A DNA stretch of 33,116 nt from Candidatus Sumerlaeota bacterium (GTDB lineage: Bacteria; Sumerlaeota; Sumerlaeia; MWCT01). The notes beneath the pieces are model-generated. The model was not told where the DNA came from. It was given only the letters and a program-made list of their open reading frames with translations, and ran no database searches. Shown here one piece after another: positions 1 through 33,116 of this stretch. Both the position numbers and the translations under genes were made by a program. Numbering within the stretch: the first letter of the stretch is position 1; every line of letters begins with the position of its first letter. Where the stretch lies: the NCBI GenBank assembly GCA_016931135.1, contig JAFGFK010000319.1:1-33116 (forward strand), read 5' to 3'.

Positions 1-16
1 AAAAATTCGTTTGAAC

Positions 17-43
17 TTTGGAGTGCGGTAGCCATGCTACCGC
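17..43 (+). repeat. REP-like palindromic repeat, copy 1
   Basis: The 8-base tag TTTGGAGT (17-24) is followed by a perfect 8-bp stem: GCGGTAGC at 25-32, loop CAT at 33-35, GCTACCGC at 36-43. A second copy in opposite orientation lies at 114-140 with the same tag and loop but a different, still fully paired stem. Such a conserved tag with a compensating stem is how REP-type elements look. No RAYT transposase gene is visible in this window. Confidence 0.75.
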
Positions 44-113
44 CTTTCTCTTCAGGAGACATTTATAAGGTTTGCCTCCCATTATCATTAAACCGTGTGC
101 TCCCAAAATCAAG

Positions 114-140
114 GCGCAAGCATGGCTTGCGCACTCCAAA
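114..140 (-). repeat. REP-like palindromic repeat, copy 2 (inverted)
   Basis: Read on the minus strand this is the tag TTTGGAGT (140-133), then GCGCAAGC (132-125), loop CAT (124-122) and GCTTGCGC (121-114). Compared with copy 1, two stem positions on each arm have changed together (GT to CA and AC to TG), so pairing is kept. The two copies face each other across about 70 bases, an arrangement like a REP doublet (REPIN). Confidence 0.75.
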
Positions 141-181
141 ATAACTCTTTCGACAATGGGATTCATCGGAAAATTGAAATG

Positions 182-209
182 CGCCCTGAAAAGGGGGGCG
201 ATGGTTTTT
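182..209 (+). terminator. terminator-like hairpin
   Basis: CGCCCT (182-187) can pair with GGGGCG (195-200), five GC/CG pairs plus one G-T pair, around a purine-rich 7-base loop. It is followed after four bases by a run of five T (205-209). It could end a transcript entering from the left edge. The stem is short and the T run is offset, so this is a modest candidate. Confidence 0.35.
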
Positions 210-214
210 CCATG

Positions 215-249
215 TTGACACCCCGCAAACAGGTGAATTAAGAGATAAT
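215..249 (+). promoter_or_regulatory. candidate promoter for the gmk-coaBC-pilT operon
   Basis: A perfect -35 hexamer TTGACA lies at 215-220. The hexamer at 17-bp spacing, TTAAGA (238-243), is a poor -10. A better one, GATAAT (244-249), sits at a too-long 23-bp spacing. The site lies just after the terminator-like hairpin and upstream of the gmk start at 284, so the position is right even though the -10 is not decided. Confidence 0.35.
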
Positions 250-283
250 GAATTAAAACGAAAATGGAAAAAAGGGATAGTTT

Positions 284-892
284 GTGAAAATTTCGCTCAA
301 GCGGAAAGGGATGTTGATTGTCGTATCTTCTCCTTCGGGAGGGGGAAAATCCACCGTGATCGGGAACATCCTGAAAAATGACCCTGAAATGGAATACTCG
401 GTATCCGTAACCAGCCGCTCACCCAGAGCCGGGGAGATAAACGGGGAATCCTATACATTTGTTTCAACGGAAGAGTTTCAGAAATGGATCAAAGAGGACA
501 GGTTCTATGAATGGGCGCGCGTCCACAACCACCTGTATGGAACGAGAAAGGATGTCATCGGGGAAAAACTGGCGCGGGGGAAGGATGTCATCATGGACCT
601 CGATTTCCAGGGGGGATTGAACGTGAAACGCCAATCTCCTGACGCCGTGCTTGTATTTCTCCTGCCTCCTTCCCTGGAGGTTCTGGAAAAACGGCTGAGA
701 ACAAGGCAAACAGACGGTGAAGACGAGATACAGGCGCGGTTGAAAAACGCCCGTGAGGAAATCGGGTACGCAACGCGCTACGATTACGTCCTGATCAACG
801 ACGACCTGGAGAAAACCATCGAGGAATTGAAGGGAATCATACGATCCGAGAGGAGCAGGGCTCAAAGGCTGGATATATTATCGGGGGAATGA
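284..892 (+). CDS. gmk: guanylate kinase
   Basis: The product phosphorylates GMP to GDP with ATP in the cytoplasm, part of purine nucleotide salvage and synthesis. The 202-residue length is normal for the family. The P-loop is at residues 16-24 (SSPSGGGKS); the family usually has SGPSGAGKST. The GMP-binding segment follows (TSRSPRAGE near 43-51, ESYTFV, then EWARVHNHLYGT near 76-87), and the lid is the arginine-rich RLRTRQTD region. The start is GTG at 284, with an AAAAAAGGGA ribosome site just upstream. The in-frame ATG at 311 is less likely because its purine-rich stretch directly abuts it. The gene leads an operon: coaBC follows after 45 bases and pilT after that. Identification is firm. 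Confidence 0.96.
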   Translation: MKISLKRKGMLIVVSSPSGGGKSTVIGNILKNDPEMEYSVSVTSRSPRAGEINGESYTFVSTEEFQKWIKEDRFYEWARVHNHLYGTRKDVIGEKLARGKDVIMDLDFQGGLNVKRQSPDAVLVFLLPPSLEVLEKRLRTRQTDGEDEIQARLKNAREEIGYATRYDYVLINDDLEKTIEELKGIIRSERSRAQRLDILSGE

Positions 893-937
893 TGCATGAT
901 GGTGAATCCATAAAAAACGATCGAGAGGGGGACCGAT

Positions 938-2149
938 ATGCTGGAAGGAAAATACATATTACTGGGCGTATCGAGCAGCGTTGCCTGTTACAAATCGCTG
1001 GAACTGATCCGTCTTTTCAGGAAAGCAGGCGCCGAGGTTCGGGTGATAATGACAGAAAACGCGACCCGAATGATCACGCCTCTTGAATTCGAGGCGATCT
1101 CGCAAAATCCGGTATATTCCGATGTTTTTTCCAGGGAGAATCCCTGGGAAGTGGAACACATCAGCGCGGCGGACTGGGGGGATGTCTATATTGTGGCTCC
1201 CGCAACGGCAAACATTATCGCCAAGATGGCGCATGGGATCGCGGATGACGCCCCGACCACGCTTTATCTGGCGTTCGGGGGGACGACTTTCGTTGCTCCT
1301 GCGATGCATACGGGAATGTGGTTTCACCCATCAACGCAGGAAAATATCACGCTTCTTCAAAAACGGGGCGTCCGATTCATAGGTCCTGATACCGGTGGTC
1401 TAGCCTCGGGAGACGCCGGTATAGGACGCATGAGCGATCCGAAAACCATTTTTGAAACCATACAAAATTATTTTATATGCGCAGGAACGCTGGGAGGGAA
1501 ACGCGTCCTGGTTACGGCGGGTCCTACCCGGGAGCCGATCGATCCGGTGCGATTTATTTCCAATCGTTCATCGGGCAAGATGGGGTACGCCCTTGCCGAG
1601 GCAGCTGCGCAACGGGGAGCGGAGGTAACGCTCATCAGCGGGCCGACCCTGCTACCGCCTCCTCCGGGGATCACGACGCAAAAAGTGGTCACTGCGCAGG
1701 AGATGCTGGAGGTGACCTTATCCCATGCGGAAAACGCGGATATTTTCATTTTGACCGCAGCGGTCAGCGATTACCGCCCTGATCGGGCGGCGAAGGGGAA
1801 GATAAAAAAAGAAAAGGAATCCATGAATTTGAACCTGGTAACGAATCCGGATATTGCGCGGGAGATAGGAAAAAAAATCCGGCAGGATCAGGTTCTGGTA
1901 GGTTTTGCGGCAGAAACCAGCCATCTCAAGGAAAACGCCATGAAAAAACTCAAGGAAAAAAATTTCGATATGATCGTGGCAAACGATGTCTCCGGAGTCG
2001 ATACGGGAATGGAGTCGGATCACAATGCCGTAGCGCTGATCTTCAGGGATGGAACAATTGAGGAAACGGAGCGTTTGCCGAAACCCCTGATCGCAAATAT
2101 CGTCTTGGACGGGATCGAAAAAATTCTCCGCCTAAAAAAGGAGGAATAA
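938..2149 (+). CDS. coaBC: bifunctional phosphopantothenoylcysteine decarboxylase / phosphopantothenate-cysteine ligase
   Basis: CoaBC performs two consecutive steps of coenzyme A synthesis: CTP-dependent coupling of cysteine to 4'-phosphopantothenate (CoaB), then FMN-dependent decarboxylation (CoaC). The CoaC part covers about residues 1-180, with the catalytic His in EVEHISAAD (H74) and the FMN-binding APATANIIAK stretch. The CoaB part starts near 187 (GKRVLVTAGPTREPIDPVRF) and contains NRSSGKMG, NPDI, VGFAAET and ANDVSG. Two CoaC positions differ from the E. coli type: PAMN is PAMH (H124), and the ACG cysteine is serine (ASG, S157). From memory, actinobacterial CoaBC proteins also carry PAMHTEMW and lack this cysteine, so activity is still expected. 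A strong AGAGGGGG ribosome site precedes the ATG. pilT begins three bases after the stop. Confidence 0.95.
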   Translation: MLEGKYILLGVSSSVACYKSLELIRLFRKAGAEVRVIMTENATRMITPLEFEAISQNPVYSDVFSRENPWEVEHISAADWGDVYIVAPATANIIAKMAHGIADDAPTTLYLAFGGTTFVAPAMHTGMWFHPSTQENITLLQKRGVRFIGPDTGGLASGDAGIGRMSDPKTIFETIQNYFICAGTLGGKRVLVTAGPTREPIDPVRFISNRSSGKMGYALAEAAAQRGAEVTLISGPTLLPPPPGITTQKVVTAQEMLEVTLSHAENADIFILTAAVSDYRPDRAAKGKIKKEKESMNLNLVTNPDIAREIGKKIRQDQVLVGFAAETSHLKENAMKKLKEKNFDMIVANDVSGVDTGMESDHNAVALIFRDGTIEETERLPKPLIANIVLDGIEKILRLKKEE

Positions 2150-2152
2150 ATC

Positions 2153-3253
2153 ATGACCGTAAATTTCGGCCAGTTGCTTTCCAACATGGAGAAGATCAAC
2201 GCATCGGACCTTCACATCAAATCGGAATGCAAACCCATCTACCGTATCAACGGGCATCTTGTGACCATCAATCATCCTCCCATCACGAAGGAGGAGGTAA
2301 CCGCCATTGTCAACAAGATACTGCCCGAGAAGCTGCGGGAGAACCTTCAAAAGGAAGGTTCGTGCGACTTTGCCTTCAACATCGACGCCACCACGCGTTT
2401 CCGAACCAACGCTTTTTATCAGAAAGGCATGCTCTCCATCGCGCTCCGGCGGCTGCAATACAAGCTTTTGAATTTCGAGAATCTGGGGCTTCCGCAGGTT
2501 ATGGATACGATTGCAAGATATAAAAGGGGATTGATCCTGTGTACAGGACCCACCGGAACGGGAAAGTCAACCACCATGGCCGCGATTGTGGAACATATTA
2601 ACGTCAACCGTTCAGAACACATCATTACCATCGAGGATCCCATAGAATTTTTATTCCAAGACAAAAGAAGCCTGATTGAACAAAGGGAAATCGGGCTGGA
2701 TGCGCAAAGTTTCGAAGAGGGATTGCGCCATGCTTTGAGACAGGATCCGGACGTGATCCTGATCGGGGAAATGCGCGACAAAGAGACCATCCAGATTTCC
2801 ATCCGGGCGGGGATGACCGGACACCTTGTCATCAGCACCCTTCACACGATCAACGCGGTTCACACGGTGAACCGGATTCTGAAATACTTCAGTACTGAAG
2901 AACAGGTCTCCCTGAGGGGAGAGATCGCCGCCTGCCTGAGGTCCGTGATCTCGCAACGCCTGGTACAAACTTCGGATGGAAAAGACCGGGTTCCATGCGT
3001 GGAAATTCTGATTGTCATTGACACGGTCAAAAAGCTGATCAGGGAAAACAGGATCGAGGACATCGAGCAAATCATCCGGAACGCCCAGGATGGGATGCAG
3101 TCCTTTGATCAATCCCTTGCCCAGCTGGTGAAAACGGGAAAGATCACGCTTGAAACAGGAGCGGAATATGCAGACGACGTTCCGGCGTTTCATCGTTTAT
3201 GCAAAGGCGTGTACGCGGGAACCGACAAATCGGGCATTATCGCCGGCTTCTAA
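2153..3253 (+). CDS. pilT: type IV pilus retraction ATPase PilT-like
   Basis: This hexameric cytoplasmic ATPase would depolymerise type IV pili and drive twitching, adhesion or DNA uptake. The 366 residues match the PilT length. Visible are an N-terminal PAS-like domain (ASDLHIKSECKPIYRINGHL), Walker A GPTGTGKST (132-140), the Asp box IITIEDPIEF (157-166), Walker B DPDVILIGEMRD (198-209) and the His box GHLVISTLHT (223-232). The C-terminal helical PilT region follows (LIRENRIEDIEQIIRNAQDGMQSFDQSL), a variant of the usual AIRNLIRE. The ribosome site AAGGAGG lies inside the end of coaBC, so the gene is the third member of that operon. No other pilus gene is in the window. The stop overlaps the end of the opposing lipoprotein gene by four bases. 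PilT versus a PilU-like paralogue cannot be separated here. Confidence 0.9.
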   Translation: MTVNFGQLLSNMEKINASDLHIKSECKPIYRINGHLVTINHPPITKEEVTAIVNKILPEKLRENLQKEGSCDFAFNIDATTRFRTNAFYQKGMLSIALRRLQYKLLNFENLGLPQVMDTIARYKRGLILCTGPTGTGKSTTMAAIVEHINVNRSEHIITIEDPIEFLFQDKRSLIEQREIGLDAQSFEEGLRHALRQDPDVILIGEMRDKETIQISIRAGMTGHLVISTLHTINAVHTVNRILKYFSTEEQVSLRGEIAACLRSVISQRLVQTSDGKDRVPCVEILIVIDTVKKLIRENRIEDIEQIIRNAQDGMQSFDQSLAQLVKTGKITLETGAEYADDVPAFHRLCKGVYAGTDKSGIIAGF

Positions 3254-5169
3254 TATCGGGGCTCCATTTCGTTGACATTCCTCAATTCCGCCGTAGTGAA
3301 AGTCAACATAAAAGGCAGATTGGATATATAGGCGTCGCTCTCGGTGCGGATGCCGCTTGCCAAACGAAGGGTATAACGCGTACCGGGGGCAAGCTGGACA
3401 AAAATGCGGAGGGTGGACCATCCGGTTTCCGGGTCATTGTGTATTCTGAAATAGGGATTCACCTCCGGCGCGGGATTGAAAGCGATCATGCTATCCACAA
3501 CGGTACCGGGGTCGATGCTGGCATTGAAAAAGACAAGGATGGGATGCTGAAGATTGACGAGGGAATGTTTTTCTCCCACCTCCGGAATCGCGCCGGTTAT
3601 ACTGGGTTTTCCCGTTGAGAAGCTGAACTGGTAGTCTTCTTTCATCGAGATGTTTTCAAAATCGGTTGCCAGCGCGCTGATATTCACGGCGTAGGGGGTG
3701 TCGAAGAGGAGGGGATTCGCCTCGGAATTGCCCATGAGTTCCACATAAAGAAGATCAAAGTCGCTCTGATGATGCTGGCGCCCGGCAAAGATGCGGTATT
3801 CCACAGCCGGGGAGATGGAGAAGGCGCGTTTTACGGAATCGGGATTCATTTTTTTGTTGAAACGAACATAAAGCGGGGTGATCTTCTGAATCATCACCTC
3901 GGATTGTCCGTCGCCCGGGTCCGTGTAAACCACTTCAGGCGGCGCCACGCGACGTTCCATATTGATGGTTTCCAGTTCGATCTCCTCCCCCGGTTCAGCC
4001 TGGACGTTTTGAATAATCATGGGCACATATCCTTCCATCTGGGCAAGCGCCGTATAGACGCCCTCCGGAACATTGTTCAACATGTATCGCCCCTGTTCGT
4101 CGCTTATGGAGACAATCGAGGTGCCGGTCAATGCGATCGCGACACCGCTGTGATCCTCCTGTTTTTCCAGTGTGACCAAACCTCTGATGATGGCGAACTT
4201 TGCGGATTCGGGGGGAATTTCATCCAGGATCACGCTGGCATTGGTATATTCCAGATCGGCAAGGTCCACTTCTATCTTGTTTCGGTTCTGGAAACCAGGA
4301 GCAGTTGAAGTGATCGTATAGCGCGCCGGGGAAATTTTATCAAAGAGGAATTTTCCCTGGCCATCGGGCAGGGATACGTAGGAGGTTCCCTCCAGCGCCA
4401 CGATGACATTCCCGAACTTGTTTGTAAGATTTCCCTTCAAATCATACATTTCCACGGAGCCGTAAATCCTGCGGAATTTCTGGGGTTCCACAAGAGGCTC
4501 GATCCGGATCGTTCCCGCAAAGACCGGTTCACCGCCGATCACGCTGATGGTAGTTGTCTGAGATATATAACCCGCTCTCGAAAATCGAAGGGTGTAGGTC
4601 TGGCCGGGAAGATTGAAAAAGCGATAAACGCCCTGTTCGTCGGTTACGGTTTTATAAAGCGTTCCGAGAATCTGTACAAGAACGCCTGTCGCTTCATCGC
4701 CTGTTTCGATCTCCACTTTTCCGATCAAATCCCCCATATTCTGTTCCGGGGAGGGAGGGGCGGATTTTTCAAGCGTCATCAGGGGAATCTCAATTGTCTG
4801 AATGGATGCTTCCTCGCTTGAATTTATGGTAACAGTTCCCAGAGAGGCTGTGACGTATCCCTCCATCTTCGCCTTGAACTCGTAAGATCCTTCCGGAACA
4901 TCGAGGAAGGAATATTCGCCATCCGAATCGGCGTAAACCATCAGGGATTTCCCAACGGCATAAACGAGAATGCCGCTGTGATCCTGAAGATCGGGAGTCA
5001 GAACTTTCCCGTTAATCACGCCCCTGGAGACGTGTGTTGGCGGTTTGTTCCTGCCGGATGTTTTTGTAATGGAAGCGGTTTCGGATTTGTCCCCGCAGGA
5101 ACACAGGGAAAAAACGAACAATGCCAGGATTATCCAGAGATGAATGTTTCTTACATGACTTTGCTTCAT
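3250..5169 (-). CDS. lipoprotein with four carboxypeptidase-regulatory-like and two Ig-like (Big_5/SbsA type) domains
   Basis: The start is ATG at 5169, with AAGGA seven bases upstream. The N-terminus has a basic/polar segment, a hydrophobic stretch (residues 11-22) and a lipobox-like LCSC with the lipidated cysteine at 25; a cysteine at -2 is slightly atypical. Four beta-sandwich repeats of the carboxypeptidase regulatory type follow, near residues 50-130, 147-225, 234-315 and 326-403. Each carries a D-x-x-G-x-Y/F-x-F/L ... P-x-G-x-Y core (DSDGEYSFLDVPEGSYEF, for example). Two bacterial Ig-like domains follow, near 412-520 and 525-630 (PLYVRFNKKMNPDSV and PILVFFNASIDPGTV). No catalytic motif is visible, so it is probably a structural envelope protein. 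It lies 97 bases downstream of the NHL gene on the same strand. Confidence 0.85.
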   Translation of the reverse strand: MKQSHVRNIHLWIILALFVFSLCSCGDKSETASITKTSGRNKPPTHVSRGVINGKVLTPDLQDHSGILVYAVGKSLMVYADSDGEYSFLDVPEGSYEFKAKMEGYVTASLGTVTINSSEEASIQTIEIPLMTLEKSAPPSPEQNMGDLIGKVEIETGDEATGVLVQILGTLYKTVTDEQGVYRFFNLPGQTYTLRFSRAGYISQTTTISVIGGEPVFAGTIRIEPLVEPQKFRRIYGSVEMYDLKGNLTNKFGNVIVALEGTSYVSLPDGQGKFLFDKISPARYTITSTAPGFQNRNKIEVDLADLEYTNASVILDEIPPESAKFAIIRGLVTLEKQEDHSGVAIALTGTSIVSISDEQGRYMLNNVPEGVYTALAQMEGYVPMIIQNVQAEPGEEIELETINMERRVAPPEVVYTDPGDGQSEVMIQKITPLYVRFNKKMNPDSVKRAFSISPAVEYRIFAGRQHHQSDFDLLYVELMGNSEANPLLFDTPYAVNISALATDFENISMKEDYQFSFSTGKPSITGAIPEVGEKHSLVNLQHPILVFFNASIDPGTVVDSMIAFNPAPEVNPYFRIHNDPETGWSTLRIFVQLAPGTRYTLRLASGIRTESDAYISNLPFMLTFTTAELRNVNEMEPRY

Positions 5170-5266
5170 TCCTTGATTCCTTGTTCTTCCATTATGATCG
5201 TCTCAAACGACAAAAAGTTTGCCCCCGCGCGACATTTCTGAAGTTCATAAAAGGAATGTAATTTTC

Positions 5267-7783
5267 TTATTCCTTAGCTCCTTCTTCCAGATTTCGGATA
5301 CTTGATGAAGCGCTATCCACATAAATGACGCGCCCCTTGGAGTCAAGGGTCATGTCTTGAGGATGCGAATATCCAAAATATGCGGCGTGCGGGAGTTGTT
5401 CCGTACTCATAAGCCTGCCATTGGAGGAAAATATCATGATCCCCTGAACGTCCTGATCGGAAACATGAACGCTGCCCTTCCCGTTGATCAGGATATCCAC
5501 AGGATTTTTAAAGCTGCCGTAAGAATACTCATAATAAAATTTATGGGGGGCTTTCTCATGAAAAACCATGCAGGTTTTTTGGGCGGCGTCCAGAACGTGC
5601 AGGTGACCTTCCGGGGAAAACGCCAGGGCGATGGGATCATCGAGGTGCACCTCACCCAGGCGCCCGAGATATTTTCCCTGCAGATCGAAGATTTGAATCC
5701 GCTTGTTGTCCCGATCGGCGACCGCCATTTCCCTTTTTTTGTTGAACGCGATATCGCTGGGATTTCTCAGTTCTCCGGGATTTCTTCCCGATTTCCCGAT
5801 GGAACGCAACAGGTTCCCCTCCGGTTTGTAGAAATCGATCCGATCCCGCTTCCCCACGCAAACCGCCAGTTCATTAAGGGGCGTCCACGCCAGTGAAGAA
5901 ACGCGGGGCATCGCGCCGGTTTCATCGGGATTGAACAGAAAAAACGGAAGGAAAAAGCCTTTATCATCCTGCCGCAATACACGATTCGTTTCTTCATCAT
6001 AAACATAGATGTTTTCCTCATTGGAGTAAGCCAGGCTTTTCATCCGGGGGCAAAAGGGAAGATACAGCCAGCTGGTAAAGGCGCTTTCTCTTTCGCGCGC
6101 GTCAACCGCCGTAACGGCATAATACATATCATGAACAGGAAAGGCGATATTTTCAATCGAAGCGGCGGGGGCGTTTACTTCTCCCAGAAGACTGATCCTG
6201 CCGGTGGATATATCGGGACCATGGGGCATGCCGTAAAGCCGGTAACGCGCGATTTCGCCCTGTATGGGGGGAAGCCATTGAAAGGAAACCAGGCTTTCCC
6301 CCACAAGGTTCCCGCGAAAATGAACCGGAGCGGGAGACGCTCCCTCAACGGGAATATTTGTCTGAATCTTCATGGGAAGGGAATAAACGGGATAATCCCT
6401 CCACCGGCTATCCATCATTTCCTTCCAGAAGGTTGTATTGAATTGCGCGATACTCCTCCAGAAATATTCCAGATGGTCTCTCGCCCGGACCTCTATAAAG
6501 AAGAGCCCGTTTCTTGCATACACGTCAATATTGCCGAAGGGATTGGGTCTCTGTGAAAATCCCATGGGAGTCGAGACCTCGGGCGCAGGTTTGTTCGGGA
6601 GCTTGAGAAAACCTTTAGAGTCCGTATGATCGTCAAGAATCGGATTGGGGTCGATCTCCCCCTCGAGGTTTCTCTGAAAAATCCTGACCCTGGCATTGTC
6701 AACGGGTCGTCCCCCCCGATCGGCAAGGAAAAGTACATATTCTTCGGGCATATCATAGAGAAAATCGCCGGTAAATCCCCTGGGTCTTCCATACATTTTA
6801 TTCATCGCCAGTATGGTGAATTCAGAAAAGCGGAATTCTCCCCCGGGAACCCTGAAAATAAAAGGCTCATGAACATAACGCCAGTATAAAGGGTAGCCGT
6901 TCTGATCAGGCACGGTATTTTTTTGCGGATCGACATCCAGGTTCCGAAGGTCTGGCATGCCCATTTGAAACAGGAATTCCATAAGCAAAAAGGAGTCCCA
7001 GTTTTTCGCCCAATTCATCAATTGGGCATGGGGTTCGAAAATCAGGACGCCCTGAGCGGAGGCGTCATACTCTTTTCTCAGAGCCTCGAGATCGGCAAGG
7101 GAGGCGTAGGACACGATCCGGTCGGCGTAAATCTGCTCGAGGCAACCCTTTGGGGCGCCGGGATACTGCGACATCCGCAAGCCGATATTGAATTGAGCGA
7201 TATGCGCCTGAAGCCAATCCGAAAAGTTATAACTTCCCATAAGATTTTCGGTTTTTCGAAAAGTCTGTTCAACCAGTTGATTTACATAGAAACAAAAAGG
7301 CAGGGCGTCGGTGCGGATCGTCAAGATGTTGTTCTGGGTGGAAATCTCCAAGGCGCCTGTAGTTTCGAAATTCAATTCAAGGGAAAGTTCGTGGGCGCCT
7401 CCCCGCCATTCCCATAGAAAATCGCTGGAAAATTTCTCATCCGGATTCAAAGGCGGGATGGAAATCATCTTTTTTTCCACGCCATCCAGAGTCCAGAATC
7501 CTGCGGCTTTTGGAGAAGACGCATGTCCCCGGTTCAAGATACTGGCGGTAAAACCAACCTGTTTGATGGGGGAAGGCCATCGTTCCTTGATCTGGGGGGC
7601 GTCAGGAGAGAGGACGGGAATTCCCTCCTCGATCTTGACATAACCCCTCCAGGAAGGCGTGGAAAGATCCCTGTGAATGAAGGAAACCGTGAGGTCGGGT
7701 AATTGCGTCGGCGGTTCCTTGGCAAAACAGATTCCCCAGAAAAGAAAAAAGAGAGCGCAACCAAGACAAATTCTCTTGAACAT
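5267..7783 (-). CDS. exported CARDB / fibronectin-like / NHL-repeat protein
   Basis: The 838-residue product begins with a Sec signal peptide (FKR, then a hydrophobic stretch to FA, cleavage near residue 21). Near residues 75-160 is a CARDB-like sandwich (VGFTASILNRGHASSPKAAG). The middle, about 165-480, is not recognised except for a short transthyretin-like stretch (GRPVDNARVRIF ... TDSKGFLKLP). A fibronectin III-like domain lies near 490-580 (FQWLPPIQGEIARYRLYG). The C-terminal 250 residues form NHL-type beta-propeller blades (NPGELRNPSDIAF ... VADRDNKRIQIFD; DDPIALAFSPEGHLHVLD; KNPVDILINGKGSVHVSD; SHPQDMTLDSKGRVIYVD). Such propellers usually bind proteins or glycans. It starts divergently from trpC and may be co-transcribed with the downstream lipoprotein. 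No enzymatic function is assigned. Confidence 0.82.
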   Translation of the reverse strand: MFKRICLGCALFFLFWGICFAKEPPTQLPDLTVSFIHRDLSTPSWRGYVKIEEGIPVLSPDAPQIKERWPSPIKQVGFTASILNRGHASSPKAAGFWTLDGVEKKMISIPPLNPDEKFSSDFLWEWRGGAHELSLELNFETTGALEISTQNNILTIRTDALPFCFYVNQLVEQTFRKTENLMGSYNFSDWLQAHIAQFNIGLRMSQYPGAPKGCLEQIYADRIVSYASLADLEALRKEYDASAQGVLIFEPHAQLMNWAKNWDSFLLMEFLFQMGMPDLRNLDVDPQKNTVPDQNGYPLYWRYVHEPFIFRVPGGEFRFSEFTILAMNKMYGRPRGFTGDFLYDMPEEYVLFLADRGGRPVDNARVRIFQRNLEGEIDPNPILDDHTDSKGFLKLPNKPAPEVSTPMGFSQRPNPFGNIDVYARNGLFFIEVRARDHLEYFWRSIAQFNTTFWKEMMDSRWRDYPVYSLPMKIQTNIPVEGASPAPVHFRGNLVGESLVSFQWLPPIQGEIARYRLYGMPHGPDISTGRISLLGEVNAPAASIENIAFPVHDMYYAVTAVDARERESAFTSWLYLPFCPRMKSLAYSNEENIYVYDEETNRVLRQDDKGFFLPFFLFNPDETGAMPRVSSLAWTPLNELAVCVGKRDRIDFYKPEGNLLRSIGKSGRNPGELRNPSDIAFNKKREMAVADRDNKRIQIFDLQGKYLGRLGEVHLDDPIALAFSPEGHLHVLDAAQKTCMVFHEKAPHKFYYEYSYGSFKNPVDILINGKGSVHVSDQDVQGIMIFSSNGRLMSTEQLPHAAYFGYSHPQDMTLDSKGRVIYVDSASSSIRNLEEGAKE

Positions 7784-7922
7784 AATTCTTTTTTCCTTTC
7801 TGAAAGAATATATTCAATGATCACATTCAGCGAACGTTTTGCAAGCATCTTTTTTATTAGTTGACTTTAAGGTTTAAATTCATAGGCAATTAGAGGGATA
7901 TGACATGAAGGGAATTAGATGA

Positions 7923-8702
7923 ATGATTCTCGATGAAATCGTGAGATACAAGAAATTATTTGTTGCGCAAAGCAGGGAGAACAAGCCTCTGGAGGAAGTA
8001 AAGGAGGATGCCAGGAAATCAGCGCCTCCCTTTGATTTCCATGGGGCTCTTTCCCGGGCATTTCCAAAGGTTCACGTCATCGCCGAGGTGAAAAAAGCCT
8101 CCCCCTCGAGAGGCGTGATAAGAAAGGATTTCGATCCGGTAAGGATAGCCATGCGTTACGAGGAATGCGGGGCGTCCGCCGTATCGGTATTAACGGATGA
8201 GAAATATTTCCAGGGCTCCCTGGAGATCCTGCGCGCCATTCGAAACGCAATAAAGATTCCCATTCTGCGAAAGGATTTTATCATTGACGAATACCAGATA
8301 TACGAGGCGAGAGCGGCGGGGGCGGACGCCGCGCTTCTCATTGCAGCTATCCTCAAAGATGACCTGATGACGCAGTATTATTCTCTTGCCCGAAGTTTGA
8401 ACATGTCCGTTCTTCTGGAGGTTCATTCCGAAGAAGAACTGAAAAGGGCTCTTAAAGTCAATCCCCGGATCATTGGAATCAACAATCGCAATCTCAAGGA
8501 TTTCACCGTAGATATTCATCAAACCATCCGACTTTGTAAAATGATACCGAAAGGGATCATTATAGTCAGTGAAAGCGGAATACGCGATGCAAGAGACCTC
8601 GCCCTTTTGGAAAGCCATGGAGTCAGAGCGGTTCTGGTGGGGGAATCGCTGATGAGATCGGAGGATGCGGGGGGGGCGCTGAAATCTCTTTTATCTTGTT
8701 GA
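7923..8702 (+). CDS. trpC: indole-3-glycerol-phosphate synthase
   Basis: TrpC closes the indole ring from 1-(o-carboxyphenylamino)-1-deoxyribulose 5-phosphate, the fourth step of tryptophan synthesis. The 259 residues form the expected TIM barrel. Family motifs are all present: VIAEVKKASPSRG (catalytic Lys in the 57-58 pair), ILRKDF (K117), LLEVH (E166), IGINNRNL (N188) and SESGI (217-220). The ATG at 7923 is chosen because the ATG at 7919 runs into a stop; GAAGGGA lies upstream as ribosome site. No other trp gene is within the window, so it is a single gene away from any trp operon, flanked by exported proteins. The 139-base gap to the divergent NHL gene includes TTGACT (7861-7866) without a clear -10. 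Confidence 0.95.
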   Translation: MILDEIVRYKKLFVAQSRENKPLEEVKEDARKSAPPFDFHGALSRAFPKVHVIAEVKKASPSRGVIRKDFDPVRIAMRYEECGASAVSVLTDEKYFQGSLEILRAIRNAIKIPILRKDFIIDEYQIYEARAAGADAALLIAAILKDDLMTQYYSLARSLNMSVLLEVHSEEELKRALKVNPRIIGINNRNLKDFTVDIHQTIRLCKMIPKGIIIVSESGIRDARDLALLESHGVRAVLVGESLMRSEDAGGALKSLLSC

Positions 8703-8793
8703 TGAAATCGCCTTCCTTCATAATCCCCGTAATTATAAGCATCTACGAATCAAATAACGACAGCGCGTTTTTTTGATGGTTTTGCATTTTTAT

Positions 8794-8811
8794 ATTGACA
8801 TGAACGTCAAT
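8794..8811. promoter_or_regulatory. inverted repeat, possible operator upstream of the exported-protein pair
   Basis: ATTGAC and GTCAAT form a perfect 6-bp inverted repeat separated by six bases, inside the 152-base gap after trpC. The left arm contains a consensus -35 hexamer TTGACA (8795-8800), but no good -10 lies 16-18 bases further on. The dyad is 44 bases before the start at 8855. It could be a repressor site over a promoter; no regulator is identified. Confidence 0.35.
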
Positions 8812-8854
8812 TTAGGCAAATCTTCAACATATTTTATATAGGGGAGGTAAAAAA

Positions 8855-9112
8855 ATGAAAACCTTTTTCATTGCCATGAGCGTTTTCTTGTTTCTTTCAA
8901 TTCCCGTTTTCTCGCAGGATTATTCCCTGGATTATGGAATAACAGGCGCATCGGGAATAGTATGGGAATCTTCGGATTATAAAATCGTTGATTTCATAAG
9001 CGATATCGGCATATCGCAGGGGGCTCAATCCAGCGCGGATTATTCCATGACTCCTGTGATCGGGCTGGAAGAGGAAACCAGCTCTGTTTCCAACTGGATG
9101 TTATATTTATAA
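8855..9112 (+). CDS. small exported protein with two S-x-x-Y-x-(I/M) type motifs
   Basis: This 85-residue protein has a clear signal peptide (KTFFIAMSVFLFLSIPVFSQ, cleavage near residue 20-21) and a strong GGGGAGGT ribosome site. The mature part of about 65 residues holds two related stretches, SSDYKIVDFISDIGISQG and SSADYSMTPVIG. They resemble the SxxYxLxxxIGQ repeats seen in many secreted proteins of environmental bacteria that end in a surface-sorting tail. Here the protein stops soon after, with SVSNWMLYL, so it may be a reduced member of such a family. The beta-helix gene begins 16 bases downstream, so the two are probably co-transcribed. Function is unknown. Confidence 0.75.
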   Translation: MKTFFIAMSVFLFLSIPVFSQDYSLDYGITGASGIVWESSDYKIVDFISDIGISQGAQSSADYSMTPVIGLEEETSSVSNWMLYL

Positions 9113-9128
9113 AAAAGGAGGGGAAACG

Positions 9129-10415
9129 ATGAAAAAAGCGTCTGTAATATTGGGTATTGCATTCGTCTTTTGTTTTGTCGGGCTGGTTGCAGCCCAGGAT
9201 GAAGTAATGTTCAATTATCAGGGAAGGGTGAAGGTTAAGGGAAGCGCTTTTACGGGAACAGGACAATTCAAATTCGCAATTGTCAATAATGCGGGGAATG
9301 AAAGTTTATGGTCAAATGATAATACAAGCGCCGCAGGCGGCGAGCCGTCTGGTTCCATTTCCATTTCGGTTTCCGATGGAATCTTCAATGTCATGATCGG
9401 CGATACCAGTTTGGGCATGAGTGAGATCAACCAAAGCATATTCAATCATCCCAACCAGATCAAGCTCCGCATCTGGTTCAGCGATGGAACACTGGGATTT
9501 CAGCAGCTTTCGCCGGATCACAAGCTGGCGCACACGGAACTCCTGGGGATGGCGGGGGGATCGGATGATTTCACGATTTATGTGAATGGAACAACAGGCA
9601 ATGACGAACACAATGGACTTTCTCCCGGCAAGGCGAAAAAGACCATCCAGGCGGCGGTGGATGTGCTTCCCGAACGCCTGAAATGCAATGTTATAATCGA
9701 TATTGCTGATGGGACATACCGGGAACAGGTTGACATTTTCGATATAACGCTTAAAACCGGAAAGACGCTTACTCTTCTGGGGGATGAGACCTGGACTCTT
9801 TCAAGTCCTGGTGACCCTACAGTCAGGATTACCGGAACAGACAATGATACCACGCATGAGCCCATCAGAAGTTACGGAATCTATGCCATAAACTGCTATA
9901 ATATCGTCATCAAGGGAATCGCAACCGATTACTGTTCAAGTACAGGAATCGTTAATCGGAGCGGGTTTTGTAAAATATATAATTGCAAGTCCGCAAACAA
10001 TGCCGTGGGATTCAGCTGTTCACAAAACGCAAAAATATATTATTATGATTGCCTGGCAACGAGCAACAGTGGAACCGCGGGATTTATCATGAGTGATAAT
10101 TGTTCCGCCAACATGTTGAATAGTTCTTCTCTTTCCAATTCAGAATTCGGACTTTTTATCGATCGCTTTTGTTCGTGCATTATGCAAACAAGCGGAAAAT
10201 ACTCAAACAATGGGCGTTCGGGAATCAACGTAAGCGCCTTTTCCAGAATTTGGTTCTTTGATGACTTTACCGGGGGGGAGATAAAAAACAATGGCGAGTA
10301 TGGCATGTGGGTAAGATATCAATCTCATGCAAGCGACTATGGGAGTAAAGTAACCATTTCGGGGAATACTTCCGGCGATACCTATACGGATCATGAGGGA
10401 TATTTGTGGCCCTGA
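9129..10415 (+). CDS. exported right-handed beta-helix protein
   Basis: The 428-residue product has a signal peptide ending near VAA-QD (residues 1-22) and an AAGGAGGGG ribosome site. The N-terminal segment (FNYQGRVKVKGSAFTGTGQFKFAIVN, continuing to about residue 145) is the INYQGRL-type domain often found ahead of surface-protein repeats. From about 150 (IYVNGTTGNDEHNGLSPGKAKKTIQAAV) it takes on the DUF1565/pectate-lyase-like beta-helix pattern. The following turns (GIYAINCYNIVIKGI, GIVNRSGFCKIYNC, GFIMSDNCSANMLN) are unusually rich in Cys and Asn. No catalytic residues of polysaccharide lyases could be identified. It may bind or cleave a polysaccharide, but binding alone is equally possible. 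It follows the small exported protein after 16 bases. Confidence 0.82.
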   Translation: MKKASVILGIAFVFCFVGLVAAQDEVMFNYQGRVKVKGSAFTGTGQFKFAIVNNAGNESLWSNDNTSAAGGEPSGSISISVSDGIFNVMIGDTSLGMSEINQSIFNHPNQIKLRIWFSDGTLGFQQLSPDHKLAHTELLGMAGGSDDFTIYVNGTTGNDEHNGLSPGKAKKTIQAAVDVLPERLKCNVIIDIADGTYREQVDIFDITLKTGKTLTLLGDETWTLSSPGDPTVRITGTDNDTTHEPIRSYGIYAINCYNIVIKGIATDYCSSTGIVNRSGFCKIYNCKSANNAVGFSCSQNAKIYYYDCLATSNSGTAGFIMSDNCSANMLNSSSLSNSEFGLFIDRFCSCIMQTSGKYSNNGRSGINVSAFSRIWFFDDFTGGEIKNNGEYGMWVRYQSHASDYGSKVTISGNTSGDTYTDHEGYLWP

Positions 10416-10460
10416 TTATTTATTGACAGAAGCGCATGATCATAGAAGATGATAAAACTA

Positions 10461-10480
10461 ATCAATTGATAGAATTCTAT
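10461..10480. promoter_or_regulatory. two abutting perfect palindromes, candidate operator of the HTH/ATPase operon
   Basis: ATCAATTGAT (10461-10470) is a perfect 10-bp palindrome. ATAGAATTCTAT (10469-10480) is a perfect 12-bp palindrome, sharing two bases with the first. They end about 8 bases before the AAGGAGGAG ribosome site of the HTH gene. A consensus -35 TTGACA lies at 10423-10428 without a clear -10 at normal spacing. Position suggests an operator, possibly for autoregulation by the HTH protein; this is inference. Confidence 0.4.
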
Positions 10481-10500
10481 TTTAACTAAGGAGGAGAAGA

Positions 10501-10755
10501 ATGAGAAAGAAACAGAAACAAGTGAAAGTGGAAAAGCAGGCAAAGGAAGAGAAGCAGGAGAAAAAGGTTGATTATGTCACGGTTGAGGAGCTGGCAAAAA
10601 ACCTGAAGGTGAGTATGCGCACGATCCAGCGGATTATTCACCGAAAGCAGCTTCCCGCCATCCGTATCGGCAGGCAATGGCGGTTCCGTAAAGAATGGGT
10701 GGATGAATGGCTGAAGAATAACACCATCAACCTGGAGTTAGAGGATATGGGATGA
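10501..10755 (+). CDS. excisionase-family helix-turn-helix DNA-binding protein
   Basis: The 84-residue protein has a highly charged Lys/Gln/Glu N-terminus (residues 1-24) and then a MerR/excisionase-type HTH domain (HTH_17, about residues 25-77). The domain core is YVTVEELAKNLKVSMRTIQR, followed by LPAIRIGRQWRFRKEWVDEWL, the wing and second helix seen in this family. A strong AAGGAGGAG site precedes the ATG. The stop overlaps the start of the next gene as ATGA (10752-10755), which points to translational coupling with the large ATPase. There is no integrase or phage gene nearby, so a recombination role is unlikely; a transcription factor is the better guess. The lysine-rich tail may add non-specific DNA contacts. 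Confidence 0.88.
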   Translation: MRKKQKQVKVEKQAKEEKQEKKVDYVTVEELAKNLKVSMRTIQRIIHRKQLPAIRIGRQWRFRKEWVDEWLKNNTINLELEDMG

Positions 10756-13700
10756 GGGAGTGCCCTCAGTGTTACAGCCCCATATTCGATCCACATGCGG
10801 AAATATGTTCCAGATGCGGATGGAAGATGACCAAAATCATAGCGATTGTACGCGGGGCTGAATCTTCGCAGAAAACGGGCAGGGAACAATGCCTCGATGA
10901 AGAGATGGCGGACTTTTGCCGTCAATTCGAGGAACGCGGCGTTTTTGTAACGGAAACGATTCTGCGAAAATCATTTGAAGTCTGGGAAAGTCTTCCAGAA
11001 GACATTCCGCGCGCAACCGTGATGATCCTCTCGCTGAACGGCGAATCGAGCGCCCGAACGGTTCCACGGGATGCGTGGGAAGTCTGCATCGACATCATAA
11101 TCCAAAAAAGCGGTATCATAGCCCAATCTTTTGAACAGGGGCTCTTATGTATTTTTGGAGCCCCTGTTTCCTTTGACCTCGATACGGAAGCCGCGGTTCA
11201 TGCCGCTTACTGTATAAAGGAATCCCTGGAACAAATCCCGGATGAAGAAGGGCGTTTGAATTTCCGGATCGGGATTGCCACGGGCGCCTTTCGGAAGCAA
11301 GGGAAAAAGAATCCTGATGGAAAAAACAGCGGTATGGAAGGCGGCGCAATAAGCGAGGCGGAAAAAATCCTTTCTACCGCTTCACTGAACGACATTGTCG
11401 TTTGTTCAACGACGCATTCCATCATTCGACGTTCTTTCAAGACATGCGCCGCGCCATCAAGCCCCGCGCCCGCCTTCAAAATCCTGGAGAGAACCCCCCC
11501 CGTTGAATTGCCGATCCGAATAGAAACCCCTTTTTGCGGGAGAGCGAAGGAATGGCAAACCCTGGATTCGTTTTTCAACGCTCCGGGTTCTCATGGGGGA
11601 AAGACGCTTCACCTCACAGGTGAAGAGGGCATGGGCAAAACCCGTTTGATTAAGGAATATTTAAATAAAAACAACCTGGAGAAGAACGCGATCTGGTGGG
11701 AAGCGGACTCCCTCCATAAACCGATTCTGCTTTTCCCTGTATTTCGTTGGTTGCGCCAACTTCTGAATATGGAAACCGGATCGGGAACGAAAAATGTCCG
11801 GAAATCCATAAGAAAATTCATGAAAAAATGGCCATGGGCGGATGACCATGACTGTCTTATTCTCGAATATATATTCGGCGTTCGGGAAGCCCTGGACGCC
11901 CTCCGGGGTTTTCCCCCGGAACGCATCCAGCGGCAAATCTTCGCCTTGCTCCATCAATTGACGCTTTCCCATTCGGATAATGAGAAAGGTCTTCTAATCA
12001 TAATCGATAACGCCCAATGGCTCGATTCCCTTACGATAAAATACTTGAAATTCATTGTCAGCGCTCCTGAGGCGTCGAAGATCACCCTTGTTTACATTCA
12101 TCCAAATCCGCGCAACGATGGGATTGAAATTTTACCCCATCATACGTTGCTCGAGATCGGTCCATTAGGTAAAAGGGATCGCGAGCATTTGTTCAAAACC
12201 ATCCTGCCCCTGGAGGATTTTCTGCCGGAGATACGAAAGGTTGCGCTTGCCCGTTCCAACGGGAATACGTTGTTTCTCGAGGAAATATCGCGCCTGATCC
12301 ATGAATATATCGGGGAGAATCCCGATCTATACGCCCAGACAGGCGCAAACAGAATAATCGAAATCATCCCCACCTCTTTGACGGAACTGATCCGAAAGCG
12401 GTTGGAAAAACTGGATGGACGAAGCCTCTCTGCGCTCCAGTGCGCCTCTTTACTGGGACTTGATTTTCTTTTCCCCCTTCTGGAGGCGTTCGATTCAATC
12501 CGGGAGGGATTGATGGATCATCTCCAGGCGCTTCTTGCCATGAATTATCTCCGGCAGCAACCGGAATCGGACGCTGTTCATTATTATTTCACCCATGCCC
12601 TTTTCCGGGATATTTCGTATTCCATGCTCATCGAGGAACAAAAGAAAAGGCTTCACGCAAATCTGGCGGATCACCTGGAAGAGATTTTCCGGAATCGACT
12701 GCAGGAATATTACGAGCTTCTCGCCTATCATTATTCCAAGGGGGGAGAGACAAACAAGGCGGTATATTATCTCGTAAAGGCGGGGGACCGTCAATCCGGT
12801 TTGGGGGAAGGTTCCAACGCCCTGGATAATTACAGGGAAGCCCTGGAGCTGTTGAAAACCCTTCCCGTTACGGATCAACGCCTGATTCTCATGGTAAGGG
12901 TATTAATCTGCGCGGCGCGGCTCCAGCGAATCCTGGGATTTTCGGATCAGGCGGAGGAAATGATATCCGCCGCGCTGGATTACGCCCGGAATCCAGGTAA
13001 TGAAAGACTCCTCCTGGAAGCGCGCCTGGAAAAAGCCATAGCCCTTCTATGGAATGGAAAGGGCGAAGAGGCGGAAGACATCCTGAAAGACGTCATCCTG
13101 GAAGCCACTCAAATGAACTGCTCCGTGACAAGAATGGCAGCGCTCAATTCACTGGGCGTATTACACTGGCAAAGGGGATCATTGGAACAAGCCCTTCGCG
13201 CATTTCAGGAACTGGCTGCGGGCAAATCGGAGACCTTTCATATCCAGGCGGACGCCTTTAACAATGCGGGGCTCGTTTACTGGAAATGGGGACAATACCC
13301 CGAGGCGCTGAAGGTTTTCAAACGCGCCATTCCCTTGAGGAGAAAAGTCGGGGATCACTTCGGATTATGCGCCACCCTGATGAATACAGGGATCATACAG
13401 GAACAAATAGGGCAGGTTCCCGCTGCGCGAAAATCGTATCAACTGGCTTTGGAACTTGCCCATAGAACGGGCTACATCCAGGGACTTGCCGCTCTGGAAT
13501 CCAATCTATCCAACCTGGAACGCCTGACGGGGGAATATCCTTCTGCATTGGAACATGCCCTGAAGGCTATCGAATATTCTGAAAATGCGGGGGATCCTTA
13601 TCTGGCGTCCATTGCCCATGAAAATACGGGCATGGCGTTTACGGCATTGGGAGAAAAGAAAAAGGCGCGTTCTCATTACAGGAAAGCCCTGGAAATTGCC

Positions 13701-14084
13701 ATGCAACACAAAAATACCGAGCGGGAGATCAGCGCCCGGATTTCCCTTCTGGAACTGGATTTGAGATCGCGAACTATGGGAAAAACCGCCATGGAAAAAA
13801 TCAATCAAGAGATCGATCGGGCGAAACAACGCAACTATACTGAGTTCATCCCGCGTTTGTATCGTATGAAAGGGCAAGCCCTGGAAATATTGCATCCGGG
13901 GAACGGGGAAAGCGCCAGGGAATTTCTCGAGCTGGCTTATGAATTATCACGGAACTCGGGCAGTATCTTCGAGGAAATCGAATCCGTACAGATACTTGTT
14001 TCCTGGGCGCAAACCTTCAGAAGAATGGATCTCAAACAAAAATGGGAAGCGTCCCTGAGAAAATTAAAAACCATCTTGACATAA
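10752..14084 (+). CDS. zinc-ribbon / degenerate cyclase-homology / STAND-like ATPase / TPR signalling protein
   Basis: Residues 4-22 form a zinc ribbon (CPQC-x11-CSRC). Residues about 85-250 follow the class III adenylate/guanylate cyclase fold: GLLCIFGAP, DTEAAVHAAYCIKESLEQ, FRIGIATG. However, the metal-binding Asp positions are lost (SLNGES where DxxGFT is expected, EQGLLCIF where GD-x-L-x-x-F is expected). Cyclase activity is therefore unlikely. An AAA/STAND-type ATPase follows, with Walker A GEEGMGKT (290-297) and Walker B LLIIIDNAQWLDS (414-426), where DE/DD is DN. From about 680 to the end run TPR-like helices (ALRAFQELAAG, ALKVFKRAIPLRRK, ARSHYRKALEIAM). The architecture matches cyclase-ATPase-TPR signalling proteins (LuxR/MalT-like relatives) without a DNA-binding domain; the coupled upstream HTH protein could supply that. 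No signal peptide is present, so it is cytoplasmic. Confidence 0.85.
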   Translation: MRECPQCYSPIFDPHAEICSRCGWKMTKIIAIVRGAESSQKTGREQCLDEEMADFCRQFEERGVFVTETILRKSFEVWESLPEDIPRATVMILSLNGESSARTVPRDAWEVCIDIIIQKSGIIAQSFEQGLLCIFGAPVSFDLDTEAAVHAAYCIKESLEQIPDEEGRLNFRIGIATGAFRKQGKKNPDGKNSGMEGGAISEAEKILSTASLNDIVVCSTTHSIIRRSFKTCAAPSSPAPAFKILERTPPVELPIRIETPFCGRAKEWQTLDSFFNAPGSHGGKTLHLTGEEGMGKTRLIKEYLNKNNLEKNAIWWEADSLHKPILLFPVFRWLRQLLNMETGSGTKNVRKSIRKFMKKWPWADDHDCLILEYIFGVREALDALRGFPPERIQRQIFALLHQLTLSHSDNEKGLLIIIDNAQWLDSLTIKYLKFIVSAPEASKITLVYIHPNPRNDGIEILPHHTLLEIGPLGKRDREHLFKTILPLEDFLPEIRKVALARSNGNTLFLEEISRLIHEYIGENPDLYAQTGANRIIEIIPTSLTELIRKRLEKLDGRSLSALQCASLLGLDFLFPLLEAFDSIREGLMDHLQALLAMNYLRQQPESDAVHYYFTHALFRDISYSMLIEEQKKRLHANLADHLEEIFRNRLQEYYELLAYHYSKGGETNKAVYYLVKAGDRQSGLGEGSNALDNYREALELLKTLPVTDQRLILMVRVLICAARLQRILGFSDQAEEMISAALDYARNPGNERLLLEARLEKAIALLWNGKGEEAEDILKDVILEATQMNCSVTRMAALNSLGVLHWQRGSLEQALRAFQELAAGKSETFHIQADAFNNAGLVYWKWGQYPEALKVFKRAIPLRRKVGDHFGLCATLMNTGIIQEQIGQVPAARKSYQLALELAHRTGYIQGLAALESNLSNLERLTGEYPSALEHALKAIEYSENAGDPYLASIAHENTGMAFTALGEKKKARSHYRKALEIAMQHKNTEREISARISLLELDLRSRTMGKTAMEKINQEIDRAKQRNYTEFIPRLYRMKGQALEILHPGNGESAREFLELAYELSRNSGSIFEEIESVQILVSWAQTFRRMDLKQKWEASLRKLKTILT

Positions 14085-14165
14085 ATAAGGGGTCTTGAAA
14101 ACCAGGAAATCTTGATCTTTTGTAAGTTTGACGGAAAACATCAATCCGGGCATCGGTGGGCAAAT

Positions 14166-17100
14166 ATGTTAGGAGACAAAATTTTCAAACTCCAACGGAA
14201 AGGATTGATTCTGGCATTTGCCTTTCTTGCTCCCTTCTGGATTTGGGGCAAAACCATAACCGTGGGACCCGGCGGGGATTATCCCGATATACAGACTGCC
14301 ATCATCCATTCAGTTGATGGAGATGAAATCATAGTTTCCCCGGGTCGTTACTATGAAAATATACTTATTTTCGGAATGAATGTCATCCTTAGATCGACAG
14401 ATCCCCAGAATTCCGATATCGTGGCAGCGACAATAATTGACGGCGATTTTTCCCAAACGGCGGTAACTTTCGACGGTTCAGAAGCCACATCCTGCGTTCT
14501 CACCGGTTTTACCATTACCAATGGCGAGGCGCATTTTGCGGGGGGAATATTCGGAAACGGAACTCTTGCCACTATTTCCCATAATCATATCACCACCAAT
14601 ACCGCCTATGGTTTCCCATGGCTCGGAGGCCAGGGAGGCGGGATTTACGACTGCGATGGATTGATCGAAAACAACGTCATTTCATTTAACTGGGCTTTGG
14701 GAGACGAAGCGGCGGGAGCGGGGCTCTCGGAATGCGACGGCGTGATAAGATACAACTCCATTTCAATGAATGACGAAGCGGATTACCTGGGAGAAGGAGG
14801 GGGCGTTTATAATTGCCAGGGAATTATAGAGAACAACGCCATCTTTTACAATTCCGCCCTTTCCGGCGGAGGGATTGCCCAATGCCACGGAACCATTCAA
14901 AACAACATGATAACAGATAATATGGCGGCGTCACGGGGCGGCGGTGTTTACGCCTCTCATGGAATCATACAAAACAATACGATCGCGTATAACTATTCCT
15001 GTGATTATGGAGGCGGACTTGAATACTGCGACGCTGCGATATGCAATTGCATCCTGTGGGGAAACGCTTCATGCGTGGGAACTCAAATCAATGAATGTTC
15101 CGATCCCTTGTATTGCTGTATTCAGGGTTGGAAAACCGGAGGACCGGGGAATTTCAACCACGCCCCGCGTTTCCTCGATCCGGAAACAGGAAATCTTCAT
15201 ATCGGCGTGGATTCCCCCTGTATCGATGCGGGCTGCAGCGTAACGCTCCCGATCGATTTTGACGGAAACGCCAGGCCGTTCGATGCCGTGGATTGGGAAA
15301 CCCGGGGTGATGGAACGAATTTCGACATAGGCGCCGATGAATTCGCGGGAGAGGCGCAACCCAGCCCCACCCCGACGCCTGCGCCCACTCCCCCGCCCTT
15401 TGCCTTTCCCTTCTGCGATGGTTTCGAAACGGGCGATCTATCTTATGGCGATTGGGAGTCAACGGGAAATGTGGCGATCGTATCAGAGCCCCGTCATGAA
15501 GGAGACTTCGCCGTTCAGATTTCCGGCGATCAGACCTCTCAAGCGCGCAAGAACTTCGGGGAAGACCTGTGGCAGGGAACTTACGCGATAACCATATCTC
15601 TTTATTCCACAAATAACGCCCAGGAAGGAATCAGCCTCGACCTCATGAGCGGCGATGAGGAAATTGTCCGAATTTCAATGTCTGAAATGGGTTCGATCAC
15701 CGCGACAAACGGAGAAGAAATCCCGATGCACATAATGTCCCATGAATCGAATACATGGTATGCCATATTACTCACATTGCGGCCCATGGAGGGGTTGTAT
15801 AATATCTCTGCGGGTTCTGCCGCCGGGCATGATTATGGGATCGCATGGAACCTGGTTATGGAGAAAGCGCCAGTTACCGGCTTGATCCTGAAATCCGGGG
15901 AGGCGACAGGATGCGCGGATTCTATCTGCGTGGATATTATTTCCCATTCACCGGATAAACCTGTCAATGTTTCGCCTCATGACGGCGCGCTGGATGTCAG
16001 CCTTGCGCCCCATCTTGCGGCAAGCCCTTACCAGGACCCTGATCCCGGGGATTTCCAGCGAACCTCTGAATGGCGGATTCTGGCAGATCCCAGCGCCCAG
16101 GGAACATCTCTCATCATATATACTACAAGGTTAAGCTCCGGCGCATTGACCGCCCTTTCCCTTCCCGAAGGAATACTGAACTATCAAAGCGCTTATTCCT
16201 GGCAGGTTCGATACCAGGACAATCATAATTCCTGGAGCGCCTGGTCGGATTTGACTTCATTCCATACCCAGGGGGAAATCATCCATCATCCCCCTCAAAA
16301 ACCGGAGAACTGGAATCCTTCTCCGGATCAGGAAGGGGTATCGCTTACGCCGCGCCTTGTCGGATCTCCCTTTCGGGATGAGGATGCGGGAGAATTCCTC
16401 ACCGGCGCAGAGTGGCGCATCATCCGGAAAACATACAGTAATACGGAACCGGTTTACAATTCCGGCTTGATATCCATCTCCGATACGATGCACAGAGTTC
16501 CCTCTGGTTATTTAAACGAAAATGAAACTTATGATTGGCAGGTTCGGTATCGTGACTCGCGGGGGGTTTACAGCGAATGGTCTCAGGAGACAAGGTTCTG
16601 TACTATATCGAGCGGGGAGGCGCCGACGCCGGATGGTCTCTATGCTGCGGCGGGCGCCCGTTCCGTATTCCTGCGATGGATCATGAGCGACGACTACCGC
16701 GTAATGGGATATAATCTTTACAGAGCAGAGCCTGATTCGGAATCTTTTGCCAGAATCAATTCCGAACCCATCCGGGGGAACGATTATCTGGATCAAAATC
16801 TCACGCCGTTCACCGTGTATCGCTATTGTCTGACTTCCGTCGCCACGGACGCAAAGGAAAGCGGCAAAACCGCTCCCGCTTTTGCCTGTGTGGGCGCTAT
16901 GCGAATCTTCATGTCAAACATCCAGGGAAAACCGGAAGAAATAATCAGCCAGATGATCACGCTGGATAATCCCAATGACATCGAGAACGAAAATCTCGAA
17001 TTAGCGATTGTTTATGATGAAGATATGCTGACGCCAATCGCAATCAACAAAACCCCTCTTACGGAAAGCTTCAATATTCTGAGCAATCTAAATACCGCGA

Positions 17101-18068
17101 ATGGTTTGTTGAATCTTTCAGGAACCAGCCCGGGAGCTGTCATCACAGGAGAAGGACATATCCTGGAATTACTCTACCAGGTCAATCCGGCGAGTGAAAT
17201 CTGGAGCCAATCGGACATGCTGTTCGATAACGTAATCCTGATGGCGAAATACGACAACGAACTGTTTGCGCTGGATGTGGATTCTACCAGCGTGGCGAAA
17301 ATGACCGTTTCCGCTCCCTTTATCCCGGGGGATTTGAACAGCGATGAGTTGATAGATATGCTTGACGCCACGATACTGCAAGGAATCATTACCGGGCAGA
17401 TTGCGCCCAGCGAACATCAGAAAAGAGCCGGGGATATCAATGGCGACTTTCTGATCGATATGATGGACCTTGTGATACTCATGAGGATGATTTCACAGGG
17501 AACTTCCGGCAATTATCCCCGCATAACGCATTGTATGAACAAAGATGCGGTTACGACCTATATATTCAGCCTGGGCGATCCGGAGTGGAGAGGGGATCTG
17601 GTTTTCATTCCCGTAGGGATCAATACAATGGAAGGAATCGCCGGTTTGGAAGTCGCCATAAATTATAATCCCGGCAATATGGAACTCGCCTTGATCAAAA
17701 AGGGCGCGGATATCATGGAAGGCAATTTTGATTATTACGAAAAGAACGGGCGGATGCGTCTCATCTTTGAAGGAGTTGCCGGAAATGAAACCGGGGAATT
17801 TATACTGGCGAACCTGGTTTTCCGCGCAAGAGGGGCGTGGAAACAATCTCCCATTACAATAGTAAAATTGAAACTGAGCGGAGAAAACGGGGAAAACCTC
17901 AACCGCATGAAAGATATAATAATCCACGATCTGATAATACGTCAAACCATCGTTATTTCATTGATAGATCACATACTGGGAAAAGGCTTTATTTCGCCAT
18001 CGGATGGGGACATCAACAGTGATAACGCAATCGACGTCAGCGATCTTGTCCGATTCATACAAGAGTGA
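14166..18068 (+). CDS. giant exported beta-helix protein with cohesin-like and dockerin modules
   Basis: The start is taken at ATG 14166 because it directly opens a signal peptide (LGDKIFKLQRK, then hydrophobic to WIWG near residue 28). An upstream in-frame TTG at 14112 would add 18 polar residues. Domains in order are: a pectate-lyase-like beta-helix (about 30-400) with repeated GGG(I/V)Y-x-C-x-G-x-IENN turns, ending in an anchor-Q-like SPCIDAG ... DIGADEF; a PTPTPAPTPPP linker; a concanavalin-like region (FETGDLSYGDWES); two Ig/fibronectin-like repeats that share DWQVRYRD/SWQVRYQD; a fibronectin domain; a cohesin-like domain (nt about 16900-17310); a dockerin pair (nt 17328-17495, GDLNSDELIDMLD and GDINGDFLIDMMD); a second cohesin-like domain; and a single dockerin half at the C-terminus (GDINSDNAIDVSD). 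Probably surface scaffold or adhesin. The next gene starts one base after the stop. Confidence 0.83.
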   Translation: MLGDKIFKLQRKGLILAFAFLAPFWIWGKTITVGPGGDYPDIQTAIIHSVDGDEIIVSPGRYYENILIFGMNVILRSTDPQNSDIVAATIIDGDFSQTAVTFDGSEATSCVLTGFTITNGEAHFAGGIFGNGTLATISHNHITTNTAYGFPWLGGQGGGIYDCDGLIENNVISFNWALGDEAAGAGLSECDGVIRYNSISMNDEADYLGEGGGVYNCQGIIENNAIFYNSALSGGGIAQCHGTIQNNMITDNMAASRGGGVYASHGIIQNNTIAYNYSCDYGGGLEYCDAAICNCILWGNASCVGTQINECSDPLYCCIQGWKTGGPGNFNHAPRFLDPETGNLHIGVDSPCIDAGCSVTLPIDFDGNARPFDAVDWETRGDGTNFDIGADEFAGEAQPSPTPTPAPTPPPFAFPFCDGFETGDLSYGDWESTGNVAIVSEPRHEGDFAVQISGDQTSQARKNFGEDLWQGTYAITISLYSTNNAQEGISLDLMSGDEEIVRISMSEMGSITATNGEEIPMHIMSHESNTWYAILLTLRPMEGLYNISAGSAAGHDYGIAWNLVMEKAPVTGLILKSGEATGCADSICVDIISHSPDKPVNVSPHDGALDVSLAPHLAASPYQDPDPGDFQRTSEWRILADPSAQGTSLIIYTTRLSSGALTALSLPEGILNYQSAYSWQVRYQDNHNSWSAWSDLTSFHTQGEIIHHPPQKPENWNPSPDQEGVSLTPRLVGSPFRDEDAGEFLTGAEWRIIRKTYSNTEPVYNSGLISISDTMHRVPSGYLNENETYDWQVRYRDSRGVYSEWSQETRFCTISSGEAPTPDGLYAAAGARSVFLRWIMSDDYRVMGYNLYRAEPDSESFARINSEPIRGNDYLDQNLTPFTVYRYCLTSVATDAKESGKTAPAFACVGAMRIFMSNIQGKPEEIISQMITLDNPNDIENENLELAIVYDEDMLTPIAINKTPLTESFNILSNLNTANGLLNLSGTSPGAVITGEGHILELLYQVNPASEIWSQSDMLFDNVILMAKYDNELFALDVDSTSVAKMTVSAPFIPGDLNSDELIDMLDATILQGIITGQIAPSEHQKRAGDINGDFLIDMMDLVILMRMISQGTSGNYPRITHCMNKDAVTTYIFSLGDPEWRGDLVFIPVGINTMEGIAGLEVAINYNPGNMELALIKKGADIMEGNFDYYEKNGRMRLIFEGVAGNETGEFILANLVFRARGAWKQSPITIVKLKLSGENGENLNRMKDIIIHDLIIRQTIVISLIDHILGKGFISPSDGDINSDNAIDVSDLVRFIQE

Positions 18069-18069
18069 C

Positions 18070-21000
18070 ATGAAATCACAAGAATTCAAATGGAACCGTC
18101 TTTTTGTTTTTTGCCTTCTCCTGGCAGGATTGCCCGGCGTCGTTTTTTGCGGGGACGCAATGGCATGGCAACGTCTTTTTGACGGATACTACGAAGGTCT
18201 GCCCTGTTTGATCTATAATGAAGCGGGAGATTACGCCGTACCGGCTCCCGGAGATCTCGATGGAGACGGCGATGAGGACATTCTTATCGGTCATCAAAGC
18301 GGCTATCCCCGTTATATCCGAAACGACGGAACCAGCGGCGTTCCCTGCTGGTCGTTCATCTCTGAATCGTATGAGATTCCCCCTCTTACCAGCCCTCCCG
18401 TTCGCACAGCTCCCTTTCTTGCCGATGGGGATCAGGATGGGGATCCAGACCTGATCCTGGGATTGGAGAACGGATATATCGCTTATTACCGGAACGAAGG
18501 AACAGCCGCCGCGCCAATCTGGAACCTTGTCACGGAAAACTGGACGGGAAGATCGGGCGGGAAAAACGCCCGGCCGTGCCTCACGGACATCGATGCGGAT
18601 GGGGACGGTGACCTTTTCGTGGGAACCCAGTCAGGACACATTTCCTTTTATCGCAATGACGCAAATCCCGGAGAATCGCCCGTATGGACATGGCAATTGG
18701 ATAATTTCATGAACATCGATGCAGGGGCGGATGCGTCTCCCTGTTTTACGGATATCAACGGCGATGGCTTGACGGATTTGTTTGTCGGGAATTCAAACGG
18801 TGACATCAGTTATTACAAAGGGTATGGAGAGCCCCATCTCCTTTTTTTCACCCTGGTTACCGATCAATATGAAAACATAAAAGCCCCGGGAAACGCCGCG
18901 CCTGTTTTTTTTGATTCGGGCGACCATGGAACGCGGAACCTTCTGGTCGGTTCCTTTGCGGGTTCTGTTCAGATGTTCCCCAATCACGGTACGGTTTCCC
19001 TGCCTGTTTTCGGAAATCCATCCGATGTCTGGCTCGGTTTGGATACCGGTTCGGAATCCGCCCCGGAGCTTGCGGATATCGACAACGACGGGGATCCGGA
19101 TTTCTTCATTGGCGCCTTCAATCCCGCGCTTTCCCATGAATGGGGAATCCGACATTACCATAACAAGGGAACTCCCTGGATTTCCGATTGGCATCGGGAA
19201 ACGGATTTTTTCATCTCGCGTTTCGAGGAATTTACCGCGCCCCGGTTTGTGGATATCGATGCAGATGGCGACCTCGATCTGTTCACGGGAGGATTTTCCG
19301 GTAACGTCCTTTTCTTCAGAAATGCCGGAACGGCGAATTTCCCCTCTTATCAACCGGAACCAGCCGGCGATATCCCTTCCCCGGGGCTATGCGCAAAGCC
19401 CGCCTTTGGGGATATGGATCATGACCTCGATTACGATCTGTACATAGCCTTTACCGATCTCGGCGTCGGGCGCGTATATTATTACGAGAATTCCGGCAAC
19501 AGTGAATCCCCCTCCTGGGCGCCTCCTGTCGATTGCTCAACGATATTCAATCCCGGGCAGCTCCCCGCTATCGATACGGGCGATCTTGACTGCGACGGGT
19601 TGAATGACGTGATATGCGCATGGGGAGATGACTCTGTAACCATATATTATGGCGAAGCCCCCGCCTCCCCTTTTTCTTTTTCAACTCCTATGAACCTAAA
19701 AGTTCAGGGAAATATGCTCCATCCCGTTCCATGCATTTCCGATATAAACGGAGACATGCGTCCTGATATCATACTGGGAGGAACTTATGGAGGAATTCGC
19801 GTCTATATCAATCCTGCAAAAAACGCGTCGGTTGAACCCCATCATGCGACGATTCCAACAGAAAGTCCTCTTCAACTTTCCGCTCCTTCAATATTCCCCG
19901 GCGTATGGGAATTCATCCGAAATGAAAGCGGCGGGACTCTCGATCCTTCCACGGGAGAATACGTCTCCGGGCACAATCGCGGGAGAGATATTATCCGGGT
20001 AAAGGACAGTTTCACCAGCTGGGGCATATCCTGCGTCAATGTCATATCTCCGGATCAGATTTCTCTCGCGGGGAAAGCCGTGATCATGGCGGGACGCAAA
20101 GAAAACGACCCTCTCTGGAACACAACGAACAAACTTGCGAATGATGTCTATCGAACGCTTCTTTTTCTCGGATTTTCCAAAGACAACATTTATTATTTGA
20201 ATCCGGAGGCATCGCAGGATGTTGACGCCAACGGAGATTCCGAAGACGATATCGACGCCCCCTCCACTCTGGCAAACATCGAGCAGGGACTTGGCGTATT
20301 CGCCGCAGGAAGCCCGGAGATTCTGATATACCTGATCGATCATGGCGACGCATCCCCGGAAGGACGAAACGGATTCATCCGGTGCAACGAAGAAGATATC
20401 CTTTACGCCTGTCATCTGGATGAGTTGCTGGACAATCTGCAAGAAAAGGACAATGTAACGACCATCACCCTTGTTGTGGATTGCTGCATGGCGGAATCTT
20501 TTATGCGGGAGTGTTCGGGAGAGTCAAGGATTGTGATTACATCCACAAACCTTTCCCATCCAGCGTTTTTTGCCGCTGGAGGCTTGATTTCCTTTACCCA
20601 TGGATTCCTGAGCGCCCTGCAACAGGGGCATAGCGCCGGAGAGGCGTTTTGCATCGCCTCGGGCGCTATGGATCGTTTCCAAAAACCGCAAATGGATGAT
20701 GACGGCGACGGCTTTTATGTTCCCGGAAAAGACGGCGATACAGCAGACCACAAGATAATCGGAAGCTCCTTCATTGCCGGGGCGGATCATCCCTTCATCG
20801 ATCTGATCTCTCCCAACCAGGTTCTTCATGATGGCAAAACCAGCTGCACCCTGTGGGCATCCGGCATTATCAGCTCCTGCCTTATCGAGGGCGTATGGGC
20901 ATCCATCAAATCCCCCTCCCCATCTTCATCCTCCGGAACCTGCCCTTCAGAACCTGTTCCGAATCTGGGATTTCTCGATCTATCCTGGAATCCCATAAAC

Positions 21001-23058
21001 AACCGGTATGAAGCCACCACAGATACCTTTACTTTACCTGGAATATATTCGGTGAATATATATGCGCGGGATATCTGGGGCTCCCTTTCCCCGCCTAAAC
21101 AAACATACATCAGCCAGCCGCATCTGAAAGAAGAAATGATCATTGTATGCGGAGATGGCGATTACGCCCCTGATTCCCCCTGGAGCTGGATCGAGTCTCT
21201 CTCCCTGGAGGCTTACCAGACCGCCCGTTCAAAATGGTTCTCCGATGAAAAAATCCATTTTCTTTCATCATCATCCGATTCCAGGGTGGACAGTCCCCCA
21301 ACCAGACAATCCCTCTTCGATTCCATCGGTGAAGCGGGAGGCGCCGACAAACTCATCCTGTATATGATCGGCAAGGGAAGCGATACGATGTTCGACATGG
21401 ATGGAGACGGGGAGGATGGGGACGATCTGACGCCTGCAGAACTCGACGCCGCCCTGGATTCTCTGCAAAAAACTCAATCTCTTATTGTTGTCGTGATATT
21501 GGATTTCACTGGATCAGGAGGTTGGTTATCTTCCCTGATCCCTCCTGATGGAAAACGCAGGATCGTGATATCCTCCTCTTCCATTGGGGAGATTTCCCAT
21601 TGCCTCGAGGGGGGGGTGATTTCCTTTTCCGGATTTTTCTTCGGAAAGATGTTGAACGGTTCAGGTATGGGAGACGCCTTCAACTGGGCAAGAACGGCGA
21701 TCAGGACGATTACTGACAGATTTCAAAATCCTCAACTGGATGACAACGGATCGGGAACCTGCGATCATGAGGATGGATATCTACTGGAAATGACCGGGAT
21801 CGGGGCGGAAAATATCATTCATAATCAGGGTCCCGTAATAGAAAACTATGCAAAGGATATCATGGTTGATTCTCCTCAAATGCTTCTCTGGGCTTCGGAT
21901 ATATGGGATGCGGACGGAATTGAAGAGGTTTTCGCTATTGTGATGGAATCCGGCGATCATTCGGGAAGTCCAGCCACGGAAAAAATTCCCCTGTATTTCA
22001 ATGATGCAAGCAGCCGATGGGAGAACGCATTTTCAGGATTCGATTCCGAAAACGGGAATGTGATTCTATACATGGCGAGAGACGGGAAGGGATTTTTATC
22101 CAAACCTTATCAAACGAGATATTTGGGGAGGAAGGGGGAGGATATATACGACAAACTGTACCGGGATGATCACCCCCGAACCACGCGGAATTTCTTTTCC
22201 ATTGATAATTTCAGCCAGATTCACAATTTCTGGAAACCCGGCGATGAAGACTGGGCGGTTTTCAATGCAGACGCGGGAATGTCCTATTCCATTCAGGCGA
22301 TCAGCCAGGGGGAGCGTTGCGACGCCGCTCTTACGATGTTTCACGAATCGGATATGAATCATCCTCTGATCGAGCAGGATGACTGGGGATGCGGCGGGCT
22401 GGATGAACTGATTTCCTGGCATTCCGGCGCCCTTTCCGGCGCCATATTTGTCAGGGTGAGCCAGAGCCGGTTCTACCCTGGAATCAATGGAGAAGATACT
22501 ACCTACACCCTGACCATCGGAGGGGAATGGGGACCCAATGCCGGATTGGCTACCATTTCAGGAACCCAATGTTATATTGGACCTGAGGGCGGATTGTTAC
22601 AAGCTGGCGCTTCGGGGATTTATACAAAACCCGCGGCGAATATCCCGCCAGACGCATTACCGGCTGCAATGGAATTCATCATCGACGATCCGGGCGATAT
22701 AGGAAACAATCCCTACTTTGAATACACAAAGGCGTGGCTGGATCAGAATCCCACCAATGCAAGCATTGTTCAGATTCTGACCCAGGCGCCGGTATGTTTT
22801 GAACATCCTGTCACATTGACGATGCAGTTCATAGATGACGGACCGGCGCAGGGGGGATTCACTATAGACGATTTGCCGGAAGGTCATGAGCCCTCTTCCA
22901 TGCGGATTCATACATGGAACCAAAGCAAATGGGTATTACTTTCGGGAAATCAAACGGTAGCGGAAGATACGGTATGGATTACCCTGGAATCCCTGGGGAC
23001 AGGACTTTTCGCCGTTGCTCCCATTCAAATCAAGCCGAATTCCTGGATATTTTACTAG
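18070..23058 (+). CDS. giant exported FG-GAP/VCBS-repeat protein with tandem C13 (legumain-like) peptidase and pseudo-peptidase domains
   Basis: ATG 18070 is chosen because a signal peptide follows at once (KSQEFKWNR, then hydrophobic to FCG). The 66 extra upstream bases overlap the previous gene's end. Residues about 55-585 contain roughly ten FG-GAP-like repeats with Ca-binding D-x-D-x-D-G loops (GDLDGDGDEDILIG, TDIDADGDGDLFVG, VDIDADGDLDLFTG). Residues about 660-905 resemble peptidase C13, with the catalytic pair H758 (YLIDHGD) and a cysteine in VDCCMAESF (C806 best placed, C805 adjacent). An Ig-like segment follows, then a second copy at about 1020-1200 with K1102 at the His position (YMIGKGS) and T1147 at the Cys position (ILDFTGSGG). 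Both copies share RFQ(K/N)PQ(M/L)DD. The C-terminus has a PPC-like beta domain (KPGDEDWAVFNADAG). Probably a secreted protease or adhesin, co-expressed with the gene one base upstream. Confidence 0.85.
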   Translation: MKSQEFKWNRLFVFCLLLAGLPGVVFCGDAMAWQRLFDGYYEGLPCLIYNEAGDYAVPAPGDLDGDGDEDILIGHQSGYPRYIRNDGTSGVPCWSFISESYEIPPLTSPPVRTAPFLADGDQDGDPDLILGLENGYIAYYRNEGTAAAPIWNLVTENWTGRSGGKNARPCLTDIDADGDGDLFVGTQSGHISFYRNDANPGESPVWTWQLDNFMNIDAGADASPCFTDINGDGLTDLFVGNSNGDISYYKGYGEPHLLFFTLVTDQYENIKAPGNAAPVFFDSGDHGTRNLLVGSFAGSVQMFPNHGTVSLPVFGNPSDVWLGLDTGSESAPELADIDNDGDPDFFIGAFNPALSHEWGIRHYHNKGTPWISDWHRETDFFISRFEEFTAPRFVDIDADGDLDLFTGGFSGNVLFFRNAGTANFPSYQPEPAGDIPSPGLCAKPAFGDMDHDLDYDLYIAFTDLGVGRVYYYENSGNSESPSWAPPVDCSTIFNPGQLPAIDTGDLDCDGLNDVICAWGDDSVTIYYGEAPASPFSFSTPMNLKVQGNMLHPVPCISDINGDMRPDIILGGTYGGIRVYINPAKNASVEPHHATIPTESPLQLSAPSIFPGVWEFIRNESGGTLDPSTGEYVSGHNRGRDIIRVKDSFTSWGISCVNVISPDQISLAGKAVIMAGRKENDPLWNTTNKLANDVYRTLLFLGFSKDNIYYLNPEASQDVDANGDSEDDIDAPSTLANIEQGLGVFAAGSPEILIYLIDHGDASPEGRNGFIRCNEEDILYACHLDELLDNLQEKDNVTTITLVVDCCMAESFMRECSGESRIVITSTNLSHPAFFAAGGLISFTHGFLSALQQGHSAGEAFCIASGAMDRFQKPQMDDDGDGFYVPGKDGDTADHKIIGSSFIAGADHPFIDLISPNQVLHDGKTSCTLWASGIISSCLIEGVWASIKSPSPSSSSGTCPSEPVPNLGFLDLSWNPINNRYEATTDTFTLPGIYSVNIYARDIWGSLSPPKQTYISQPHLKEEMIIVCGDGDYAPDSPWSWIESLSLEAYQTARSKWFSDEKIHFLSSSSDSRVDSPPTRQSLFDSIGEAGGADKLILYMIGKGSDTMFDMDGDGEDGDDLTPAELDAALDSLQKTQSLIVVVILDFTGSGGWLSSLIPPDGKRRIVISSSSIGEISHCLEGGVISFSGFFFGKMLNGSGMGDAFNWARTAIRTITDRFQNPQLDDNGSGTCDHEDGYLLEMTGIGAENIIHNQGPVIENYAKDIMVDSPQMLLWASDIWDADGIEEVFAIVMESGDHSGSPATEKIPLYFNDASSRWENAFSGFDSENGNVILYMARDGKGFLSKPYQTRYLGRKGEDIYDKLYRDDHPRTTRNFFSIDNFSQIHNFWKPGDEDWAVFNADAGMSYSIQAISQGERCDAALTMFHESDMNHPLIEQDDWGCGGLDELISWHSGALSGAIFVRVSQSRFYPGINGEDTTYTLTIGGEWGPNAGLATISGTQCYIGPEGGLLQAGASGIYTKPAANIPPDALPAAMEFIIDDPGDIGNNPYFEYTKAWLDQNPTNASIVQILTQAPVCFEHPVTLTMQFIDDGPAQGGFTIDDLPEGHEPSSMRIHTWNQSKWVLLSGNQTVAEDTVWITLESLGTGLFAVAPIQIKPNSWIFY

Positions 23059-23151
23059 GCTGCGCGCGATAACGCTTCAAGGGGGGATAAAGTGTCAATT
23101 TCAAGGCTTTGCGAGACTGTTTTCCTTTTATAGATATTCTAAGATGAAAAA

Positions 23152-23970
23152 TCAGCGGATAATGCCGATCAGCCGCCTGAAAAGGCGTGAAAAAACAGAG
23201 GAGTGGGTTACGGAAAGAAGGGCGTCTTTTGCAGGCGTATATTCGGGATTTTGATCCAGGGCATGTTGGAAAGACTCCATTGCCTTGTTGGTAAATCCCA
23301 GTTTCTGATAACAAAGCCCCATGTGATGCCATAAAAAATAGTTGGCGACATTACAGGCGCAGGCGCGAAGAAGAAAATCAAGAGCCTTCGAATACTGTTT
23401 TCTTTTCAAATAAATGAGTCCGATGCTCATGGGGATGCGGAAATCGTTCGAATCTGCGAGCTCCAACGCCTTCATGAAACAGAAATGCGCATTCTTATTG
23501 TCCGCTGTCAAAAGGATGTATCCTCGCGCAACATAGGAATGGGGAAGAACGCCTTTGCGGGATATGGCGTAATCCGAGGCGTTGATGGCGCGCTTGTACA
23601 TGCCCCTGTTGGCGTACATCATGGCGCGAAGGGAGAGAAGGGCGCTGTCTTCAGGGAAGAGCTCCAGGGCGCGTCCGGTCCATAGGTCCGCCTCTTTCAG
23701 CTGGTTCATTTCGATGAGACAGTAAATCTGTCCAAGCCAGGGATAGTGGATGCTGCTGTCCAACTGGATAGCGCGGGAATAGAATTGAAGGGCTTCGCGG
23801 AATTCTCCTCTGAAAAAAAGATCATCCGCCATTTTGATATAATATGGCGCGTCATATTCCTCCCTGGGGAGCTCGGCGGCTTTGGGCTTCTCCCCTTCCC
23901 TGATCTCCTCGATCTTTTGCCGGGCAAGGGCGTCCTGCGTTTCTCTTTCCAGTTTTGAAAAACGTCCCAT
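23152..23970 (-). CDS. TPR-repeat protein
   Basis: The 272-residue protein has no signal peptide and begins with a charged helix (FSKLERETQDALARQKIEEI). From about residue 43 it is made of tetratricopeptide-type repeats: YYIKMADDLFFRGEFREALQF, GQIYCLIEMNQLKEADLWTG, IGLIYLKRKQYSKALDFLL, and HMGLCYQKLGFTNKAMESFQHALDQNPEY. It ends in a basic tail (RLFRRLIGIIR). TPR proteins are protein-protein adaptors. The partner is unknown, but the gene begins 33 bases after the membrane-anchored DUF1257-like gene on the same strand, so the two may form an operon and act together. It converges on the giant peptidase gene across a 93-base gap in which no convincing terminator was seen. Confidence 0.8.
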   Translation of the reverse strand: MGRFSKLERETQDALARQKIEEIREGEKPKAAELPREEYDAPYYIKMADDLFFRGEFREALQFYSRAIQLDSSIHYPWLGQIYCLIEMNQLKEADLWTGRALELFPEDSALLSLRAMMYANRGMYKRAINASDYAISRKGVLPHSYVARGYILLTADNKNAHFCFMKALELADSNDFRIPMSIGLIYLKRKQYSKALDFLLRACACNVANYFLWHHMGLCYQKLGFTNKAMESFQHALDQNPEYTPAKDALLSVTHSSVFSRLFRRLIGIIR

Positions 23971-24003
23971 CAGTCACAAGCTTCCAATTGATATTATTTC
24001 CTC

Positions 24004-24492
24004 TCAGCTCCACTTTCTGGTGTGGAGGATGATGTCCCCTTCTTCATTGACTTCTTCCCCTACAATATGCACTCCCCTCTGATCGAGTTCCCTGGCGATT
24101 TTATGATGGGAGAATTGCTGGATGATATTCCGGGCGAATTCATCCCCCATAGCCTGGAGTTCCACTGTGGGAATTTTGCGGGGTCCGGTCACTTCAATGA
24201 AAAATTTTCCCAATGCGTCCTTGCGAAATGTCAGAACAATATTATCCTTTTTGAAATCCAGTCTGTCCTCCCTTCCTATCTCCTCGGAAACCACATCGGT
24301 TATATAATCTTGGAGGGGGAGCTGTACCTTGCGGAAATTCCTGATATTGTCCGTGAGTTCCTTCTGGAGCCAGTCATTGAGCGTTTTTCCCGTAAGGGCG
24401 GAGTACCCCAGGGCGCCCGCCGTCGCCATGATCAGCGGCGTCAGAATGACAAAGCTCCATCCCAGAACAGGGGCGATCACAATTAACGGCAT
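24004..24492 (-). CDS. membrane-anchored protein with a DUF1257/Ycf35-like domain
   Basis: Residues 3-34 are hydrophobic (LIVIAPVLGWSFVILTPLIM and on), enough for one membrane span or a hairpin. A charged linker follows. Residues about 85-161 (LTFRKDALGKFFIEVTG ... FARNIIQQFSHHKIARELDQRG ... VGEEVNEEGDIILHTRKW) resemble the C-terminal pattern of DUF1257/Ycf35 proteins, in which a YxYHxVxxxAxxxGF helix precedes VxEEVxxDGSIRLxxRRW. That match is from memory and moderate. Ycf35-like proteins occur in cyanobacteria and plastids and have no settled function. The gene is followed by the TPR gene on the same strand. A minus-strand promoter candidate lies 42-69 bases upstream of the start. Confidence 0.7.
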   Translation of the reverse strand: MPLIVIAPVLGWSFVILTPLIMATAGALGYSALTGKTLNDWLQKELTDNIRNFRKVQLPLQDYITDVVSEEIGREDRLDFKKDNIVLTFRKDALGKFFIEVTGPRKIPTVELQAMGDEFARNIIQQFSHHKIARELDQRGVHIVGEEVNEEGDIILHTRKWS

Positions 24493-24533
24493 AAGAAAAT
24501 ATTCCCTCTTGTTTTTAATATATATAAACGCTA

Positions 24534-24561
24534 TTTATGTTTCAATTGTCAATAAAGTCAA
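24534..24561 (-). promoter_or_regulatory. promoter candidate for the DUF1257-like/TPR pair
   Basis: On the minus strand, TTGACT (24561-24556) is followed after 16 bases by CATAAA (24539-24534). A second -35-like TTGACA lies nine bases downstream of the first (24552-24547), so two registers are possible. The predicted start of transcription is roughly 30-40 bases ahead of the ATG at 24492. Confidence 0.45.
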
Positions 24562-24659
24562 GGGGAATGATAAAAGTCTATTAAGGGGGGGGACGCACAT
24601 CAGTTTTCCGAGTGAGTGGTTGGATCATGGAGTCATGCTCTATAAAACTCATGAATGAT

Positions 24660-26564
24660 TTACCTGGCGAGAGCGTCAAGAAGGGTTCCTATGGTTTTGG
24701 AATCCGGGGGGGTTATCAGGGCGACCTCATGATGATCCAATTGTAAACCGTTACGTTTTCCATCTCCAAGATCGACTACTTTCCTGAGGTCAGCCGAGGG
24801 CGAAAGGATGAAACATCTTCTTCGGGGAATCACCGGCGAGATATAAAGGGACTGTTTCTTCTGCGAAAGATTGTAGGCAATCTCGAAATCATCCAATGTA
24901 AAATGGAAAAGTTCACTCGATGGTTTGTTTTTCTTATGGAAGAATCGGGCAAGAAGAGGGTCCGGCATTTCGCCGGGAATCCCGTCATAACATAAAACTT
25001 CAGCGACCGTCGTATCTTTATCCTGCAACTTCCGCCATAAATCTCGTGGAAGAAGGATTTGCCGGGAAGTGGACAGAAATAAAAGCAGGGCGTTTCTTTC
25101 TTCCATATCCAATTCTCCTTCCCCGGAGGAAAGATAAATGAGGTAAGGGGGAAGGGGAATGTCAAACTTCCGGCAGTATTGAACAATGAATGTCAGGCGG
25201 TCATCCATAACGAGGGGGAGATTGCCCTTTGCTGGAAGAGATAATTTTACGAAGTCGAACGGACGCACCCAGGTACACGCCCTGCTCCTGGCGATAAAGT
25301 TGTGGGCGAAAAAGCGGTCTGTTACAATTGCCAGTTGGGGACGCCTGACAAGATTTTTAACGGCAAAGCCTCTTAATGCGCCGATGATATGCGTCAATTT
25401 GTGAAACATATCTTCGATATCATAAACCGGTTCAATCGAGTCATTATAAAGTCCCTGGCGCTTGACGTTGTAATTCCAGACGGCGAATCCACGGAGATTC
25501 GCCCCGCCTTCCATCGCTCCCGCCACCGCCATGATCTGGTTGACAACGGCATCGGTTATATTGGCGCGATCGACTGACGCCTGCCCCAATCCCCAGCTGT
25601 TTCCCGTGGTCCAGAGCCAGTAAGGTTTGTCGTACATCCTGGAAAGATAGGCGAGTTGCCTGAGAAAAACAGCCAGCATGATCACGTCGCCTTCCTTGAC
25701 AGGCGTTGCCTGGTTGCCATCCCGGGGATAGACATCGAACGTGGGATGGAAAAAGGGCGGAGCGCTGCGGAACAATTCCGGCACGCTCGGCATGGTGTTT
25801 TCCTCGCGTCCATGATGTCCGCAGAAAGACATGGTCGATGGAATATCCGGACAAACGGAATGCCAGGCTTGTGCGCTCCAGGAGGCATATTCCACGATAT
25901 AATTGGACTGGAATTCCCCCAGATTATACAACGTTTCCTGCGATCCTTTAAGGGCTTCCTGAAAACCGAGTCCGGTTCTTTTTTTGAACTCCCTCTCCGC
26001 ATAGGGGGAATAATCGCCGCCAAAAGGCTCATCGGACAGGTTGATCATAAGAAGAATGGAACGATAAGGTTCTACGAAATGTTCCACAATCCATTTATAA
26101 TAAAGCTGAATGTCCGCCTGATATTGAGGGGAATAAAAACATGCGGATACGCCGCCCCAGTCGATGACGCTGCCATCGGGACTCCTGCGAAGGGATTCCG
26201 GATGGTCGTTATTCCAGCGGCTCCCCATTTGAATCTGATATCCTATGGGAAGAACAACGGGAATATTGAGTAAAAGGCAGGTTTCCAGAAGCCGATGCTG
26301 CGCCTCGATAATGGAAACGGCGTCCTCATGGCGGGGATCGCGTTTGTCCCTGTACGCCTCCCATACGGCATAGGAAAGACCCGGTTCAATTTTGGAAGCG
26401 TCCACTTCGCCGGGATTATTGTGCCCTATCCAGACATAATTGGCGCCCTCATCGATCTGTCTTTTGACATGAACGGACATATCCTCTGAAGACATCTCGG
26501 GATAAGCGTCCATCGCCCAGCCCGAATAAAAATGATTTTTCATATTCAACGCATCACTCTCCAT
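24660..26564 (-). CDS. TIM-barrel protein related to clan GH-A glycosidases (GH42-like), possibly inactive
   Basis: The 634-residue protein has no signal peptide and is probably cytoplasmic. The ATG at 26564 is preceded by AAGGA at good spacing; the ATG seven codons later is an alternative. Segments fit a GH-A barrel: ANYVWIGHNNPGEV, IPVVLPIGYQIQMGSRW, SILLMINLSDEPFGGDYSPYAEREFKKRTG (strand 4, acid/base candidate E179), and DKPYWLWTTGNSWG (313-325, strand 7). The strand-7 position where GH-A enzymes carry the nucleophile Glu reads as Trp/Thr here. A Rossmann-like second domain begins near 408 (RPQLAIVTDRFFAHNF), as in GH42 trimerisation domains. The C-terminus (about 560-634) is a small beta domain. 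Substrate is unknown, and loss of catalysis is possible but depends on the alignment. It is divergent from the PEGA gene and shares a 338-base control region. Confidence 0.6.
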   Translation of the reverse strand: MESDALNMKNHFYSGWAMDAYPEMSSEDMSVHVKRQIDEGANYVWIGHNNPGEVDASKIEPGLSYAVWEAYRDKRDPRHEDAVSIIEAQHRLLETCLLLNIPVVLPIGYQIQMGSRWNNDHPESLRRSPDGSVIDWGGVSACFYSPQYQADIQLYYKWIVEHFVEPYRSILLMINLSDEPFGGDYSPYAEREFKKRTGLGFQEALKGSQETLYNLGEFQSNYIVEYASWSAQAWHSVCPDIPSTMSFCGHHGREENTMPSVPELFRSAPPFFHPTFDVYPRDGNQATPVKEGDVIMLAVFLRQLAYLSRMYDKPYWLWTTGNSWGLGQASVDRANITDAVVNQIMAVAGAMEGGANLRGFAVWNYNVKRQGLYNDSIEPVYDIEDMFHKLTHIIGALRGFAVKNLVRRPQLAIVTDRFFAHNFIARSRACTWVRPFDFVKLSLPAKGNLPLVMDDRLTFIVQYCRKFDIPLPPYLIYLSSGEGELDMEERNALLLFLSTSRQILLPRDLWRKLQDKDTTVAEVLCYDGIPGEMPDPLLARFFHKKNKPSSELFHFTLDDFEIAYNLSQKKQSLYISPVIPRRRCFILSPSADLRKVVDLGDGKRNGLQLDHHEVALITPPDSKTIGTLLDALAR

Positions 26565-26643
26565 TTACCGATCCTTGTATGGCGTGTTGACAATATTCAT
26601 AAGAGAAAAAACCAAGCGTAACCGTTTCTATTTAAATACAATC

Positions 26644-26672
26644 TTGCATACTGGTTATCATACTGGTATAAT
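26644..26672 (+). promoter_or_regulatory. promoter P1 of the PEGA-domain gene, with a 12-bp tandem repeat
   Basis: TTGCAT (26644-26649), a 17-bp spacer and a perfect TATAAT (26667-26672) with an extended TGG just before it make the best sigma70-type promoter in the window. CATACTGGT occurs twice (26647-26655 and 26659-26667) at a 12-base period, spanning the spacer and touching both boxes, so a regulator could bind there. It lies in the 338-base gap between divergent genes. Confidence 0.7.
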
Positions 26673-26809
26673 AAATCAAGGAAAAACAAAGGATTAAAGG
26701 AAAAATTCCTTTCCTCTACCAGGAATGCGGGATGATTCTCATGGGGTCATCAGGATACGCCCGATTTAAAACCGGCACAACTTTTTTTGCCGTTTTTTTC
26801 ATTTTTTTA

Positions 26810-26838
26810 TTGATATATATATCAAGGCGATATATATT
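26810..26838 (+). promoter_or_regulatory. promoter P2 of the PEGA-domain gene, overlapping a 16-bp palindrome
   Basis: TTGATA (26810-26815), a 17-bp spacer and TATATT (26833-26838) form a second promoter about 65 bases before the start at 26903. The -35 is the left half of the perfect palindrome TTGATATATATATCAA (26810-26825). Together with P1 this supports placing the coding start at 26903 and reading the open frame before it as leader. Apart from these elements, the 26565-26902 gap shows nothing else that could be named. Confidence 0.55.
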
Positions 26839-26902
26839 AAAATTTCAAATTATAAATGCGCATAGTGAAATCCGGCTATTTGAAAAAAAAGGGGAAATGG
26901 CG

Positions 26903-28345
26903 ATGAATATCAAATTAAAGTTAATAGGGGTATTATTTCCTGCCGTTATTATGGGGATATTCATGCCCAAATTCGGGTTCCCGGCGCAAGGGTCAGGTCA
27001 TGTACAGATCAAATGCGAAGCGGGGGTCAATATCTTCCTGGATGGAAATTTCAATAATCAAACAAGGGAAGATTTGAAGGGATTGATCATTCAAGACATC
27101 CCCACAGGGAAACATGTAATAAAGGCGGTAAAAGAAGGTTTTCAACCTATCGAGAGGGAGTTCAATCTTGTCTCAGGGCAGGTTTTGATGATAGAATTGA
27201 CAGGATTTATCCCAAAAATAGAGACCTATGAAGAGGGAGATGAAGCCAGAGCCAGGATTACCGTTCAAACAGGGAAAATCATTATTCAAAGCCTTCCCCT
27301 CGAATGTTCCATCAACATTCCATCCCTGGACATCTTTGGTTTGAAAAAGAGCAAGGATAAGCGGATCATTGACAAGGCGCCGGCTGGAACATACCAGATG
27401 GAATTTATCGCGCTGGGGAAAACCCTTCATTATACCCTGCAATTGAAGGGGAACGAAACTGTCAATCTCATGGTAAATTTTCTCAAGGATGAGGTTATCC
27501 AGGAAGGGGGATCCGTCATCAAAGCCGGACAAACGCCGGTTGCGCAAACAGGTCAGGCTACGCCGGTAGCGGGAATTCAAACCGCTCCCCAGTTTACCCC
27601 GCAAATCATCACGCAAACGCCTGTTCTTGCGCCGTCAAATCCCGGGAGTATATTATTTTCCGATCTTTTCGATGGAACGGACAGAACGCGTCCCGCAAAC
27701 TGGCAGATTTTTCACGCCCCCGAGCGAGAATACTGGTATATATTCGACAAACAATTCTGTTCTGGAAATGGAGACAACAATCCCGGAAAAAATGGATACA
27801 GCTGGGCTCTTGTCAATGCGGCGGGCGCTGAGGAGTGGACGGATTACGAGATACGGACCACTTTATGGGTGCGCCAGGCTAACGGCAAAGCCTTGATCAT
27901 TGGAAGATACAATGATGACGATAACTTTTATGCGGCTGTATTCGAGGCGTACCAGGGAGACCGGTTTTTGAAAATTCATAAAGTGGTCGATGGAACCTGG
28001 AGCATCCTCGCCTCCATGAAAAACAGTGAAAATGGAATGACTATCCCCCCCATGGAGAATGGTTATTCCAAGAAAGACTCGCAGGAAATGGTCTTTACCC
28101 TGTCCGGTTCCAGATTAAGACTGTCATTAGGAGGAAACGCAATTGTGGAAGCTCAGGATGATACATTCAAACAGGGGACGTGCGGCGTCGGGCAGTGGTA
28201 TCAATTCGTCCTGTTCGATAATTTTACCGTTACAGCGGTAAAAGCGGGAGCGCCCACCCAATCGGCTCCGCCGGGAATGGGACAGGCGCCTGCGTCGCCC
28301 AAGCCCAGCCAGTGGAGCCCCCTTCCCCAACCGAAATCCTATTAG
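26903..28345 (+). CDS. exported protein with two PEGA-like domains and a concanavalin-like (LamG/DUF1080-type) domain
   Basis: The frame is open from 26732, but ATG 26903 is preferred. AAGGGGAA sits at proper distance and a signal peptide follows (NIKLKLIGVLFPAVIMGIF ... FPAQ, about 30 residues). Two promoter candidates lie within the upstream open part. Product length is then 480 residues. The first PEGA-like domain is VQIKCEAGVNIFLDGNFNNQ ... IPTGKHVIKAVKEGFQ. The second is IIIQSLPLECSINIP ... APAGTYQMEFIALGK. A Gln/Thr/Pro linker (VAQTGQATPVAGIQTAPQFT) leads to a jelly-roll of about 200 residues (LFDGTDRTRPANWQIF ... YEIRTTLWVRQANGKALIIGRYNDDDNFYAAVF ... DNFTVTAVKAG), typical of carbohydrate-binding or DUF1080 folds. 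The tail is Pro-rich. It may bind glycans at the cell surface. It is divergent from the GH-A-like gene, which could share its substrate. Confidence 0.8.
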   Translation: MNIKLKLIGVLFPAVIMGIFMPKFGFPAQGSGHVQIKCEAGVNIFLDGNFNNQTREDLKGLIIQDIPTGKHVIKAVKEGFQPIEREFNLVSGQVLMIELTGFIPKIETYEEGDEARARITVQTGKIIIQSLPLECSINIPSLDIFGLKKSKDKRIIDKAPAGTYQMEFIALGKTLHYTLQLKGNETVNLMVNFLKDEVIQEGGSVIKAGQTPVAQTGQATPVAGIQTAPQFTPQIITQTPVLAPSNPGSILFSDLFDGTDRTRPANWQIFHAPEREYWYIFDKQFCSGNGDNNPGKNGYSWALVNAAGAEEWTDYEIRTTLWVRQANGKALIIGRYNDDDNFYAAVFEAYQGDRFLKIHKVVDGTWSILASMKNSENGMTIPPMENGYSKKDSQEMVFTLSGSRLRLSLGGNAIVEAQDDTFKQGTCGVGQWYQFVLFDNFTVTAVKAGAPTQSAPPGMGQAPASPKPSQWSPLPQPKSY

Positions 28346-28413
28346 CAAAATATTTTTTTACCACTGGGATCAGGTTGACGCCGGAGAATTCCTCATCGTT
28401 CCTGAAAAAAGAT

Positions 28414-28439
28414 CGAGACGGGTAAAGAGAGGCGTCTCG
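28414..28439. repeat. 7-bp inverted repeat after the PEGA gene
   Basis: CGAGACG (28414-28420) and CGTCTCG (28433-28439) pair perfectly around a 12-base loop. An A-rich stretch (28404-28410) precedes it, but no T run follows on the + strand, so it is not a standard terminator for the PEGA gene. It lies within the 245-base gap between that gene and hcp. Confidence 0.3.
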
Positions 28440-28544
28440 CTGGTTATTGGAAGAAATCGATGTCTCTTTCATCCTTTCATCCCCTTGTTTAAAGAAGACC
28501 TTGACTTATACTAAAACGCTATGAAATATAAAATTTGTCTTTTG

Positions 28545-28565
28545 GGGAGTTGAATACAAACTCCC
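28545..28565 (+). promoter_or_regulatory. stem-loop in the hcp leader
   Basis: GGGAGTT (28545-28551) and AACTCCC (28559-28565) form a perfect 7-bp stem with a 7-base loop. A perfect 8-bp palindrome ACAATTGT (28566-28573) follows immediately, and then the AAGGAGG ribosome site. TTGACT (28501-28506) and TATAAA (28527-28532) upstream are promoter-like, but their 20-bp spacing is long. The stem could be an operator or an mRNA structure near the ribosome site. Confidence 0.4.
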
Positions 28566-28590
28566 ACAATTGTTTATAAGGAGGATTTCA

Positions 28591-30237
28591 ATGTTCTGTT
28601 TCCAATGTCAAGAAACGGCAAGGAATCAGGGATGTACAGTCAAAGGCGTTTGCGGCAAATCTGAAGAAACCGCTGATCTTCAGGATTTACTCATTTACGC
28701 ATGCAAAGGCGTCGCTGTGTTTGGGGAAAAGTTGAAGGAAAGAGAAACCTTATACAGAAACGCCGCTCGTTTTCTGTGCGAGTCCCTTTTTACCACTATT
28801 ACAAACGTTGCGTGGGATAACAATGTCATCATTGATCGAATCAGAAAAGGACTCGAGATTCGAGAGGCGCTCAGGGAAAAGGTCGGAACTGACATATCCG
28901 GCGCCCTCCCGGATTGCGCCCTGTGGCATTCGGAAGACAATGAAGAAATCATGGCGAAAGCCCTCTCCCATGAGGTTCGCATTACGGCCACCCAAGATGA
29001 GGATATGCGTTCTTTGAGAGAGCTTCTGACCATTGGCTGCAAGGGTATTGCCGCTTATACGGATCATGCTGCGATACTGGGGCGTGAAAACGACGATATC
29101 TATGATTTCATCATGGAAGCGTTAGCCTCTACCACGAAGAATCTTTCAACGGATGAAATGATCAATATGGTCATGAAAGCCGGCGCGACCGCTGTCAAAG
29201 CCATGTCTCTTCTGGACGAGGCGAATACCAAAGCCTATGGCGCCCCGGAAATTACGGAAGTCAATATCGGCGTGAAGAAAAATCCCGGCATTTTGATTTC
29301 TGGCCACGACCTGAGAGATATGGAGGAGACGCTCAAACAAACTGAAGGAACAGGCGTCGACGTTTATACTCATGGGGAGATGCTGCCCGCAAACTACTAT
29401 CCTGCATTCAAAAAGTACGACCACTTCGTGGGGAATTACGGAGGATCATGGTGGATGCAGAATAGTGAGTTCGAGTCCTTCAATGGACCTATTGTACTTA
29501 CTACGAATTGTCTTATCCCGGTAAAAAAGGAAAATACATATCTGGACAGGTTGTTTACCACAGGCTTGGTCAACTATCCGGGGGCAAAGCATATTGCGGA
29601 CAGGAAAACTGGCGGGGCGAAAGATTTTTCCCCTGTTGTGGAACTGGCGAAAAAATGCCCGCCGCCGCAGGAGATCGAGTCCGGAAAGATCGTGGGAGGT
29701 TTCGCTCATAACCAGGTCATGGCGCTTATTGATAAAATCATCGCTGCCGTGAAATCGGGCGCCATTAAGCGATTTGTCGTGATGGCGGGTTGCGACGGAC
29801 GCCATAAAACGCGCAGTTACTTTACAGAGGTGGCGGAAAATCTGCCGAAGGACGCCGTGATTCTTACGGCGGGTTGCGCCAAATATCGTTACAACAAATT
29901 GAAACTGGGCGATATCGGCGGCATCCCCCGGGTTCTGGATGCGGGTCAATGCAATGATTCGTATTCCCTGGCGGTAATTGCCCTGAAACTCAAAGAGGCG
30001 CTCGGTTTGAACGACATCAATGAATTGCCTGTTTCCTATGACATTGCCTGGTATGAACAGAAAGCCGTGGCTGTGTTGCTGGCTCTGTTGTCTCTTGGCG
30101 TGAAGGGAATACGTTTAGGGCCTACATTGCCGGCATCTCTATCCCCCAATCTCCTTAAAGTCCTCGTGGATAAATTCGACATCAAACCCATTGGAACGGC
30201 GCAGGGTGATATCATCGCGATGATGGAAGGAAAGTAA
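28591..30237 (+). CDS. hcp: hydroxylamine reductase / hybrid-cluster protein, class I
   Basis: Hcp reduces hydroxylamine to ammonia in vitro and is now viewed mainly as a nitric oxide reductase/trans-nitrosylase under anaerobic nitrosative stress. ATG 28591 is chosen because AAGGAGG is well placed; an open frame extends seven codons upstream without one. The 548 residues and the N-terminal Cys spacing C3-x2-C6-x8-C15-x5-C21 match class I proteins of strict anaerobes. All hybrid-cluster ligand positions are present: H239, E263 (THGEML), C307, C401, C429 ([10 protein letters not shown]), C454 (DAGQCND), E489 and K491. They are offset by a constant five residues from those I recall for the Desulfovibrio enzyme. 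The FAD-dependent oxidoreductase gene follows after 98 bases and may supply electrons. Confidence 0.97.
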
Positions 30238-30335
30238 CGCATTATAAGAACGAATTCTACCGAATGGCGGTAAGATAACGCTTCGTTACCCATCGGCAAG
30301 ATCGCATAATAAATCAAAAAAATCAGGAGGGAGTT

Positions 30336-31739
30336 ATGTCTATTCAACAAAGCCATACTGAAGTATTGATTATCGGGGGAGGTCCGGCAGGGATATCCTT
30401 TTGCCGTAAACTCAAAAAACTCAAACCGGAAAAAAAGATTACGGCGCTTAGGCCAGAAAAGCGCTCCATGGTATATTGCGCCATTCCTTATGCGCTTGAA
30501 GGACTTTTCGATCATCATAAAACCCTTAAGCGAGACGAGCTCATAACGGACACGGGAGCTATTCTAATCCAGAGATCGGCGAAGGAAATAGATCTGCAGG
30601 CAAAACGCGTGGTCGATGAAGCGGGTGACGTATATACCGCTGATGTGATTTTTATCGCCACTGGCGCGCGAAATATGATCCCCCCGATAGAGGGCGTGGA
30701 TGCGAAAAATATTCATACCGTAAAAACCCAGGATGACATGGAAAGGCTCCTCTTGGCTCTCGACAACGGCGCAAGGCGCGCGATTGTGATTGGGGCGGGC
30801 GCCATTGGCATTGAGCAAGCCCAGGCGTATCGCGCGAGGGGATTGGAAGTGTTTCTGGTTGATATGGCGTCCCGCGTATTGCCCGCCATGCTCGATGAGG
30901 ATATGGCGGAACCCCTCCATGAAACATTGCGTACAAATGGAATTAATTTGACCCTGTCAAGTCGCGTGGCGCGTATTGAAAAGAAGGAGGGAAAGGCAAA
31001 TCGCGTAGTTCTGTCGAAGGGGAATCATATCGATTTAGATCCTGAAAACGATTTTATATGTTTAGCCGTAGGAATGAGTCCTGATGTGGAACTGTTTAAA
31101 AACCAGGGACTCGAAATGAATAAGGACGGCATCATTGTGGATAGCCGCATGCGCACCAATATACCCGGAGTGTACGCCGCCGGGGATTGCTGCAGTTTTT
31201 TCTCGGGGATCGACAAAAAGCCTATCAGTGGAAAACTGGCTACCAACGCGGTCCCCATGGCAAAGATAGCGGCGCGCGTGGTAGCGGGCAAAGACGACGA
31301 ATATCCCGGTTTTTTCAATGGCGCGGCTACCTGCGTCTATGATTATCGGATCGGCTCCACGGGATTCACGAAGGAGCTCGCAAGGCAACGTGGCATAGAG
31401 CCCGTCATAGGATGGGGGGAAACCACGGCTCTATTCCCCATGATGCCGAATTCGGGTAAAATACGCGTGAAAATCGTTGCGGACGTAAAAGACCTGCGCG
31501 TAATCGGGGGGCAGATTGTCAGCAGCCTTCCGGCAACTGATAAAACTGATATTATTACCCTCGCCATCCAGCGAGGACTCACCCTGAAGGGATTATCAAA
31601 ACTCAGTTACAGCGCGCAGCCCTGGCAAAGCTTCATGCCCGCGCAAACTTCTATTGTACAGGCATGTGAGAACGCCCTGGATTCATTTATGGAGAAAAAT
31701 AAGGAAATTGTCTATCCGGATGTGCTGGAGTGCGTATAA
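30336..31739 (+). CDS. FAD-dependent NAD(P)H oxidoreductase of the NADH oxidase / CoA-disulfide reductase family
   Basis: The 467-residue product shows the FAD-binding dinucleotide fold (VLIIGGGPAGISF, 10-22), the NAD(P)H-binding fold (IVIGAGAIGIE, 150-160), the second FAD motif (GVYAAGDCC, 278-286) and a C-terminal dimerisation domain. C48 in RSMVYCAIPYALEG occupies the redox-cysteine position (SxxxCGIPY in the family). That suits NADH oxidase, peroxidase, persulfide or CoA-disulfide reductase activity; the exact substrate cannot be fixed. A CAGGAGGGA site precedes the ATG. The 98-base gap after hcp has two short stems (TACCG/CGGTA at 30258-30272 and TAACG/CGTTA at 30276-30288) but no T run, so co-transcription with hcp is possible. 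It does not resemble the Fe-S flavoprotein Hcr that reduces E. coli Hcp. Confidence 0.88.
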   Translation: MSIQQSHTEVLIIGGGPAGISFCRKLKKLKPEKKITALRPEKRSMVYCAIPYALEGLFDHHKTLKRDELITDTGAILIQRSAKEIDLQAKRVVDEAGDVYTADVIFIATGARNMIPPIEGVDAKNIHTVKTQDDMERLLLALDNGARRAIVIGAGAIGIEQAQAYRARGLEVFLVDMASRVLPAMLDEDMAEPLHETLRTNGINLTLSSRVARIEKKEGKANRVVLSKGNHIDLDPENDFICLAVGMSPDVELFKNQGLEMNKDGIIVDSRMRTNIPGVYAAGDCCSFFSGIDKKPISGKLATNAVPMAKIAARVVAGKDDEYPGFFNGAATCVYDYRIGSTGFTKELARQRGIEPVIGWGETTALFPMMPNSGKIRVKIVADVKDLRVIGGQIVSSLPATDKTDIITLAIQRGLTLKGLSKLSYSAQPWQSFMPAQTSIVQACENALDSFMEKNKEIVYPDVLECV

Positions 31740-31773
31740 GGGAGCGCATCCCGACTCCGTTGCCATCTTCGTT

Positions 31774-33116
31774 TCATGAAAGAATCTTTACGTCTTTTGG
31801 GGAAAGATCGAGCATGAGTCCCTGGCCGCTGAAGGTCTTGATGAGTTTTCCCGCCTGTTTTTTCCCCAGAATCCTGGAAAACTTTCGTACCAGAGCCGCC
31901 CTGTGAAAGGAAACCTGTTGTCTCTCCACCTTTTGCTGGGGCCAAACTTCCTCATCTATCATGATATAGGAAACCAGATCTCCGGGCCGCCGCGCAAGGA
32001 ATAAAAGAAGATTATACGGAAGAGGAGTGAGATGAATTTTCTCGCCTCTGCATTCCACCATGCCCGGTTCGGAAGTTCGAAAAATCAACAGGGACGAATC
32101 AGTGTCACTATCAGGGGCGACATCGGTTTTTTCATCAATCTCCGGGGGAACAATATCTTTCATTACCGTCGCAATCTCCTCGGATTGTACTTCATGGGCA
32201 TTGGGGATGCAATCGAGTTCCTTTAGTATGGCTTGAACAGTCGGCTCGGGTAGAATACCGCGGAGATGCGCGGGATCGGCGTCCCTCAAGGCGTCCGGTG
32301 AATCAAAGCCTTCGCGGATCAAAGCCTGTAAATGGCTTCGTTCCAAACCTGCCGCATGAATCGAGGCGAGTCCAAGCCCCTTTTCATCGATTCCAAGCCG
32401 CAATCTTATCGCCAGGTTGTTCAGGAATTGCGTCACAGGTTTGGGAAGGCTGAACGCCTGTGAAAATTCGGCGCAGGACTGAACGATCCACGAGAAATGA
32501 TCGGCGAGGCGAGAGATGGTTCCGGAGAGAACTCCGAAGCGTTCCTCGATCGCCAGGGTGTCGGCGTTTCCGATCCAATCGAGAAGCAAGAGCGTTTTTT
32601 TCAGGGAGGAAAAATCCTGTTCGGTGAAGCCTCCGGGGCGGGATATGATCTTTTTTAGAAAGGGAAGGGCTTCCAGGCGTTCCGCGGGAATATGCTCCCT
32701 TATGATTTCCACAGGATTGATGTTGCGTTTTTCATTGCGTGAGAGAGGGAGGTGAAAATCGTGGGAATCCGGCGTGAGGGAGGCGACAAGAAGGCAGTCG
32801 AACTCACCGGGCGCAGTTCCTTTCAATTCCTTCAGCCAATTTGAAAGAATGATGGAAGATTCGGGGAGAATGCCCGTTATTGCCGTGACATCGCCCATGC
32901 CGGTTGTTGCGAGGGCGTCGTCTTCGTTTATGGAAAGGAAGGATTTTGTAATTGCCTTTTGAATCTGATCGTTCAGGGTATTGGCAAACTCCGGTTCCCC
33001 GGCGCTCCAGACGCACAAGCCCGAATATGTTTTGAGGAGGAAACGGCAGAGTTCCTCTCTATCCTTGCAAACGCGCGAGGATACCAGATCCAGGATGAAG
33101 GGCGTACTTTCATGAA
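31774..33116 (-). CDS. Hel308-like DEAD/DEAH helicase C-terminal part fused to an OmpR-type winged helix (5' end beyond the window)
   Basis: The frame stays open on the minus strand to the window edge. The methionine-like codon at 33018-33016 is only a TTG, and upstream residues continue (TPFILDLVSSRV ... FLLKTYSG), so the gene is cut and the helicase motor lies outside. What is visible matches the C-terminal region of Hel308/Brr2-type helicases: a winged-helix segment (TGMGDVTAITGILPESS), a ratchet-like helical domain (IEERFGVLSGTISRLADHFSWI) and a helix-hairpin-helix (AAGLERSHLQALIREGFDSPDALRDADPAHLRGIL). An acidic linker follows. The last 100 or so residues look like a Trans_reg_C winged helix (EKIHLTPLPYNLLLFLARRP ... 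SYIMIDEEVWP ... RAALVRKFSRILG). Such helicases act in replication-fork repair. It converges on the oxidoreductase gene with a 34-base gap. Confidence 0.75.
   Translation of the reverse strand, partial: HESTPFILDLVSSRVCKDREELCRFLLKTYSGLCVWSAGEPEFANTLNDQIQKAITKSFLSINEDDALATTGMGDVTAITGILPESSIILSNWLKELKGTAPGEFDCLLVASLTPDSHDFHLPLSRNEKRNINPVEIIREHIPAERLEALPFLKKIISRPGGFTEQDFSSLKKTLLLLDWIGNADTLAIEERFGVLSGTISRLADHFSWIVQSCAEFSQAFSLPKPVTQFLNNLAIRLRLGIDEKGLGLASIHAAGLERSHLQALIREGFDSPDALRDADPAHLRGILPEPTVQAILKELDCIPNAHEVQSEEIATVMKDIVPPEIDEKTDVAPDSDTDSSLLIFRTSEPGMVECRGEKIHLTPLPYNLLLFLARRPGDLVSYIMIDEEVWPQQKVERQQVSFHRAALVRKFSRILGKKQAGKLIKTFSGQGLMLDLSPKDVKILS

Follow-up and report, generated by a model that had tools for sequence, protein, structure and literature searches.

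Within the window, as we call the whole analysed stretch of 33,116 nucleotides from Candidatus Sumerlaeota bacterium, one gene encodes a large protein with two C13-type (legumain-like) domains in tandem. The first copy has the intact His/Cys dyad of the family, and the second is an ancient, maintained pseudopeptidase. The reading that we favour, and for which we judge the case to be about evenly balanced, is that the protein is an exported cysteine peptidase of the C13/legumain type that carries a pseudopeptidase partner, copy 2, in the same chain.

Gene, domain order and neighbourhood

The tandem protease gene is the open reading frame at 18004-23058 (1684 codons) of the forward (+) strand, on which all the parts of this gene described below are located. 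In its longest form it opens at the ATG at 18004. Met23, at 18070, is the preferred start, because the stop of the upstream open reading frame (18068) falls just before it. This start gives a protein of 1662 amino acids and places a hydrophobic, signal-like stretch directly after the initiator methionine. Read directly from the sequence, the likely start and signal-like peptide (MKSQEFKWNRLFVFCLLLAGLPGVVFCGDAMA) occupy 18070-18165. Residue numbers in this text count from the ATG at 18004. The preliminary description counted from Met23, so that its numbers are smaller by 22, and its H758, C805/C806, K1102 and T1147 are H780, C827/C828, K1124 and T1169 here. The motifs were found where it had placed them, at 20050-21830 (residues 683-1276).

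The signal-like start is followed by an FG-GAP beta-propeller, C13 copy 1, an Ig-like domain, the C13-like copy 2, a second Ig-like domain and a C-terminal region. The propeller (18211-19860, limits approximate) has about nine to ten repeats; the earlier count of ten is about right, and Pfam FG-GAP_3 (E 8.5e-37) finds nine stretches. The two Ig-like domains, at 20800-21123 and 21841-22128, were delimited by AlphaFold (AF2) secondary structure; the first is all-beta and aligns with the second. The C-terminal region (22129-23052) does not have a Pfam name, and is conserved at 43-48% identity in three relatives (L035, L036 and L038). The signal-like start and the exported-type domains suggest that the protein is exported, and it may be located on the surface. 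A frameshift or assembly artefact was ruled out, as the arrangement of live and dead copies is open in frame and recurs in several genomes.

The protein ends in NSWIFY (23038-23055), which fits the W-x-x-[aromatic or charged] tail of many related exported-type proteins. A C-terminal W-x-x-[Y/F/R/K/E] tail is present in about 14 of 23 C13 proteins, the window protein included. It also ends other large exported-type proteins, for example the one encoded at L083:10551-16094 (RNWVLYR), and is rare among other open reading frames. This tail could serve as a sorting signal.

The gene that immediately precedes the tandem C13 gene encodes a protein with cohesin and dockerin domains, both in the window (14112-18068) and in G003, a genome of the same taxonomic order (L037:2-1129). 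The arrangement suggests that the cohesin/dockerin gene and the tandem C13 gene are a conserved pair. Further upstream in the window (10752-14084) there is a gene for an AAA-ATPase/TPR protein (P0003) with a zinc-ribbon-like N-terminus. In 12 Sumerlaeota genomes, 21 matches to this protein were counted, of which seven share a contig with a C13 gene, adjoining it or one gene apart (the window, L041, L042, L046, L083, L124 and L140), against fewer than one expected by chance in a rough hand estimate. At L083 (G005), the gene at 10551-16094 encodes a subtilase (S8) with FG-GAP repeats, and lies between the tandem C13 and AAA-TPR genes.

Intact and lost catalytic dyads in a duplicated unit

Copy 1 (residues 690-932, 20071-20799) was recognized by Pfam, by an HMM of the family (E 1.8e-84) and by the fold search with the tandem model. 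It exceeds the cut-off of Pfam Peptidase_C13 (38.2 versus 22.8 bits), with the best stretch at residues 772-851. Pfam and fold thus support the assignment of copy 1 to family C13 and clan CD that had been proposed from the motifs. Alignment of the catalytic columns points to His780 (20341-20343) and Cys828 (20485-20487) as the predicted catalytic residues. According to the alignment columns and the AF2 strands, their order is that of clan CD, with H780-G first and C828 following after 48 residues. The preliminary description had left the choice between the two neighbouring cysteines open. In dyad-intact relatives, the column before the nucleophile varies (C, S, M, Y, T or A), and the nucleophile column is always Cys. 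Hence, the second Cys of the CC pair, C828, should be the nucleophile.

Copy 2 (residues 1044-1279, 21133-21840) is recognized by the family HMM (E 9.4e-73), by AF2 and by Foldseek. It has Lys1124 (21373-21375) at the catalytic His column and Thr1169 (21508-21510) at the catalytic Cys column, 45 residues apart. The catalytic sites of the two copies were equated by column alignment and by strand position, and both place the Lys and Thr as originally proposed: in the AF2 tandem model, each of these residues is located two residues beyond a core strand, H780 and K1124 after one strand and C828 and T1169 after the next. The reported spacings of 48 and 45 residues were measured again with the same values, and the shared RFQ(K/N)PQ(M/L)DD motif starts at residue 891 in copy 1 (RFQKPQMDD) and at residue 1239 in copy 2 (RFQNPQLDD). 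Beside the lost His, copy 2 has an EF-hand-like acidic loop in the alignment (DMDGDGEDGDDL, 21394-21429), which appears as DxDGDG in L033-L035.

In the profile search, copy 2 of the window protein alone did not match Pfam Peptidase_C13, and one of seven copy-2 sequences did (E 1.9e-4). Nevertheless, copy 2, which lacks the dyad, is predicted to retain the clan CD fold. Neither an intact dyad in copy 2 nor a copy 1 outside clan CD, which would have contradicted the preliminary description, was found. An AF2 model of copy 2 with its Ig-like domain, for which the input alignment was restricted to copy-2 sequences, has a pLDDT of 78.6 and a pTM of 0.80. It matches PIG-K, asparaginyl endopeptidase 1 (AEP1), legumain and caspases 3, 7 and 8 with a Foldseek probability of 1.00, at TM-scores by target length that are moderate, mostly 0.4-0.6.

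Copy 1 with its Ig-like domain and copy 2 with its own can be aligned over 305 residues (27% identity, E 5e-23). The internal duplication that had been recognized in the peptidase domains is therefore real, but the duplicated unit is larger than previously thought: since the alignment spans the Ig-like domain, the unit consists of C13 and Ig domains together, and comprises about 350 residues. In the tandem as modelled by AlphaFold (pLDDT 81, pTM 0.58), strands and helices follow one another in the same order in both copies. The model resembles PIG-K, plant asparaginyl endopeptidases, legumain and MALT1, and the top matches in the fold search were 7wld_K, 6l4y and 7f5q. No significant relative emerged from the PDB by sequence search, so that fold comparison alone brought up these matches. 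A search of viral contigs and plasmids returned no match.

Relatives and the age of the inactivation

Matches are present in 14 of 40 genomes of the phylum Sumerlaeota, and a family HMM trained on the copies finds 73 domains in the proteins fetched. Both catalytic sites can be read in 12 tandem proteins (the window protein, L033-L038, L041-L044 and L113). Copy 1 is intact in 11 of these, with L041 as the exception, and copy 2 in none. Two further proteins (L039 and L040) are outside this count, as they are cut off by the contig edge behind the position where copy 2 has lost its His. The proposal of a duplication with loss of catalysis is thus borne out across the relatives: the duplication is old, is shared by many of them and is not peculiar to the window protein. 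The full-length single-copy relatives in the phylum (L045, L046, L047, L049, L050, L051 and L116-L120) all have the intact dyad. Identity to the window protein falls to 36-39% at the lowest over the tandem, and is lower still in the single-copy relatives.

A tree of 46 domains places the first and the second copies of each tandem type in groups of their own. Support is weak for the copy-1 group of type I (61/91), and at least 97 for the other groups. The separate grouping implies that the inactive state is ancestral to each tandem type, so that the 12 pairs go back to one or two losses rather than to twelve independent events. For the copy-2 groups of types I and II, the comparison of one clade with two gave an AU p value of 0.158. 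In a wider tree, the dead copies that come last in types I and III are joined with moderate support (94/78). For the single pair L033 and L034, dN/dS is 0.31 in copy 1 and 0.32 in copy 2. Copy 2 thus forms clades of its own and, in this pair, is constrained like copy 1.

Other arrangements of the array exist. In type II tandems (L043 and L113 were scanned), a WD40-type propeller takes the place of the FG-GAP propeller, and the order of copies is also live, then dead. In L041, two copies are retained, neither of them with the dyad. Another phylum contains relatives of L108 with three C13-like copies, and an LVIVD propeller was demonstrated for L108 itself. Among these, L153 and L154 are dead-live-dead. 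In L155, the first copy has kept the His and lost the Cys, the second is live and the third is dead. L108 has three copies and no complete dyad, nor is a complete dyad present in the two copies of L112, which belongs to a further phylum. Arrays in which a single live copy has dead neighbours are thus common, but not universal.

Some C13-like proteins (L065, L066, L082, L096, L098 and L105) have kept the His and have Ser at the Cys column (e.g. INAASCSAGF); those that were placed in the tree cluster in a clade of their own. At L114 (G017:C797; 2-724, 728-3577, 3640-6576) and at L140, two C13 genes end right behind the Cys motif (CCYSGGFVEACREE, then the stop), and the next gene encodes a signal-like peptide and then the remaining half of the domain (GKRIVIAS...). 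The break is where the p20/p10 junction falls in caspases. The split genes could be due to gene fission or to an assembly effect.

Possible roles of the inactive copy and comparison with known systems

The analysis establishes the domain order, a clan CD fold for the tandem as well as for copy 2 by itself, the dyad states, their conservation in relatives and the constraint on copy 2. We infer export, a surface location, catalysis by copy 1, a role in cis for copy 2 and a substrate. The preliminary interpretation is thus supported in part, as to family, fold, duplication and loss of catalysis; its surface location, an active copy 1 and regulation or binding by copy 2 are predictions. Judging from the residues at the catalytic columns, copy 1 (H780/C828) is most likely the sole site able to cleave. 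By analogy with the A and B subdomains of gingipain, copy 2 would most likely pack against copy 1 or help to hold it, or hold its substrate; with a pTM of 0.58 for the tandem model, the contact between the copies is putative. The N-terminal propeller most likely supplies binding to the target or to a surface. Two observations speak against this reading. The single-copy relatives have intact dyads and no pseudopeptidase copy, so that a partner is not generally needed, and L041, with two copies, and L108, with three, have no complete dyad, so that the arrays have some value without protease activity.

The main rival explanation is that copy 2, as a module in its own right, binds calcium, a glycan or a protein and leaves copy 1 unaffected as an ordinary exported peptidase. 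We consider this rather unlikely, but it has to be taken seriously. In copy 2 of the window protein and its closest relatives, the DxDGDG acidic loop was gained next to the lost His, and in L041, L108 and L112 dyad-incomplete copies occur without a live partner. However, the loop was not found in copy 2 of L037, L039 and L042, and the tandem relatives in Sumerlaeota nearly always have a live copy, which a free-standing binder would not need.

The proteins without a complete dyad also bear on a second alternative, that neither copy works and the protein serves on the surface or in adhesion, built from old peptidase folds, with the dyad of copy 1 conserved by chance or for structural reasons. 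The lack of a complete dyad throughout L041, L108 and L112 fits this explanation, as does the adhesion-like architecture of the remainder of the protein. Yet copy 1 has the dyad in 11 of 12 proteins, and so does every complete single-copy relative in the phylum, despite identities of 36-39% or lower, and we therefore regard this alternative as improbable. A third possibility, that copy 2 arose by a recent duplication, has no role and is decaying, would account for the loss of its dyad. It is very improbable, because copy 2 is full-length and has kept its fold, and it is contradicted by the supported clade of copy 2 across genera and by its dN/dS, which is like that of copy 1 in the pair tested.

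The components of the preferred reading, an exported peptidase with a pseudopeptidase partner in cis, have known counterparts. Like legumain, asparaginyl endopeptidase and the GPI transamidase subunit PIG-K/GPI8, which are C13 enzymes of clan CD, copy 1 matches the family profile and has His-Gly before Cys, and PIG-K and legumain/AEP head the fold matches. Unlike these, it is bacterial, follows a beta-propeller in an exported-type protein of 1662 residues, is duplicated together with an Ig domain, and is accompanied by an inactive second copy. Identity to the solved C13 structures is about 10-15%.

The paracaspase MALT1, a eukaryotic, intracellular protein, has a single caspase-like domain. 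As here, this domain is directly followed by an Ig domain (Ig3), and the protein is among the top fold matches of the tandem model. The MALT1 caspase domain folded poorly without Ig3, as recounted in PMC4626109. Gingipain R (C25) combines an inactive subdomain A, an active subdomain B and an IgSF domain (PMC4626109). The inactivated domain precedes the active caspase domain and forms a covalently linked dimer with it, according to the same source. The window protein likewise has live and dead caspase-like domains and an Ig-type domain in one chain, but the live copy comes first, an Ig domain separates the copies, and copy 1 is of the C13 type; C25 was not among the Pfam or NCBIfam matches of the protein.

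Bacterial pseudo-orthocaspases, which contain a p20 domain, have His-Tyr and Cys-Ser changes (PMC6426788). They are also bacterial clan CD pseudopeptidases that have kept the fold, but have Tyr and Ser where copy 2 has Lys and Thr, and copy 2 is a dead C13-type domain behind a live one. The window protein did not match Pfam C14, and its NCBIfam caspase match is below the threshold (13.1 versus 140 bits). Caspase-8 and c-FLIP-L, finally, are live and dead clan CD partners as well, and a chain of their complex (3h11_B) is among the fold matches of copy 2; unlike the copies in the window protein, they are two separate polypeptides, and are found in animals.

Peptidases of family C13, pseudopeptidases of clan CD and pairs of live and dead partners are thus each already known. 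In the open-access literature searched, we found bacterial C13 peptidases little described and none with tandem live and dead copies, and found no bacterial C13 arrays of the live-dead or dead-live-dead kind behind beta-propellers. Tentatively, we suggest that proteins with a propeller (FG-GAP, WD40 or LVIVD) and a C13-like array may be widespread, unrecognised exported peptidases, in which exactly one copy would be live and one or two dead copies would act as regulators or substrate holders, and that such arrays may have arisen more than once, in live-dead and dead-live-dead form.

Proteins in which a conserved pseudopeptidase accompanies a live legumain-like enzyme, found in two phyla and with different propellers, provide a comparison set for the dead partners of clan CD peptidases, which is relevant to gingipain A/B and to caspase-8/c-FLIP. 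With single-copy, live-dead and dead-live-dead forms at hand, the role of the dead partners becomes testable in vitro.
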